NCBI RefSeq assembly: GCF_009184905.1
Contig: NZ_WESC01000019.1
Coordinates: 1-63,785, forward strand
DNA length: 63,785 bases
Origin: Parvibaculum sedimenti
Lineage (GTDB): Bacteria > Pseudomonadota > Alphaproteobacteria > Parvibaculales > Parvibaculaceae
Direction of reading: 5' to 3'
Part shown: in pieces, positions 1 through 63,785 of the stretch
How positions within the stretch are numbered: position 1 is the first letter of the stretch
Layout of the letters: every line of letters begins with the position of its first letter
Translations under genes and position numbers: made by a program
Notes under the pieces: model-generated
The model's database searches: none
Told to the model about the DNA's origin: nothing
What the model saw: only the letters and a program-made list of their open reading frames with translations

Positions 1-82
1 GAGCGACAGCCTCTCGCTTGGCGGCGGGCCCTACCATTTTTTTGCCAGAAGCTCGCGAAGAGCAGACGCATCGAGCAATGAG

Positions 83-105
83 CTGTACTAAAACCCTGTA
101 CTAAA
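83..105. repeat. Short direct repeat CTGTACTAAA x2 next to tRNA-Gln
   Basis: The 10-mer CTGTACTAAA occurs at 83-92 and again at 96-105, about 50 bases beyond the 3' end of the tRNA. The region from 1 to 156 has no convincing gene. Short reading frames run off the left edge, but none resembles a known protein. The repeat may be chance, or a trace of integration near the tRNA; nothing here decides between these. Confidence 0.35.
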
Positions 106-156
106 CTCACTTTGCTACGTGAGTTAAGTTATTGATTTAGCTTATATAAATGAATT

Positions 157-230
157 TGGCTGGGGGACTAGGATTCGAACCTAGACTGGCGGAGTCAGAG
201 TCCGCTGTCCTACCGTTAGACGATCCCCCA
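157..230 (-). tRNA. tRNA-Gln (anticodon CTG), CCA encoded
   Basis: Read on the minus strand, the segment folds as a 74-nt tRNA. The acceptor stem TGGGGGA pairs with TCCCCCA, followed by G and an encoded CCA. The T arm contains GGTTCGAATCC, and the 7-nt anticodon loop CTCTGAC gives anticodon CTG, so the amino acid is glutamine. The 3' end faces the left edge of the window. Just beyond it, at 104-110 and 119-125, an inverted repeat (AACTCAC/GTGAGTT) could be part of a weak terminator. Confidence 0.95.
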
Positions 231-446
231 ACAGGATCAATGACTTGTCGGCAATTTCAGCAATGGGCATAGCGCTTTGCTTGTTTTTGCCGATGTGGAG
301 GCCGGGATATTTGCCCGCGCCGCCCGTCGCGTTTGCGTGGCTTGTCTAATCGAATGCCCGGCCAGATTCAAGCACTTGTGTTCGGGACCAGTCCGATTTT
401 CGGAATGCCTCGCGGGAGCCCGGCAAAGGCCACCCTCAGCCGGACT

Positions 447-480
447 CAAAGGGCGGAGCCCATCGCCGGACTCCGCCCTC
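447..480 (-). terminator. Probable intrinsic terminator of the RND exporter gene
   Basis: An inverted repeat GGGCGGAG (451-458) and CTCCGCCC (471-478) with a 12-nt loop lies just past the stop of the RND gene. On the minus strand it is followed by a short TTT run. The T tract is weak, so the call is moderate. Confidence 0.5.
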
Positions 481-492
481 ATTCCTTTTCCA

Positions 493-2850
493 CTAATGCG
501 CCATGACGCCCTTGTGCCGCTTCTCGGACCAGGTCCTCGGAAGCAGGAGGTCGAGCACCACCACGATGGCGGGAAGCACCGTGACCGCCACGACCATGTT
601 GATCAGAAACATGAAGGTGAGGAGCAGGCCCATATCGGCCTGGAACTTGAGCGGCGAGAAGGCCCATGTGGAGACGCCGATCGCAAGCGTCACGGCCGTG
701 AAGAACGTCGCCATGCCTGTTTCGAGCATGGCGTGCTTGACGCTCTCCGTCGCGTCGCGCTCTGAGGTGAAGTGATACTGGATGCGATTGTAGATGTAGA
801 AGGCGTAGTCGACGCCGATGCCGACCGCCAGCACCATGACCGAAAGCGTGGCCACTGTCAGACCGATCTGCAGCATGTCCATGAACCAGTAACCGAGAAA
901 GGTCGCGAAGGTCAGCGGCAGGCAGCAGGCGATGATCGCGCGCAGATCGCGATAGACGATGGCGACCAGCGCGATGACGACCGCGTAGACCCAGAGCATC
1001 ATCGGCAGTTCCGACCGCGAAACCTCCTCGTTTACGGCCGCCTGAACGCCCATGTTTCCGGCGGCAAGGCGCAGGTTGACGCCCTTCATCCTGTGCTCGC
1101 TGCGATAAGTCTTCACCGCCGCCACCGCCGTTGCGATGGTCGTCGCCCTGGCGTCCTTGAGGAAGATCAGATGCGGCAGAAGCGTGCAGTCCTTGTTCAT
1201 GACCGCCGCGCTACCGGGCAGCACCGCCTCCTCCTGAGCCAGCGCTTCACGCACCTTGGGAATTGTGTGCCACCTGAGATTCCCCTCATTGAAGGGAACA
1301 TTGATCGCGCTGATCGAATAAGGCAGCGAGACGACGAGGTTCACACCCGGGACGTTCTGCATGTACCAGGAAAACTTGTTGAGAAAATTGAGCGTATCGT
1401 AATCGACGCAGGCATCCGCCGGCGTTTCCACGGCCACGGTCAGGATGTTGAGTCCGAGCGAAAATTTCGAGGCGATGTCGCGTGAGTCGATGTTGTAGCG
1501 CGAATCTTCCCGAAGCTCCGGTACGCCTGCGTATAGCGCGCCGACGTGGCGATTGCGGCTTGCATAGATGGAGAGCGTGAAGAGCACCGCCGCGATGCAG
1601 AGTATGATGACCGAATTGCGCGGGCTCGATACGAAATCACCCAATTTGTGCATGACATCCAGACGGACCCTGCGCGCCGCTGCGGCCCGATGCGCAAAGC
1701 CTTCGTCGAAGCGCATATAGGTGACCAGCAACGGCAACATGACGAGGTTCGTCACCATCTTGAAGGCGACGCCGATCGCCGCCGCGATGGCGAGTTCCCG
1801 GATCATCTCAATGGGGATGAGATAGAGCGTGGCGAAACCTATGAAGGTCGTCGTGAGCGCCATGGAGCCCGGCCCCAACAGCGCGACAAAGCTTGCCCGC
1901 GCAGCGTGTTCGCTCGATGCGCCCGCGCTGATCGCGGCGGTGACGCGGTTGATCTGTTGCACACCATGGCTCACGCCGATGGCGAAGACGAGAAAGGGAA
2001 CGAGAATGGCGAGAGGATCGAGCCCGTAGCCCAACAGGTCAAGGGCGGCGAACTGCCAAACAACCGAGGTGAGCGAGGCGAGCAGCGTCGCGCCCGTGAG
2101 CATCCATGATCGTGAATAGAGGTAGAGCGAAAGCGCGGTGAGCAGGAATGCGATAGCGAAGAAGATAAAGACACTTCTCGCGCCGTCCGCCACATCGCCT
2201 ATCGCCTTGGCGAAGCCAATGATGCGGACCGAATATTTGTCGTTCTCGTATTTGTGCCTGATCTGCTTTTCGAGTTTGTCCGCGACATCGAATAGGTCCA
2301 CCTTCTTTCCCGTAGAAGGATCGAAATCCTGCATATCGGCCCAGACCATGGCGCCGGTAAAATCATTTGCGACAACGCGCCCGACGAAGCCGCCACCGAT
2401 CGCCTTGATCTTTATGGCGTCGATATCTTCAGGCGTCATGGCATCCGGCTGAACGCCATTCGGAATGACGTCCTGCGCCGTTGCACCGTCTTCCGTGATC
2501 TCGATGTAATGGACATTCGGCGTCCAGAGAGAGGTCACAGACTCGCGCGCAACGCCGGGCAGATAGAAAATATCGTCGGTGAGGTTCTTGTAGGTCTTGA
2601 AGAAATCCCTGTTCCAGATCGTGCCTGTTCTGGGCTCCAGCACGACGATCAGGCTGTTCGACCCGAAGAGCTGATCGCGGTATTTCTGGAAAGTGTCGAT
2701 ATATTCGTGGCCCATCGGCAGGGCCTTGTCGAAGCCGGTCGACAGCCGCAGATGGGCTGCGAAGTAGAGCGCGAAAACCGTTATTACAGCGAGCAGAATG
2801 AGTATCAGACGGCGCGCACCGAATATAAAATCCTCAAGACGCCTTATCAT
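493..2850 (-). CDS. RND superfamily (MMPL-type) exporter, 785 aa
   Basis: This is an inner-membrane exporter of the RND/MMPL family, whose members move lipids and other hydrophobic molecules using the proton gradient. The protein has the expected two-fold layout: an N-terminal membrane helix (about residues 8-30), a periplasmic loop, a helix bundle near residues 230-400, a second periplasmic loop and a C-terminal bundle. The last bundle carries the motif GIGVDYAFY, typical of the family's proton-relay helix. A longer reading to 2883 is possible, but the ATG at 2850 begins a standard membrane N-terminus. No partner adaptor or outer-membrane factor adjoins it, so it probably works alone, as hopanoid or lipid MMPL proteins do. 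Substrate unknown. Confidence 0.85.
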   Translation of the reverse strand: MIRRLEDFIFGARRLILILLAVITVFALYFAAHLRLSTGFDKALPMGHEYIDTFQKYRDQLFGSNSLIVVLEPRTGTIWNRDFFKTYKNLTDDIFYLPGVARESVTSLWTPNVHYIEITEDGATAQDVIPNGVQPDAMTPEDIDAIKIKAIGGGFVGRVVANDFTGAMVWADMQDFDPSTGKKVDLFDVADKLEKQIRHKYENDKYSVRIIGFAKAIGDVADGARSVFIFFAIAFLLTALSLYLYSRSWMLTGATLLASLTSVVWQFAALDLLGYGLDPLAILVPFLVFAIGVSHGVQQINRVTAAISAGASSEHAARASFVALLGPGSMALTTTFIGFATLYLIPIEMIRELAIAAAIGVAFKMVTNLVMLPLLVTYMRFDEGFAHRAAAARRVRLDVMHKLGDFVSSPRNSVIILCIAAVLFTLSIYASRNRHVGALYAGVPELREDSRYNIDSRDIASKFSLGLNILTVAVETPADACVDYDTLNFLNKFSWYMQNVPGVNLVVSLPYSISAINVPFNEGNLRWHTIPKVREALAQEEAVLPGSAAVMNKDCTLLPHLIFLKDARATTIATAVAAVKTYRSEHRMKGVNLRLAAGNMGVQAAVNEEVSRSELPMMLWVYAVVIALVAIVYRDLRAIIACCLPLTFATFLGYWFMDMLQIGLTVATLSVMVLAVGIGVDYAFYIYNRIQYHFTSERDATESVKHAMLETGMATFFTAVTLAIGVSTWAFSPLKFQADMGLLLTFMFLINMVVAVTVLPAIVVVLDLLLPRTWSEKRHKGVMAH

Positions 2851-3239
2851 GAAGCCCCCCGCTTCCGCGCCGCGCCCGTACATGCGGGAACGGTCACGTT
2901 ATGTGTCCAGACACACGCATGAATTACATATTCTGTATAAAGACAGTATTCACTGGAGACTGGCCACCCGGAATCGACCCGCTGCGGCGAAAGAAATACG
3001 GAGCACCTCCCTCAAAGCACCCCACTTCTGTCTATGCAGAGCAACAAACCCGCCCTGCGTCCAGAAGACACATCTCACCCAAAATTTCTACCATGGATTC
3101 GGACAGCGCACAGCGGCGATTGGCAATAACCAGTGGGCGACTGCACGTCCCGCCATTTCATGGTGAAACGATGGATGTCGCATGATCCGAATGCTGTAAT
3201 ATCCTCCCCGATACCTGATCCGTGAACGAGAGCCCCTTG
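2851..3239. other. Intergenic region between the RND and CYTH genes
   Basis: A 389-base divergent gap that must hold the promoters of both flanking genes. Apart from the palindrome at 2902-2915 and a fairly AT-rich stretch at about 2920-2955, I see no conserved element. Short open frames here have neither a ribosome binding site nor a recognisable product. Confidence 0.5.
2902..2915. promoter_or_regulatory. Perfect 14-bp palindrome upstream of the RND gene
   Basis: TGTGTC-CA-GACACA is a perfect inverted repeat about 52 bases upstream of the RND start. Its size and position fit an operator for a dimeric repressor such as a TetR protein, but no regulator gene adjoins it. Seen directly; the role is inference. 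Confidence 0.3.
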
Positions 3240-3710
3240 ATGCTCATTGAGATCGAACGAAAGTTCCTTGTTGCCGACGACAGTTGGCGGAAGCTCTACA
3301 CGCGGTGCGAAAGACTGAGGGACGGGCTCATTGCGGCGACCGATGGGCTCAAGGTGCGCGTGCGGCTCTATGAAGACCACGCCACGCTCGCCGTGAAGAC
3401 GAAACAGGTGGGATTCACGCGAGCGGAATATGAGTATGAAATACCTATGGATGAGGGGGAGCAGCTCCTCGCGCTCCATTGCGGCATCACGAAGCTCGTC
3501 AAGACGCGCTACTACGTTCCTCACCGCGGCTTCACCTGGGAAGTCGATGTCTATGAGGAGATTCTCGCTGGCATCATCCTCGCCGAAGTGGAGCTCTCGC
3601 GCGCCGACATGGACGTGCCCCTTCCACCCTGGATTGGCCGCGAGGTGACGGGCGAACTCGAGTACAAGAAAATCAACATGCTGAAGACGCGGCTCGCCCG
3701 GTCTGCGTAA
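3240..3710 (+). CDS. CYTH-domain phosphatase/cyclase family protein, 156 aa
   Basis: This is a CYTH (triphosphate tunnel metalloenzyme) protein of the single-domain bacterial type. Most studied members hydrolyse tripolyphosphate or nucleoside triphosphates with divalent metal; class IV adenylate cyclases share the fold. The hallmark ExExK is present as E4, E6 and K8 in IEIERKFLV. Later strands carry KVRVRLY, a WEVDVYEE segment and ILAEVELSRAD, the usual tunnel residues. The length is normal for the family. The ATG at 3240 was chosen over a GTG at 3222 because it gives the standard N-terminus directly before the motif. The gene stands alone, so the in vivo substrate cannot be inferred. Confidence 0.85.
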   Translation: MLIEIERKFLVADDSWRKLYTRCERLRDGLIAATDGLKVRVRLYEDHATLAVKTKQVGFTRAEYEYEIPMDEGEQLLALHCGITKLVKTRYYVPHRGFTWEVDVYEEILAGIILAEVELSRADMDVPLPPWIGREVTGELEYKKINMLKTRLARSA

Positions 3711-3735
3711 ACGCGCCGTCAGAATGAGGCCGCCG

Positions 3736-4827
3736 TCAGACCGCAGCCTCCTCGGTCGCCACGAAACCCTTCCAGTTATTCATGTAGTCGATAAAGACCG
3801 GGCTCAGTCGCTCATCGCGGAGATGCGCCCGCGTCACCGGCAGCGCGATGGAGCGGAAATCGGCATCGGCGGCGACCCTCTTGGGAAAATCGTGATGAAG
3901 AACGGCGCCACGCCCGATCAGCGCGAAGTCCGCGCCATGTTCGAGAACGCGCCGGCAATCCACGCCACTCGTCAGCTTGCCCGCGACGCCGAGCCGCGTC
4001 TCTCCGCGCGGCAGATCGACGAACCAGTCGATCAGCGGCTTGTGAGCGTACTCCGCATCAACCGGCGCCTTGAATACGTCCCAGAGCGACATGTCGAGAT
4101 AGTCGAGTTCACCCGAGGCGAGGAACTGGCGCGCGACCTCCACCTGCTCGGCCATGCGAAGGCCAAAGCGCTCCGGCGAGAGGCGCAGGCCAAGCTGGAA
4201 ATTCGCGCCGGTGCGGGCGCGGATGCCTCTCACGATCTCATGAACGATCCGCGCACGGTTTTCCAGCGAACCACCGAAGCGATCTGTCCGACGATTGAGT
4301 TCCGGGCTGAGGAAGGCGCAGAGAATGTAGCCATGTGCGCCGTGAATCTCGACACCGTCAAAGCCCGCCTTCTCGCATCGGACGGCGGCTACAATGAAAT
4401 CCTCGATCAGCTCTTCGACCTCGCCCGTGGTAAGCGCGCGGGCGCCAGTCTCCGCATCTTCGGAGGGGCCACGCGGCGCCTCGCCGATCAGATCAGCCGG
4501 GCAGCGAATGCCGCCATGGTGAAGCTGCACCGCAGAGAGCGAGCCTTCGGTCTTGATCCTTGCGGCAAGGCGCGAAAGCCCAGGCAGAAGATCGTCGGAA
4601 AAGGCGCCAAGCTGGCCGGGAAATGCCTGCCCCGACTTCTGCACATGGGCCGCGCAGGTCATGACGAGGCCGAAGCCGCCTGTCGCCCTGTAGGTCAGCC
4701 AGTTGAACTCATCATCCGACAGCGTGCCGTCAGCGTGGCTCTGGCAATTGGTGAGCGGCGCCAGCATGAAGCGGTTCTTCATCGGCGCGCCATGGGCAAA
4801 GGAAAGGGGCTCGAAGAGGTCGGTCAT
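3736..4827 (-). CDS. NADH:flavin oxidoreductase, Old Yellow Enzyme family, 363 aa
   Basis: An FMN-dependent TIM-barrel ene-reductase or dehydrogenase. It begins with the family pattern of a short N-terminal strand followed by MKNRFMLAPLTN, which binds FMN. The active-site region is FDGVEIHGAHGYILCAFLSP followed by NRRTDRFGGS, the classic OYE substrate and flavin signature. The C-terminal phosphate-binding part includes ADFALIGRGAVLHHD. The start at 4827 has AGGAA eight bases upstream; a frame extending to 4869 has no such site. These enzymes reduce activated C=C bonds of enones and related compounds; the natural substrate is unknown. It is transcribed alone, divergent from the lipoprotein gene. 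Confidence 0.9.
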   Translation of the reverse strand: MTDLFEPLSFAHGAPMKNRFMLAPLTNCQSHADGTLSDDEFNWLTYRATGGFGLVMTCAAHVQKSGQAFPGQLGAFSDDLLPGLSRLAARIKTEGSLSAVQLHHGGIRCPADLIGEAPRGPSEDAETGARALTTGEVEELIEDFIVAAVRCEKAGFDGVEIHGAHGYILCAFLSPELNRRTDRFGGSLENRARIVHEIVRGIRARTGANFQLGLRLSPERFGLRMAEQVEVARQFLASGELDYLDMSLWDVFKAPVDAEYAHKPLIDWFVDLPRGETRLGVAGKLTSGVDCRRVLEHGADFALIGRGAVLHHDFPKRVAADADFRSIALPVTRAHLRDERLSPVFIDYMNNWKGFVATEEAAV

Positions 4828-5042
4828 CGTCGGCGTTCCTTGAGGCAGTTCAATTCCAATGCCGAACACTTACCACGACGAACGCAGCTCTGGCACCGCC
4901 CCTGGACATCCCAGCAACATTATGGCGAGGAAAGACCGACGGAAACCGCCGTTGATGCCGTGTGAACGAGCGGGCATCTAATGCGCGGCCGCGTCGCAGC
5001 CTCCCGCATCCCTCCATTCCAGCAAGCACCGGAGTTTTCAAC

Positions 5043-5330
5043 TTGTCCCCCCGCCTTCTCCTCACCGCCGCGATCCCCCTCCTTCTCGCGGGGTGCGCCT
5101 CCACGGAAACCGTCATCGCGACCCAGGCCGTGACACTCTCCTGCACCTATGTGAAATCGACCAGCATCGAGGAAGCCGCGGGCGGACTCGAGGTCGAGGT
5201 ACCGACGACGATCACGGTCACGAAGACCGCGACCACTGCGGAAGAAGCCGCCAACGCGATCAAGAAGGAAACCGACGGCAAGCCCTGCACACAGATCGCC
5301 ATCAACACGAACGGCGCCGCGTCTAAGTAA
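5043..5330 (+). CDS. Small predicted lipoprotein, 95 aa
   Basis: The N-terminus is a short lipoprotein signal peptide, basic then hydrophobic, ending in the lipobox LLAGC with Cys18. The mature part is hydrophilic, rich in Thr, Val and Ala, with two further cysteines. I chose the TTG at 5043 because GGAG lies eight bases upstream and the signal peptide then has normal length; an upstream GTG at 4962 would add 27 unlikely residues. I do not recognise a family. The protein is expected to be anchored to the inner or outer membrane. Confidence 0.65.
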   Translation: MSPRLLLTAAIPLLLAGCASTETVIATQAVTLSCTYVKSTSIEEAAGGLEVEVPTTITVTKTATTAEEAANAIKKETDGKPCTQIAINTNGAASK

Positions 5331-5337
5331 TCGAGAT

Positions 5338-5366
5338 GCAGCGGCGCGAACCAATCGTGCCGCTGC
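5338..5366. terminator. Hairpin between convergent genes
   Basis: GCAGCGGC (5338-5345) and GCCGCTGC (5359-5366) form an 8-bp stem in the 39-base gap between the lipoprotein stop and the convergent PhnZ-PhyH fusion stop. There is no T tract, so it is a hairpin that may help end transcription from both sides. Confidence 0.4.
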
Positions 5367-5369
5367 TCC

Positions 5370-6782
5370 TCATCCCGCATGCGCCGTCGGCGTCGAGACG
5401 TGGAATTTCGGATCGTCGAAATGTGCCCGCTTCTCGGCATAATAGCGCGCATACCACTCGCCCTCGCGAGCGGCGTTGAAGGTCAGAAACATGGCGCGGC
5501 GCGACGCGGCGCTGCCATTCGCCCCCGAACGATGCGGCGCGAAGGAATCGAAGATCACCAGATCGCGGCTCGAAGTCTCGACGGAGCGCCATTCAAGCCG
5601 GTCCGCGATCTCCTCCAGAATGTCGCCATTGTGCGCACCGCCCTTGTGGAAGCACAGAAGCGAACGCCCCTCTACGATCGCCTCCACGGCGTCTGACCGG
5701 CGCGGCGCAAAGGCCGCCCAGTTCTCCGCGAATTCGAGGCAGCCGTTTTCGCGCGTCGCCGCATCGACCGAGATCATCGCCGTGACGTTATAGCGCGGAC
5801 CGAAAGCCTGATAGGCGGCAAAGTCCTGATGCGGACCGAAAGCACCGCCACCGGGGTGCTTCTCGTTTTCCTTGTCCTTGAAGGGCAGGAAAGGTTCTCC
5901 CGCCAAGGCCTCGATCATGGGTGCGATCCGCGCCGCCACAAGGGCGCGCAGCTCATGACTATGCCCGATGAGATATTCGAAACGGCAAAGCTGCGTCGGG
6001 TCTGCCACCTCCGGCACCACGATGAGCCCATCAGGCGTCTCCCGCGCGAAATCTGCCGGGCTCCATCCGCTCTCTTGCGCCTTACGCAGCAACGCCGTCG
6101 CCTCCGCACCCATGCTGTGCGACAACTGATCGAAGGCCGCCGCCTCATCCGCCTCGAAGAAATTCCGCAGCACGAGAACACCGTCGCGCCGAAAGGCGTC
6201 TCGCTCGGCGGCACCAATCTGTGCGACCGGCAGATGACGCAGGAAATGCGAGACAGGCGGCGTGACGGCAAGAGGGTCTTTGGCCTCCTCGTCGATCCGG
6301 CGCAGGCACAATGCCTCCTCCGCGAATGCCAGGCCACGAAAGGCTGCCACCTCGTCCTCGCTCATCGGCCCACCCTGCAACTTCAGGCTCAGCACCGAGT
6401 CGGGCGCAAGCTTACCGAAATAATCCGGATCGACGGCGCAGAGATAACGTTTCGCTTCAACATGGAGGCGCACGGGTTCGGAAACAGATTGGGGCAGCCG
6501 CTTCGCCAGCCACTTCGCGCCGAGGATTTCATGCCGGTCGTCGATGCCCTGCTCTGCCGGATTCTCGCCCAGCTTGTGGATCATGTGGCCAACATCGTGG
6601 AGAAGCGCGGCAAGCACCAGCGCGGGTGCCTCTCCCCGCGCCTCGGCCAGCGCCGCGCTCTGCAATGCGTGTTGAAGCTGGCTGATATCTTCGAGCCCGT
6701 AGCGGAGATTGGCGCGCTCCGCATAAATGGCTTCGATTTCGGATTGCAGCCGGGACAAGGCTGTCGATTGGTCTACGGACAT
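5370..6782 (-). CDS. Fusion of PhnZ-like HD oxygenase and PhyH-type dioxygenase, 470 aa
   Basis: Two oxygenase modules lie in one chain. Residues about 1-180 form an HD domain of the phosphonate-degradation (PhnZ) type: Y28, E31, H38, H62-D63 in LLHDVGH, H84, H107 in HVEAKRYL and D164. This is the same set and nearly the same spacing as the metal and lid residues of PhnZ. Residues about 190-465 form a phytanoyl-CoA dioxygenase (PhyH) domain with the iron triad H318, D320 (GPHQD) and H417 (APHRSG), plus arginines at 428-429 suited to 2-oxoglutarate. In known systems PhnY hydroxylates 2-aminoethylphosphonate and PhnZ then splits the C-P bond; here both steps may sit in one protein. No phosphonate transporter is nearby, so the substrate is inferred. 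Start at 6782 has GAGG upstream. Confidence 0.82.
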   Translation of the reverse strand: MSVDQSTALSRLQSEIEAIYAERANLRYGLEDISQLQHALQSAALAEARGEAPALVLAALLHDVGHMIHKLGENPAEQGIDDRHEILGAKWLAKRLPQSVSEPVRLHVEAKRYLCAVDPDYFGKLAPDSVLSLKLQGGPMSEDEVAAFRGLAFAEEALCLRRIDEEAKDPLAVTPPVSHFLRHLPVAQIGAAERDAFRRDGVLVLRNFFEADEAAAFDQLSHSMGAEATALLRKAQESGWSPADFARETPDGLIVVPEVADPTQLCRFEYLIGHSHELRALVAARIAPMIEALAGEPFLPFKDKENEKHPGGGAFGPHQDFAAYQAFGPRYNVTAMISVDAATRENGCLEFAENWAAFAPRRSDAVEAIVEGRSLLCFHKGGAHNGDILEEIADRLEWRSVETSSRDLVIFDSFAPHRSGANGSAASRRAMFLTFNAAREGEWYARYYAEKRAHFDDPKFHVSTPTAHAG

Positions 6783-6903
6783 TCTGTTTCGCCTCACGCG
6801 CTGAACCGACATATGAGGCATCATCGCCCGGCTGGCTCGCCGGGCAATGTGAAACTTTCATTGCGAAATGCCGAATGCCCTCCGCAGAGCGCAGATCCCC
6901 GAA

Positions 6904-9015
6904 CTAGGCGTTCTTCGGGCCCTTGCGCTTGGGCTTGTCGAAACCGCCGCCGGCTTTTCCAGCCGGCTTGCCACCCGGTTTGCCATTAGGCTTTCCGCCG
7001 GGCTTGCCGGGCTTCTTGCCCGCCCAGGCAGGCTTGCCTTTACCACCAGCCTTGGGGCCACCGGCTTTGCCGCCAGGCTTTCCGTCATGCGCCTTTTGCA
7101 CGGGATGCTTGCTCTTGGGCTTGGGCTTGCCTGCATGGTCCGGTTTCGGCGTCCATTCCTTGGGCTCATGGCGCGGACGCTCCGGCGCGACGTCCGCGTA
7201 TTCACGTTCCGGCTTGCGACGTTCCGGCCGCGCTTCCTGTTCCCGGGGCTCCCACTTGGCACGGGGCTCGCGGGTTTCACGCGGCTCGCGGCGCGGACGC
7301 TCGGCTGGTTCGGAATGAGGCGTACTCTCCGGCGCAGGCGCGTCGCCGCGTACACGCTCGATGCGCGCTTCGCCTTTCGGCACGTTACGGATTGATGCCT
7401 CGAACTGATCGGCAACGCTGCCGTCAACTTCGAAGCGTGTCTCCTGGTCGAAAATGTCGATGCTGCCAATCTCGCGGCGCGTGACGCCGCCCTGGCGGCA
7501 GATCATCGGCAGAAGCCAGCGCGGATCGGCATTCTTCTGGCGGCCGACATTGAGCCGGAACCAGACACCGTTCGAGAGGCCCGAAACGCCCGTCTTCCGG
7601 CGCGGGGCGGCTGCGCGGGGCTCGCGTTCATTGCCACGCTCGCGGTCGCGGCGCGACTTCGGCCCGCGCTCCTCGCCCGTCTCGCGCAGCGGACCGGCAT
7701 CGAGCACTTCTTCCGGCGCGGGAAGCTGCGAACGATAGATACGCGCCAGAGCGACGGCGATCTCTTCCGCCGAACGCGCCGCAAGCAGCGCCTTCGCCAT
7801 GGTCAGATCGTCCTCGTCCGCAGCATAGGTGAAGATGTCGCTTTCGAGGAGGCGTTCCTGATCGAGCGTCTTGATGTCGTCGACGGAAGGCGGCGCGACC
7901 CATTCAGGGCGGATGCGCGCATTGTTGAGCAATTGCTCGGCTTTGCGGCGGCGAGACTGCGGAACGAGCAAAACGCTGACGCCCTTGCGGCCGGCGCGGC
8001 CCGTGCGGCCGCTGCGGTGCTGAAGCACTTCCGCGTCATGCGGCAGATCGGCATGAATGACGAGACCGAGGTTCGGAAGGTCGATGCCGCGCGCCGCGAC
8101 GTCGGTTGCCACGCAAACCCGGGCGCGCCCATCACGCAAGGCTTGCAGCGCATGATTGCGTTCGCCCTGGCTCAACTCGCCTGAAAGCGAGACAACCGAA
8201 AAGCCGCGCTCCGAAAGGATCGCCTGCAAATGCCGCACGGCTTCGCGCGTGTTGCAGAAGACAATCGCTGTCGGCGCTTCGGCATAACGAAGCACGTTGA
8301 CGACCGTGTGGCCAATCTCGTTTGCCGCGATGCGGATCGCGCGATAGGTAATGTCCGCGTGGCCGCGCTCGCCGCCCGCCGCCTGAATACGCAGCGCATC
8401 GCGCTGGTAGGTCTTCGCAAGCGTTACGATTTCCTTCGGTAGCGTCGCGGAGAAGAGCAGCGTACGGCGCTCCTTCGGCGTTGCTTCCAGAATAAATTCG
8501 AGATCTTCGCGGAAGCCAAGGTCGAGCATCTCGTCGGCTTCGTCGAGAACCACAGCCTTCAGCCCTGCGATCTTCAGACGGCCGCGTTCCAGATGATCGC
8601 GCAGACGCCCCGGTGTGCCGACGACGATGTGAGCCCCCTGCGCAAGCTGACGCGCCTCGGCGCGCGGATCCATGCCACCGACGCAGGAAACAACGCGCGC
8701 CTTCGTATAGGCATAGAGCCACGCAAGTTCGCGCTGAACCTGCAAGGCAAGCTCGCGGGTCGGCGCGATGATGAGGGCGAGCGGATCACCTGCCTCGCCC
8801 AGAAACTCCGCCTCGCCAAGCAGCGTCTCGCCCATCGCGAGGCCATAGGCAACGGTCTTGCCGGAGCCCGTCTGCGCCGAGACGAGAAGGTCGCGCCCGA
8901 CCGCTTCCGGCTCAAGCACGGCATTCTGCACGGGCGTGGGGTCATTGTAATCGCGTTCCGCCAGCGCTCTCGCGAGCGGCGGGTTTGTCGGTAAAAAAGC
9001 CAAAGCTGAAACCAA
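6904..9015 (-). CDS. DEAD-box RNA helicase with DbpA-type RNA-binding domain and basic tail, 703 aa
   Basis: An ATP-dependent RNA helicase, probably in ribosome assembly or mRNA turnover. The core has the Q motif region (DYNDPTPVQ), Walker A AQTGSGKT (47-54), VLDEADEML, FSATLP, and the second RecA domain with HRSGRTGRAGRKG. After the core, roughly residues 455-530 resemble the DbpA/CsdA RNA-binding domain. From about 540 to the end the chain is low-complexity, rich in R, E, K, P and G, finishing with repeated GKPGG-like units. The start is uncertain: the frame begins with a TTG at 9015, and a TTG at 9003 is an alternative. It stands alone between genes of unrelated function. Confidence 0.9.
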   Translation of the reverse strand: MVSALAFLPTNPPLARALAERDYNDPTPVQNAVLEPEAVGRDLLVSAQTGSGKTVAYGLAMGETLLGEAEFLGEAGDPLALIIAPTRELALQVQRELAWLYAYTKARVVSCVGGMDPRAEARQLAQGAHIVVGTPGRLRDHLERGRLKIAGLKAVVLDEADEMLDLGFREDLEFILEATPKERRTLLFSATLPKEIVTLAKTYQRDALRIQAAGGERGHADITYRAIRIAANEIGHTVVNVLRYAEAPTAIVFCNTREAVRHLQAILSERGFSVVSLSGELSQGERNHALQALRDGRARVCVATDVAARGIDLPNLGLVIHADLPHDAEVLQHRSGRTGRAGRKGVSVLLVPQSRRRKAEQLLNNARIRPEWVAPPSVDDIKTLDQERLLESDIFTYAADEDDLTMAKALLAARSAEEIAVALARIYRSQLPAPEEVLDAGPLRETGEERGPKSRRDRERGNEREPRAAAPRRKTGVSGLSNGVWFRLNVGRQKNADPRWLLPMICRQGGVTRREIGSIDIFDQETRFEVDGSVADQFEASIRNVPKGEARIERVRGDAPAPESTPHSEPAERPRREPRETREPRAKWEPREQEARPERRKPEREYADVAPERPRHEPKEWTPKPDHAGKPKPKSKHPVQKAHDGKPGGKAGGPKAGGKGKPAWAGKKPGKPGGKPNGKPGGKPAGKAGGGFDKPKRKGPKNA

Positions 9016-9159
9016 ATCCTGCTGAGTCCGGCGGACGGCCTTGCCGCGCGCGTCCGGGCCTGTTCATCTGGGAAAGGCGGGTCATAGCACGCAAAAGGCG
9101 AATATGCTAACCGAACCGGCAAACGGGTCCGGTTCGGGACGAAGCGGGAGGATGAGGCC

Positions 9160-9816
9160 ATGACGGCGCCCACAGCCGAGGAAAGCGAACTCCGCGCCGA
9201 CCTCGTGCGCATCATGCGGAAGATGGCGGCGAGCGGGCTTAACAAGGGCGCCTCCGGCAATGCTTCAGTTCGCCTCGGCGAGGACATGCTCATCACGCCG
9301 AGCGGTCTTGCGCCAGATCTCATGGACGAGCAGAGCATCGTCCGTGTCGCCGCTGACGGAACGACCGAGCCCGGTGCCCCGCGGCCCTCCAGCGAATGGG
9401 CGATGCATTGGCGTATACTCCGGCAGCGTCGCGACATCGACGCCGTGGTGCATTGCCACTCACGCTACGCGACCATCCTCGCCTGCTGCCACAGGCCCAT
9501 CGAGCCGGTCCATTACATGGTGAGCGTCACCGGCGGCGCGGAGGTCCCGGTCGCCCCCTATCAGATCTTCGGCACCCCCGAGCTTGCCGATGCGGTCGTC
9601 GCCACCGTCGACGGTCACCTCGCCTGCCTCCTGGCCAATCATGGCCAGATTGCGCTGGGACGCAGCCTCGATCACGCTTTCGCCATAGCCGAGGAAGTCG
9701 AGGAACAGGCCGCAGTCTATTATGGCGCCCAGCTCCTCGGCTCGCCCCATGTCCTCGATGAAAATCAAATGAACGACATCTTTCGCCGCTTCGAGGATTA
9801 TGGTCAGAAGCGTTGA
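9160..9816 (+). CDS. Class II aldolase/adducin family protein, 218 aa
   Basis: A zinc-dependent enzyme related to L-fuculose-1-phosphate and L-rhamnulose-1-phosphate aldolases. The N-terminal part has GNASVRL and the phosphate-binding TPSG. The zinc ligands are visible as H98 and H100 in HCHS and H161 in NHG, with E79 in the position of the catalytic acid. The length is typical. A strong ribosome site (GGGAGGATGAGG) precedes the ATG. It is followed, with a possible 4-base overlap, by a TetR regulator. The substrate could be a sugar phosphate or another hydroxy-keto compound; no kinase or isomerase partner is present. Confidence 0.85.
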   Translation: MTAPTAEESELRADLVRIMRKMAASGLNKGASGNASVRLGEDMLITPSGLAPDLMDEQSIVRVAADGTTEPGAPRPSSEWAMHWRILRQRRDIDAVVHCHSRYATILACCHRPIEPVHYMVSVTGGAEVPVAPYQIFGTPELADAVVATVDGHLACLLANHGQIALGRSLDHAFAIAEEVEEQAAVYYGAQLLGSPHVLDENQMNDIFRRFEDYGQKR

Positions 9817-9875
9817 CCGCCCGCTCGTCCCGCGACAAGCTCGACACCATCAGTAATGATCCCTGGCGAGCTATC

Positions 9876-10586
9876 GTGACAGGCAGCGGCAAGAACAAGA
9901 CGAAGGCGACATCCGTAAAGCCAACCAAGCCCGGGCGTGTGCCGCGACGCATCAAGGCACAGCCCGTCGATATGGACGTGAAGACGCAGCCGCTTCAGAA
10001 GCGCTCGCGTCAAACTTATGAAGCCATTCTCGCCGCAGCCGGTGCACTGCTTGAGGAAGTCGGCATAGAGCAGCTTTCCACCAATCTGGTCTGCAAGCGC
10101 GCCAAGCTCTCGCCGCCTGCCCTCTACCGCTACTTTCCCAACAAATATGCGCTTCTTCGCGAACTCGGCGCACGGCTGATGCAGCGGCAGGATGAAGAAG
10201 TTTTCGACTGGATGGAAAATGGCGGGCTTCGGGCAGGCGACGTCGAGGAAATCCGGCAGAGCATTCTCGTCGTCCAGGATCGCGTGAATGCAATCACAAT
10301 GAAGGAGCCGGGCGGCAGATGGATCATGCGCGCGCTTCGCGCCGTGCCCACGCTGCACGAGGTTCGCATCGCTTCGCGCGAACTGGTCGCCGCCCGCATG
10401 AGCGAGGCGCTGGCCCGCATATTCCCCAAAGCCTCGCCGCACAAACTGCTCGTCGCGGCGCGGCTTGCCACCGAGGTCGGCTATGCGGCGGGCGAAATGG
10501 CGGTGGACGAGCCCGAGCATGCGGAAGAACTCATCGACGAACTCGCCTGGATGTTCGCGCTCTATTTCGAGCGCTTCCGCACATAA
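9876..10586 (+). CDS. TetR/AcrR family transcriptional regulator, 236 aa
   Basis: A DNA-binding repressor of the TetR type. After a basic, flexible N-terminal stretch, the helix-turn-helix is clear: TYEAILAAAGALLEEVGIEQLSTNLVCKRAKLSPPALYRYFPNK is spread over this region, with the YRYFPNK recognition end. The rest is the helical ligand-binding and dimer domain. The GTG at 9876 was chosen; a TTG at 9813 that overlaps the previous gene would add 21 residues. Being directly downstream of the aldolase-like gene, it probably belongs to the same transcript, but its target is not evident. Confidence 0.85.
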   Translation: MTGSGKNKTKATSVKPTKPGRVPRRIKAQPVDMDVKTQPLQKRSRQTYEAILAAAGALLEEVGIEQLSTNLVCKRAKLSPPALYRYFPNKYALLRELGARLMQRQDEEVFDWMENGGLRAGDVEEIRQSILVVQDRVNAITMKEPGGRWIMRALRAVPTLHEVRIASRELVAARMSEALARIFPKASPHKLLVAARLATEVGYAAGEMAVDEPEHAEELIDELAWMFALYFERFRT

Positions 10587-10625
10587 AAAAGCCCGCGAGG
10601 CCGGAACCTCGCGGGCTTCGTCTTC
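10585..10625. terminator. Bidirectional intrinsic terminator
   Basis: A 12-bp perfect stem, AAGCCCGCGAGG (10589-10600) and CCTCGCGGGCTT (10607-10618), with a 6-nt loop. An A run sits on the left side, giving a T run for the leftward transcript. It separates the convergent TetR and thiolase genes and is the clearest terminator in the window. Confidence 0.85.
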
Positions 10626-10634
10626 CCGAACGAA

Positions 10635-11870
10635 TTACATACGTTCGATGATCGTCGCAGGCGCCATGCCGCCCGCCGCGCAAAGCGTGGCGAGACCGAC
10701 ATTGAGGTCGCGGCGCTCGAGCTCGTCGAGCAGCATGCCGACGATGATCGCACCGGTCGCACCGATCGGATGGCCGAGCGCCATCGCGCCGCCATTGACG
10801 TTGACGATCGAGGGATCGACGTTGAGATCGCGCATGAACTTCAGCGGCACGACCGCGAAAGCCTCATTGATCTCGACGAGGTCGATGTCCTTCATCGTCA
10901 TGCCTGCGATCTGAAGCGCCTTCTTCGTCGCGGGCACCGGCGCATTGAGCATCAGTTCCGGGCTGTCGCCGGCGGTCGCGACCGAGAGAATGCGGGCGCG
11001 CGGCTTGAGGCCATGCGCCTTGGCATATTCCGGCGAGCAGACGACGACGGCGCCAGCGCCGTCAACGACGCCCGACGAGTTGCCGGCATGGTGAATGTGC
11101 TCGATCTTGACGCCAGGATAGTTCTTCTCGACGAGCTTCCTGTAGGTCAGGCCTTCCTCGTCGAGCGGGAAGTCATACATCGCGGCGAAGGCGGGCTTCA
11201 GCGTGGCGAGGCTTTCCAGCGTTGTGCCCGGACGGGGGAACTCTTCCTTGTCGAGCGCGAGGCGGCCATCATCGTGATAGACGGGAATGAGGCTCTTCGC
11301 GAAATGGCCGTTGCGGATCGCATGGTCGGCGCGCTGCTGGCTCTCATAGGCGAGCTTGTCCGTATCCTCGCGCGTGATGCCTTCAAGCGTCGCGATCAGA
11401 TCGGCGCAGACGCCCTGATGCGGCTGCGGATGAATTTCGCGCAGATGAAGATTATGGCTGTCCAGCGTCGCGCCGCCCGTGCGCGGCAGGGTCGAACCAT
11501 AGGACATGGACTCGACGCCACCGGCGACGACGAGATCTTGCATGCCCGACATGATGCCCATGGCGGCGAGGTTGACGGCGGTGAGGCCCGAGCCGCAGAA
11601 ACGGTCGAGCGAGAAGCCCGGCGCCGTGTTCTTCCAGCCCGCGTCGAGTGCCGCCATGCGCGCGATGCAGGAGCCCTGCTTGCCCGACTGTGTGCCGCAA
11701 CCGGCGATCACATCGTCGATGTCGTCGCTGTCGAGGTTGTTGCGCTCGCCCAGAGCCTTCAGCACCGTCGAGAGGATACGCTGCGGGTGAACTTCGGTAA
11801 GAGCGCCCTTACCGACCTTGCCGACGCCGCGCGACGTGCGCGCCGCGTCAATAATCCATGCTTCTTTCAC
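10635..11870 (-). CDS. Thiolase (acetyl-CoA acetyltransferase family), 411 aa
   Basis: A thiolase that either splits 3-ketoacyl-CoA in beta-oxidation or condenses acetyl-CoA. The catalytic set is complete: nucleophile C92 in RFCGSGL, H367 in GHPIGATGA and C397 in LCAAGG. The length is typical. It starts with GTG at 11870, preceded by AGGGAGAT. There is no adjacent hydratase/dehydrogenase gene, so the direction of the reaction cannot be deduced. The variant resembles FadA-like and acetyl-CoA acetyltransferases often annotated in fatty-acid-degrading alphaproteobacteria. Confidence 0.9.
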   Translation of the reverse strand: MKEAWIIDAARTSRGVGKVGKGALTEVHPQRILSTVLKALGERNNLDSDDIDDVIAGCGTQSGKQGSCIARMAALDAGWKNTAPGFSLDRFCGSGLTAVNLAAMGIMSGMQDLVVAGGVESMSYGSTLPRTGGATLDSHNLHLREIHPQPHQGVCADLIATLEGITREDTDKLAYESQQRADHAIRNGHFAKSLIPVYHDDGRLALDKEEFPRPGTTLESLATLKPAFAAMYDFPLDEEGLTYRKLVEKNYPGVKIEHIHHAGNSSGVVDGAGAVVVCSPEYAKAHGLKPRARILSVATAGDSPELMLNAPVPATKKALQIAGMTMKDIDLVEINEAFAVVPLKFMRDLNVDPSIVNVNGGAMALGHPIGATGAIIVGMLLDELERRDLNVGLATLCAAGGMAPATIIERM

Positions 11871-12082
11871 TGGGATCTCCCTTTGTGTTCGGATTTGCCG
11901 GGAGTTTCCGCCCCCATGCGCACGGCGTCAATCGAGCACCCCAGCCAGGCAAAAGGCACCTGATTTGACGCAGCGTCACGCGACGTCGCCCGCGGACGGC
12001 TCGGCGGGCCGCCATGCCGCGCGTGCGCAAATCCGTACATTCTGGCTGGAAGGCCGTCTGAATCGACGGTGGCGACGCTCGC

Positions 12083-13501
12083 TCAGACGACGCGGAAATT
12101 CTTGAACTGCCAAGGGTCCTGTGTGTCGAGATCTTCGGCAAAGAGTTGTCCGCGATCGACCAGCGGCGTCCAGTCGCTATAGACGCCGACGACATTGCCC
12201 AGATAGGGCTCGGCCATTTCGAGCACGCGCTCGAAGTCCATTTCCTCCGGCTCAACCATGCCACGGCCCGGATTCTCGATCGCCCAGACGACACCGCCGA
12301 GAACGGCAGCGGTCACCTGCAACCCGGTCGCATTGTTGTAGGGCGCGAGGCTCCGCGCCTCGCCGATGGAGAGTTGCGATCCATACCAGTAAGCGCCGCG
12401 TTCGTGTCCCATGAGCAGAACGCCCAGCTCGTCGATACCGCTGGTGATCTCGTCGACGATGATGCGTTTCTCCGCCTGCTCCTTCCAGTTCTTGCCTGCC
12501 AGTTCATGAACGGAGAGAACGGCGGCATCGCAGGGGTGATAGGTGTAGTGAACGGTCGGCCGATAGCGCACCTTGTCGCCGTCCTTCTGCGACAGGTAAT
12601 CGGCAATCGAGATCGACTCGCCATGCGTGATGAGAAAGCCGTGATATGGCCCTTCGAGCGGCGTCCAGCTCCGCATCCGGGTCGAGGCGCCGGGACGCCC
12701 GAGATAGATCGCCACGTCGTTGCCGAACTCGTGGTGGAATCCATCCGCGGGGAAATGCCGCTCATGGCTGCCCCAACCAAGCTCCGCCGGCTGGCAGCCC
12801 TCGCCGATAAATCCGTCGACGGACCATGTATTGACGAATTCGCCCACGCGCTTCGGAATCGGCGACACCTGTGTGTCGCGCTCCGCGATATGGATGACCT
12901 TCACGCCGAGCCGTTCGGCCAACGCGCCCCACTCCGCACGGCTCGCGGGCTTCGTCACCTCGATTTCCTTGTCCTCAGCCAGATTGAGCAAGGCCTGCTT
13001 GACGAAATGCGACACAAGGCCCGGATTTGCGCCATGGGTCAGCACCGCTGTCGGACCGGCTCCCATCCTCTCCCTGAGTTGCAGCGCCTCCTCGCGCAGC
13101 GCGTAGTTCGAACGCATGGAAGGAGTAAGCGTGACGTCCGTATACCGGCCCGGCCAAGGCTCGTTGCAGGTGTCGAGGTAAAGCGCGCCTTTTTCGTGGC
13201 AAAGTTTGATGAGCGCAAGGCTCGACACATCGACCGAGAGGTTGAGCAGAAAATCGCCCTCGCCGATCAGCGGCTCCAGAACCGTATGATAATTTTCGCG
13301 CGTCAGCGGCTGAAGGATGAAGCGAATGCCCTGCAGCTGCGCCTCGCGCCGCCCCTCCTCCTCGGCAGTAACGATGACCATGCGGTCGGGCGTGACGCCG
13401 ATATGACGCAGGATCAGCGGCAGGACGCCCCGTCCGATGCTACCGAAGCCGACCATGACAATACGGCCGCGAAACTCGATGGGCTTGGATTCCAGAGGCA
13501 T
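12083..13501 (-). CDS. hss: Homospermidine synthase, 472 aa
   Basis: This NAD-dependent enzyme joins putrescine units (or putrescine and spermidine) to give sym-homospermidine, a common polyamine of alphaproteobacteria. The N-terminal Rossmann fold is seen at GRIVMVGFGSIGRGVLP, followed by saccharopine-dehydrogenase-like strands. Conserved features include YLDTCNEPWPG and the segment LTHGANPGLVSHFVKQA, both typical of the family. The length of 472 is normal. GGAAG lies upstream of the ATG. It is a single gene in a long minus-strand position; the upstream 190 bases hold short GC-rich inverted repeats but no known riboswitch that I can recognise. Confidence 0.92.
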   Translation of the reverse strand: MPLESKPIEFRGRIVMVGFGSIGRGVLPLILRHIGVTPDRMVIVTAEEEGRREAQLQGIRFILQPLTRENYHTVLEPLIGEGDFLLNLSVDVSSLALIKLCHEKGALYLDTCNEPWPGRYTDVTLTPSMRSNYALREEALQLRERMGAGPTAVLTHGANPGLVSHFVKQALLNLAEDKEIEVTKPASRAEWGALAERLGVKVIHIAERDTQVSPIPKRVGEFVNTWSVDGFIGEGCQPAELGWGSHERHFPADGFHHEFGNDVAIYLGRPGASTRMRSWTPLEGPYHGFLITHGESISIADYLSQKDGDKVRYRPTVHYTYHPCDAAVLSVHELAGKNWKEQAEKRIIVDEITSGIDELGVLLMGHERGAYWYGSQLSIGEARSLAPYNNATGLQVTAAVLGGVVWAIENPGRGMVEPEEMDFERVLEMAEPYLGNVVGVYSDWTPLVDRGQLFAEDLDTQDPWQFKNFRVV

Positions 13502-13691
13502 CTTTCACACTTCCGACATAAATGGCGCGAGGGGCCTCGTGAGCTGAGGGGGGAGTACTCGCCTTATACAAAACGTGCGTCCCCAATGAAAGAACGCAGA
13601 CGTCACAGGGGCCTTTTGATCGAGGTCAATGCGCCTGGCCGTCGTCGGCATGCCTATAGTCCGAACAGTTCCCCGCCGAAGGAGTACCGCC

Positions 13692-14729
13692 ATGAAAGCC
13701 CTCGTCTATCAAGGCCCCGGCAAGAAGGCGCTCGAAGATCGCCCCATGCCGGAAATCTCGGCAGCGACCGACGCCATTGTCCGCGTCACCCGCACGACCA
13801 TCTGCGGCACCGATCTTCACATCCTGAAAGGCGACGTGCCGACCTGCGCTCCCGGCCGCATTCTCGGTCATGAAGGCGTCGGCGTGGTCGAGAAGGTGGG
13901 CGCTGGCGTCTCGACCTTCAAACCTGGCGACCATGTCATCGTTTCCTGCATCTCCGCCTGCGGCAAATGCGAGTACTGCCGCAAGGGCATGTATTCCCAT
14001 TGCACGACGGGCGGCTGGATTCTCGGCAACAGCATCGATGGTACGCAGGCGGAATATGTCCGAATCCCTCATGCGGAGACGAGTCTATATCACATTCCCG
14101 AAGGTGCGGACGAGGAAGCGCTCGTCATGCTGAGCGACATTCTGCCCACCGGCTTCGAATGCGGCGTACTGAACGGCAAGGTTGAACCGGGCTCGACAGT
14201 CGCCATTGTCGGCGCCGGTCCCATCGGCACTGCCGCCCTGCTGACGGCCCAGTTCTACTCACCCGCCCAGATCATCATGATCGATCTCGATGACAATCGC
14301 CTCGCCGCCGCCAGAACCTTTGGCGCGACGCAGACCATCAACAGCGCCGACGGAAAGGCCGCCGCCACTGTCATGGCTCTGACGGGCGGGCGCGGCGTGG
14401 ACACCGCCATCGAGGCTGTGGGCATTCCGGCGACATTTCTTCTCTGCGAAGACATAGTCGCGCCCGGCGGCACCATCGCCAATGTGGGCGTTCACGGTGT
14501 CAAGGTCGACCTCCATCTGGAGCGCCTCTGGTCGCACAACATCACCATCACGACCCGGCTGGTCGACACGGTAACGACACCGATGTTGCTGAAGACCGTC
14601 CAGTCGAAGAAGATCGACCCGACGAAGCTCATTACGCATCGCTTCAAGCTTGCGAATATACTCGACGCCTATGAAACCTTCGGCAAGGCGGCGAGTACGC
14701 ACGCGCTGAAAGTCATCATCGAAGCTTGA
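13692..14729 (+). CDS. Zinc-dependent alcohol dehydrogenase, 345 aa
   Basis: A medium-chain NAD(P)-dependent alcohol dehydrogenase. Catalytic zinc ligands C38, H60 and E61 (GHEGVG) and the structural zinc cysteines C90, C93, C96 and C104 are all present. The nucleotide fold carries VGAGPIGTAAL. The sequence is closest in style to the ADH/threonine-dehydrogenase-like group that oxidises short secondary or primary alcohols. The ATG at 13692 has GAAGGAG upstream at good spacing, so the longer frame from 13629 is not used. Directly followed, 22 bases later, by ftsH on the same strand. Confidence 0.9.
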   Translation: MKALVYQGPGKKALEDRPMPEISAATDAIVRVTRTTICGTDLHILKGDVPTCAPGRILGHEGVGVVEKVGAGVSTFKPGDHVIVSCISACGKCEYCRKGMYSHCTTGGWILGNSIDGTQAEYVRIPHAETSLYHIPEGADEEALVMLSDILPTGFECGVLNGKVEPGSTVAIVGAGPIGTAALLTAQFYSPAQIIMIDLDDNRLAAARTFGATQTINSADGKAAATVMALTGGRGVDTAIEAVGIPATFLLCEDIVAPGGTIANVGVHGVKVDLHLERLWSHNITITTRLVDTVTTPMLLKTVQSKKIDPTKLITHRFKLANILDAYETFGKAASTHALKVIIEA

Positions 14730-14751
14730 AGAAAAGGCCCGGCGTTCCGTC

Positions 14752-16575
14752 ATGGACAAGAAATTCCAGTTCAATGCCGGCTACTTCATCGTCGCCTTTC
14801 TGCTCATCACCGCTTTCCAGCTCTGGCTCGGCTCGCGGCAGGTGGCGCAGATCGACTACAGCGAGTTCATGAAGTTGCTCGATCAGAAGGCGATCAGCGA
14901 AGTCACCGTCACCGAGACGCAGATCCAGGGCAAATTCGCAAGCCCGCGTGACGGCAAGACCTTGTTCACCACAACCCGCGTCGAGCCGGACTTCGCCCAG
15001 CAACTCGCCAAGTCCGGCGTGAAATTCACCGGCGGGTCGGATCAGAACTGGCTGACCACGCTGATGTCTTGGGTTCTGCCGACGCTCGTGTTCCTGGGCG
15101 TCTGGTTCTACCTCTTCCGCGGCTTTGCCGACCGGCAAGGCGTGGGCGGGCTCATGAATGTCGGAAAGTCCAAGGCCAAGGTCTATGTCGAGACGCAGAC
15201 AGGCGTCACCTTTGCCGATGTCGCGGGCGTCGAGGAGGCGAAGATGGAGCTTCAGGAGGTCGTCGCCTTCCTGAAGAACAAGGAGAAATATGGCCGCCTC
15301 GGCGCCCATGTACCCAAAGGAATTCTCCTTGTCGGCCCGCCCGGCACCGGCAAGACGTTGCTCGCCCGCGCGGTAGCCGGCGAAGCAGGCGTCCCCTTCT
15401 TCTCGATCTCGGGCTCTGAATTCGTCGAGCTTTTCGTCGGCGTCGGCGCGGCGCGCGTCCGCGATCTCTTCGAGCAGGCGAGCAAGGCTGCGCCCTGCAT
15501 CATCTTCATCGACGAGCTCGACGCTCTCGGCCGCGCCCGCTCCGCCATGGGCGGACTCGGCGGACAGGACGAGAAGGAACAGACGCTCAACCAGCTTCTC
15601 GCCGAACTTGATGGCTTCGACCCGCGCGCAGGCATCGTGCTTCTGGCCGCGACCAACCGGCCCGAAATTCTCGATCCCGCGCTGATGCGCGCGGGGCGCT
15701 TCGATCGCCAGATCGTCGTCGACAGGCCGGAGCGGAGCGGTCGCGCGGCGATCCTCAAGGTCCATATGCGGAAGATCACCGCCGCCCCCGACGCAGACCC
15801 TGACGCGATCGCCGGCCTCACACCCGGCTTCACAGGCGCCGATCTCGCAAACCTCGTCAACGAAGCGGCGATCCTCGCCACGCGGCGCGGCGGCAACAGC
15901 GTGACGCTGGCGGATTTCACGGGCGCGGTCGAGCGCATCGTCGCTGGTTCCGAGGTCAAGAGCCGCCTGCTGAAGCCGGAAGAGCGCAAGCGCGTCGCCT
16001 ATCACGAGATGGGGCATGCGCTGGTTGCCGCCACCATTCCCGGCACGGATCCCGTTCACAAAGTGTCGATCATCCCCCGCTCCATCGGCGCACTGGGTTA
16101 CACGCTTCAGCGTCCGACGGAAGACCGCTTTCTCATCACGCTCGGCGAACTCAAGTCTCGCATGGTCGTGCTGCTCGCGGGCCGCGCCGCCGAACAGGTC
16201 ACATTCGGGGAAATCTCTACCGGCGCCGCGGACGATCTCGCCAAGGTGACGGATGTCGCCCGCCAGATCGTGACCCGTTTTGGCATGGCGCCGGAAGTCG
16301 GCCAGGCTGTCCTCGAAGGGCAGCATTCCGCCTATCTTGGCGACAATATGCTGAGCGTTCGCGACAAGGACTATTCAGAAGCAACCTCGCGCGAAATCGA
16401 CCTTGCCGTCCGCAAGCTCATCGACGATGCCTATGCTCGCGCCATCGACATTCTGAAAACCCGTCACGACGATCTCGAAGCGGGCGCAAAGCTCCTCCTT
16501 GCGAAGGAGACGATAACGCCGGATGATTTTCCGCAATTGAAGCCCGCCCCGAGCGAGGCTCCGACGCAGGCTTGA
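14752..16575 (+). CDS. ftsH: ATP-dependent zinc metalloprotease FtsH, 607 aa
   Basis: A membrane-anchored AAA+ protease that degrades misfolded membrane proteins and short-lived regulators. Two membrane helices flank a periplasmic loop (about 11-27 and 104-122). Walker A GPPGTGKT is at 195-202, Walker B IFIDEL at 251-256, the second region of homology near 300-318, and the zinc site HEMGH at 418-422 with the third ligand D495. The C-terminal tail is short, so the protein is a little smaller than the usual 640 residues. The neighbourhood (alcohol dehydrogenase, DUF3775) is not the usual tilS-ftsH context, so this may be a second FtsH paralogue. Confidence 0.93.
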
Positions 16576-16589
16576 GCAGGAACAGGATC

Positions 16590-16991
16590 ATGCCCGACAT
16601 CAACACCGACAAGGTCTGCTACGTCATTTCCCGGGCGCGCATGTTCGACGTCAAGGAAGAGGTCACGAACCCCCGCTCCGGCTCTAACGCTTCCGACGAG
16701 GATATGCGCGACATTCTCGAGGATTTCGCCGACGACCCTACCTATCAGGAGCTGGTGGAATTCATTCGCGGCCTTGATGAAGACGAGCAGATCGAACTGG
16801 TCGCCCTCGCCTGGGTCGGCCGGGGCACGTTCGACGCCGCGGACTGGGACGAAGCGGTGGAAACCGCCTCGCTTGAGCACAATGCCCGCACCGCCGAATA
16901 TCTGACCGGCCTGCCACTCCTCGCCGACTATCTGGAAGCGGGCCTCGACGCTTTCGGCGAAAGCTGCTCGGATTTCGACGAGCACGCTTGA
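16590..16991 (+). CDS. DUF3775 family protein, 133 aa
   Basis: A small acidic cytoplasmic protein of the DUF3775 family, widespread in alphaproteobacteria and without known function. It has no membrane segment or signal. The sequence is rich in Asp and Glu, with LVALAWVGRG and a helical C-terminal half containing YLTGLPLLADYLEAGL. The ATG at 16590 has AGGA upstream. A TTG at 16572 overlapping ftsH by four bases is possible, so the two genes are probably co-transcribed. A link to FtsH is inferred from position only. It converges with the PIMT fusion, only three bases apart. Confidence 0.75.
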   Translation: MPDINTDKVCYVISRARMFDVKEEVTNPRSGSNASDEDMRDILEDFADDPTYQELVEFIRGLDEDEQIELVALAWVGRGTFDAADWDEAVETASLEHNARTAEYLTGLPLLADYLEAGLDAFGESCSDFDEHA

Positions 16992-16994
16992 GAC

Positions 16995-18995
16995 TTAAAG
17001 GCCAAAGGGATAGGTCTCCGCCGCGCCGCTCAATTCCCCGGTCGTCAGCGGCGTCACAGCCTTCGTTTCGTCAAGCCAGACATATTCATCGAACTGGCGC
17101 GGCAACATCGTCTCGAAATAATGGCTCTGCAATTCCGTCTGCGGACGGTAGATGACGCCGATGGCCCGCTCGAGCCGTGGTTTCATCAGCCCGGCAGTCA
17201 GGTCGGCATCCGCCCCGCGCAGCGGCAGGAAGAAGCGCGCGCGCCCGCTTTCATGGCAAAGCCTTTCGTAGCTCCCCGCCAATGCGGGACGCACATGCTT
17301 GACTTCCATCTCCCCATCCCAGTCGGTCGCCGCCGCTACCGTGCCGTGGTCGGTTCCGAAGCCGATGGAATAGACCTCATCACCGAAAGCATCCCTGCAA
17401 AGCTGGCCGATATTGATCTCGCCGCGCGCGCCCATGTCCGTCGCCGCCGCGTTGCCGATATGCGAATTATGCGCCCAGACGATCGCCTTGCTCGCCGGTC
17501 CATGATGATCGAGCAGAGTCTTCAGCGTCTCGAACATATGCGTGTCACGCAGATTCCATGAAGCGCGCGAGCCATAATACATGATGCGGTAATATTGTTC
17601 GGCGCCCGCGACGAGCTTCGCGTTCTGCACCGCATCAAGGAAGCGCTCGCCATCATGCCGCGCATAGGCCTGCCGCTTCCCCATGAGGTCGGACAGCATA
17701 TGCGCCACATGTTCCTCGCAACTCCTGTAGGCGCCGGAGAGCGCTGCCCGCCCATAGGTCGCGGGGTCCGATTGCCACGGCGTGAGGCAGCCATAGCGCA
17801 ATCGCGCTATCTGCGCCGTCCGGGGGTCGACCTCATCGAGATAGTCGAGCACGGCCCGGATCGAGTTATAGAGGCTGTAGAGATCGAGCCCGTAAAAGGC
17901 GACACGACGCGCGGCGTCCTGCTCGCCATTATACTCGCGCAGCCAGTCGACGAAGGCCCGCACCTCCCGGTTGCGCCACATCCATGTCGGAAAGCGCGCA
18001 AAGGCCGCCCATTCGGAAGGCGCATAGTCGAGGTGGCGCACATAATTGTCGATGCGCGCGGCATCCGGCCAGTCGCCCTCGATGGAAACGAAGGAAAATC
18101 CTTTCCATGCGATGAGCGCCCGCGTGATCTTTTCGCGCAGCCGATAGAATTCAGACGTCCCATGCGAAGCCTCGCCGATGAGCACGATCCGCGCATCGCC
18201 GATACGCCGCATCAGCGGTTCGAGATCGACATTTTCGATATCGGCAAAGCCCTCGCCCACCTGCGCGATGCGTTCCGCCAGGGCGGCATCCGGCGAGAGG
18301 TCCTTCCGGATATGCGCCGGGGCGGGCTCCACCGCCTCCTTCGCCGCCCATCCTTCCGCGCCTACCAGTGGCACGAAGCGCACATCCAGCAGCTCCTCGG
18401 TCCTGAATTCATCGGCCGAGATGCGCGTGATGCGCAGCAGTTCCTGTAGATCCGGCTGGCGCCCCACCGGCACGACAAGCCTGCCGCCGATCTTCAACTG
18501 CGCCTTGAGCGCTTCCGGCACTTCCGGTGCGCCCGCCGTCACGACGATGGCGTCGTAAGGCCCCTTCTCCGACCAGCCCAGCGTGCCGTCGCCGTGGCGC
18601 ACATGCACGTTGAGATAGCGCTGGCCGCGCAGCGCGTCCGCCGCCTTTTCCGCGAGCTGCGCGATCCGCTCGACTGTGAAGACCTCCGCCGCGACACGCG
18701 ACAGAACAGCCGCCCCATAGCCGGAACCGGTGCCGATTTCGAGCACCTTTTCGCCGCCCCGGAGCAGCAGCGCCTCCGTCATCACAGCGACGATGTAGGG
18801 CTGCGAGATCGTCTGTTGCCCCTCAATGGGTAGCGGCGCGTCGTCATAGGCGAATTCGCGCATTTCAGGCGAGAGGAACTCCTCGCGAGGAACCTCCGTC
18901 ATGGCGGCAAGCACCGCTTCGTCGCGCACACCCCGCCCGGCGATCTGGCGCTTCACCATCGCCTCGCGCAGATTGTTCAGGCTCGGTTCCTTCAT
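16995..18995 (-). CDS. Protein-L-isoaspartate methyltransferase fused to erythromycin esterase-like domain, 666 aa
   Basis: Residues 1 to about 215 are a protein-L-isoaspartate O-methyltransferase: QTISQPYIVA (61-70) and the SAM site VLEIGTGSGYG (84-94). This part methylates abnormal isoaspartyl residues so they can be repaired. From about 235 to the end is a full erythromycin esterase-like domain, with GEASHGTSEF (274-283), EGDWP (306-310) and AHNSHIGN (508-515), holding the expected histidines and acids. Such domains open macrolide lactones in some members, but most have unknown substrates. The start has an excellent GGGAGG. It is divergent from ppsA. How the two activities cooperate is not known. 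Confidence 0.9.
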   Translation of the reverse strand: MKEPSLNNLREAMVKRQIAGRGVRDEAVLAAMTEVPREEFLSPEMREFAYDDAPLPIEGQQTISQPYIVAVMTEALLLRGGEKVLEIGTGSGYGAAVLSRVAAEVFTVERIAQLAEKAADALRGQRYLNVHVRHGDGTLGWSEKGPYDAIVVTAGAPEVPEALKAQLKIGGRLVVPVGRQPDLQELLRITRISADEFRTEELLDVRFVPLVGAEGWAAKEAVEPAPAHIRKDLSPDAALAERIAQVGEGFADIENVDLEPLMRRIGDARIVLIGEASHGTSEFYRLREKITRALIAWKGFSFVSIEGDWPDAARIDNYVRHLDYAPSEWAAFARFPTWMWRNREVRAFVDWLREYNGEQDAARRVAFYGLDLYSLYNSIRAVLDYLDEVDPRTAQIARLRYGCLTPWQSDPATYGRAALSGAYRSCEEHVAHMLSDLMGKRQAYARHDGERFLDAVQNAKLVAGAEQYYRIMYYGSRASWNLRDTHMFETLKTLLDHHGPASKAIVWAHNSHIGNAAATDMGARGEINIGQLCRDAFGDEVYSIGFGTDHGTVAAATDWDGEMEVKHVRPALAGSYERLCHESGRARFFLPLRGADADLTAGLMKPRLERAIGVIYRPQTELQSHYFETMLPRQFDEYVWLDETKAVTPLTTGELSGAAETYPFGL

Positions 18996-19211
18996 AGGGT
19001 GCCTCCCATCATGCCCCATGCTAGAGGACGAATGCCGACGGGAATTGTTCCAGATCAATGATCTTGCCACTTTGCGGCACTTTTCGCCCCACCCCGGAAA
19101 TTTGCAAATTCGTCTTATGGAATGGGCGTTTGACTGCGATCAATGTTCCCCTCCATCCTATTGCCGATAAGGGGCTTGGCCGCTTCCGGCCGAGTCGCAG
19201 AGGTAATGAAC

Positions 19212-21611
19212 ATGGCCGAATATGTCCGCTGGTTTCGCGATCTTGGCGTCGCCGATGTGCCGCTGGTGGGCGGCAAGACTTCCTCGCTCGGCGAGCTTTA
19301 CAACACGCTTTCCGGCGAAGGCGTCCGCGTTCCCAACGGCTTCGCCCTGACCGCCGAAGCCTATCGCGACTCACTGACGAAGGCCGGCGCATGGGACAAG
19401 CTCCGCGACCTCTTCGCGAAGCTCGACGTCACCGATACGAAAGCCCTTTCCCGCGCCGCCAAATCCGCCCGCGCCATCGTCTATGCCGCGACCGACACGA
19501 GGGAAATCCGCCAAGCCATCGAGGCATCCTATGCGAAGCTTCAGAAGGAATATGGCAAGAACGCCGCCGTCGCCGTTCGCAGCTCCGCAACCGCCGAAGA
19601 CCTGCCCAATGCAAGCTTCGCCGGACAGCATGAAAGCTATCTGAATATCTCCGGCCTGGAGAATGTCATCGAGGCCTGCCGCCGCTGCTTCGCCTCGATC
19701 TTCACCGACCGCGCCATCGTCTATCGCAAGAACAACGGCTTCGACCAGCTCAAAGTCTATCTCTCCGTCGCCGTGATGAAGATGGTCCGCTCCGACCTCG
19801 CATCAAGCGGCGTCGTGTTCACCCTCGACACGGAGTCCGGCTTCCGCGATGTCGTCTTCATCACCGGCGCTTATGGCCTCGGCGAGACCATCGTTCAGGG
19901 TGAGGTTGATCCTGACGAATTCTACGTCCACAAGCCTACCTACCGCGCCGGACACCGCGCCGTCCTCAGCCACACACTGGGCTCGAAGCGGATCAAAATG
20001 ACCTATGCCAAGGGCAAGGGCGCCGCGACCACCGTGCTGAAGCCCACGACCGCCGCCGAACGCGCGGGCTATTGCCTCAACGACCGTGAAGTCCTCGAAC
20101 TCGCGGGCCACGCCATCGCCATTGAGGATCATTACTCGAAGGCCGCGGGCATGCCCCGGCCGATGGACATCGAATGGGCGAAAGACGGCGCGGACGGCAA
20201 GCTCTACATCATTCAGGCGCGTCCCGAGACGGTCGCCTCCCAGCGCGGCGCCGGCGTCCTGGAAACCTATACGCTCAAGGGCAAAGGCCACGCCGTCGCA
20301 ACTGGCCGCGCCGTCGGCGAGAAGATCGCCACCGGCAAGGCTCGCGTCATCACCAGCACGCGCGACCTTTCGAAGTTCAAGGACGGCGAAGTGCTCATCG
20401 CCCGCACCACGAGCCCCGACTGGCAGCCCATCATGAAGAAGGCCGCCGCCATCGTCACGGATCGCGGCGGGCGCACCTGTCACGCAGCCATCGTCGCGCG
20501 TGAACTCGGCGTTCCTGCCGTCGTCGGCGCGGAAAACGCGACAACGAAAATCAGGACCGGCCAGAAGGTGACCGTCTCCTGCGCCGAAGGCGAAGCGGGC
20601 CACGTCTACGAAGGCGCGGTCGCCTTCGATATCGCGCGCTCCTCCGCAGACAAGATCAAAAGGCCGAAGACCGCCATCATGGCCAATCTCGGCAATCCCG
20701 ATCTCGCCTTCCGCACGGCCATGCTGCCCAACGACGGCGTCGGCCTCGCACGCATGGAATTCATCATCAACGAATATATCGGCATCCACCCCATGGCGCT
20801 GGCGCAGCCGAAGAAAGTCGCCTCCGCCGCCGACCGCAGGAAGATCGAAAAACTGACGCGCGGCTACAAGAAGCCTGCCGATTTCTTCGTCGAGAAGTTG
20901 TCCGAAGGCGTCGGCACCATCGCGGCGGCCTTCTATCCCAAGCCCGTCATCATTCGCCTCTCGGACTTCAAGTCGAATGAATATGCCAGCCTGATTGCAG
21001 GCGCGGGCTTCGAGCCCAAGGAAGACAATCCGATGATCGGCTTCCGTGGCGCTTCCCGCTACGCGCACCCCGCCTATGCCGCCGGATTTGCGCTCGAATG
21101 CAAGGCGCTCGCCCGTGTGCGTAACGAGATGGGCCTCGACAATCTGCGCATCATGGTGCCCTTCTGCCGCCGCGAGGAAGAGGCGCGCAAGGTCATCGCC
21201 ACCATGGCCGAACATGGGCTGAAGCGTGGCGAGAAAGGCCTCGAGATTTTCGTCATGTGCGAGATCCCCAACAACGTCATTCGCATCGACGCATTCTCCG
21301 AGCTCTTCGACGGTTTCTCGATCGGCTCGAACGACCTCACACAGTTGACCCTCGGCGTCGACCGCGACTCGGAAATTGTCGCCTTCGACTTCGTGGAGAA
21401 CGATCCAGGCATGCTCGAAATGCTGCGCCTCGCCATCACCGGCGCAAAACGCAATCATCGCCATATCGGCATCTGCGGCGAGGCGCCGGCCAACGATCCC
21501 GAGATCGCGGCCTATCTCGCCCGCCTCGGCATCGATTCCATCAGCGTCAACCCTGCGAGCCTCATCAAGACGATGAAGATCGTGGCCGAGGCCGAGAAGA
21601 AGGTAAGATAA
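19212..21611 (+). CDS. ppsA: Phosphoenolpyruvate synthase, 799 aa
   Basis: Pyruvate, water dikinase makes phosphoenolpyruvate from pyruvate and ATP during gluconeogenesis. The N-terminal ATP-binding domain is seen at VPLVGGKTSSLGEL and VRSSATAEDLPNASFAGQH. The swinging phosphohistidine domain has GGRTCHAAIVARELG with H424 as the active residue. The C-terminal PEP/pyruvate barrel contains ICGEAPAND. Length is normal. The ATG at 19212 has AGAGG eight bases upstream, and ATG 19206 is an alternative. It heads a plus-strand cluster with the ABC protein (4-base gap) and the beta-glucosidase. Confidence 0.93.
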   Translation: MAEYVRWFRDLGVADVPLVGGKTSSLGELYNTLSGEGVRVPNGFALTAEAYRDSLTKAGAWDKLRDLFAKLDVTDTKALSRAAKSARAIVYAATDTREIRQAIEASYAKLQKEYGKNAAVAVRSSATAEDLPNASFAGQHESYLNISGLENVIEACRRCFASIFTDRAIVYRKNNGFDQLKVYLSVAVMKMVRSDLASSGVVFTLDTESGFRDVVFITGAYGLGETIVQGEVDPDEFYVHKPTYRAGHRAVLSHTLGSKRIKMTYAKGKGAATTVLKPTTAAERAGYCLNDREVLELAGHAIAIEDHYSKAAGMPRPMDIEWAKDGADGKLYIIQARPETVASQRGAGVLETYTLKGKGHAVATGRAVGEKIATGKARVITSTRDLSKFKDGEVLIARTTSPDWQPIMKKAAAIVTDRGGRTCHAAIVARELGVPAVVGAENATTKIRTGQKVTVSCAEGEAGHVYEGAVAFDIARSSADKIKRPKTAIMANLGNPDLAFRTAMLPNDGVGLARMEFIINEYIGIHPMALAQPKKVASAADRRKIEKLTRGYKKPADFFVEKLSEGVGTIAAAFYPKPVIIRLSDFKSNEYASLIAGAGFEPKEDNPMIGFRGASRYAHPAYAAGFALECKALARVRNEMGLDNLRIMVPFCRREEEARKVIATMAEHGLKRGEKGLEIFVMCEIPNNVIRIDAFSELFDGFSIGSNDLTQLTLGVDRDSEIVAFDFVENDPGMLEMLRLAITGAKRNHRHIGICGEAPANDPEIAAYLARLGIDSISVNPASLIKTMKIVAEAEKKVR

Positions 21612-21615
21612 CCGC

Positions 21616-23436
21616 ATGAGCGCGGAACAGGTACCGGCAAAAAAGCGCGGAAGGTTCTACGAACTATTCCACTTTATCCTGCGTTTCGCACGCCTGGCCG
21701 GACCCTTCTGGCTAGGCCCTGATAAGTGGCGCGCCATCTCCATGACGGCGAGCCTCTTTCTTCTCACCGTCGCCCAGGTCGTCCTCGCCATCTGGACCAA
21801 TTACTGGAACGGCAATCTTTTCGACGCGCTCGGCGAACGTTCGATCCCGAAATTCCTCACCCAGATCGGGATCTTCGCCATCATCTTCCTGTTGACCATG
21901 GCCGTCACCGCCACCCATCTTCAGGTGAAGAGGCGCCTTCAGGTGAACTGGCGCCGCTGGTTGACGCGCCGCGTTGTCGACCGCTGGATGGCACAGAAGC
22001 ATCACTACCAGCTTATCTTCACTCCGGGCGAGCATGACAATCCGGATGGCCGCATTGCCGACGACATCAACAATGCGACCGAACAGGCTATCGCCCTCTC
22101 CCACACGCTCGTCTATTCGGTACTCGTCCTCGGCACCTTCATCGACATTCTGCTGAACGTTGCCGGCGGAGCGACCGTGAACGTCAGCGGCTCGTCCTAT
22201 CATGTACCGGGCTACATGGTGTTCCTCGCCTTCGGCTATGCCGGCGTCGGCACGGGCCTCGGGCTCATCCTGGGCCGTCCGCTCGTCCGTGCAACCAACG
22301 GCCTGCAGACGGCGGAAGCCAATTTCCGCTATGGCCTCGCCCGCGTACGGGAGAAAGCGGAGGAGATCGCTCTGGTCGGCGGCGAAAGAGTCGAGCGCCG
22401 TCGCTTCGTTGGCCTCTTTGTCGGCATTCGCGACTTCTGGCTGCGTCAGACCTTTGCTCTGACTGGTATTCTCTTCTTCACCTCGGGCTATGGCGCGCTG
22501 CTTCCGGTGTTTCCCATTCTCGTTGCAGCGCCTCAATATATTGCGGGCACCATGACGCTCGGCGTGTTGATGCAGACGGCGCAGGCGTTCCAGAAACTCA
22601 CCTCGGCGCTCTCCTGGCCCGTGGACAATCTTTCCGATATGGCAAAATGGCGCGCCTCTGCCGACCGCGTGATGTCTCTCGCCGACGACCTTCAGAAGCT
22701 CGAGGAAGCTCGCGCAGCACCCGACGAGAACCGCATCACCGTCGGCCGCGCCGACACGCCGACGCTCGCCATCCGCAAGCTCCAGATCGTCAATCCCGAT
22801 GGCCAGCTCGTTATCGACGGCTTCGACATCGAGGTGAAAGAAGGCGAGCATGTGTTGATCGACGGTGACGCGGGCGCGGCTGTGAACCTCTTCAAGGTCG
22901 TGGCAGGGCTCTGGCCGTGGGGGCGCGGCGAAGTCATGCTGCCCAAAGACCGGACGATCCTCTTCATGCCACAGCGCCCCTATATTCCGAATGACAGCCT
23001 GCGCGCCGTACTCGCCTATCCCAACGAGCCCGACGTCTATGACGACAACGATTTCCATGCGGCACTGGACAATGCCGGCCTCGGCTATCTGCGCGACCGC
23101 CTCGATGAGGTTTCCGCCTGGGAGCGCGTACTCACATTCCGCGGCCAGCAGCGCATTGGCTTCGCGCGCCTCTTCCTCCACAAGCCCAACTGGATTTTCA
23201 TGGAAGAAGCGACGGATGCCTTCGACGCCATTGCCGAAGAAAAGCTCATGGATGCCGTGATCTGCGAGCTTCCCAAGATCACAGTGATCGGCATCAGCTT
23301 CAATACCGATCACGACCATTTCTACACCCGCAAGCTGAACCTCAAACGCGCGCCTGACGGCCAGTTCCTGTTCGGCGGGCCACCGGTCAAGCACGCAGCC
23401 TCGCTCCTCCTCGTCGAAGACGAAAAAATCCTCTGA
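21616..23436 (+). CDS. SbmA/BacA/YddA-like ABC protein with degenerate ATPase domain, 606 aa
   Basis: A half-size ABC exporter of the group that includes YddA and vitamin B12/peptide (BacA-like) transporters. Membrane helices occupy about residues 40-320. The C-terminal nucleotide-binding domain keeps the fold and landmarks such as AGLWPWGRGEV and the Q loop MPQRPY, but key residues are lost. Walker A reads GDAGAAVN (417-424) with no lysine. The signature reads LTFRGQQR instead of LSxGExQR, Walker B is IFMEEA (D replaced by E), and the H-loop position reads SFN with no His. The frame is open and the rest is well conserved, so it is not a decayed gene. ATP hydrolysis seems unlikely. It starts four bases after ppsA. 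Confidence 0.85.
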   Translation: MSAEQVPAKKRGRFYELFHFILRFARLAGPFWLGPDKWRAISMTASLFLLTVAQVVLAIWTNYWNGNLFDALGERSIPKFLTQIGIFAIIFLLTMAVTATHLQVKRRLQVNWRRWLTRRVVDRWMAQKHHYQLIFTPGEHDNPDGRIADDINNATEQAIALSHTLVYSVLVLGTFIDILLNVAGGATVNVSGSSYHVPGYMVFLAFGYAGVGTGLGLILGRPLVRATNGLQTAEANFRYGLARVREKAEEIALVGGERVERRRFVGLFVGIRDFWLRQTFALTGILFFTSGYGALLPVFPILVAAPQYIAGTMTLGVLMQTAQAFQKLTSALSWPVDNLSDMAKWRASADRVMSLADDLQKLEEARAAPDENRITVGRADTPTLAIRKLQIVNPDGQLVIDGFDIEVKEGEHVLIDGDAGAAVNLFKVVAGLWPWGRGEVMLPKDRTILFMPQRPYIPNDSLRAVLAYPNEPDVYDDNDFHAALDNAGLGYLRDRLDEVSAWERVLTFRGQQRIGFARLFLHKPNWIFMEEATDAFDAIAEEKLMDAVICELPKITVIGISFNTDHDHFYTRKLNLKRAPDGQFLFGGPPVKHAASLLLVEDEKIL

Positions 23437-23453
23437 CCCCGTTCGGACTCATC

Positions 23454-24821
23454 ATGAAGAAACCCGTCGTCATCGACGCCAAGACCGTGAATGTAGATCT
23501 TCAACCCGGCATACTGCGCAAGGATTTTGTCTGGGGCGTATCGACCTCCAGCTACCAGATCGAAGGCGCGACGAGAGAAGATGGCCGCGGTCTCAGCATC
23601 TGGGACACCTATGCCCGTCAGAAGGGCCGTATCGAACACGGCGATACTGCCGATATCGCCTGCGATCATTATCACCGCTATCCGGAAGACATTGCCCTGA
23701 TGAAGGGCCTCGGCATCGACGCCTATCGCTTTTCCGTCGCCTGGCCGCGCGTGCTGCCGCGCGGGCGCGGCGCCGTCAACGAAAAGGGCCTCGACTTCTA
23801 CGACCGCGTGATCGACGGCGTGCTGGAAGCCGGCATCGAGCCCTGGCTCTGTCTCTATCACTGGGACCTGCCGCAATCGCTCGGCGATCTGGGCGGCTGG
23901 ACGAAGCGCGACATTGCCGGCTGGTTCGCCGATTACGCGGCGCTGCTCTCCCGCCGCTATGGCGACCGCGTGAAGCATTTCGCCACTTTCAACGAGCCCT
24001 GCGTCGCGATCCTGTTCGGCTATGCCATGAGCTGGAACGCGCCGGGCGTGTCCGACCGCGCCTCCTATCTCAAGGCCGTCCACCATCTCAATCTCGCGCA
24101 TGGGGGCGCGGTAGATGTGATCCGCGATCTCGTGCCCGGCGCCTCCATCGGCATCGTGCATAACCGCCAGCCGGTCTATCCTGAAAGCGAAACGCCGGAA
24201 AATATCCACGCCACTGCGCTTCTCGACACCCATTGGAACCTGATCTTCACAGATCCCCAGTGCCTCGCCGCCTATCCGCAACTCGCCGCCAACGACATCG
24301 AGCCCTATGTCCAGGCGGGCGACATGGCAAAGATCTGCCGCCCGATCGACTGGATCGGCCTCAACCATTATTCGCCGATCTACGCGCGGGCTGAGCCCAA
24401 TTCCGAGCTCGGCTTCGCCTGGGGCAAGTCACCTGACCACAACGACCATCCCGATTTCCGTTGGCCCATCCACCCGGATGCCTTCCGTGAAACGCTGATG
24501 GACACATGGACGCGTTATGGACTGCCCGTCTATGTCACGGAAAATGGCTGCGGCGATCCCGACGCGCCGAATGCGACGGGCGAGATCGTCGACGAACGCC
24601 GCGTCAATTATCTCCGCGCCTATATCCACGCCATGGGCGAAGCGGTGAAACAGGGCGCCGATGTTCGCGGCTATTTCGTCTGGTCGTTGCTCGACAATTT
24701 CGAATGGGGGGCCGGCTTCGGCAATCGCTTCGGCCTCGCCTATGTCAACTTCGAGACGCTCAGGCGCACGCCCAAATCATCCTATTTTGCCTATCGCGAC
24801 ATGATCCACAGGCTCCGCTAA
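23454..24821 (+). CDS. Beta-glucosidase, glycoside hydrolase family 1, 455 aa
   Basis: A retaining beta-glycosidase that releases sugars from beta-glucosides or related disaccharides. It has the GH1 N-terminal signature near FVWGVSTSSYQIEGA, the acid/base glutamate E181 in FNEP and the nucleophile E363 in VTENG. The C-terminal segment GYFVWSLLDNFEWG is characteristic. No signal peptide is present, so it acts in the cytoplasm on imported sugars. It lies 17 bases after the ABC gene in the same direction and may share its transcript. No phosphorylated-sugar PTS partner adjoins. Confidence 0.92.
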   Translation: MKKPVVIDAKTVNVDLQPGILRKDFVWGVSTSSYQIEGATREDGRGLSIWDTYARQKGRIEHGDTADIACDHYHRYPEDIALMKGLGIDAYRFSVAWPRVLPRGRGAVNEKGLDFYDRVIDGVLEAGIEPWLCLYHWDLPQSLGDLGGWTKRDIAGWFADYAALLSRRYGDRVKHFATFNEPCVAILFGYAMSWNAPGVSDRASYLKAVHHLNLAHGGAVDVIRDLVPGASIGIVHNRQPVYPESETPENIHATALLDTHWNLIFTDPQCLAAYPQLAANDIEPYVQAGDMAKICRPIDWIGLNHYSPIYARAEPNSELGFAWGKSPDHNDHPDFRWPIHPDAFRETLMDTWTRYGLPVYVTENGCGDPDAPNATGEIVDERRVNYLRAYIHAMGEAVKQGADVRGYFVWSLLDNFEWGAGFGNRFGLAYVNFETLRRTPKSSYFAYRDMIHRLR

Positions 24822-24892
24822 CGCGCTCATGTTGCCGCGATGGCCGCGGCAGGCTAGTTTCCACGTCGAGAGTCAACGGAGATCGAGAGACC

Positions 24893-25321
24893 ATGACCAC
24901 CGCCCCCTACGCCCTGCCCGCAAAGCTCGAAACCGATATCGAGAGGGCACGCGCCTATTGGCATGGCCTCATTCGCGGTCAGGCAAGCGACATGCCCTAT
25001 TGGGACGATGTGAAACTCTCCTCCCTGCCCGACCTCGCCGATCGACTGATGCTCATCGAAGTGTTCGACAAGCCGGAGCGTTTCCGCTTCGACATTGTGG
25101 GCAAGGAAATCGCCGGCAAATATGGGAAGGATTTCACCGGCAGCTTCGCCGACGAAATCGAACCCCATGCGCCGCTTGATTTCTTTCGCGCTCAGGCGAG
25201 CGCCACGGTCGAAGGCCGCGCGCCCACCTATCAGCACCATGGGCATGTCGCTCGCCTGCTGCTCCCCATGTGGGGCGATGGCCGCATCAGCATGCTGCTC
25301 GGCGCCTTCGTCTGGCTCTAG
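24893..25321 (+). CDS. PAS_5-like domain protein, 142 aa
   Basis: A small soluble protein that consists almost entirely of one PAS-like fold of the PAS_5 type common in alphaproteobacteria. The pattern LPDLADRLMLIEVFDKPERFRF...VGKEIAGKYGKDFTG fits the family, where a strand-helix core carries G-K-D-x-T-G. No output domain follows, so it may sense a small ligand or redox state and act through a partner. Start at 24893 has GGAG upstream. Its stop overlaps the convergent pfkB stop by four bases. Function unknown. Confidence 0.65.
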   Translation: MTTAPYALPAKLETDIERARAYWHGLIRGQASDMPYWDDVKLSSLPDLADRLMLIEVFDKPERFRFDIVGKEIAGKYGKDFTGSFADEIEPHAPLDFFRAQASATVEGRAPTYQHHGHVARLLLPMWGDGRISMLLGAFVWL

Positions 25322-26262
25322 GCGAGTTTTGACGCCTTCACCTGCGGGAGAAGGCGCTCCACATCCTTCGGCTGGCAAAGCTCGGTACCAGCGGCAAGCA
25401 GCGCCGCCGATCCCGCTGCGACGCCACGACGGAAAGCCTCCTCCATCGGCATTCCTTCCGACAAGGCGCAGACCATCGCGCCGACAAAGCTGTCGCCAGC
25501 GCCCACCGCGCTCAGCACCTTCACCTTGGGCGCGTTTGCGCGCCACACATTCTCGCCGGTGACGAGCAGCGCGCCGTCCTCACCAAGCGTCAGCGCAACC
25601 ATTTCGACCTTGCCTTCCGCAACGAGGCCGCGCGCGGCGCCGATCATCGAAGCCTCATCCGTCAGCGTCGCCCCGGTAAGCTCCCGCAACTCGCGCAGAC
25701 TCGGCTTGATCATGAAGGGTCGGCCGGCCAGCGCGCCCGCAAGCGCCGCGCCTGACGTATCGACGACAACCTTCGCGCCCGCCTTTCGTCCCGCCTCCAC
25801 CACCCGCGCATAGAAATCCACCGGCACGCCATGCGGCAGGCTTCCGCTCGCCACGATGAAGCCGGGCGCCGGCGCAAACTCCGCCACCGCGTCGAGCGCC
25901 GCCTTCCATACCGCTTCCGGCAAGTCCGGCCCTGGCATCACGAAACGAAACTGGTTGCCGCTCTTTTCCTCATAGACGGTGAAATCCTCGCGCGTCTCGT
26001 CCGGCGTTTCGATCACACGGCTATCAATCCCCGCGTCAGTGACGAGTCGCTGCAGCAGCTTTCCCGAAATGCCGCCAACGACATAAACCGCCGTCAGCGG
26101 CAAGCCGAAGCGCTTCACCACCCGCGCGACATTGATGCCGCCGCCGCCGGGATCGCGGTGCCCCGCCGCGCAGCGCATCTTGTGAATGGGCTTTACCTCC
26201 CCCACCGACGTCGAAACATCGATGGAGGGATTCATGGTCAGAGTGACAATCTTCGCCGTCAT
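25318..26262 (-). CDS. pfkB: 6-phosphofructokinase, PfkB family, 314 aa
   Basis: A ribokinase-fold sugar kinase closest to the minor E. coli phosphofructokinase PfkB; 1-phosphofructokinase is the alternative. The start TLTMNPSIDVSTSVGEV and the PGGGGINVARVV motif match PfkB, and the C-terminal GAGDSF carries the catalytic D257. Length is typical. It is likely co-transcribed with the upstream beta-CASP gene, 15 bases away. With the convergent glucosidase cluster it points to sugar breakdown balanced against PEP synthase, though regulation cannot be read from the sequence. Confidence 0.88.
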   Translation of the reverse strand: MTAKIVTLTMNPSIDVSTSVGEVKPIHKMRCAAGHRDPGGGGINVARVVKRFGLPLTAVYVVGGISGKLLQRLVTDAGIDSRVIETPDETREDFTVYEEKSGNQFRFVMPGPDLPEAVWKAALDAVAEFAPAPGFIVASGSLPHGVPVDFYARVVEAGRKAGAKVVVDTSGAALAGALAGRPFMIKPSLRELRELTGATLTDEASMIGAARGLVAEGKVEMVALTLGEDGALLVTGENVWRANAPKVKVLSAVGAGDSFVGAMVCALSEGMPMEEAFRRGVAAGSAALLAAGTELCQPKDVERLLPQVKASKLA

Positions 26263-26277
26263 GCGCGCCTTCGCTCC

Positions 26278-27879
26278 CTACCTTTCGGCATTTTCCAATG
26301 AACGGTGCAAACGCCGGAGGATGACATTGCGCGCCTTGTCGTCGGCCGCACGATCCAGCTGCTCGCTGATGTCGAGCCAGAGACGCGACAGATCGTTGTG
26401 CCAGTCGAAGCGGCCCACCACCTCCGGCTGCAGGCGGCGCGGCCCCGGCCGCGAACGCGCGCCGGGCGCTTCGGTGACGAGGTCAAAAACATCGTCGAGC
26501 GTCGGCTCGATGATGCGTTCTCCATCAATGCCCATTTCGTCGAGTCGCTTGTGCAGCGCCTCGATTTCCTCTTCTTCACCATGCACCAGAAACACCGCGC
26601 GCTTCACCGGTGCGCGATCCTTGATCCAGTTCGCCAGCGCCGGACCATCAGCATGGCCCGAATAAATGTCGAGCTGACGGATCTTGGCCCGGACCTTGAT
26701 TTCTTCGCCCTGAATGCGCACGGCCTTCGCGCCATCCGCGAGAATGCGGCCCAGCGTGCCCCTTGCCTGAAAGCCGACGAGCATCACAGTCGTATTCGCG
26801 CGCCACAGATGGTTCTTCAGATGGTGGCGAATGCGGCCGGCATCGCACATGCCACTCGCCGCCACGACGATGTGGTTTCCTTCCACCTGTTCGATGCGCA
26901 TGCTTTCCGCCGCCGACTCGGTCGTCTGCAACAGCGGCGTCGCCATGGCCTTGCGGAATTCGTCTCCGTTTTCAAGCTCATCCGCATGGTCGATGAAAAC
27001 TTCCGTCGCCTTGATGGCAAGAGGCGAGTCGAGGAAGATCGGCACCCGGGCAATGCGCCCCGTATCAACGAGCTCGATGATGTCGGCCAGAAGCTCCTGC
27101 GTGCGCTCGACCGCGAAGGACGGGATCAGCAACGCGCCGCCATCCTTGAAAGCGTCCTTCACTTCACGTTCCAGAACATCCAGCCGCTGGTCATGGGTGA
27201 GCTTCGGCCGGGTCCGGTTGCCGTAGGTCGATTCACAGATGAGATAGTCGAGGTTTTCGGGCGAGACCGGCGCGGGATGGAACGTCTGCGCGTCGGGGCC
27301 GATATCGCCCGAAAAGAGAAGCCGCAACACGCGGGCGGTCGGCACATCCGTATCGATCTCGATTTCAATCGAGGCTGATCCAAGAATGTGGCCAGCGTTC
27401 CAGAAGCGCGCCCGAACGCCCGGCGCAGGTTTCACCCACACGTCATATTTCACCGGCTTGAAGAGCTTCAGGCAGTCCTCGGCATCTTCCACCGTATAGG
27501 TCGGCGTCACCTTCTCTCGGCCGCGTCGTGCGTTGCGCCGGTTCAGATCCTCAACTTCGATTTCCTGAATATGTGCCGAGTCCGGCAGCATGCAGCCAGC
27601 GAGATCAGCGGTTCCCCGCGTCGCATAGATCGGCCCCTTGAATCCATGTTTGGAAAGCTTGGGCAGCATGCCCGAATGGTCGATATGGGCATGCGTCAGG
27701 AGAACGAAATCGATCTCGCGCGGGTCGAAGGGAAAAGGCTCATAGTTGAGTTCCTTCAGCGTCTTCGAGCCCTGGAACATGCCGCAATCGACGAGAAATT
27801 TGTGCTCGCTGGTTTCAATCAGATAACAGGAGCCCGTGACGGTGCGGGCGGCACCGTGAACGGTCAAGATCGCGGTCAT
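26278..27879 (-). CDS. Beta-CASP metallo-hydrolase (RNA specificity domain), 533 aa
   Basis: A metallo-beta-lactamase-fold protein with the beta-CASP insertion, the arrangement of RNA-processing nucleases such as RNase J and CPSF73-like proteins. The zinc site HAHIDHSG has H63, H65, D67 and H68. Further ligands are in HILGSAS, FSGDIG and HADG near the end. The RNA-specificity region shows GFQARGTLG. The last 60 residues (RPGPRRLQPE onward) are an extension. The ATG at 27879 has AAGAGGGG upstream. Endo- or exonuclease action on RNA is expected from the family, not shown here. It is followed by pfkB. Confidence 0.85.
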   Translation of the reverse strand: MTAILTVHGAARTVTGSCYLIETSEHKFLVDCGMFQGSKTLKELNYEPFPFDPREIDFVLLTHAHIDHSGMLPKLSKHGFKGPIYATRGTADLAGCMLPDSAHIQEIEVEDLNRRNARRGREKVTPTYTVEDAEDCLKLFKPVKYDVWVKPAPGVRARFWNAGHILGSASIEIEIDTDVPTARVLRLLFSGDIGPDAQTFHPAPVSPENLDYLICESTYGNRTRPKLTHDQRLDVLEREVKDAFKDGGALLIPSFAVERTQELLADIIELVDTGRIARVPIFLDSPLAIKATEVFIDHADELENGDEFRKAMATPLLQTTESAAESMRIEQVEGNHIVVAASGMCDAGRIRHHLKNHLWRANTTVMLVGFQARGTLGRILADGAKAVRIQGEEIKVRAKIRQLDIYSGHADGPALANWIKDRAPVKRAVFLVHGEEEEIEALHKRLDEMGIDGERIIEPTLDDVFDLVTEAPGARSRPGPRRLQPEVVGRFDWHNDLSRLWLDISEQLDRAADDKARNVILRRLHRSLENAER

Positions 27880-28080
27880 GGCATCCCCTCTTGGATTATT
27901 CCTCACCGTCGTACATGAGACGGGAAATATGGCAATTCGACGAGATTCGCCTCGCCGGGTCTATGACTTCGCTCAATGCTGGCATAGTTGGCCCGGACAC
28001 ACCATGATGCGAAACGAGACAGGCCGACGAACGGATTCGACTGGAATGGATGGCAGAAATATATCCATGGCGATCCTCGC

Positions 28081-29934
28081 ATGAGCGACGCGCCCATACC
28101 CTTTGCCGAGCCGGATGCCATCGCGGATGCGATCATCGCGAAGGTCGGAAAAAAGATCGTTCTCGCCCTGCCTCTCGGCCTCGGAAAGGCGAACCATATT
28201 GCCAACGCGCTCTTCGCCCGAGCAGCGGCAGACCCCTCGATCACGCTTCAGATCATCACGGCACTCACCCTTGAAAAGCCGCATGCCGCGAAGGGGCTCG
28301 AAGGGCGCTTCATGAACCCCATCGTCGAGCGGCTGTTCGAAGGCTATCCCGAACTTGCCTATGCAAAGGCGCTCCGCGCCGGAACGCTGCCGCCCAATAT
28401 AGAGGTGAGCGAGTTCTTCTTTGTCGCCGGGCGCTGGCTCGGCGTGCCAAAGGCGCAACAGAACTACATCTCGACCAATTACACCCATGCGCAGCGCTAC
28501 ATCCTCGCGCGTCGCCCCAATGTCATCGCTCAGCTCGTCGCCAGGCATCCCGATGGAACGCGCTACAGCATCAGCTCCAACACGGACCTCACGCTCGACA
28601 TGCTCGCCGCGCGCGAGGCTGGCAAGGCCGACTTCATCCTCGTCGGCGAGGTGAACAGCGAGCTTCCCTATATCGGCTACGACGCGGAGATTCCCGCCTC
28701 CACTTTCAGCCTCATGCTGGAAAACGCCGCGACGGATTTTCCCCTCTTCGCGCCGCCGAAAGAGCCCGTGAGCATTCAGGACTACGCCGTCGGACTTCAC
28801 GTTGCGCGAATGGTTCCCGATGGCGGCACCTTGCAGATCGGCATCGGGTCCATGGGCGACGCCATCGCGCGCGGCCTCATCCTGCGCGACGACGACAACG
28901 AGACCTTCCGCGCCGCCACGCAGCAATTGGCGCTGGATGGATTGCCCGAAGATCAATCGCACCTCGCGCCCTTTGACAAGGGCCTCTTCGGGTCGAGCGA
29001 AATGCTCGTCGATACGTTTCTCGAATTGATGGACACGGGCATCATCAAGCGCGAGGTAGACGGCACACTTCTGCATGGCGGTTTCTTCCTCGGGCCTCGC
29101 AGCTTCTACAAGCGCCTCCGCGAGCTGCCCGAAGCGGAGCGCGCAAAGATCCGCATGAAGCCCATTTCCTATGTCAACGAACTCTATGGAGACGAGGAGA
29201 CGAAGCGAAAGGCTCGCGTCGGCGCCCGCTTCGTCAATAGCGCCATGATGGTGACGCTGCTCGGCGCCGTCGCCTCCGATGCGCTGGAAGATGGCCGCGT
29301 CGTCAGCGGCGTCGGTGGCCAGTACAATTTCGTGGCGCAAGCCTTCGCGCTCGAAGACGCCCGCTCCATCATCACGCTACGAGCAACGCGCCAGAGCGGC
29401 GCCAGGACGCTTTCCAATATCCGCTGGTCCTACGGCCACACGACCATTCCGCGCCATTTGCGCGACATCGTCGTCACGGAATACGGCATCGCCGATCTGC
29501 GCGGAAAGTCTGATCGCGATTGCATTGCCGCCATGCTCGAAATCGCGGATTCGCGCTTCCAGGCCGAACTCCTCGCAAGCGCAAAAAAGACAGGTAAAAT
29601 CGAAGCGTCCTACGAGATCCCCGCACCGTTTCGCAACAACACGCCACGGCGTGTCGAGATTGCGCTGGCGGCGCTGCGCGACGATGGCCTTCTCGATCCA
29701 TTCCCCTTCGGCACGGATTTCACGGAGACGGAGTTGCGCCTCCTTCCCGCCCTGCAACTCATGCAGACTGCGGCGAAGTCGCCCGCAAAACTTGGGTCGC
29801 TATTTCTTCGCGGGCTTTCGACGCCCGCAAGCGCGGCCGACCGGGAATGCCTTGCGCGCATGGCTCTCGAAAATCCGCGAAGCCTGTCGGACCGACTCTA
29901 CGCCAGCCTCTTGCGCGGCGCGCTTCGAGCCTAG
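28081..29934 (+). CDS. Acetyl-CoA hydrolase/CoA-transferase family protein, 617 aa
   Basis: A CoA transferase of the family that contains acetyl-CoA hydrolase, succinyl-CoA:acetate and 4-hydroxybutyrate CoA-transferases. The pattern is GIGSMGDAIA, SGVGGQYNFVAQAF and VVTEYGIADLRG; the last holds the catalytic glutamate E467, which forms the CoA thioester link. The protein is longer than the usual 430-500 residues because of a longer N-terminal domain. The start is chosen at the ATG 28081 with only a weak ribosome site. The stop overlaps the convergent emrB stop. Likely role is recycling CoA between organic acids. Confidence 0.85.
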   Translation: MSDAPIPFAEPDAIADAIIAKVGKKIVLALPLGLGKANHIANALFARAAADPSITLQIITALTLEKPHAAKGLEGRFMNPIVERLFEGYPELAYAKALRAGTLPPNIEVSEFFFVAGRWLGVPKAQQNYISTNYTHAQRYILARRPNVIAQLVARHPDGTRYSISSNTDLTLDMLAAREAGKADFILVGEVNSELPYIGYDAEIPASTFSLMLENAATDFPLFAPPKEPVSIQDYAVGLHVARMVPDGGTLQIGIGSMGDAIARGLILRDDDNETFRAATQQLALDGLPEDQSHLAPFDKGLFGSSEMLVDTFLELMDTGIIKREVDGTLLHGGFFLGPRSFYKRLRELPEAERAKIRMKPISYVNELYGDEETKRKARVGARFVNSAMMVTLLGAVASDALEDGRVVSGVGGQYNFVAQAFALEDARSIITLRATRQSGARTLSNIRWSYGHTTIPRHLRDIVVTEYGIADLRGKSDRDCIAAMLEIADSRFQAELLASAKKTGKIEASYEIPAPFRNNTPRRVEIALAALRDDGLLDPFPFGTDFTETELRLLPALQLMQTAAKSPAKLGSLFLRGLSTPASAADRECLARMALENPRSLSDRLYASLLRGALRA

Positions 29935-31481
29935 TCGCCGCCACCTGCCACATGCCCGCCGGATAGCGACCGATGGGCAAACCAGACCGTACCAATAAGC
30001 AACAGCACGAGCCAGCCCGAGAGCCAGAAGTAATCCAGCGAGGCCAGCAAGTAGGCCTGGCCCTGCATGTTGCGAGCAAGCATGGCGAGCGCCTGCGCGT
30101 CCGGTACGCCAAGTGCGTGAAGCGACGCCAGCGCGTTCTGCATGGTCGGATCGTAAATGCTCGACGCCTCCGCAAGTCTGCTCTGGTGCAGCGCCTCACG
30201 CCGGTCCCATAGCGTCGTCGTCAGCGACGCGGAGAAACTACCCGCCGTGATACGAATGAAGTTGTTGAGACCCGAGGCGAGCGGAATACGCTGTGGGTCA
30301 ACACCGTTGAGCGCGATCGTGAGCAGCGCGACGAAGAAGAAACTCATCGCGACGCCCTGCACCAACAACGGCATGACGAAGTCGAGGAAGGTCGCATCGG
30401 CGGTGAGTCCCGCTCTCATGAAATAGGAGACCGCGAACGCGAGAAACGAAAAGCTCGCCGTCCATCGCGCATCGAGGCGCGACATGACACGCGCCGCAAG
30501 TGGCGAGAGGACGACCGCGACGACGCCGCTTGGCGCGGCGACCAACCCGGCCCATGTCGCCGTATAGCCAAGATGCTGCTGCAACCACAGCGGCAGAATG
30601 ACGACATTACCGAAGAAGATCGCATAGGCGAGCGACGAGGCAAAAACGCCGATCGTGAAATTTCGATTGGTGAAGAGTGACAGATCGACGATCGGATGCT
30701 TCTCGGTTACCTCCCAGATCACCCACGCGATGCAGCCGATGGCCGAAACAAGCGCCAGAACGACGATTTCCGTCGAGGCGAACCAGTCCGCATCCTTGCC
30801 CGTATCGAGCATGATCTGCAACGCGCCGACCCAGACGACGAGCAGAGCGAGGCCGATGGAGTCGATCGGTATCTTCTGGGTCTGCGTCTCCCGCGACTTG
30901 AGGCCCCGCCAGCAGACCGCCGCGCAGAGAAGGCCCACGGGCACGTTGATGAGGAAGATCCACGCCCAGTGGAAATTATCCGAGATATAGCCGCCAAGGA
31001 TCGGCCCGCAGATGGGCGCCACCAGCGTCGTCATCGACCAGATGGCCAGCGCCGTACCGCGCTTGGCGGGTGGGAAGATCGCAATCAGAAGCGCCTGCGA
31101 GCCGGGAATCATGGGCCCGGACGCCGCGCCCTGAAGGATGCGGAAGAAGATAAGGCTCGAAAGGTTCCAGGCCATGCCGCAAAGGAACGATGCAAGCGTG
31201 AAGAGCAGCACTGAAGCCACGAAGGTCCGCACTGCTCCATAGCGCCGCATCAACCAGCCGGTCAGCGGAACGGCGATGCCGTTCGACACCGCGAAGGAGG
31301 TGATGACCCACGTTCCCTGGTTCGCGCTGACGCCGAGATCACCCGCAATGGTCGGAATGGAGACATTGGCAATCGTCGTGTCGAGCACCTGCATGAAGGT
31401 GCCGAGCGCCAACGCGAGCGATATCAGCGCGAGCGCGCCGCCTTCGAGCGGCGCAGGCGCCCTCTCCGGCGCGCCGCTCAT
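29931..31481 (-). CDS. emrB: EmrB-type MFS multidrug transporter (DHA2, 14 helices), 516 aa
   Basis: A proton-driven drug exporter of the DHA2 group, the inner-membrane pump of EmrAB-TolC-type systems. The sequence is hydrophobic throughout with helices typical of 14-TM members, starting LISLALALGTFMQVLDTTIANVSIP, spread over motif positions, and the loop motif GWLMRRYGAVRTF. Its ATG overlaps the emrA stop by four bases (ATGA), so translation is coupled. It is the last gene of the marR-nodT-emrA-emrB operon. Substrate range unknown. Confidence 0.92.
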   Translation of the reverse strand: MSGAPERAPAPLEGGALALISLALALGTFMQVLDTTIANVSIPTIAGDLGVSANQGTWVITSFAVSNGIAVPLTGWLMRRYGAVRTFVASVLLFTLASFLCGMAWNLSSLIFFRILQGAASGPMIPGSQALLIAIFPPAKRGTALAIWSMTTLVAPICGPILGGYISDNFHWAWIFLINVPVGLLCAAVCWRGLKSRETQTQKIPIDSIGLALLVVWVGALQIMLDTGKDADWFASTEIVVLALVSAIGCIAWVIWEVTEKHPIVDLSLFTNRNFTIGVFASSLAYAIFFGNVVILPLWLQQHLGYTATWAGLVAAPSGVVAVVLSPLAARVMSRLDARWTASFSFLAFAVSYFMRAGLTADATFLDFVMPLLVQGVAMSFFFVALLTIALNGVDPQRIPLASGLNNFIRITAGSFSASLTTTLWDRREALHQSRLAEASSIYDPTMQNALASLHALGVPDAQALAMLARNMQGQAYLLASLDYFWLSGWLVLLLIGTVWFAHRSLSGGHVAGGGD

Positions 31482-32662
31482 GGCAACCGCGCCGCCGCGG
31501 AGACGGCACCACCACCGCCATTGTCAGCCACGATGCGCTCTATCGTCTGCTCGATGCCCGCGTTGCCATCGTCGCGCGGACGCGGCGGCAGCGGCACGGA
31601 GCGCACCTCGCTCGCGACAAGCGGCCCGGAGGTGTCGCGCACATCGACCTTCACCGACACGGAAAGGCCGATCCGCAAGGGATGCGCTCTCACTTCCGCC
31701 GGATCGAGCGCAATCCGAACGGGCAGGCGCTGCACGATCTTGATCCAGTTGCCGGAGGCATTTTGCGGCGGCAGAAGCGCGAAGGCGCTGCCGCTGCCCG
31801 CGGACACACCAACGACATGCCCGTGATAGGTCACATCGCCGCCATAGATATCGGCTTCCAGCGTCACCGGCTGTCCGACGCGCAAATTCGCAAGCTGACC
31901 TTCCTTGAAATTCGCATCGACCCAGACATCTTCAAGCGGCACGACCGCCATCAGCGGTGCACCCGCCGCCACATGCTGGCCAAGCTGAACTGTCCGCCGT
32001 GCGACGAGGCCATTCACCGGCGAAACGATATGCGTGCGCCGTACGCCCAGCGCCGCGTCGCGGACCCGTGCCGCCGCCGCCAGAACGTCGGGATTCGTGG
32101 ACACGGATGTGCCGTCGATCGCCGCGAGCGTGGCGTTGAGCTGTTCCTTCGCAGATGACAGCGTTGCCTCCTGCGCGGCCACAGCGTCCCGCGCATGCGC
32201 GAGTTCTTCACCCGACACCGCGCCGTCGCCGGCAAGCTGGCGCCGCCGCTTCAGATCGCTCTCCGCCTGGCGCACCGCCACTTCGCGCTGCGCGATATCG
32301 GCCCGCAATGCATCAGCCTTGGCGAACTGCGCCCGCACCTGCCTCACCGTTCGCGCAAGATCAGCTTCCGCCGCCTGCAACGCGATCTCGACACTCGACG
32401 GATCGAGCGTAACGAGCGCCTGCCCGCGCTTCACGGACTGAGTGTCATCGGCACTCAGCACCTGCACCGTACCCGGTTGTTCCGCCGTGATCTGCACCAC
32501 GTCGCCCGCGACATAGGCGTCATCCGTCGACTGATAACTTCCGCCGAAGACAAACCAATAGCCTGCCCAGACCAGAATCCCGGCAATGACGATGATGCCC
32601 AGGAGGGCAAGCCCGCGCTGGCGCGGCGTGCCTCGGCCAAGAATATTTGAATCGTAACTCAT
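31478..32662 (-). CDS. emrA: EmrA/HlyD family periplasmic adaptor, 394 aa
   Basis: The membrane-fusion protein that joins EmrB to the outer-membrane channel. A single N-terminal helix (about 20-38) anchors it, followed by a lipoyl-like domain (AEQPGTVQVLSADDTQSVKRG), a long coiled-coil hairpin rich in Ala, Glu and Arg, and a beta-barrel region containing THIVSPVNGLVARR. The ATG at 32662 has GGTGGA upstream. The gene lies 21 bases after the NodT gene and four bases overlap with emrB. Confidence 0.92.
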   Translation of the reverse strand: MSYDSNILGRGTPRQRGLALLGIIVIAGILVWAGYWFVFGGSYQSTDDAYVAGDVVQITAEQPGTVQVLSADDTQSVKRGQALVTLDPSSVEIALQAAEADLARTVRQVRAQFAKADALRADIAQREVAVRQAESDLKRRRQLAGDGAVSGEELAHARDAVAAQEATLSSAKEQLNATLAAIDGTSVSTNPDVLAAAARVRDAALGVRRTHIVSPVNGLVARRTVQLGQHVAAGAPLMAVVPLEDVWVDANFKEGQLANLRVGQPVTLEADIYGGDVTYHGHVVGVSAGSGSAFALLPPQNASGNWIKIVQRLPVRIALDPAEVRAHPLRIGLSVSVKVDVRDTSGPLVASEVRSVPLPPRPRDDGNAGIEQTIERIVADNGGGGAVSAAARLP

Positions 32663-32683
32663 GGTGTCCACCGGATGGGCTGA

Positions 32684-34123
32684 TTATTGGGTGTTCGTCG
32701 TGGTGTCGCTTCGCGCCAGTTTCCGCGCGGGCGGCGTGAAGTCGCCGCCTACGGCAAGGAGCAGCTGCACCTTGTTCGTCGCCTGTGCCGCCGCGATAAA
32801 GGCCTGTTGTTGCCTTGCGTCGAGCAGCAACGTTTCCGCGCTCAACACCGAGAGATAGGTGCTGAGGCCTGCCGCATAGCGCCGCTCGGCGAGGCGATAG
32901 GCTTCTTTCGCCGCGTCGAGCGACTGCCGCTGTTCATCAAGTTGCTTCGCCAACGATCCGGTCTCGGTGAGCCTGTCCGCCACGTTGCGAACCGCCTCGA
33001 CAACCGCCCCGTTATATCCGGCGATAGCCGCATCGACCTCCGCCGTCGCGCCGACATATTGCGACTTGAGCCTGTCGCCATCGAAGATCGGCAGATGGAT
33101 CGCGGGCCCGACGCCGTAATTCTGCGATGGCGCCTGAAGCATGCTGTCGAGGCCGATCGCCGCCCAGCCCGCGAAAGCTTTGAGGTTGATGTCGGGATAG
33201 AACGACGCCTTGGCCGCCTTCCGCCCCGAAAGTGCCGCCTCAACGCGCATTCGCGCCGCAAGCACGTCGGGTCGCCTGCTCAAAAGATCGGCGGGCAGCA
33301 CTTCCGGCAGCGGCAAGGCGCCGCCGAGTTGCAGCGCGGGCCGCTTGATCGCCGCATAGGCATTCGCGCCTTCGCCCGCCAGCGCGGCGACTTCATGCAG
33401 CGCCAGATCGCGGCCACTCATCGCCTGCTCCCGCGCCACGCGCGACGCCGCGAGCAACGCCTCGGCCTGCTTCACCTCCGCCTTGCTGTCGAGACCCGAA
33501 GTCACGCGCTGGCGCGTGAGATCGAGAATATGCTGACGCTGCTTTTCCGTTTCGACTGCGATGTCCGACAGCGCAAAGGCGCGGTCAAGCGCGACATAGG
33601 CTTGAACCAGCGCGCCCGAAATGGCGAGCCTCGCACCCTCCGCATCAAGTCGCGCCGCTTCTTCCTCCGAACCCGCCTGCGCGACGAGCGCCGCCTGCTT
33701 GCCCCAGAAGTCGATATTCCAGGACAGATTGGCATCGAGGCTGCCGATCCAGTTCCAGTTTCCGGCATAGGGCGGCGGATAAACATAGGTACCGCTGAAA
33801 CGCTGGCGCTGTTCATCGCCGTCCAGCGTTACCTGCGGCAACATCTGCGAGTGCGCCACCGCGACCTGCGCCTGCGCCCCGCGCATCCGGGCCATCGCTT
33901 GCGCCAGCGTCGGATTATGCACAAGACCGCGCGACACAAGATCGTCGAGCTGCGGATCGCCGAAAGCCTTCCACCACGCAGGCGACGCTTGCGGCGCGTT
34001 CACGCCGCCAAGCCCGATAGCCTCGCCCGACAACGGCTTTTCCTGAGGCTCCACCGAGGGCGGCAACACGCAGCCGCCGAGCAACAGACTCGTCAGCGCC
34101 GCAAATGCGATTGCGCTTCTCAT
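32684..34123 (-). CDS. NodT-family outer-membrane efflux lipoprotein, 479 aa
   Basis: The TolC-like outer-membrane channel of this efflux operon. The signal peptide ends in the lipobox LLGGC, so the mature protein is lipid-anchored. Two repeats of an outer-membrane-efflux domain follow, with the typical PAWWKAFGDPQLDDLV and the second-repeat LLSRRPDVLAARMR. The start codon overlaps the marR stop in ATGA. The C-terminal tail is Thr/Asn-rich and probably disordered. Confidence 0.92.
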   Translation of the reverse strand: MRSAIAFAALTSLLLGGCVLPPSVEPQEKPLSGEAIGLGGVNAPQASPAWWKAFGDPQLDDLVSRGLVHNPTLAQAMARMRGAQAQVAVAHSQMLPQVTLDGDEQRQRFSGTYVYPPPYAGNWNWIGSLDANLSWNIDFWGKQAALVAQAGSEEEAARLDAEGARLAISGALVQAYVALDRAFALSDIAVETEKQRQHILDLTRQRVTSGLDSKAEVKQAEALLAASRVAREQAMSGRDLALHEVAALAGEGANAYAAIKRPALQLGGALPLPEVLPADLLSRRPDVLAARMRVEAALSGRKAAKASFYPDINLKAFAGWAAIGLDSMLQAPSQNYGVGPAIHLPIFDGDRLKSQYVGATAEVDAAIAGYNGAVVEAVRNVADRLTETGSLAKQLDEQRQSLDAAKEAYRLAERRYAAGLSTYLSVLSAETLLLDARQQQAFIAAAQATNKVQLLLAVGGDFTPPARKLARSDTTTNTQ

Positions 34124-34590
34124 GGCTTCGCCTCGTTCACCTGTTCAGCCCGCGCGACGAGCCGCGTCAAAAGCGAGATCAATTGATCCGCCTCCGCCTT
34201 GTTGAAATCGCCCATAAGATCGTTGAGATAGCCGGCCACGAGCGGGATAAGGGACTCGACCATCGCCATTCCGTCCTTCGTGAGCGACAGCTTCACGATG
34301 CGACGGTCCACGCCGCTGCGCTGACGCTCCACGAGGCCCCGTTCCTCGAGCTGATCGAGAATGCGGGTCAGCGCACCGCTGTCATGGTGCATGTCGCGCG
34401 CGATATCCGCGCAGCTCTCGCCCATTCCGTCCCGCAGATACATGAGCACCGCCCATTGTGTGAAGGTCAGGTCGTTCTCAACAAAGAGCGTCTCCACCCT
34501 GGGCATGATGAGGTTGTGCGCGCGGCGCACCAGATAGGAGATCGCCGTCTTGGCCCTGTAGTTCTCTGCGTAATAATAGGGCTTTCCCAT
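34120..34590 (-). CDS. MarR-family transcriptional regulator, 156 aa
   Basis: A winged-helix repressor that heads the efflux operon and very likely controls it, as EmrR does in E. coli. The helix-turn-helix is near ESCADIARDMHHDSGALTRILDQLEERGLV, and the wing carries RSGVDRRIVKLSLTKDG. The start has AGGCAGGGAT. Family members release DNA on binding phenolic or lipophilic compounds, which are often the pump substrates. Confidence 0.9.
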   Translation of the reverse strand: MGKPYYYAENYRAKTAISYLVRRAHNLIMPRVETLFVENDLTFTQWAVLMYLRDGMGESCADIARDMHHDSGALTRILDQLEERGLVERQRSGVDRRIVKLSLTKDGMAMVESLIPLVAGYLNDLMGDFNKAEADQLISLLTRLVARAEQVNEAKP

Positions 34591-34684
34591 ATCCCTGCCT
34601 CAGCAATGACTGCCTGGGCAGCTAATATGAGTGTCGACCCTTTGCCGTCAAGGTCACCATCAAAATTTTTGGCGGTGCGTGGCT

Positions 34685-36919
34685 TCAGCGCACCGAGAAT
34701 GCGACGGGTCCGAGCACCCGCGGCCCGTCCTCGTCCTCCACCCGCGCTTCAAGGGCATAGAGCCCCCGCGAGACCGGCCACATGAATTCCGCCCCTCGTG
34801 TTTCTGCCACGGGCGCACCATTGAGCATCCATGTCACATGGGCCTCCGGCTCGACGCCGCCCAGCGCGAAGCGGAACATCTGCCTGTCCGCAGGCAGGCG
34901 TGGGTCATAGGCAAGGCGCAGGTTCGGTGTCGGCGACAGGATCGACGGGCCCGCCACCTCCCGCGCCACGGCTGCCCTGCCCGAAGTCCGACCTGTCCCA
35001 TAGTCGTAAATCTGCTCACAGCCGCTTTGCCCAAACGCGCAGCTATCCGCCAGCGCCAGACCGTCCGGCAGGGGAAGTTTTTCCGTATTCTGGTCACGAT
35101 TGAGATAGGCGAAGACGCCCCGCAGCACGAGCGCGGGGCCCGTCGAGCCCGTGATGCCGTCCGTCGGCGTTCGGTCCAGATTTCCCATCCATATGCCGAC
35201 CACATAGCGGCTGTCGAACCCGACCGACCATGCGTCGCGATAGTCCGAGGAAGTCCCCGTCTTCACTGCCGTCTGCACCGGCAGGTCGAGCGTCGAATAG
35301 CGCCCGAACTCCATCGCCCGCGCCCATGGATCGGAAAGCACATTGCCGATGAGCAACGCCGCATTGCGGCTGAAAACACGCGCCCCCGGAACCGCGCGCG
35401 CGTGTCTGTCGACAACGGCGCGCAGCGGCATGACCTTGCCGCCATTGGCCAGCGCCGTGAACCCCCGCACCAGTTCGAGCAGCGACACCTCGCCATTCCC
35501 AAGCGCCAGGCCATCGCCATAGAACCCCGCGCTCTTCTTCAGGCTCTCGAAGCCGAGCTGATGCAGCAGGTCGAGATAGCGGTCCGGTCCGACGAAATTG
35601 ACCGCATGGAGCGCCGGAATGTTCAGCGAGTTGCCCAGCGCCTGCCGCGCGCTCACCTCGCCGTAGAATTGGCGGCTGTAATTGTTGAAGCGATGAAGAC
35701 CCGTCCCCACCGCCTCCGAATAAGGCGCGTCCTCGATGCGCTCGGCGGGCGACCAGCCCGCATCGAAGGCGGCGGCGTATAGAAAGGGCTTCAAGGCGGA
35801 GCCCGGCTGCCGCGGGATCAGCACCGCATCGAGAAAGCGGCCCGGCGTGCCCACGCCGCGATCAGAACCATCCTCCGCGCCGGCGACGACCCAGGCGCGA
35901 ATCTCGCCGCTCCGCCGGTCGACCACCAGCAACGCACCATTGTGAACCTGACGCGGCGCAAGGCTCGCCAGACGTTCGTCAAGAAGGTTCTGCGCGAAGT
36001 CGACGAGCCCGCTGTCGAGCGTGGTCGTGACCTTGATCGGCATGGTGCCGGTCCGCGCGCCCGCGATCTGCCGCTCAACATAATTGCGGAAATGGCCGAT
36101 GGCCGCGCGACGCGGCGCCGGATGCAGGTCGAGCGGCGTTTCGATGACGTTTTGCCATTCCGCCGCAGGCAGCAGGCCTGCATGGCGCATGGAGGTCGCG
36201 AGCCGAATGCTGCGCCGGTCGAGCACCTTCGTCCCGCCGCGATTGGGATCAAGGCCCGAAGGCGCGCGCGGCAGGATCGCAAGCGCGAGCATCTCCCGTG
36301 TATCCAGCGTGTCGAGATCGCGATCGAAATAGAACCGCGCCGCCTCGGCGACGCCGCGCCGGTTCGAGGCGTAGGGCACCTGATTGAGATAGAACTCCAG
36401 TATGTCGGATTTGGTGTAGCGCCGCTCCAGCCGCGCCGCGTCGAAACCTTCAAGCCATTTCGACCAGAACGAGCGCGGGCGCGGATCGAGCATTCGTACC
36501 ACCTGCTCGGTGATCGTGCTCGCGCCGCGGACATTGCGGCCCGCGCTCACGCCCTGCCAGAGTCCATGCGCCCGCGCGATCCAGTCGACGCCCCGATGCG
36601 CGAAGAAGCGCCTGTCCTCCGCAAGCAGAACGGCGTCCTTCAGCCTTTGCGGCACGCGGTAGAGCGGCACCTGACTCTGGATGTTCCACGCGCCCGTTTC
36701 CTCCGCGAGCGGATGGCCCTGCCGGTCCAGCAGAATGTGGCTCGCCGCCTTTGGCTTGAGGTCGAGCAGCGCTTCATCCGCAAGCCCCGCCCATGTCGCA
36801 ATGCCGAGCCAAAGCGCGAAGGCGCTCACGCCCAACCCCACCCAGCGCGGCCAGCCCCATTCGTTCGGACGCATCGGCGTCCGGTCGAGATGGGACCAGC
36901 TCCAGCACAGCCACATCAT
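34685..36919 (-). CDS. pbpC: Penicillin-binding protein 1C, 744 aa
   Basis: A bifunctional peptidoglycan synthase. After an N-terminal membrane helix, the glycosyltransferase domain has LLAEDRRFFAHRGVD with its catalytic glutamate. The transpeptidase domain has SALK (active-site serine) in PGSALKPFLY, and KTGTS. The C-terminal PbpC-specific beta domain (about 650-744) is present. The frame begins with ATG directly after the TAA of the alpha-2-macroglobulin gene, so translation is coupled; a start at 36871 is possible. The pairing with a macroglobulin is a well-known bacterial arrangement. Confidence 0.92.
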   Translation of the reverse strand: MMWLCWSWSHLDRTPMRPNEWGWPRWVGLGVSAFALWLGIATWAGLADEALLDLKPKAASHILLDRQGHPLAEETGAWNIQSQVPLYRVPQRLKDAVLLAEDRRFFAHRGVDWIARAHGLWQGVSAGRNVRGASTITEQVVRMLDPRPRSFWSKWLEGFDAARLERRYTKSDILEFYLNQVPYASNRRGVAEAARFYFDRDLDTLDTREMLALAILPRAPSGLDPNRGGTKVLDRRSIRLATSMRHAGLLPAAEWQNVIETPLDLHPAPRRAAIGHFRNYVERQIAGARTGTMPIKVTTTLDSGLVDFAQNLLDERLASLAPRQVHNGALLVVDRRSGEIRAWVVAGAEDGSDRGVGTPGRFLDAVLIPRQPGSALKPFLYAAAFDAGWSPAERIEDAPYSEAVGTGLHRFNNYSRQFYGEVSARQALGNSLNIPALHAVNFVGPDRYLDLLHQLGFESLKKSAGFYGDGLALGNGEVSLLELVRGFTALANGGKVMPLRAVVDRHARAVPGARVFSRNAALLIGNVLSDPWARAMEFGRYSTLDLPVQTAVKTGTSSDYRDAWSVGFDSRYVVGIWMGNLDRTPTDGITGSTGPALVLRGVFAYLNRDQNTEKLPLPDGLALADSCAFGQSGCEQIYDYGTGRTSGRAAVAREVAGPSILSPTPNLRLAYDPRLPADRQMFRFALGGVEPEAHVTWMLNGAPVAETRGAEFMWPVSRGLYALEARVEDEDGPRVLGPVAFSVR

Positions 36920-39900
36920 TTACGGCTTCTCTTTCACCGTCAGGCTTCCCGGAACGCCGAGACCAAAGACATCCGGGTCATACATTTCCTCGGCCTTTGT
37001 CGCGCGCCGCTGGAACTCGCCCGTCGCAATCGCCTGCGCCATATAGGTCAGGTGATAATTTCCCGCGTCGAGATAGTCCGAATAGAAGCGCGCGCTGTCG
37101 AAGCGCAATTCCCGGTGATAGAAGCCCCAGAAACCCGCCTCATATTCGATCCAGTCCTTCGCGTGGCTCCACCAGCTTCCCTCCGGCGCGACATATGCGG
37201 CCTTGGTGGCGTCAACGCTGGATGCCGTCGCCAGATCGCGGTTGACGGGTTCAAGTCCGCCCGGCACCGGATCGTTGACGACCACGAAGGCCCGCGCCGC
37301 CGGCAGCGAGAGATAGAGATCGACGCGCACAATCTCGCCCCGCGTCACCTCCGCCTTGTCGCCGAGCAACACCCACTTGCCACCGCGCTCGACGCTATAT
37401 TCGCGCCGCACCTCGATGCCGCTATTGACCGCGGTCCCGCTGGCATCGGTCGGCGCATAGGAAAGCCGCGTCGCGTAGTAGAGCCGTCCCGCTCCATCAC
37501 GCTTGATCGACACATTGGCTGTGGTCCCGGGATCGCCGGCCGAAATCGGCCTTGTCAGCGTCACAGGCTTCGCCTGCGCGCCCTTGAGTTCCGCCGCGCC
37601 GAGCGGCTCCGCGCCCAGCGTCGCCGTCACATGAAGATCGGGCGCAACGGCCTCATAAGCCGCCGCATAGTCGGCAAGTGCAGTTGTGCAGAACATGTTC
37701 TCCTGTGTATTGCCCCAATAGCCTTCCTTGCGCTGGCTCTGCGAGATCGCCCGGACGAGCTTGAATGTCACCTGCTCCATGCGCGCCCGCTGAGCCGGAT
37801 TGCGCCCGTAAGCGACGAGGCTCGACAGGATCGCGCAATTGTCGCGCAGCGGCGTCGCCAGCATGCGTGCATAGCCCTCGCCCTGCTCCTCGTTGAAAAG
37901 GAACTTGCCGGAGGTCTGGTTCGAATGCGCCATGATGATATCGGCGATCTCGTCTGCGAGCTTTTCACCGCTCGTATCTTTCAGCGATAGCGTTGCCTGC
38001 ATCAGCATCGCATCGCCGAAGAGGCCCATCGTCTTGTAACGCGGCCTGAGCCGCTCGATATCGCGCAGCGTCACCTGTCCGCGTTGCGCCAACGCGGCGA
38101 GCGCCGTCGCCCGAACCGATGCCGTCATATCGGCGGTATAATACTCGGGCGCCACATCCTTCCGCAGCAGGTCTTTCAAATAGGAGAGTAGCTTCTCCTC
38201 CACAGGCGCCGCCACCTCGACGCCGCGCTCATGCAACCACCCGAAGGCCAATGCCGTATAGGCCGAGAGATAGGGATCGGCGCGGTCGTTCGATGCGACC
38301 CAATAGGCCATGCCGCCATTGGGCGCCTGGAAGTCCGCCGCGCTGGAAACCATCGCCTTCAGCGTATCGGCCGCCCCCTTCCATGTGAGATCGGAGGGAA
38401 GATATTTTCCCAGCGCCGCGAAATTTGCCGCCATCACGCCCTTGGTGATGCGCTGCTCCCAGCACAGGAACGGATAATCGGCGATGAAGCGGAAGGCACC
38501 AGCCACATCGGTCACGACGGTTGGGCTCAGCACGACATCGAGCGCCCCGGCATCCGGCCTTATATCCTTCGGGAATGCGACCGGCGTCGAAACCTCCGCC
38601 GCATCCGTCGAGCCATAGACCGCAGCGGTGACGAGATCGACGCGCTTGTTCACCGGAAGTTTCGCGAGATATCCATCCTTGTCCGAGGCATCGCCCGCCG
38701 CGACCTTGAACGCGATCTCGCCTTGATTGACGCCTGGCACTGTTGCCACGGCTCCCGCAACGAGCGGCATGTAGATCGCCGCCCGCTGGTAGGGATCGAG
38801 GTCAACATCTTTGGTTAGCGTCGTCACCGCCTTCGCGTCGAGCGTTCCCGCCGCTTCAATATCGACCTTGATGTGCCGCCTCTTGTCCGTCCGGTTCATC
38901 ACGCTGAACCCGGCATTGAAGCTGTCGCCCTCCATCACCTGGTTCGGCATGATGGGCCTGATTTCCGTCTCGCGATTGACCTTGAAGTCGCCCTCGCCGA
39001 GCCCGGCCTTGTCCGTCGGCGTCGTGCCGATGACGAGGATACGCCAGCCGGTCAGATTGTCGGGCGCCGCAAACTCGAAGCTCGCCTTGCCGGACGTGTC
39101 CGTTCGCAGGCCTGGGTTCCAGTAGGCGACATATTTTGAATCGTCGCGGAACTTGAAATCGGCCCCGCCATCACCGCCGGGATTTGCGCCCTTCTTCTCG
39201 AACTTCTGCCGCCCGACGAGTTTCAGCAACAGATTGTAATTATGCACGTCGAGGCCATCGAGCCGATAGAACCCCTTGTAGGGATCGAAATAGGCCCTGC
39301 CGCCCACAACGAGATCGAAGACAGCCTGATCGAGAACCGCGACCGCAAGCTCGATCGGCTCCTTCTTCTCTTCGTGCAGCGGCGCGGCGTGAAGCGCGAC
39401 TTTCACCGTCTCGCCGGGCCGATATTCCCCGCGCTCCGTCTTCGCCGTGATCGAAAGCTCATTATAGGGATCCGTCACCGGCACGGAGATATAGCCCATG
39501 CGGAATGCAGGCTTGCCGAGATCGACCTGGTTCGCTTCCAGCGGTTTGTCGACACGCGGGCTCACCAGCACCACCGAAACGAAGAATCCCGGCGCGTAAT
39601 TCGCCTTCACCGGAAATTCGACGATCGGCGTCGATGTTGTGAATGTCCGCACGAAGTGATCGAGCACGCCATAGCGTTCGATGGTGATGAGCGCCTTGGC
39701 ATTCGGATAGGGGTTCTTGACGAGATAGCGCGCCGTCTCCCCCACCTTGTAACTCGCCTTTTCCGGGAACATCTGCAGCGCGGTATCGGGCGCGCTGTCC
39801 CAGAGCACGACATCGCGCCCCGTCACCCAGAAGTCGCTGGTGGCGACATGGGCCTTACCGCCCGTGCCCTTCACCGTCGCCGTAATGCGATATTCGCCGG

Positions 39901-42900
39901 CATCCTTCGGCACAAAGCTGCATTCGGCGGGCTGCGCCTCCGGCGTTCCCGCGCAGGTCGCGACCTGCTCCCAACTCGTGTTGTAAACGGTCTGATAGGC
40001 ATTGCCGGCGGATTTCACCCGCGCCGCCGTTACCTTTTTCAGTTCGATCCTGAGATCGGCCTTCGCGTCCTTCACCGGCACACCCGCCGGATCGACGACG
40101 ATGTAGCTATAGGCCGCCGCCTTTCCGGCCTGATAGATCCACTCCTTGGCTTTCAGGCCGACGAAGCGATCCGTCGCGGCAAATGTCGCCGAGACCGAGT
40201 TCGCGACATTCTTGCCGCGATCATCCATTACGGCGACCTCGAAGTTCAGATCGCCATAGGTTTCGTTGCCTTGATCGGGAATAGCGACATTCACCTTGGC
40301 AATGCCCTGCGCATCGAGCGGCTGCTCCATCTGCGCCAGCATCTTTTCATAGCTCTCGTGTTCGAGATCGCCGCGTGAAAAGTCGAAGCCTGCCGCAATG
40401 GGATGATCCGATGACATGGGCCTCGGCGTGAACATTGCCGTGATCCGGGCCTTGGCGTTGGTGTAGGGCCCACCGGAATGTAACTCCGCCTTGCCCTCGA
40501 TCTCGACCGCTTTCGAGGGGCCAAAGACCTTGCCATTCACGCTCGCGGTGACGCGGAAGGACGCAGGCGTGAAATCGCTCACCAGAACCTGCGCGGGCAT
40601 CCATGCGAACCAGCCGCTCGACAAAGCCCCCATGGCATCGGCACCCTCGCCCTGCTCCGCATTTTGCGGCTCGCCGGCATCCCCGCGCAGCTTCTGCAAC
40701 AGACGGAACTTGTACCAGCCGACCGCGCCCGTCTTCGGCACTGTGACCGACCCGTCCGTCGCGCCGAACTCGTTGAGCGCCACCTTCTTTATGTCGGCGA
40801 CCAGCTTTCCGGTTGGATCGACGAGTTGCAGGCGATATTCCGAAGGCGGCGCGGCGGACAGCCCCTCGTTCGACTGGCCACGCACATAAATCTTGTACTG
40901 GATCGTATCGCCGGCGCGATAAACGCCCTGCGCGGTCGTGCCCCAGACGCGCATGTGCTCCTGTTCACTTTGCGCCTGCGGCCATATCTGTTCGCCGGAG
41001 GCGCGGAATGTATCCGCCTCGAACTGATAGGTGACAGGCAACAGCGCGATATCGTCGCCTTTCACCGCGCGGATCGTCAGCGCTTTGTCACAGTCGGATT
41101 CATAAACGCCCGGCTTCGGCGCCACGCCGGGCAGGATTGCAAGCCCGTTCTCGTCGCTGATCGCCGAGGCCTCGATGAACTCGGGCTCCGGCCAGTTTCC
41201 GGGCGCGGTATTGCTGCAAACCGCCGCACTGAGCACCGGATCGCGATAGCGCTCGACCCGCACTCCGGCAACCGGCTCGGCGGTGGCAAGGTCAGATACC
41301 CAGACCAGCGTGTTGTAATGCGCGACCTTTGCATGAAGCCCGAAAGGTGTGACCTGCGCGAAAAGAAGCCCCGGCTTTGCGTTCGGCAATTCCGGCGTGA
41401 CTGTCATCTGTCCAAGCAACGCGCCCGATTTTCCATCGAGCATTCCGCGCACGCCGAAAGGCACGGCATATTGAATGTTGCGGATCGGATCGAGCGCCTC
41501 ATGCGAGGAAAGCCCGCTCTCGATGCCGTGCGCTGTCATCCGTGAAAAGACAAAGTCCCGGCTCGCCAGATTGTTGACGAAGAGCGGCACCTCGCTGTCG
41601 ACGTTCTTTTCCAGCACGGCAATATTGTTCGGAAGCTCGAAATTCGGCGGCCGGTTGTCCATGTGCCAACGCACATCGATATTGCCGTCGAGCTTGCGGC
41701 CGAACAGGTCGACGATCTGAACCTTGTCGTCCTTCTTCAGCGTCGCCTCATAATAGCGATCCGACCGCAGGTAGATCGGGAAGCGCGCCGAATATTCGTC
41801 GCCCTTCTGCCGTCCCTTCCAGCTGTAATAGCCCTCCGTCTGCTCGGGATCGACATTGGCCCATGGATCGTCCTCCGGCCCCTCCTTGCCAAGCTCCGGC
41901 GAGAGCGCGACGTGATCGCGGATTTCCTTGAGTTTCACCGGCGCGCTGAACATGAGGCGCACGACGCTCCACGGCCCGCAATCCGCCCTGGGCTTTTCCG
42001 TATCGCCAGGACGGACGGTGATTTCCGTGCCGTCATTCGCCGTGCAGCGCAGGCCTGTGAAACGGAACGCACCGAAAGTCGCAAATTTCTGCACCGGCTG
42101 GTCGATAACGCTGCGCTCCGGTCCCATCGACGAAATCAATCCCGGACGCATGACGAGTTCGGCCTCTGTATCGAGCGGCAGGGGCTTCTTCGCGGTGACG
42201 AGCCATGTCCGCCGTGCCCATTCCTCAGTTCCGGGAACGTTTTCCGGGCGGAACCAGGGAAAATAGGCAAGAAGACGTCGGAAGAAGCCACGCAACCCCG
42301 GCTCGCGCCCGACTTTCACCAGCGCATCATCTGGCGCCTTGCTCCAGTCCGGCCCCGCCGCCGCATGAATACCAACCTCGCCAGCATGATCGCCCTTCCA
42401 GATAAAGCTCAGGCGATCGGCTACGGAGTCCCGGCGCACGGGCTGATTGAAGGTAACGAGCACGGCAGGTTCCGCAGGCCCCGCCCAATCCGAAAACTCG
42501 GCCCGGTCAAGCGCGACGCGGGAGGTGACAAATTCATGATGGAAGGGCGCAGCAAGCGTCGTTCCATCCGCAGCCTTCAGCCCCGGATTGACCGTCACCG
42601 AATATCGCGTCGATGCCTTCAGCGCATCGGCTTCCTTCAACTGGCAGGCAAGCGCGCTTTCACTGAGCCAACGCCATTCGCAATCGAGCTTGGGCGAAAT
42701 CTCCACCGGTATTTCCGCCGCCGTCCGTTCCATGCGCCCCAGAGGCACAACCGCCCGATCGAACTCGATGACCATCTGGCGTTCTGCCGGAACATCCTCG
42801 CCCGAGGGAGTGATCCGGGCGACGGAAAGCGCCCCTTCGGCCGCCCAGGCCCCCGTGGCAGGAAGTATCAATGCGAGAAAAAGAGCCACAAAAGGGGATC

Positions 42901-42916
42901 GTGAAAATGCCTGCAT
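36920..42916 (-). CDS. Bacterial alpha-2-macroglobulin, 1998 aa
   Basis: A giant periplasmic protease-trapping protein of the YfhM class. It starts with a classical signal peptide ending GAWA-AE, not a lipobox. Several macroglobulin and bait-region domains follow. The thioester site is CWEQ (C1485 to Q1488), a variant of the usual CLEQ with the Cys and Gln needed for the bond. After it come the helical complement-like domain and the receptor-like end. At 1998 residues it is about 350 longer than E. coli YfhM (about 1653). The ATG at 42916 has AAGGA upstream. PBP1C follows with coupled translation, which suggests defence of the envelope where peptidoglycan is repaired. Confidence 0.92.
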   Translation of the reverse strand: MQAFSRSPFVALFLALILPATGAWAAEGALSVARITPSGEDVPAERQMVIEFDRAVVPLGRMERTAAEIPVEISPKLDCEWRWLSESALACQLKEADALKASTRYSVTVNPGLKAADGTTLAAPFHHEFVTSRVALDRAEFSDWAGPAEPAVLVTFNQPVRRDSVADRLSFIWKGDHAGEVGIHAAAGPDWSKAPDDALVKVGREPGLRGFFRRLLAYFPWFRPENVPGTEEWARRTWLVTAKKPLPLDTEAELVMRPGLISSMGPERSVIDQPVQKFATFGAFRFTGLRCTANDGTEITVRPGDTEKPRADCGPWSVVRLMFSAPVKLKEIRDHVALSPELGKEGPEDDPWANVDPEQTEGYYSWKGRQKGDEYSARFPIYLRSDRYYEATLKKDDKVQIVDLFGRKLDGNIDVRWHMDNRPPNFELPNNIAVLEKNVDSEVPLFVNNLASRDFVFSRMTAHGIESGLSSHEALDPIRNIQYAVPFGVRGMLDGKSGALLGQMTVTPELPNAKPGLLFAQVTPFGLHAKVAHYNTLVWVSDLATAEPVAGVRVERYRDPVLSAAVCSNTAPGNWPEPEFIEASAISDENGLAILPGVAPKPGVYESDCDKALTIRAVKGDDIALLPVTYQFEADTFRASGEQIWPQAQSEQEHMRVWGTTAQGVYRAGDTIQYKIYVRGQSNEGLSAAPPSEYRLQLVDPTGKLVADIKKVALNEFGATDGSVTVPKTGAVGWYKFRLLQKLRGDAGEPQNAEQGEGADAMGALSSGWFAWMPAQVLVSDFTPASFRVTASVNGKVFGPSKAVEIEGKAELHSGGPYTNAKARITAMFTPRPMSSDHPIAAGFDFSRGDLEHESYEKMLAQMEQPLDAQGIAKVNVAIPDQGNETYGDLNFEVAVMDDRGKNVANSVSATFAATDRFVGLKAKEWIYQAGKAAAYSYIVVDPAGVPVKDAKADLRIELKKVTAARVKSAGNAYQTVYNTSWEQVATCAGTPEAQPAECSFVPKDAGEYRITATVKGTGGKAHVATSDFWVTGRDVVLWDSAPDTALQMFPEKASYKVGETARYLVKNPYPNAKALITIERYGVLDHFVRTFTTSTPIVEFPVKANYAPGFFVSVVLVSPRVDKPLEANQVDLGKPAFRMGYISVPVTDPYNELSITAKTERGEYRPGETVKVALHAAPLHEEKKEPIELAVAVLDQAVFDLVVGGRAYFDPYKGFYRLDGLDVHNYNLLLKLVGRQKFEKKGANPGGDGGADFKFRDDSKYVAYWNPGLRTDTSGKASFEFAAPDNLTGWRILVIGTTPTDKAGLGEGDFKVNRETEIRPIMPNQVMEGDSFNAGFSVMNRTDKRRHIKVDIEAAGTLDAKAVTTLTKDVDLDPYQRAAIYMPLVAGAVATVPGVNQGEIAFKVAAGDASDKDGYLAKLPVNKRVDLVTAAVYGSTDAAEVSTPVAFPKDIRPDAGALDVVLSPTVVTDVAGAFRFIADYPFLCWEQRITKGVMAANFAALGKYLPSDLTWKGAADTLKAMVSSAADFQAPNGGMAYWVASNDRADPYLSAYTALAFGWLHERGVEVAAPVEEKLLSYLKDLLRKDVAPEYYTADMTASVRATALAALAQRGQVTLRDIERLRPRYKTMGLFGDAMLMQATLSLKDTSGEKLADEIADIIMAHSNQTSGKFLFNEEQGEGYARMLATPLRDNCAILSSLVAYGRNPAQRARMEQVTFKLVRAISQSQRKEGYWGNTQENMFCTTALADYAAAYEAVAPDLHVTATLGAEPLGAAELKGAQAKPVTLTRPISAGDPGTTANVSIKRDGAGRLYYATRLSYAPTDASGTAVNSGIEVRREYSVERGGKWVLLGDKAEVTRGEIVRVDLYLSLPAARAFVVVNDPVPGGLEPVNRDLATASSVDATKAAYVAPEGSWWSHAKDWIEYEAGFWGFYHRELRFDSARFYSDYLDAGNYHLTYMAQAIATGEFQRRATKAEEMYDPDVFGLGVPGSLTVKEKP

Positions 42917-43109
42917 GAAAATGATCCTTGGCAAGAATCCGGGCGATAATTGATGAGAGCATATCACGCAGACAAAGCAGTGACAGACGGCCAGAGGCCG
43001 CCCGCGCACTTCCACAGTACACTCCCATAGTATGAGTGATTGAAATTATGCGGAGATAAGTCGGGTAGATGGACGAAATCGAAGCTTTCGGTCACCCGGG
43101 CGGAGAGGT

Positions 43110-44159
43110 CTATCCGCCGATCCAGCCAAGCGCCCGGCGGAAAAGACCGATCGTCGAGGCGTGGAGCATATCACCGGTCTCCTTCGGCGCCTTTCCGGCT
43201 GCCGCCCGCGCATTCGTACCTTCGAGGATGATGCCGAGCTTGTAGCAGGCAAGTACTGCATACCACTCGATGGCTGAGAGATCGCGGGCAGACCCCTCGG
43301 CATAACGCGCAACAAGTTCCTGCGCCGTCGGAAAGCCATCCCATGGCTGAACACCGACCGAGCCCGTGCTGCCCCGCCCCTCGCCATCCGGCCAGGTCGC
43401 CATGAGCCAACCGAGATCGAGCAGCGGATCGCCGATAGTCGTGAGCTCCCAATCGACGATGGCGGCCAGTTCCGGCCCATCGAAGCGGTACATCACATTG
43501 GCGAGATGATAGTCCCCATGAATGATGCCGGGCTTGAAGGAACCAGGCCGGTTCGCCTCGAGCCAGTCGGCAACCTTGTCGACGCCGGGAATGTCGCCGG
43601 GGCCGGCCCAGCCCTCATATTCGGCATAGGACTCAAGTTGTGAGCGCCAGCGCTTCACCTGCCGTTCGAGATAATTCTCGACCTTGCCCAGATCGCTGAG
43701 GCCGGCGGCGACATAATCGACCCGCCCCAACGCTGCCGCGCCGTCGGCTATGGCCAGCCCCATTCCGTAGCGGATTTTCGGATCACCCGCATGAAGCGGC
43801 GGCAGCCCGACCGTCGCGTTAAAGCCTTCCACCGGCTCCATCAGATAGAAAGCCGCGCCGAGCACGTCATCGGTCGGGCAGGCGGCAATCAGCCCGGGAT
43901 GCGGCACGTCGCTTCCCTTGAGAGCGCCGAGCACCCGCGCCTCGCGCCGCATCGTCTCACTACCATTCATGTGTGGACGATGCGGCGGACGGCGCAGCAC
44001 AAAGGCCCGCCCACCACGCTTGAAGCGCAGCAGGATGTTCTGCGTACCGCCCGCAAGCGACGTCACATCTTCCAGCGGACCACTCTCGAGCCCCTGCATG
44101 TCCATCCAGTCGCGGAGCTTTTCGAGATCGACGAGTTCAGTCCAGCTTTCGGGTGCCAT
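43110..44159 (-). CDS. Phosphotransferase family protein (APH fold, ACAD10/11-like), 349 aa
   Basis: A kinase of the aminoglycoside-phosphotransferase fold. The nucleotide loop LAGGTQNILLRF, catalytic HGDYHLANVM and metal-binding DWELTTIGDPLLD are all present. Proteins of this subgroup form the N-terminal domain of mammalian ACAD10/ACAD11 and the LvaA kinase of levulinate breakdown. These phosphorylate the 4-hydroxyl of hydroxyacyl-CoAs. The presence of an acyl-CoA dehydrogenase gene two genes upstream supports that role; antibiotic resistance is less likely. The ATG at 44159 has GAGG seven bases upstream; ATG 44165 is an alternative. Confidence 0.82.
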   Translation of the reverse strand: MAPESWTELVDLEKLRDWMDMQGLESGPLEDVTSLAGGTQNILLRFKRGGRAFVLRRPPHRPHMNGSETMRREARVLGALKGSDVPHPGLIAACPTDDVLGAAFYLMEPVEGFNATVGLPPLHAGDPKIRYGMGLAIADGAAALGRVDYVAAGLSDLGKVENYLERQVKRWRSQLESYAEYEGWAGPGDIPGVDKVADWLEANRPGSFKPGIIHGDYHLANVMYRFDGPELAAIVDWELTTIGDPLLDLGWLMATWPDGEGRGSTGSVGVQPWDGFPTAQELVARYAEGSARDLSAIEWYAVLACYKLGIILEGTNARAAAGKAPKETGDMLHASTIGLFRRALGWIGG

Positions 44160-44218
44160 TTCCATGCCTCAGGGGACCAGGATCATTATAGCGGAGGGCC
44201 CTGCTCCCTTCTTGTGTT

Positions 44219-44989
44219 TCAGGCGTTGCGTGCCATCAAACCGCCATCGACGGGAATGGTGACGCCCGTGATGTAGGACGCTGCCGGCAGACAAAGGCTC
44301 AGCGTGATATGCGCGACCTCCTCCGGTCGGCCATAGCGGCCAAGCGCAGTGCGGCGCTTCGCATAAATCTGTTTCTGCTCGTCGGGGATCGCCTGCGTCA
44401 TCCCAGTGAGGATCGGCCCCGGACAAATGCAATTGACCGTGATGCCTTCCCGCCCAAGCTCGACCGCGAGCGCGCGCGTCAATCCGGTGACGCCTGCCTT
44501 CGCCGCCGCATAGGCGCTGTCCATCGCCGTCGCGCCGAGCGCTTCGGTTGAGGCAATGTTGACGATGCGCGGACTCTTCGACTTGCGCAGATGCGGCAGC
44601 GCGGCGCGGATGACGCGCTGCTGCGCGGTAAGCAGAACGGTGACGAGCCGGTCCCAAATCTCGTCATAGCCCGGCGCATCGATGGGTGAGAAGCCCGAAA
44701 TGCCTGCATTGTTGACGACGCAGTCGAGCCCGCCGAAATGCTGCGCGATTGCGGCCACGACCGCATCGATCTCCGCCTTGTCCGCAACGTTGAGCCTCCA
44801 CGCCTTGGCATTCCCGCCCGATGCGCGAATACCCTCTGCTACGGCTTCCGCGCCTTCCAGCGTGTAGTCCGTCACCGCGACATTGGCGCCTTCGGCGGCA
44901 AAGACCTCCGCCGTCGCGCGGCCCATACCGCTCGCGGCACCCGTCACCAGCACCGTCAGGCCTCTGACCGAGCGGTTATGTTCCGTCAT
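44219..44989 (-). CDS. SDR family oxidoreductase, 256 aa
   Basis: A classical short-chain dehydrogenase. The NAD(P) site TGAASGMG is near residue 15, NNAGISG near 90, and the active site has S and YAAAK in DSAYAAAKAGV. The FabG-like length suits a 3-hydroxyacyl or alcohol dehydrogenase. The start has GAGG, and the gene is seven bases after the acyl-CoA dehydrogenase, so they share an operon. Substrate is inferred from the neighbours: a hydroxyacyl-CoA or hydroxy acid. Confidence 0.88.
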   Translation of the reverse strand: MTEHNRSVRGLTVLVTGAASGMGRATAEVFAAEGANVAVTDYTLEGAEAVAEGIRASGGNAKAWRLNVADKAEIDAVVAAIAQHFGGLDCVVNNAGISGFSPIDAPGYDEIWDRLVTVLLTAQQRVIRAALPHLRKSKSPRIVNIASTEALGATAMDSAYAAAKAGVTGLTRALAVELGREGITVNCICPGPILTGMTQAIPDEQKQIYAKRRTALGRYGRPEEVAHITLSLCLPAASYITGVTIPVDGGLMARNA

Positions 44990-44996
44990 GGCGTCC

Positions 44997-46220
44997 TCAC
45001 TTCTTCTTTGCGTTGTATTCCGCGATCTTGAGCTTACCGAGCTGCGACATGTGCACCTCGTCCGGGCCGTCGGCGATGCGCAGGAACCGGTTCAGCGTGA
45101 AGAAGGAGGCAATCGGCGTATCGGCACTGACGCCCATGCCGCCATGCGCCTGGATGGCTCGGTCGCAAACGGTCTGAGCCATCTGGGGCGCGATGACCTT
45201 GATGGCAGCGATCAGATCGCGCGCGACCTTGTTGCCATAGCGATCCATCGCATCGGCAGCCTTCAGCGTCAGAAGGCGCGCCTGTTCGATCTCGCAATAG
45301 GAGCGCGCGACATCCTGGCGGATGCTGCTCTGATCGGCGAGCTTCTTACCGAAGGCGACGCGGTTTTCGACCCGGCGCGCCATGATCTCGAGCGCGCGCT
45401 GCGCCTGACCGATGGAGCGCATGCAGTGATGAATGCGGCCCGGCCCAAGCCGGCCTTGCGCGATCTCGAAGCCGCGGCCCTCACCGAGGATGAGATTGGA
45501 TTTCGGCACACGCACGTTTTCGAGGCGGAGTTCCGCCTCGCCGCCCGGTGAGTTGTGGCTGTTGAAGACCGACTGGTTACGGACGATGTGGATGCCGGCG
45601 GTGTCGCGCGGCACGATGATGGTCGATTGCTGAACGTGGCGAGCAGCATCCGGATTGGTCTTGCCCATGATGAGCAGAACCTTGCAGCGCGGATCCATGA
45701 TGCCGGAAATCCACCACTTGCGGCCATTGATGACGTAGTCGTCGCCATCGGCGCGGATTTCCGTCTCGATGTTGGTTGCGTCCGACGAGGCCACCTGCGG
45801 TTCGGTCATCACATAGGCGGAGCGGATTTCGCCATCGAGCAACGGCCGCAGCCACTGCTTCTGCTGCGCGGGCGAACCATATTTCGCCAGCACTTCCATA
45901 TTGCCGGTATCGGGCGCCGCGCAGTTGAAGACCTCGGAAGACCAAGGTACCCGGCCCATGATCTCCGCCAGCGGCGCATATTCGAGATTGGTGAGGCCGG
46001 GGCTCCACTCGCCATATTCATGCGGCAGGAAGAGATTCCAGAGCCCCTCCTCCTTAGCCCTTTCCTTCAGCGCGTCGAGGCCAGGCCAATATTTCCAGAG
46101 ATTGGCATGGTTCGACACCCAATCGAAATAGGCCTGCTCATTCGGATAGATATGCTCATCCATGAAGCTCTCAAGCTTCGCGATCAGCGTCTTGACCTTG
46201 TCGGTATGTTCGAAAATCAT
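44997..46220 (-). CDS. Acyl-CoA dehydrogenase (ACAD11-like), 407 aa
   Basis: A FAD-dependent acyl-CoA dehydrogenase. FAD-contact motifs are [23 protein letters not shown] and the C-terminal [15 protein letters not shown]. The subgroup is the one that pairs with APH-type kinases: in ACAD11 and LvaC the enzyme acts on 4-phosphoacyl-CoA, removing phosphate. The pairing in this operon suggests the same, but a simple fatty-acyl role is possible. GGAG precedes the ATG. The gene lies in the block between two SDRs. Confidence 0.88.
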
Positions 46221-46244
46221 GGGATCGCTCCGATCACTGCCGAA

Positions 46245-46979
46245 TTAGAGAATGAGACCGCCATCGACCGGGATGGTCTGGCCGAGGACATAAGCCGCGA
46301 GCGGCGATGCAAGGAAAAGCGCGACGCCCGCCATGTCTACCGGCGTGCCGAGGCGGCGCATCGGAATGCCCTGAATGGAAGCGGCGAGACGGTCGGGATT
46401 GTCGGTCGTGACTTTGGTCAGCTTCGTATCGACAAGGCCCGGCGCGATACCGTTCACGCGAATGCCGTCCTTCGCCCACGCTTCGGCGAGCGTGCGCGTC
46501 AGGCCGACGGCGCCGGTCTTCGAGGCGTTGTAAGCCGGATTGCCCTTGGTCGAATGGAAGGCCGCCGTCGAACTCACGGTGATGAGCGAGCCTTTGGACG
46601 CCGACAGCATGTCATGGAATTTGATCGCGCAGGCCATCAGGCTGTTGACGTTGACGTCCATTACCTTCTGGAAGCCGTCCATCTTGAACTCGCCGCGCTG
46701 GTAGATGACCGTGCCCTGGCTCAGAACCAGCACATCGAGCGAAGCGAAGGGCGTCTGGTAGGTCTCGATCGCGTCAAAATCGGAAACATCCATGAAGTCG
46801 TAGTGCAGCCCGGTGAGATCAGAGCCTTCCGCAGCGGAATAATCCGACGCCTTGGCCCGTGTACCCCAGACATGCACCGTCGCGCCCTTGGCGCGAAATG
46901 CCTGCGCGATGCCATTGCCGATGCCGCTCGATCCGCCGACGACGAGCACGGTCTTGCCCGAAAAATCGAGTTCCGCCAC
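46245..46979 (-). CDS. SDR family oxidoreductase, 244 aa
   Basis: A short-chain dehydrogenase with the cofactor site VGGSSGIG near the start and active-site YNASK in NPAYNASKTGAV. I chose the GTG at 46979, which has a very strong GGGGAGGA upstream; a GTG at 46997 would place the ribosome site inside the gene. It opens a minus-strand operon with the acyl-CoA dehydrogenase (24-base gap), SDR and kinase genes. In the levulinate pathway an SDR (LvaD) reduces the 4-keto acyl-CoA, so that role is one possibility. Confidence 0.85.
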   Translation of the reverse strand: MAELDFSGKTVLVVGGSSGIGNGIAQAFRAKGATVHVWGTRAKASDYSAAEGSDLTGLHYDFMDVSDFDAIETYQTPFASLDVLVLSQGTVIYQRGEFKMDGFQKVMDVNVNSLMACAIKFHDMLSASKGSLITVSSTAAFHSTKGNPAYNASKTGAVGLTRTLAEAWAKDGIRVNGIAPGLVDTKLTKVTTDNPDRLAASIQGIPMRRLGTPVDMAGVALFLASPLAAYVLGQTIPVDGGLIL

Positions 46980-47012
46980 GAAATCCTCCCCTGCCACGAC
47001 ACTTTTTGATTT

Positions 47013-47052
47013 AGGTCGTTTGGATAATTTATTTGACCCATCATGACGACCT
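47013..47052. promoter_or_regulatory. Inverted repeat in the divergent SDR/TetR promoter region
   Basis: AGGTCGT (47013-47019) and ACGACCT (47046-47052) are perfect inverted copies separated by 26 bases, in the 89-base gap between the divergent starts. The spacing is wide for one TetR dimer but could be half-sites of two. Weak evidence. Confidence 0.25.
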
Positions 47053-47068
47053 CGTCCATTCTGTCAAG

Positions 47069-47836
47069 ATGCCGAAGTACCCGACCACATCAAAGCCGTC
47101 CAAAACCCAGGTGAACGCGAGGGCGAGCGCGCGCGAGCAGATCAAGCTCGCAGCGCGTCGCCTTTTCGCGTTGCGGGGAATCGACGGCGTCAGCGTTCGC
47201 GAAATCGTCGAGGCGGCGGCGCAGAAGAACCACGGCTCATTGACCTATTATTTCGGTACCAAGGAAGCGCTGGTGCGTGAACTCGTCGCTGATGGCGCAA
47301 AGCTTATCGACGAGCGCCGCAATGCCCTCCTCGACGCGCTGGAGGCGAAAGGCGGACCAAAATCGGTGCAAGACGTGGTCGAGGCGCTCGTCTACCCCTC
47401 GATCGGGCTTGCAGGCACGAGCAACGACGAGGAGGACACCTACACGCGCTTCATCGGCCTTCTCGGGATGAGCCACCGCGAACTGTTCATGGACGCTCTC
47501 GAGAAGCGCTGGAACTCCGGCTATCTGCGAGCTCTCGAACATTTGCGCCGCCTGATGCCTGAAATGCCCGCGGCCGCGAAGAACCAGCGCTTCGTTTTCA
47601 TGGGCGCCTATCTCGGCAGCGTGCTTAGCCTGCGCGAAGCAGCGCTGACCGACCGCTCACGTCCTCACCCGACATGGAGCTCCAAGAACACGCTGCCGCA
47701 TTTCATACAAACAATAACGGTAATGTTGGGGGCCCCGCTGCAAAAGGGGTTGTTCGCAGACGCAGACGGGAACGCCACCGCAAAAGCACGGCGTCCCCGC
47801 GCCATTGTCGGCTCGGTCGGGCTGATCCTCGACTGA
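47069..47836 (+). CDS. TetR family transcriptional regulator, 255 aa
   Basis: A TetR-type repressor divergent from the SDR/acyl-CoA dehydrogenase/kinase operon, which it probably controls. The helix-turn-helix reads REIVEAAAQKNHGSLTYYFGTKEALVREL across the recognition region. A basic N-terminal stretch precedes it. The ATG at 47069 is preferred over a TTG at 47033. The C-terminal ligand domain is of the type seen in fatty-acid-related regulators, but the ligand cannot be named. Confidence 0.85.
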   Translation: MPKYPTTSKPSKTQVNARASAREQIKLAARRLFALRGIDGVSVREIVEAAAQKNHGSLTYYFGTKEALVRELVADGAKLIDERRNALLDALEAKGGPKSVQDVVEALVYPSIGLAGTSNDEEDTYTRFIGLLGMSHRELFMDALEKRWNSGYLRALEHLRRLMPEMPAAAKNQRFVFMGAYLGSVLSLREAALTDRSRPHPTWSSKNTLPHFIQTITVMLGAPLQKGLFADADGNATAKARRPRAIVGSVGLILD

Positions 47837-47842
47837 GCGGTT

Positions 47843-47876
47843 GCCCGTCACCCATGTCTTTCACGGGGTGACAGGC
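47843..47876. terminator. Hairpin between convergent TetR and esterase genes
   Basis: GCC-c-GTCACCC pairs with GGGTGAC-a-GGC, a 10-bp stem with one mismatch and a 12-nt loop, in the 48-base gap between convergent stops. It likely ends transcription in both directions, though the T tract is weak. Confidence 0.5.
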
Positions 47877-47884
47877 ATCTGTCT

Positions 47885-48793
47885 TTAAGCGACCTTCAGC
47901 TTCGTCGCATCATCCATCGCCTTGCCGATGAACTCACCGCCCTGCGCAATCGCGTGGCGGCCCGTTTCAAGCATCGGGTGGAAGAAGTGCCAGACATGGA
48001 TCATCTCCGGCCACACCTTAAGCGTCACATCGACATCGGCCGCGCCCGCTTTTCCGGCGAGGCGGATGGAATCGTCGAGCAGTGTCTCCGCAGCACCGAC
48101 ATGGATGAGCAAGGGCGCGAGGTCGCGATACTCCGCATGCAGCGGTGAAGCGAGCGGCGTCTTCGCGGACGCGGCACCAAGATAGGCCGCCGCCATGCCG
48201 GCGAGCCCTTCCCGGCTCACCATCGGGTCGATGTCGGCAAGTTCCGTTATCGAATTGCCGGTCGCCTCAAGATCAATCCAGGGCGAGATACAAAAGGCGC
48301 AGGCCGGCTGTTCGAGCCCGGCATCGCGGATCGCAAGCAGCGTCGCCACCGTGAGACCGCCGCCCGCGCTGTCTCCAGCGATGGCTATATTGCCGGGCAC
48401 GAAGCCCTGCGCGAGGAGATAGCGATAAGCGGCGAGAGCATCGTCCACGGCAGCGGGAAACGGATGCTCCGGCGCAAGGCGATAATCGACGGAGAGCGTC
48501 CGCGTGCCCGCAGCACGGCCCAGTTCGGTGACGAGGTGACGATGGCTCTTCACCGAGCCGATCACATAGCCGCCGCCATGCACATACATGACAACGCGAT
48601 CCGGCGCTGCGCCGGGCGTCGTGGCCCACTCGGCGGGAACGCCATTGGCGCTCACACTTTCGAGCGCCACATCGGCCGCCGTGGGAAAGATCGCGCCGAG
48701 ATTGTCGTAGGTCTGGCGCAGCTCAGCCCTGTCCGCCGGTTCCGGCATGGAGCCGAGAAACTCTCGAATGGCAATGATTTCCTGATTTTTCAT
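47885..48793 (-). CDS. Alpha/beta hydrolase, HSL-type esterase, 302 aa
   Basis: An esterase of the hormone-sensitive-lipase family. The oxyanion motif HGGG is at 72-75, the nucleophile S142 in GDSAGG, and the acid and histidine in ETLLDDS and HVWHFF. No signal peptide, so it acts on intracellular short-chain esters. GGGAGGG precedes the ATG. It is the last of the minus-strand block after the isomerase; the 57-base gap leaves open whether they are co-transcribed. Confidence 0.9.
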   Translation of the reverse strand: MKNQEIIAIREFLGSMPEPADRAELRQTYDNLGAIFPTAADVALESVSANGVPAEWATTPGAAPDRVVMYVHGGGYVIGSVKSHRHLVTELGRAAGTRTLSVDYRLAPEHPFPAAVDDALAAYRYLLAQGFVPGNIAIAGDSAGGGLTVATLLAIRDAGLEQPACAFCISPWIDLEATGNSITELADIDPMVSREGLAGMAAAYLGAASAKTPLASPLHAEYRDLAPLLIHVGAAETLLDDSIRLAGKAGAADVDVTLKVWPEMIHVWHFFHPMLETGRHAIAQGGEFIGKAMDDATKLKVA

Positions 48794-48850
48794 TCTTCCC
48801 TCCCTTGATCTTTGGCCAAGCCTATACCGGACAAAGGAGAGAATGAAAGG

Positions 48851-49459
48851 CTAGGCCGTCGCGCGGACAATCTCCTCCTCGACGTCCCGAAGGCGATCCT
48901 TGCCGAAGAAAATCTCATCGGCGACATAGAAGGTCGGCGCGCCAAAGGTTCCACGCTCGACAGAAGCGCTCGTATTGGAGAGCAACGTGTCCTTCACATC
49001 CTGGTCCTGAATGCGCGCAAGGATGCGCGCACCGTCGAGCCCACCGGCATCGAGTACTTCGCGGATGACATCGGCGTCATCCATTTTCTTCGAATCCTCC
49101 CACATGGCGCGGAAGACGATGTCCATGTATTTCGCCAGCACACCGTCCATATCGGCTGCCACGGCGCCGCGCATGATCTGCACCGTGTTCACGGGGAAAT
49201 GTGAATTGAATTTGAACTTTCTGAGCTTGTGCCGCGCGATGAAGCGCTGCATCTCCAGGTTCTCGTATTGCGGCTTGTTCTTGATGTTGCCGAAAGCAAC
49301 CATAGGTGGCTGGTTGCCCGTGAGCTTGAACACGCCGCCAAGCAGGATCGGCACGTTAACGAAGGTCGCACCGGTGCGTTTCTCGATATCGGGGATGATC
49401 TTCCAGGCGAGATAGGAATTCGGGCTGCCGAAATCGAAGTGATGTTCCACCGCTACCAT
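48851..49459 (-). CDS. DsbA-fold 2-hydroxychromene-2-carboxylate isomerase-like protein, 202 aa
   Basis: A glutathione-S-transferase kappa/DsbA-like enzyme of the HCCA isomerase family, which in naphthalene degradation isomerises hydroxychromene carboxylate using glutathione. The N-terminus VEHHFDFGSPNSYLAW carries the catalytic serine S12 in place of the DsbA cysteine pair. The family also acts on other aromatic and long-chain substrates. The ATG at 49459 overlaps the SDR stop in TAATG, so the pair is translationally coupled. A naphthalene role is not supported, since no ring-cleavage genes are here. Confidence 0.85.
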   Translation of the reverse strand: MVAVEHHFDFGSPNSYLAWKIIPDIEKRTGATFVNVPILLGGVFKLTGNQPPMVAFGNIKNKPQYENLEMQRFIARHKLRKFKFNSHFPVNTVQIMRGAVAADMDGVLAKYMDIVFRAMWEDSKKMDDADVIREVLDAGGLDGARILARIQDQDVKDTLLSNTSASVERGTFGAPTFYVADEIFFGKDRLRDVEEEIVRATA

Positions 49460-50190
49460 TACCAACGCTCCCGATAAGGACGAATATCCAGCTCGTGCGT
49501 CCAGGCGTCGCGCGTCTGGTTGTGCAATTGCCAATAGGTTTCCGCGATCGACATGGGGCTCATGAGCTGACCGGGATCCGCCTCGCCGCCCGCCGCCTTG
49601 ATGCGTTCGCGCACGAAGGCCGTGTCAACGCCGGCATCGATGACGAGGTGGGCAACATGAATGTTTTGCGGTCCGAGCTCCCGCGCCATGCTCTGCGCTA
49701 CCGCGCGCAAGCCGAACTTTGCCGAAGCGAATGCCGCATAGCCGGGGCCGCCGCGCAACGAAGCCGTCGCGCCGGTGAAGAAGATCGAGCCCTGCCCCCG
49801 CGCGAGCATGTGCCGCGCAGCCTCGCGCCCCGCGAGAAAGCCCGAATAGCAGGCCATCTCCCATACTTTTCGGAAGACGCGCTCGGTCGTGTCGAGAAGC
49901 GGAAAATTCACATTGGCGCCGACATTGAAGATGACGACCTCGAGCGGCGCATGAGCATCGGCTTCCGCCATGAAGGCGGTCACCTCATCTTCCTTGCGAG
50001 CGTCGAGACCTCGCGCGACGCATGCGCCGCCCGCGCCTTCGATCTCATTCTTCAAAGACAGAAGCTTGTCCGCCGTTCGCCGCCCGGCAAACACGGTGTA
50101 GCCCTCGGCAGCGAACTTCTTCGCGATCGCTCCGCCGATGTAATCGCCCGCGCCGATGATCGCCGCCGTCGCATTCCGCTTCGCAGCCAT
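49459..50190 (-). CDS. SDR-like oxidoreductase with Phe in place of the catalytic Tyr, 243 aa
   Basis: A short-chain dehydrogenase fold with the unusual cofactor motif IGAGDYIG. The active-site segment reads YAAFASAKFGL, so the YxxxK motif has become FxxxK (Phe-Ala-Ser-Ala-Lys). A classical SDR cannot use the missing tyrosine, so either chemistry differs or the protein is non-catalytic. Related SDR subgroups with this substitution exist. It is coupled to the isomerase by a TAATG overlap and starts after GGGGAG. Substrate unknown. Confidence 0.82.
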   Translation of the reverse strand: MAAKRNATAAIIGAGDYIGGAIAKKFAAEGYTVFAGRRTADKLLSLKNEIEGAGGACVARGLDARKEDEVTAFMAEADAHAPLEVVIFNVGANVNFPLLDTTERVFRKVWEMACYSGFLAGREAARHMLARGQGSIFFTGATASLRGGPGYAAFASAKFGLRAVAQSMARELGPQNIHVAHLVIDAGVDTAFVRERIKAAGGEADPGQLMSPMSIAETYWQLHNQTRDAWTHELDIRPYRERW

Positions 50191-50295
50191 GCCCGCTCCC
50201 CTGTTGCCGGTGCGGACAACAGGTAAGTTCTAAAACGGAACCTTGTCAAGCCTGGCCCCTGCTCATCGCGCATCGGCTCACCTCCGGCTCACACC

Positions 50296-50328
50296 AAAAA
50301 GGGCGGACCGATAAGGCCCGCTCTTTTT
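50296..50328 (-). terminator. Intrinsic terminator of the Gly-rich lipoprotein gene
   Basis: On the minus strand the hairpin GAGCGGGCC...GGTCCGCCC is followed by a run of five T bases. It lies 17-50 bases past the lipoprotein stop. The stem has a G-U pair but the T tract is clear. Confidence 0.75.
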
Positions 50329-50345
50329 CAGTTCCGCCGTGCGTT

Positions 50346-51161
50346 TTATGGCTTCGCGAGCCCGGTGGCCGTTCCGAGTACGCTACCCACCACTCCGTTA
50401 GCGGAAGGCAACCCGCCGCTCGAAACCATTCCACCGAGACTCGAAGCCGCGTTCGTTGCACTGGTCAGGGTGGCCGGATTTGTCACACTGCCGAGAACTC
50501 CGGAAACAGCTCCGGTCACCGAATCGAGCGGAGTGCCTGTGGTCGGCAGGCCACCGGAACCGGCGCTGCCAAGGGCGCCCGTCAGCGTCGATACCAGGCC
50601 CGTCACGGCCTGCGTCGGGTCGCTACCGGTCGGAAGAGAGGGAAGCGTTCCCGCAGGCACCACACCGCCCAGCGCGCCGCTGTTACCGCCGCCCAGCAGC
50701 GACCCTACGACGCCGTCCGAGCCGACAACGCCCGTGAGTACATCCTGTCCGGCGAGATCCTGGACAAGTCCACCGCTACCGTCGACGCCGAGCGCGGGAA
50801 GCTGGCTCGTAATCGTGCCGAGCGGAATGGCATCGGCGAGCTGCCCCGTCACCGGCGCAAGTGCACTCGACAGCGGATCGAGCACACCTGCCGGAATAGC
50901 GCCGCCGAGCTGGCCGCCCGATCCACCTCCGACGACGCCGGTCGTGCCGAGGATGGGGTCCGTCAGTGCGGAAACGCCAAGAGCCTCGGTCGCACCGCCC
51001 GTTCCGGTGACACCAAGCTGCGGAACAGCGGCCGCGCCGCCTCCGCCGCCGCCATTACTGCCGCCGCCACCTCCGCCGAGGCTCGAATTGCCATCGCTTG
51101 CACAAGCGGCGACGAGAGCCATTGCGCTCGCCCCGAGCAACACATTCCATAAGCGCTTCAT
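50346..51161 (-). CDS. Gly/Ala/Val/Leu-rich low-complexity lipoprotein, 271 aa
   Basis: The N-terminus MKRLWNVLLG leads to a hydrophobic signal and lipobox VAAC with C20. The mature chain begins with a serine/glycine run and long glycine runs, then imperfect units such as GVVGSLLGG and GAVSGVLGS, with many Pro and Thr and no charge to speak of. It contains no Cys beyond the lipobox. This pattern is typical of secreted Gly-rich proteins that are hard to assign. ATG at 51161 has GGAGG; ATG 51167 is two bases from that site. Divergent from the P450 gene. Function unknown. Confidence 0.72.
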   Translation of the reverse strand: MKRLWNVLLGASAMALVAACASDGNSSLGGGGGGSNGGGGGGAAAVPQLGVTGTGGATEALGVSALTDPILGTTGVVGGGSGGQLGGAIPAGVLDPLSSALAPVTGQLADAIPLGTITSQLPALGVDGSGGLVQDLAGQDVLTGVVGSDGVVGSLLGGGNSGALGGVVPAGTLPSLPTGSDPTQAVTGLVSTLTGALGSAGSGGLPTTGTPLDSVTGAVSGVLGSVTNPATLTSATNAASSLGGMVSSGGLPSANGVVGSVLGTATGLAKP

Positions 51162-51429
51162 TGTCATTTCCTCCCGATCTGGGTGAGCCCGCGATTCCAG
51201 GTGATCTGACGTCAACGCTACGCGCCCACCGGCCGCCGACGGTGTAGAGCCGTGTACGTTTGGGTATCGTTTTGTTGGCGGCCGGAGCAATCCGGCGCAT
51301 TGGCCGCAAATGATCCCCCACTTGGCCGGATCTGCACTCCTTGAACGGGCCATGCCTGTCCATATGGAGAAAACGCTGCGCCACTTCGCAGGAAATTCGT
51401 GCCCCGATCCTTCAAGCGTAGGAAATGAT

Positions 51430-52839
51430 ATGGCCCTTCAAGATGCTCCCGACATCAGCTCTCAGAAGCTCAAGCCGGCCAGACCGCGACCGCCGCGAAG
51501 GGCACCGGGGCTGACTGCCACGCTCATTCGACCGCACCTCCTGTCGAACCTCATCGCCTCCTATCCGCATGACTGGTACGACGGGGATTTCCACGAATTC
51601 CGCATCGGCATCGCAGCTGCCGGGCGCGGCACGGTGGTGAACCATCCGGACACGATCCGTCACATCCTCGTCTCACACTCCGATAACTTTCCCAAGGATA
51701 CGAACCAACTCGCAATCCTGCGACCGCTTCTCGGCGACGGACTACTGACCGCATCCGGACCAGGCTGGCGGCAGGCTCGAAAACTGGCCGCGCCGATCTT
51801 TCAGCATTCGAGCGTGCGCGACTTTGCGCCAATCTTCGTCGCTGCCGCACAACGGTCCGTTGAGCGCGTACTGCAAAGGGGCGAGATATTCTCGATCGAC
51901 CGCGAAATGACGCAGGTAACATTGGAGGTGATCGGCGAGGCGATCCTCAGCGCGGACCTCTCAGATGACATTGAGGGCATCGCTGGAACGGTCACCGGGA
52001 CGTTGGAAAAATTCCCGGCCATGTTCCTGGCTGCCGCACTTCTGCCTCCACGCATAAGAGATGCCTTTCTCGAAAGGCTCGTACTGGCCGGGCGCAGGCA
52101 GTTGGACGTCTTCGCGCGCAGGATCATCAAGCGCGCACATGAGAGGGAAAGCGGCAATTCGCTGCTGACGCGGATGATGGATGCGAGCCGCGCCGACACC
52201 GGCCACGAAATGTCGCTCGCCCAGGTGCGCGACGAGGTAGCGACTTTCCTTCTGGCAGGCCACGAAACGACGGCCACCACACTCTCATGGGCATGGTACC
52301 TTCTGACGTTGCATCCGGAAGCCTTCGAGCGCATGCAAGCGGAAGTGGACGCGGTGGCGCCCAATCGCCCGCTGACGGCAGAGGATGTCCCCGCACTCCC
52401 CTATACACGCGCTGTTCTCGACGAGACGTTGAGGCTCTATCCGATCGTCGCGAATATCATGCGTACCACGCTCGCCGACGACATCACGCCGACAGGGCTC
52501 CCGCTCAAGGCCGGACGCACCGTCCTTATCTCACCGTGGCTCATGCACCGTCACCGGCGCTATTGGCAGGAACCAGATCGCTTCGTTCCCGAACGTTTTC
52601 TCACGCAGGAATCTACCGCGCAGCCACGCTACGCCTATCTCCCCTTCGGCGGCGGCCCCCGCGTCTGCATCGGCGCGAGTTTCGCGCTGCTTGAAGCGGT
52701 TCTCATTCTCGGTACATATGCGCAGCACGCCAATATACGTGTTCTCAATGCGCATAATGTGCGACCGCTGGCACGCATCGTATTGCGGCCAAACCGTCGG
52801 CTGCGAGCCATGGCAAGCAAAAGACGACCAGCGACCTGA
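51430..52839 (+). CDS. Cytochrome P450, 469 aa
   Basis: A heme monooxygenase. The I helix has AGHETTATTL (acid-alcohol pair region), the K helix has ETLR, and the heme-binding loop FGGGPRVCIG holds the axial cysteine C413. The family style (bacterial CYP with LLGDGLLTASGPGWRQARKLAAPIF) is like class-4/102-type fatty-acid or hydrocarbon hydroxylases, not CYP153. No ferredoxin or reductase gene adjoins. The ATG at 51430 has AGGAAA; the frame extends upstream to 51310 without a better site. Substrate unknown. Confidence 0.92.
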   Translation: MALQDAPDISSQKLKPARPRPPRRAPGLTATLIRPHLLSNLIASYPHDWYDGDFHEFRIGIAAAGRGTVVNHPDTIRHILVSHSDNFPKDTNQLAILRPLLGDGLLTASGPGWRQARKLAAPIFQHSSVRDFAPIFVAAAQRSVERVLQRGEIFSIDREMTQVTLEVIGEAILSADLSDDIEGIAGTVTGTLEKFPAMFLAAALLPPRIRDAFLERLVLAGRRQLDVFARRIIKRAHERESGNSLLTRMMDASRADTGHEMSLAQVRDEVATFLLAGHETTATTLSWAWYLLTLHPEAFERMQAEVDAVAPNRPLTAEDVPALPYTRAVLDETLRLYPIVANIMRTTLADDITPTGLPLKAGRTVLISPWLMHRHRRYWQEPDRFVPERFLTQESTAQPRYAYLPFGGGPRVCIGASFALLEAVLILGTYAQHANIRVLNAHNVRPLARIVLRPNRRLRAMASKRRPAT

Positions 52840-53051
52840 TCCCGACCAGACTCTTCCGGCCAAAATCTTCAAATAATGTGCCGCACGCACGCCGCCGTTC
52901 CAAACGGCGACATGCGCGCGGCCACATTTGGTTACAAAACAGCACGCTTTAACATCCGTCTGTTTGAGCCAAGTTGATAGAGTTCCCCCCAATGATCTGC
53001 ATACGAACCGGGCGCATCGCATGCGCCGCTCAGAGATCGAGGGAGAGGACA

Positions 53052-53498
53052 ATGAAGCGAGTTCACCACATTTTCGTTACGGGCGTTATAGCGGCGCTTC
53101 TGGTCAGTCAGGCTCGCGCCAGCACTCCTGCCCAGCACTATTTCCTGCAAACGGGTGCAGATCTTGAACAGGTCTGCGCGAACCCCGTCGATGCGCGTAA
53201 TATCCAGCCGACCGAGCGAGAGAGACTGCTTGTGTGTGGCTCCTATATTCAGGGATACCTTTCTCATTACGCGCTCGTACGCGGAGAGCTTGCCAACGCC
53301 CCCTTCTGCTTGCCGCAGACTGGCGTAAGCGGCGAACAGATTCGTGTCCTCCTCGTCACGCTGCTCCAGCGGAAGCCGCAGATCCGTGACCTTCCGGCCA
53401 GCGTCGATCTGGCAACGAGCATCGCCTGGGCCTATGGCTGCTCCGGCGCTGCCAGTACGTCGGCGCAAGGCGGCACACCGAAGCCGGCCGCACAATGA
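53052..53498 (+). CDS. Rap1a/Tai-like secreted small protein, 148 aa
   Basis: A short exported protein with a signal peptide ending QARA-ST. The mature part has four cysteines in the order C, C, C, C and the pattern LVCGSYIQGYLSHY, APFCLPQTGVSGEQIRVLL and IAWAYGCS, which matches the Rap1a/Tai fold. Members with known function are periplasmic immunity proteins against type VI secretion peptidoglycan amidases; many others have unassigned roles. No amidase effector or type VI gene is in the window. AGAGGACA precedes the ATG. Confidence 0.7.
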   Translation: MKRVHHIFVTGVIAALLVSQARASTPAQHYFLQTGADLEQVCANPVDARNIQPTERERLLVCGSYIQGYLSHYALVRGELANAPFCLPQTGVSGEQIRVLLVTLLQRKPQIRDLPASVDLATSIAWAYGCSGAASTSAQGGTPKPAAQ

Positions 53499-53536
53499 AA
53501 AGCAGACCAAAGATGCCGCCGCAGGTCTTGCGAAGG

Positions 53537-53710
53537 TCAGTTGGCAAGGCTCGGAAGAGCCTCATGCCGCTCCCGCCATTCAGATAGAAGCGCAATCAGG
53601 AGATCGCGAAGTTCGTTATCGCTCAAACTCCTGACCGCGCCGCCCAGGTCGCTCAGCACATCGTCAAGCGGTGTGATCCGCTCGTCACTCATAATGCGCT
53701 TGTCATCCAT
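53537..53710 (-). CDS. Small hypothetical protein, 57 aa
   Basis: A short, acidic, helical protein ending ALPSLAN. The core LSDLGGAVRSLSDNELRDLLIALLSEW has the pattern of an amphipathic helix pair and is not a known domain to me. The ATG at 53710 has GAGGAG about ten bases upstream, which supports it as real. It faces the response regulator across a 339-base gap. No function is proposed. Confidence 0.5.
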   Translation of the reverse strand: MDDKRIMSDERITPLDDVLSDLGGAVRSLSDNELRDLLIALLSEWRERHEALPSLAN

Positions 53711-54049
53711 GATCGGTATCTCCTCGATAGCAATTTGGTAAGCCAGAAACACGCTCCCCTCGCTTCAAGATGCTGTAATTCGCGCGGCGAGACTGTTGAA
53801 ATCTGTGGCAATTCGTACAACACGGGAGGCGTCTCATACATGCAACGCCTTGGATGGAAGCAACCTGATATCAACGATCGCGTCTGGTCGCCGCCCGTAA
53901 TTCCCGTAATAATAAACTGACAGGCGATATCGATTTTATGTAGTCGTCCGGCCCTGTGAGCTTTGCGGGAAAGCTTTGTTTACGCGCGTGGTGCAAGATC
54001 GGGTTTCGATAGTCGGATAGACCGGCAAGCTGGAAGGAAGGGAAACACC
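53711..54049. other. Intergenic region between the small protein and response regulator
   Basis: A 339-base divergent region. It has an AT-richer core around 53895-53945 (TAATAATAAAC, then CGATTTTATG) that may contain promoters. No tRNA, riboswitch or repeat was recognised. Short plus-strand frames here lack ribosome sites. Confidence 0.4.
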
Positions 54050-54823
54050 ATGGCTCCGGCAATGGAAGCGGACCAGACGGACGAAACGACGGGAGATAGC
54101 GCCGTTTCGCTTCTGCTGGTGGATGACGACGCTGAAATTCGCTCTGAGGTCAGAGAATATCTCGAGGCGCACGGGTTCGAGATTTCCGAGGCGCCGGACA
54201 CGCGCTCGGCCAAGGCGTTGTTCGGTTCCCGGCACTTCAACCTCGTCATTCTCGACCTCTGGCTCGGCAAGGAAAATGGATTCGATTTCCTGCGCGACAT
54301 CCGCCAGACGCATTCGACGCCCTGCATCATGGTAACGGCACATGGCGAGGCGACCGACAAGGTTGTCGGCCTCGAGCTTGGCGCCGATGATTATGTAGTG
54401 AAGCCCGTCAACTTGCGCGAGCTTCTCGCCCGCATCCGCGCGCTCCTCCGCCGCTCGGGTCGCTCCGGTTCGGAGCCCCAACCTGCCGCATCGCCGAAGC
54501 CCGAAAACGGCGACAACGCCACATCCTGGCGCTTCGATCCCGTGCGCCGCAATCTTCTCTCGCCGGAAGGCGAACTGGTGCCTCTGACAACGGCGGAATG
54601 CGATCTCCTGATCGAACTCGTCGCGCATGAAGGCCGCCCGCAAACGCGCGAAGATCTCTGCCGTCGCGTTTTCAACCGGCAATGGCAACCCTACGATCGC
54701 AGTCTCGACAGCATTGTGGTCAAACTGCGCCGCAAGCTTGAGCCCAATCCCGACCATCCGATGGTCATCAAAACGATCCGTGGCAAGGGCTATCTGTTCA
54801 CAGGCTTTCCGAGCGAACAGTAA
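54050..54823 (+). CDS. OmpR-type response regulator, 257 aa
   Basis: A two-component DNA-binding regulator. The receiver has LLLVDDDAEI with the acidic pocket, phospho-acceptor D69 in LVILDLW, T95 and K118 in VVKP. A Pro/Ser-rich linker leads to a winged-helix output domain, with LTTAECDLLIEL and the wing SLDSIVVKLRRKL...IKTIRGKGYLF. Start at 54050 has a GGAAGGGAAA site. The stop abuts the stop of the convergent histidine kinase with no gap. It probably receives phosphate from that kinase. Confidence 0.92.
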   Translation: MAPAMEADQTDETTGDSAVSLLLVDDDAEIRSEVREYLEAHGFEISEAPDTRSAKALFGSRHFNLVILDLWLGKENGFDFLRDIRQTHSTPCIMVTAHGEATDKVVGLELGADDYVVKPVNLRELLARIRALLRRSGRSGSEPQPAASPKPENGDNATSWRFDPVRRNLLSPEGELVPLTTAECDLLIELVAHEGRPQTREDLCRRVFNRQWQPYDRSLDSIVVKLRRKLEPNPDHPMVIKTIRGKGYLFTGFPSEQ

Positions 54824-56965
54824 TCAGGTGATCTTCGTCACGCTCGGCATGTGCAGCGTGACGAAGCCCCCGCCGGTATGGTTTCCGAGTTCAATGAAGC
54901 CGCCGCTTTCACGCAAGATCGCGTCACAAATGGCAAGCCCGAGGCCCGTGCCCTGCTCCGCCGGCTTGGTCGTGAAAAAGGGCTCAAGCGCCCGCTCCAG
55001 AATCCCGTCGGGAAAGCCCGGCCCGTTATCTTCTACCCTCAGCACTGCCTGGCGCGTCGCATCCGGCGCATAGAAGCCAATGATGCGAATACGCCCATCG
55101 CGCCGGCCAGCCGCCGATGTGCCGACACCGGAAATTGCATCTGCCGCGTTCTGAAGCAGGTTCGCGAGGACCTGTTCGACCTGCAGTCCGTCCACAAGAG
55201 CGGCGAGGCCTTCGGATACATTTATTTCCACGTCAGTGCCGGCCCGATCGAGCATGGGCCTCATCATCGAGACAACACCCTCAACCAGTTCCACCAGATC
55301 GACCCGTTCGTTATCGCCGATGCTCTTGCGTCCAAAGCGCCGCATGCGGTCTATCACGTTGGACGCCCGATCCACCTGTGCCAGCATTCGCGCGATCTTG
55401 GCTTCGGCCGTTCTTGCCTCGAACTTCGGCGAGGCAATGATGGCCTCGAGATTCTGCGCTGCCAGAGAAATCGTATTGAGCGGTTGCTTCAACTCGTGCG
55501 CGATGCTCGCGGACATCTGACCGAGTGCGGCCATCTTGGCAGTCTGCGTGAGCTGCGCCTGCTCTTCGCGCAGCAAAAGCGCCTGGCGCAGCAAGAGCCC
55601 GAATCGATCGGCAAAAGCGAGGCTCGCGCTCGAAAAGCCCTCCGCCGCCCGCGTTCCACAAAGGAAATAGGTCATGTGCGCCTTGAGCGGCAAAGCGAGT
55701 GTCGCCACATGTGCCCCGTCCAGGTCGAACGCCTGACGCAGGCCATCAGCCGACATGTCGCCGGCGGCGTAGACCTTGAGCGATCGCTCGGCTAGCCCAT
55801 GAGCCAACGTTTGGATGATGTGGCCACCATCGAGCACACGAGTCTCCGGACTCAGCAGGCGTGGCCGTCCGTCGAAGCCCGCTTCAACGACGAAGCCCGC
55901 ACTCGCGCCCAGTCCTCGTGAAAGAAGATTCGTGAGGTGTAAAAGCTTGTCGCGCGACGTCGAACTCGCGAGCAGAAGACGAAGCCCCTCAAGCATGGCC
56001 TCGGCCTCTATACGCAGCTCTTCCTCGCGTCGCCGTGCTGTACTCGCCTGCGCCAGAACGGAGGACGCCTCAGCATCGAATGACCCGAACCCGGCGCCAT
56101 GCGCCGCCGTCAGAGTGCCAGCGAAGACCGGCCTCGCGACGCCTGCCGATTCATCTGTGTATAGCCCGGAGACGTAAAAGGTCTGCCCCTTATGAGCGTC
56201 GAGATTGCGATGCGCAACGCGCTGATGGCGAACACGTCCCTCCGCGCGCAACAGATCGAGCATGTTGGCGCCACCGTTGCCCACCGTCATCCCGGCAAGG
56301 TTAATGCCCTCGAGCGAACGGGCGAGGTCGTCCCGCCGGTTGAGCACGCGACGGCAATGCAGGACGCCATCCGCATTCGCGTCCCACGCGATGTCGATTC
56401 CCATTTCCAGCCAGACTTGCGCATCGTCGTGAGCCTCCTGTTGGCGACGCTGCAAAAAACTCTCGACCTGCCGTCGATGGACGCGCAGAAGCGCGGCTGC
56501 AACAAGCCGGGCGATCGCCTTGAGGCGTTCCTGTACGCGTTCGATATCCGCCCCGTCAGAAACAATAAGGCAGGCGAATCCCTCCCATCCGGAGGTCTCT
56601 TCAATCGCGACGGCGATGCCCGCTGCCCTTTTGCCGACTACGGACTCAAATTCGCCGGAGCTCCGGCGCGCACGGGAGAACCATGCGGAGAATGCTTCGC
56701 CCTCGATAATATCGAAATCGCCGTCCCCGACTCTCCAGACTACGACCGGTCGGCCGTCCGGCCCGGCACTGACCTCGCAAAGCGCATAGTGGCGCGACGG
56801 CTCCGCTTTCCGAAGAAGCGTAATACACCGCGAAAGGGCCTGACGTATCTCGTCAGGCTCACCGGCGCGCGCCACATCTACCGCCGTTTCGATCAACGCA
56901 CGGTCTAATGGATCATTCCCTTGATCCACAGAGTCGGGTGGCACGCGTGGTGCGGAAATCAGCAT
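54824..56965 (-). CDS. Soluble sensor histidine kinase with GAF/PAS-like sensing modules, 713 aa
   Basis: A cytoplasmic kinase without membrane helices. An N-terminal sensing module (about 25-160) and two further GAF/PAS-like regions (about 180-300 and 330-460) precede the HisKA dimer, with H490 in SIAHELKQPLNTI. The ATPase domain has N606, VEDNGPGFPDG and GTGLGLAI. The layout resembles kinases that respond to internal or light/redox signals. The ATG at 56965 has GAGGG upstream; a GTG at 56977 is possible. It is convergent with its likely partner regulator, which is uncommon. Confidence 0.88.
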   Translation of the reverse strand: MLISAPRVPPDSVDQGNDPLDRALIETAVDVARAGEPDEIRQALSRCITLLRKAEPSRHYALCEVSAGPDGRPVVVWRVGDGDFDIIEGEAFSAWFSRARRSSGEFESVVGKRAAGIAVAIEETSGWEGFACLIVSDGADIERVQERLKAIARLVAAALLRVHRRQVESFLQRRQQEAHDDAQVWLEMGIDIAWDANADGVLHCRRVLNRRDDLARSLEGINLAGMTVGNGGANMLDLLRAEGRVRHQRVAHRNLDAHKGQTFYVSGLYTDESAGVARPVFAGTLTAAHGAGFGSFDAEASSVLAQASTARRREEELRIEAEAMLEGLRLLLASSTSRDKLLHLTNLLSRGLGASAGFVVEAGFDGRPRLLSPETRVLDGGHIIQTLAHGLAERSLKVYAAGDMSADGLRQAFDLDGAHVATLALPLKAHMTYFLCGTRAAEGFSSASLAFADRFGLLLRQALLLREEQAQLTQTAKMAALGQMSASIAHELKQPLNTISLAAQNLEAIIASPKFEARTAEAKIARMLAQVDRASNVIDRMRRFGRKSIGDNERVDLVELVEGVVSMMRPMLDRAGTDVEINVSEGLAALVDGLQVEQVLANLLQNAADAISGVGTSAAGRRDGRIRIIGFYAPDATRQAVLRVEDNGPGFPDGILERALEPFFTTKPAEQGTGLGLAICDAILRESGGFIELGNHTGGGFVTLHMPSVTKIT

Positions 56966-56991
56966 TTCGGCCCTCACAACATCGCGCCGAA

Positions 56992-57489
56992 CTAACTGGA
57001 TGGATCGGCGACGATAAAAGTCGTCGAGACTGCGGGCAGGTTCGACATATCGGGAACGAAGGGTAGATAGGTGAAGCGGGCGGTCGGCTTTATGCTGATC
57101 AGCAGCTTCTGGTCGCCATTTGCTGTCGTCCCGTTCGGCGCAACCGTGATGCCGGTCGTTCGATCAACATCGACAAGCCCTGAATAGGCATCCAGCACCC
57201 TGTTGATCGCTTCCTTGGCAAGAGTTTCCCGCTCCGTGTTGGTCAATCCCGCCACAGCTGCGCGGCCGCCTTCCGAGACCGCGTAGTCGAGCGCGATGCG
57301 CGTCGCAAACTGGAAACCAAAAGCAATGATGCCAAAGAGGATCATCAGAAACAGGGTGGATACCGCCGCAAACTCGATCGCGACGGCGCCGCTCTCGTCA
57401 CCCACCAGGCCTCGCACAATGCCACGATGGAGAGGGCCGCGCCTCCCGGCTACCCGGGAGGCACCTACGCGATACGAGCCCTTCAACAT
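56992..57489 (-). CDS. tadE: TadE-like pilus assembly protein, 165 aa
   Basis: A pseudopilin-like protein of the Tad pilus locus. A positively charged N-terminal stretch precedes the prepilin-type sequence GDESGAVAIEFAAVSTLFLMI, one hydrophobic helix, and a C-terminal globular part with Asn/Thr-rich loops. TadE proteins are minor pseudopilins needed for Flp assembly. It lies 19 bases after flp with a strong GGGAGG, on the same transcript. Confidence 0.85.
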   Translation of the reverse strand: MLKGSYRVGASRVAGRRGPLHRGIVRGLVGDESGAVAIEFAAVSTLFLMILFGIIAFGFQFATRIALDYAVSEGGRAAVAGLTNTERETLAKEAINRVLDAYSGLVDVDRTTGITVAPNGTTANGDQKLLISIKPTARFTYLPFVPDMSNLPAVSTTFIVADPSS

Positions 57490-57508
57490 GCCTCCCCTCC
57501 TCCCGACT

Positions 57509-57703
57509 TTAGCAAGTGGTGGAGTTCGAGAGACAAGTGCTTACATTGCCAAAAATAGTCGAGACGCCGGTACCCACTCCCGCCGCTGCGGCATAGACCA
57601 CCAGTGCGATACCGGCTGCGAGCAGACCATATTCCACAGCCGAAATTCCGCTCTCATCCGCCATGAAACGCTTGAATTCGGACTTCACATTTTTAAGAAA
57701 CAT
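57509..57703 (-). CDS. flp: Flp-type pilin, 64 aa
   Basis: The structural subunit of Flp (type IVb) pili. The leader is 19 residues ending in G19, and mature sequence ISAVEYGLLAAGIAL carries the conserved E24 at position +5, required for prepilin peptidase action. The hydrophobic helix continues to about 45. Two cysteines near the end (C57, C64) may form a disulphide. AGGAGGG precedes the ATG. The upstream gap 57704-57897 probably holds the pilin promoter. Confidence 0.92.
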   Translation of the reverse strand: MFLKNVKSEFKRFMADESGISAVEYGLLAAGIALVVYAAAAGVGTGVSTIFGNVSTCLSNSTTC

Positions 57704-57897
57704 CTCATTACCCTCCTTGGTTAACCGATGGCGATTTCCGTGAGGCTAATCCCTTTGTTCAGGTTCGCCCCTCAACACCTTTGTATGCTTGATCTCCGTA
57801 AACTGGTGTCGTTGTTCATGGAGTTGTGTGAGTCAGCCGGAAGTCTACCCCACTCGCATTTCGTGCCGTATGGGGCACTGCTCAGAAGAGCTGACAT

Positions 57898-58146
57898 TCA
57901 CTGACCCCGAACCGAAGGTTCGTTGTTGCTGCTCCTCAATGGCTTTCCGATGCTGTCGATATAATTCTCATAGACCTTGTCCGCCTCGGCACCCTGCATC
58001 GGCGCGCGTCCGTCAGACGGGCGCACCGCATATTGGGCCGCCATGACACTCTGTTCCTGCGTCGGCCCCGCTACTTTTTCATTAGCGCACGATGCGAGCG
58101 AAACGGCGCCAACGGCCACCACCGAGATTCGCAACCATTTATTCAC
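57898..58146 (-). CDS. Small lipoprotein in the tad locus, 82 aa
   Basis: A short lipoprotein with lipobox LASC, mostly polar afterwards, with RPSDGRAPMQGAEADKVYENYID. It begins with GTG at 58146, eight bases after GGAGG, 17 bases past tadD. I do not recognise a family; its position suggests a part in pilus assembly or outer-membrane anchoring. Confidence 0.65.
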   Translation of the reverse strand: MNKWLRISVVAVGAVSLASCANEKVAGPTQEQSVMAAQYAVRPSDGRAPMQGAEADKVYENYIDSIGKPLRSSNNEPSVRGQ

Positions 58147-58163
58147 AGCAATATCCTCCGGCT

Positions 58164-58871
58164 CTATTCCACCGACCGCTTCTGGCGCGACTGCACCCAG
58201 TCGGCGGCGAATTTTTGCACTGCGGCGCGCTCGCTCGGAACTGCAATATTGTCGAGAACGCGACGCGCCTCGTCTTCCTTTCCCTCCGTCATCAGCACAA
58301 GGACGAGATTGTTCCGGATCGATGTCGACACGGGATCGATCTCCTGGGCCTGCCGCAGATTGAACTCCGCCTTTGACAAAGACCCATCACCCAGATGGAG
58401 TTGCGCAAAGCCGAGATTGTTCAAATAGTCGGCATTCGACGGACGGTCGCTGACCGCCAAAAGAAAATTCTGTTCCGCCTCGGCCCAATGCTCGCGCGTC
58501 GCCTCGACCCGCCCCAGACCGTTATAGCCTGCTGCCTCAAACTCTGTGCCTTTTAGCTCGGCAAAGCTCTGAATGGCGTCGTCGTACCGATCGACACCCA
58601 GAAGCGCCTCGCCGCGCAGAAACGTGAAATGTGGCGTCTTTGGCTGACCCACCGCATATTGATCGAGATAGCCGAGTGCTGCCCGATAACGCCCCTGGTC
58701 GATCAATCCTTCGACGAGAGTCAGATAGAGCGTATCGGTCGATGATTGAGATGACGTGTTGTCCTCGCTCTGCGGCGTGAGGCTCGCAAGCATGTCCATG
58801 TTCTGCTTATCGCATGCGCCAAGCACGAGCCCGACCATGCAGAAGAGCGGCAAGAGAAACGATTTTCTCAT
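58164..58871 (-). CDS. tadD: TadD, tetratricopeptide lipoprotein, 235 aa
   Basis: TadD helps assemble the Tad secretin in the outer membrane. It has a lipobox (VLGAC) and several tetratricopeptide repeats, such as YRAALGYLDQYAVGQP and HWAEAEQNFLLAVSDRPSNADYLNNLGFA. Its ATG overlaps the tadC stop in ATGA. Length is typical. It is followed by the small lipoprotein. Confidence 0.9.
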   Translation of the reverse strand: MRKSFLLPLFCMVGLVLGACDKQNMDMLASLTPQSEDNTSSQSSTDTLYLTLVEGLIDQGRYRAALGYLDQYAVGQPKTPHFTFLRGEALLGVDRYDDAIQSFAELKGTEFEAAGYNGLGRVEATREHWAEAEQNFLLAVSDRPSNADYLNNLGFAQLHLGDGSLSKAEFNLRQAQEIDPVSTSIRNNLVLVLMTEGKEDEARRVLDNIAVPSERAAVQKFAADWVQSRQKRSVE

Positions 58872-59809
58872 TTGGCGCGTATCTCCGATGAATGAACACG
58901 ATGGCCTGCTGCGACGAGAGTCTCGCCGATCCGGACAGCTGCCGGCCCCATGAGAATGACCAGAAGGACTGGCACGAAGAACAGCACCAGGACGATGGTG
59001 AGATAGGTCGAGCGCCGACCGGCTGTGTCCCGCGCCAGAGCCAGCCTCCCATCTGCAAGGTCGCCAGCGAAGCGCCTGATGCTCACGCTGAGCTCACCAC
59101 CATGAAAAATCGCTTGCTTCAGCAGGTTGGCGAAGTCGATGCCCTCATCTACGGCGAGGCGTTGGCCAAGTTTGTCGAGCGCAACGTCATACGGCACTCC
59201 CGAATCGAGGTCTGCGACATGCCTGATGAAGACGACCGCCGTGGTTGGCGCAGAGCCCTTGATCACACCCGCGACATAGTGCAGACACTGATCGATACTG
59301 ACGCCGCTATCGAGCACCATGAGAATGATGTCCAGCACCGAGGGAAGTTCGCGCTGGATTCGCCGGGCACGCCGCTCGCCGAGATACTTCACCGCGATCA
59401 GCGCATAGCGATAGCTCAATACTGAAAGGATGACGCCGATACCGAGATTGATGTTCGTTAGGCCGAACCATGCCAGGAAGACGAAACCCGTCGCGATGGC
59501 AAAGGCGATCCGAACGACGACGAAAATGTATAACGCTGCGGGGCGGAAGAAGCCTGCCTTCGTTAACAGGTCGCGGATTTCCTTCGCGGGCGCATTTTCG
59601 CTCACGAGCCGTCGTCCGAGACGCTCAGCCCAACCTGCCATTGTTTCAAGAATGTCGCCAGGCATCTTGCCGCCTCCGACAAGCGCCGACAGACGTGTGC
59701 CCGCATCTCTATGGCGAACGTAGATCGATGCCGACAAAACCAGCGCGAGCGCGCCCGCTGTCAACGATAGAATGGCGACTATCCAGATCACGGCATCGAA
59801 GGATGTCAT
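58868..59809 (-). CDS. tadC: TadC, Tad pilus inner-membrane platform protein, 313 aa
   Basis: One of the two GspF-domain inner-membrane proteins of the Tad machine. An N-terminal helix and a C-terminal pair (around VLVLFFVPVLLVILMG) flank the cytoplasmic T2SF domain. ATG 59809 has GGGGA five bases upstream; ATG 59821, directly after the tadB stop, has none. It is tightly packed between tadB and tadD. Confidence 0.9.
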   Translation of the reverse strand: MTSFDAVIWIVAILSLTAGALALVLSASIYVRHRDAGTRLSALVGGGKMPGDILETMAGWAERLGRRLVSENAPAKEIRDLLTKAGFFRPAALYIFVVVRIAFAIATGFVFLAWFGLTNINLGIGVILSVLSYRYALIAVKYLGERRARRIQRELPSVLDIILMVLDSGVSIDQCLHYVAGVIKGSAPTTAVVFIRHVADLDSGVPYDVALDKLGQRLAVDEGIDFANLLKQAIFHGGELSVSIRRFAGDLADGRLALARDTAGRRSTYLTIVLVLFFVPVLLVILMGPAAVRIGETLVAAGHRVHSSEIRAK

Positions 59810-59821
59810 CGGCGTCCCCAT

Positions 59822-60784
59822 TTAATAGTTCACGCGGACGATCGAACGCATGAGAAACGCGCCGATCGCCTCGGAAATGAAAACATAAATGAGGAACTTG
59901 TGCCCCATCGGCTCGTCGATGAAATAGCGCACATAGCTCGGGTTCGTTACCATCACGATGGAAACAACGACGAGCGGAAGCAGACCAAGTATCCAGGCGC
60001 TTGCCCGGGTTTGCGATGTGTTGGCGCGGATCTCCCGATCGACGGCAGCGCGGCGACGCATGGTCTCGATAAGATTTGCAAGCACCGCCGTCAGCGAACC
60101 GCCAAAGCGCATATTGGCGTCGATGGCGGCGCCAAAGAGCCACAAATCATTCTGATCTAGATCTTCGGCCAACTGGTTGATGCTTTCAGATACGCCCGCG
60201 CCATTGGCGATGCGCCGGATCGACGGCATCAAAAATTCGACCAGGATAGGCGGCGAGGACTGCGTGGCACGAGAAAGTGCGACCGACAGGCTGTTTCCAA
60301 CCACGAGCAACTGGCGTACACGGTCGAGAAAGCCCGACATTGTCCCGGAAAGGGCGTTCATTCTGCGCGTGGCTATGAAATCAATTACCGCAATGATAAT
60401 GCCCGCCACGGTCACGCCTGCAATGCAGGTCACGACCAAGCCGAATATCATCAGAAGGATGCTGAAAAGCCCAAGTACGCCGAAGCTGACAAGCGTGAAC
60501 CGACGCTTGTCGATCTCGATCCCCGCCTGAAAGACGCGACGCCGAAGCCACAGCGGCAGAATCTTGTCCATATCCGGCAGACTGTGGATCGTCGTTGCCG
60601 CCTGATCTCGCGACCGCTCGGGCTGCACCAGTGTCAGTAGCTTTTCGCGGGCCGCAGCAACCCGCCTCTCACGCATCGCGACCGCAACAGCAGCGGCGCC
60701 AGCGATGAAGCAGAACAGGGCAACGATGACAGTGAGGATTTGCAGCATGACAGTCAGTCGGCCATCAAACGATGCGCCGGCCAT
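59822..60784 (-). CDS. tadB: TadB, Tad pilus inner-membrane platform protein, 320 aa
   Basis: The second GspF-domain platform protein. N-terminal helices and a C-terminal helix around SIVMVTNPSYVRYFIDEP flank the platform domain. The start is uncertain: the ATG at 60784 has AAGGAGGG close by and overlaps tadA by 20 bases, while the ATG at 60748 would begin at the usual MLQILTVIV with no good site. Confidence 0.88.
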   Translation of the reverse strand: MAGASFDGRLTVMLQILTVIVALFCFIAGAAAVAVAMRERRVAAAREKLLTLVQPERSRDQAATTIHSLPDMDKILPLWLRRRVFQAGIEIDKRRFTLVSFGVLGLFSILLMIFGLVVTCIAGVTVAGIIIAVIDFIATRRMNALSGTMSGFLDRVRQLLVVGNSLSVALSRATQSSPPILVEFLMPSIRRIANGAGVSESINQLAEDLDQNDLWLFGAAIDANMRFGGSLTAVLANLIETMRRRAAVDREIRANTSQTRASAWILGLLPLVVVSIVMVTNPSYVRYFIDEPMGHKFLIYVFISEAIGAFLMRSIVRVNY

Positions 60785-62006
60785 TCCCTCCTTCTGCCTG
60801 GTCCGCGTGAGAAAAAACTTCGCGCATCGAATAGGTGGCACCCTCCATCCCGGTCACCTCACATATTGATGCGATCCGGCGAACGCCGCCGGACTGGCGC
60901 TGTACCTGAACGACGATGTTCACCGCACCTGCGATGAAACGGCGAACGGATTGGAGATCCGACGAGAAACCGTGAAGGCCGATCAGCATCTCCAGACGTT
61001 CGAGTGCGTCGCGCGGACCATTGGCATGAATGGTCGCCATCGAACCGTCGTGGCCGGTGCCCATCGCCTGCAACATCTCGATCGCTTCGCTGGATCGCAC
61101 CTCGCCAAGGATGATGCGATCAGGGCGCATGCGCAGGGCGTTGCGAAGCAGATCACGTGCGCTTACCTCGCAGGCTCCATCGACCGAGGCGGGCCGCGTT
61201 TCGAGGCGCGCGACATGCGATTGCTGAAGCTGAAGCTCCGCAGCATCTTCGATGGTGACCAGACGCTCTTTGGCGCCGATATAGGAGCTCAACACATTGA
61301 GAAGCGTCGTTTTTCCCGAGCCCGTTCCACCGCAAATGAGAATATTACGCTTGCCGCGCACCGCGCCGACGAGAAGCTTCAGCGTCTCCTCGGTCAGCGC
61401 CTTGGAGCGAACAAGATCCTCACCGGTCAGTGGAATTCGCTTGAATTTGCGGATGGAGACGATCGGGCCATCCAACGCAACCGGCGGAATGATGACGTTG
61501 ACACGCGAGCCGTCGGGCAAGCGCCCGTCGACATAAGGGGTTCCCTCATCCACACGGCGCCCGATCGGGCTCACAATGCGTTGGATGACGTTCATCAAAT
61601 GCGTCGTATCGCGGAAGCGCGTCGACACCGGCTCCAGCTCGCCGTGTCGCTCGACATAAATCGTGTTTGGACCGTTGACGACGATGTCATCAATCTCGGG
61701 ATCATTGAGCAGCGGCTCGAGCGGCCCGAAGCCCACGATCTCGTTCTGCACATCCTCAATCAGCTGCGCCCGCTCCTTCAGGTTGAGCGCAAGACCCCGC
61801 GACATAAGAACGACGGATATGGCCCGGGCAATCTCATCCTGCAGTACCGCACGAGGCAACGTTTCGCCCTGCACCCCCTGCTGTTCCAGATACTCGAGCG
61901 TGAGATCGAAAACCCGAAACTTGATCTGTTGATACCGGTCGGAAACGCCGATGTCGCTTGGAGCAGAGGTAGAGGCACGGACATAAGGTTCCAGCAGCTT
62001 GTTCAC
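60765..62006 (-). CDS. tadA: TadA/CpaF secretion ATPase, 413 aa
   Basis: The hexameric ATPase that powers Flp pilus assembly. Walker A GGTGSGKT is at 226-233, Walker B RIILGEVR near 297-304, with the Asp-box EDAAEL and the HANG His-box. The GTG at 62006 overlaps the tadZ stop by four bases (GTGA), giving a start that begins MNKLLEPYV; frames extending to 62189 lie inside tadZ. Length is typical. Confidence 0.92.
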
Positions 62007-63205
62007 GGCAGGATTCCCATCAGTTTTCGGGCCCAGCCTCGTACCGTCTGAACACTCTCTCGCATGGACGTGCCTTCGGGCAACAGACCGAGGCCGGCGC
62101 AGCACTGCGCGAGGTTGTCGACATAATCCGAAGGGCCGTCGAGGGTCATAGGCACCCCACGATTGACACTGTCTGCCAGTTCCGCCCAACGCACCGGTAG
62201 CCGCAAGACGCTCTGCGCGCCAAACGCTGCGCGAATCTCGTCAACGGATGGCGTCAACGACGGCGCGAATTCATGAATGGCGATGATCGGCTCTCCACCG
62301 GCCGGACGCAGCCCGCGCACGGCTCGCAGAAGATCGCCCGCCGCTTTGATGGAGGTGAAGCGCTGGTTGCAGGCAAGAAAGAAAGCTGCCCTGGCATTGG
62401 GCAGGACGATCAAATCTTCGTTGCGAGAGAATGGCCCCCCATAGACAATCACGACGTTGTAGAGCGATTGCAGCATTTCAAGCAATGCGCGCAAATCCTG
62501 CATATCGACCGACCAGCCCTCTCCTTCGCCGTAAAGCGCCAAGGGCAACAGATAGAGGCCAGAGCGCGGGCAACGCGCGAGCGCCCCGTCGAGCAATGCC
62601 CGGTCAAGCCTCGCGATTTCCCGGACAGCATCGTTGACACGAAAATTGAGGTCAACGCCGACTGCGATGCCGACATCGCTCGCCGGAAGCGAGAGGTCGA
62701 CGAGAATGACCCCATCGCGCGGTCGTGCGGCGGCGATCATGCAACCTAAATTGACGCTGAGGTCGCCATTCTCGTCTGAAGGCATGGGGCTCAGGACGAC
62801 GACCATCTGGCTGTGGTTGTCAGCACCGGAAGCCGCGCGATTTGCCAGATGCCGCAGCATCACATTCTTGAACTCGCGGTCGCTTGCGTCGCGATCGATA
62901 AAGTCCTTCGCTCCCGCTCGCATCGCCGTCAAAATGAGTTGTGCACCCATTTCGTTGCCGACCACGACAATCGGCGTCTCGTCCTCAAACCACTGGCGAA
63001 TATCGACAAGGCGTTCATAAAGGGTTTGAGCGCCGCTGCGCAGATTGCTATCGACGATCACCGCATCCGGCGTGAACTGCCGCGCCAGATCGACGACATT
63101 GTCGGATATCGGATCAACGCGAACCACTGTCGCAGCGGCGTCGAGCGCGCGCTTCACCTGCTCCCCCAGAGGAGCATCCGTCGATATGAGCAAAATACGG
63201 TGCAT
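62003..63205 (-). CDS. tadZ: TadZ/CpaE-like pilus localisation protein, 400 aa
   Basis: TadZ-type proteins place the Tad machine at the pole. Residues 1-120 are a receiver-like domain with acidic and hydrophobic pattern, and from about 134 a MinD/ParA-like fold. The usual deviant Walker A KGGxGKT is absent: the loop reads PMPSDENGDLS. A later acidic patch VILVDLSLP matches the second ATPase strand. This loss is known in part of the family but makes ATP binding doubtful. It starts five bases after the secretin stop. Confidence 0.88.
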   Translation of the reverse strand: MHRILLISTDAPLGEQVKRALDAAATVVRVDPISDNVVDLARQFTPDAVIVDSNLRSGAQTLYERLVDIRQWFEDETPIVVVGNEMGAQLILTAMRAGAKDFIDRDASDREFKNVMLRHLANRAASGADNHSQMVVVLSPMPSDENGDLSVNLGCMIAAARPRDGVILVDLSLPASDVGIAVGVDLNFRVNDAVREIARLDRALLDGALARCPRSGLYLLPLALYGEGEGWSVDMQDLRALLEMLQSLYNVVIVYGGPFSRNEDLIVLPNARAAFFLACNQRFTSIKAAGDLLRAVRGLRPAGGEPIIAIHEFAPSLTPSVDEIRAAFGAQSVLRLPVRWAELADSVNRGVPMTLDGPSDYVDNLAQCCAGLGLLPEGTSMRESVQTVRGWARKLMGILP

Positions 63206-63210
63206 CCCGC

Positions 63211-63747
63211 TTACCTCATGAGCCCATATTTAACGATGTGATCTTCGAGCTGACCGGTGTTGAGCAACATCTTGCCCGTGCTCGGATCGTATTTTGGCAT
63301 GCCCTCGCCCGGCAGATTCGGCGTAGTTCCCGCCGCCATTGGCGAAACAAGCCGCGGAGTCGCGATGACAATGAGTTCCTGTCGCTGCTGCTGGTTCTTC
63401 GACGTCTTGAAGAAATTTCCGACAATCGGCAGATCGCCAATTCCCGGCACCTTGTCCTCGACGTTGGCGGAACTGCTATACATCAATCCCGCAAGCACAA
63501 AGCTCTGGCCATCGCCCAGCTCGACAGTCGTATTGGTCGAACGCGTCAACAGCGCGGGAATGGTCGAACCCTGGATCGTGATCGCATTGGCGAAATCGAG
63601 TTCGCTCACTTCCGGATTGACCTTCATCACAATGCGGTCGTGATCGAGCACGGTCGCCTGCACATTGAGCTGAACACCGAATTTCTTGTATTCGATGGTG
63701 ATTGCACCCGTGCCTATCCGGTTGACGCATACACCCACTAGATGTAG
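63211..63747 (-). pseudogene. rcpA: Tad secretin (RcpA/CpaC), 3' part only, broken at its 5' end
   Basis: The frame encodes the C-terminal secretin domain: TGAITIEYKKFGVQL, VSELDFANAI, TTVELGDGQSFVLAGL and LPIVGNFFK are all family signatures of the outer-membrane pore. The homologous part starts at about VNRIGTG (63720). Just upstream, an in-frame TAA lies at 63748-63750, and the residues before VNR do not match the expected PVPV. The gene cannot make a full secretin as read. Either an insertion or other break lies at about 63725-63735, or the sequence has a local error. Confidence 0.75.
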
Positions 63748-63785
63748 TTAGACGCCAGTCATCGATCGAATGAGGCGTTGCAGCG

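Follow-up and report, generated by a model that had tools for sequence, protein, structure and literature searches.

The DNA analysed here (the window) is a stretch of 63,785 nucleotides from Parvibaculum sedimenti with 46 gene calls. On its minus strand, at positions 5370 to 6782, lies a gene for a 470-aa protein in which an HD oxygenase is fused to a PhyH dioxygenase, as delineated by Pfam, NCBIfam, sequence matches to the PDB and full-length homologues on other contigs (L005–L008). The frame opens with an ATG at 6782 and its stop codon ends at 5370. An alternative in-frame ATG at 6824 would give a 484-aa protein; in the nearest homologous fusion (L005) the start residue corresponds to the ATG at 6782. 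Pfam places an HD domain at residues 37–112 (4.2e-07) and, behind it, a PhyH domain at residues 197–430 (1.6e-15; 58.4 bits against a PF05721 cut-off of 22), both above the curated cut-offs, which confirms the proposal of an earlier note that a PhnZ-type HD protein and a PhyH protein share one polypeptide here. A sequencing or frame artefact is ruled out by the presence of the same fusion end to end on four other contigs, and since these carry the full-length frame, a local assembly error was rejected as well. Base differences between the window gene and that of L005 fall mainly at third codon positions (85 of 140 and 124 of 205 in the two halves).

The N-terminal half (residues 1–185, positions 6228–6782, minus strand) is of the PhnZ/TmpB type, judging from a match to TIGR03276 (Phn-HD) at residues 14–182, the alignment with PhnZ and TmpB, conservation and its position in a tree. 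The TIGR03276 match (8.9e-60, 201.3 bits) lies 13 bits below the cut-off of 214.6, as did the 204 bits obtained in a genome search. Scores were far below cut-off with the NCBIfam TmpB model (7.6e-45) and the hydroxymethylphosphonate (HMP) dioxygenase PhnZ1 model (9.4e-34, 117 of the 300 bits needed). Among PDB sequences, TmpB (6npa, 2.3e-31) is the best match, followed by PhnZ (4mlm, 1.4e-17). The C-terminal half (residues 186–470, positions 5373–6227, minus strand) is defined by the PhyH match, invariant residues, an alignment with ectoine hydroxylase and a second tree. Residues 263–457 match the PhnY-type methylphosphonate hydroxylase model NF052437 (6.7e-33) with 114.2 bits against a cut-off of 500. 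Since the cut-offs of TIGR03276 and NF052437 were both missed, we do not file the fusion under either family. Single-sequence PDB matches of this half are distant (PHYHD1, 0.0021; ectoine hydroxylase, 0.029), while a five-row profile retrieved ectoine hydroxylase at 9.7e-08.

Pfam scanning of eight proteins around the fusion gave MMPL, CYTH, FMN oxidoreductase, DEAD helicase, class II aldolase and TetR assignments and a small protein without a family. No phosphonate family was present among the eight, consistent with the earlier remark that no phosphonate transporter or aminotransferase adjoins the gene, nor among ten adjoining proteins scanned at L005–L008. Thus, no phosphonate transporter or regulator was seen among the scanned neighbours of any of the five fusions, which counts against a phosphonate-related role. 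Immediate neighbours differ among the five fusions, as far as the crude, script-made neighbour calls go. A scan for pho boxes returned two matches in the window against 3.1 expected, none of them upstream of the fusion. A strong hairpin without a T run lies at 6822–6849, between the helicase gene and the fusion, and the 136-nt region folds at a z of −2.2.

Convergent with the fusion gene is a small lipoprotein-like ORF at 4962–5330. In genome G029, a close relative that is 57% complete and has a contig spanning the fusion site, both are missing: the flanks are collinear with the window (84–87% identity in the main blocks), and about 100 bases stand in place of window positions 4886–6912. At L005 the fusion likewise has the end of the helicase gene upstream of it, in the same orientation, and the small ORF recurs about 2.4 kb beyond the fusion (88% over 78 aa). 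Because L005 has the helicase and the small ORF in common with the window, we lean towards a loss in G029 rather than a gain in the window. Searches of the P. sedimenti genome itself found no PhnJ (controls positive in 1 of 14, E. coli) and no PhnD-like protein above the family cut-off (controls positive in 10 of 14). No AepZ/PhnW-like protein exceeded its cut-off either, a weak negative, since none of the 14 controls did so.

Metal ligands and motif residues

In the PDB-match alignment, Y24, E27, H34, H58, D59, H80, H104 and D161 of PhnZ correspond to Y28, E31, H38, H62, D63, H84, H107 and D164 of the fusion, with offsets of +4 and then +3, exactly as had been predicted. The H...HD...H...H...D diiron ligand pattern of PhnZ/TmpB-type HD oxygenases is therefore present. 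In the PhyH half, the predicted iron triad H318, D320 and H417 falls on the H-x-D...H motif of ectoine hydroxylase, and a distal arginine (R428/R429) is invariant among the fusions. Y28, H38, H62, D63, H84, H107, D164 and the three triad residues are likewise invariant across all five. Among 75 stand-alone HD relatives the diiron ligands are constant wherever a letter is present, with the exception of D164 (72 of 73). K111 (74 rows with a letter) and R161 (73 rows) have no alternative residue in these relatives; they align with K108 and R158 of PhnZ, which we take to be its phosphonate-binding residues. The window protein also has the YxxE loop (Y28/E31), corresponding to Y24/E27 of PhnZ, whose role is given in the available part of a review of HD oxygenases (PMC8177086). 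Every PhnZ residue named in the earlier note occurs in the window protein, but E31 is no constant of the family: among the five fusions, L005 has serine at this position, as do 60 of the 75 stand-alone relatives, only seven of which have glutamate.

Distribution and relatives of the two halves

Peptide patterns taken exactly from the window protein were used to scan genome contigs, and of 82 confirmed stretches 80 entered the analysis. At least 79 loci matched, with both halves in one frame in at least four (L005–L008); since only exact patterns were used, four is a lower bound for other fusions. These proteins are 59–77% identical to the window protein, and one of their contigs (L007) is labelled Parvibaculum. 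In a sample of 40 genomes of the family, the fusion was present in four, all among the 27 of its own genus, and in none of the 13 other members. Across the class, with at most six candidates scored per genome, three of 385 genomes matched a profile of the PhyH half: that of the window itself, G362 with a lone PhyH, and G336, where the match was weak. In the phylum sample, with at most four candidates per genome, 33 of 398 genomes had an HD relative, and the single match running through to the end of the PhyH half was the window's own. The search for further two-domain proteins thus found the fusion on at least four more contigs and rarely in the genome samples. None of 219 pattern matches in viral contigs was a relative, and none of 31 matching plasmid records reached 80% query coverage. 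Five long HD frames (L076, L147, L154, L158 and L165) were rejected as further fusions since Pfam found no second domain in them. The window gene is a conserved, rare and probably functional bacterial fusion of both oxygenases of oxidative C–P cleavage.

A tree of the HD half was built from 53 rows, after 108 of 112 segments had been kept (four short ones were left out) and thinned to 50. All five fusions fall together (97/86), which fits a single origin of the fusion. Their nearest group is that of Caulobacter-type HD proteins (98/86), and they nest within a mainly alphaproteobacterial clade of otherwise stand-alone proteins (100/99). TmpB falls into a different clade (99/88), HD proteins paired with a separate PhyH are likewise apart (96/92), and PhnZ is a weakly placed long branch. 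At 105 stand-alone HD loci, with flanks ranging from none to 6 kb, the PhyH profile gave no match; this does not exclude PhyH/HD pairs, since plasmids of Rhodococcus and Dietzia as well as G228 have both genes side by side. A TmpA partner was identified beside one HD gene (L075), and its BLAST cluster takes in L077, L080 and L081. An aminoethylphosphonate-type LysR regulator accompanies stand-alone HD genes at eight loci by BLAST cluster, of which the one member scanned scored below cut-off.

Matches to the PhnY-type model at 1e-25 occurred in 39 of 385 class genomes, again with at most six candidates scored in each, and at 29 of 30 matching class loci no HD gene lies within about 1.5 kb (the remaining locus has one). 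Similarity to this model is therefore non-specific, and we rejected it as specific proof. In a 39-row PhyH tree, in which the characterised PhnY* is not included, the five fusions group with the lone PhyH of G362 and a PhyH from a plasmid of Azospirillum (100/99). These seven, with three PhyH proteins adjoining HD genes, are split from 29 unpaired PhyH proteins (99/97). Among these ten proteins, fused and HD-paired types stand apart from each other. Long-branch warnings apply to G362, Azospirillum and L114, so these joins are not final.

The Azospirillum thermophilum plasmid locus (L104, 5565–10033) encodes the phosphonopyruvate decarboxylase AepY (401.8 bits, above cut-off) and, two genes on, the PhyH frame joined to an AepZ/PhnW-like stretch (1.8e-71, both profile ends missing). 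No PEP mutase was seen in the incomplete gene table of this locus, which may be a cluster for hydroxy-AEP biosynthesis or contain two genes that a frame change has merged. The plasmids of Rhodococcus (L102, 4897–9259) and Dietzia (L103, 4847–9196) have a cassette in common, comprising a methionine-synthase-like gene, a 2OG oxygenase, a YaaH transporter, PhyH and HD, in which the PhyH and HD genes overlap by four bases. Their products come nearest to the methylphosphonate models, yet remain below the cut-offs.

Proposed function and alternatives

The earlier note had taken hydroxylation and C–P cleavage to be carried out by two separate proteins in known pathways. This does not hold as stated in view of PhoF of the fungus Fonsecaea multimorphosa, a fused PhnY/PhnZ which, according to a review, was characterised on 2-aminoethylphosphonate (AEP) and 3-aminopropylphosphonate (APP) (PMC10574752). 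Like the window protein, the bifunctional PhoF unites a dioxygenase of the PhyH type with an HD oxygenase of the PhnZ type in one chain (PMC10574752, as far as available); it is fungal whereas the window fusion is bacterial, and the likeness is drawn from its description. PhnY* and PhnZ of HF130_AEPn_1, which convert AEP to glycine and phosphate, are of the same two domain types, and the PhnZ ligands and YxxE motif recur in the window protein; they are, however, separate proteins, and the window HD half scores closer to TmpB than to PhnZ. TmpB of Leisingera is the better match, but the HD tree puts it in a different clade, and its partner TmpA is a dioxygenase of the gamma-butyrobetaine type, not a PhyH protein. 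The PhyH and HD pairs of the Rhodococcus and Dietzia plasmids and of G228 also encode both enzymes together, but as two genes with PhyH first, and on separate branches in both trees. PhoF reportedly has the dioxygenase first and the HD domain last, the reverse of the window protein. No mention of a bacterial PhnY/PhnZ-type fusion was found in the open-licence literature, which leaves out most subscription journals. The one-chain idea is thus already known, and the window gene seems to represent it in a rare bacterial form. Judged by its anatomy, the fusion would resemble PhnY/PhnZ and PhoF in the way it works.

We consider it about 70% probable, on sequence evidence, that the fusion is a bifunctional phosphonate oxygenase of the PhoF kind. 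The C-terminal Fe(II)/2-oxoglutarate half would hydroxylate the carbon adjoining phosphorus in an aminophosphonate, with AEP as the likeliest candidate. In the resulting alpha-hydroxy compound, the N-terminal mixed-valent diiron HD half would then cleave the C–P bond and so release phosphate, together with glycine if the substrate is AEP. One gene would thereby provide a complete C–P cleaving route in which PhnW, PhnX and C–P lyase are not needed. The earlier suggestion that one polypeptide carries out hydroxylation followed by C–P cleavage gains support from the domains, the ligands and the precedent of PhoF (PMC10574752, in the part available); the chemistry, the order of its steps and any channelling of the intermediate are what we infer from these. 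That both halves are placed beside relatives with links to phosphonates counts in favour of a phosphonate oxygenase, while the missed TIGR03276, TmpB and PhnY cut-offs and the lack of E31 in L005 count against it. For AEP itself as the substrate we see about even odds; it is favoured mainly because the PhyH half groups with the Azospirillum frame that is joined to an AEP-aminotransferase-like stretch, which is indirect evidence.

The same grouping bears on the possibility that the two-step chemistry is kept on a different substrate, such as APP, N-methylated AEP or another alkylphosphonate, and makes it, in our view, unlikely. Position 31 is variable and amine recognition may therefore differ; PhoF accepts APP too, according to the review (PMC10574752), and the lack of a PhnD-like protein above cut-off in the genome also speaks for such a substrate. 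A fusion of two unlinked activities, with the PhyH half acting on a non-phosphonate compound and the HD half taking up (R)-HAEP from outside, would fit the absence of a nearby PhyH at all 105 stand-alone HD loci, and also the available part of a survey of 19,425 complete genomes, which counts seven phnY*Z clusters and finds phnZ without PhnY* in 24 of 75 phnWAY and 15 of 1,186 phnWX clusters (PMC8154272). We nevertheless judge it improbable, given that five genomes keep the fusion, its metal ligands all intact, at identities as low as 59%, and that its PhyH half is placed with HD-paired PhyH proteins. A methylphosphonate route, running through hydroxymethylphosphonate to formate and phosphate as with PhnY/PhnZ1 of Gimesia, is suggested by the matches of the two halves to the methylphosphonate hydroxylase and HMP dioxygenase models; these scores are far below the cut-offs, and the better-fitting loci (L114 and the plasmids of Rhodococcus and Dietzia) group apart in both trees, with even L102 below the cut-offs, so that we hold this route to be very improbable.

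If the fusion is indeed a bifunctional phosphonate oxygenase, one gene frees phosphorus from a common natural phosphonate. Annotation pipelines would name such a gene after one half only, and surveys counting PhnY/PhnZ pairs or phn operons would therefore miss it. With two O2-activating iron centres naturally in tandem, the protein would make transfer of the hydroxy-intermediate directly testable. More tentatively, and with clear doubt, the fusion could be an independent second invention of a one-chain C–P cleaving oxygenase: a bacterial protein with the domain order of PhoF reversed, formed by fusing an AEP hydroxylase such as is encoded next to phosphonate-making genes (where it would yield 1-hydroxy-AEP) to an HD oxygenase of the stand-alone alphaproteobacterial type, so that the AEP-to-glycine route comes and goes between related genomes as one gene.

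Stand-alone HD relatives at other loci

At L066 (2045–10099; also L064 and L068 by BLAST cluster), a Caulobacter-type HD oxygenase gene is accompanied by genes for a TonB receptor, a LysR regulator, a DUF5690 protein and a phosphocholine-type phospholipase C (718.6 bits, above cut-off); this locus could represent a route for phosphonolipids. Reyranella and its kin (L009–L063) have a conserved order of a PCMT-like gene, a gene for an 887-aa protein without a family match, the HD gene and a serine/threonine dehydratase gene, with no recognisable hydroxylase at these loci. In G362 (L098, 6–2082), two ABC ATPase genes, by eye like those of C–P lyase PhnK and PhnL, precede the HD gene.
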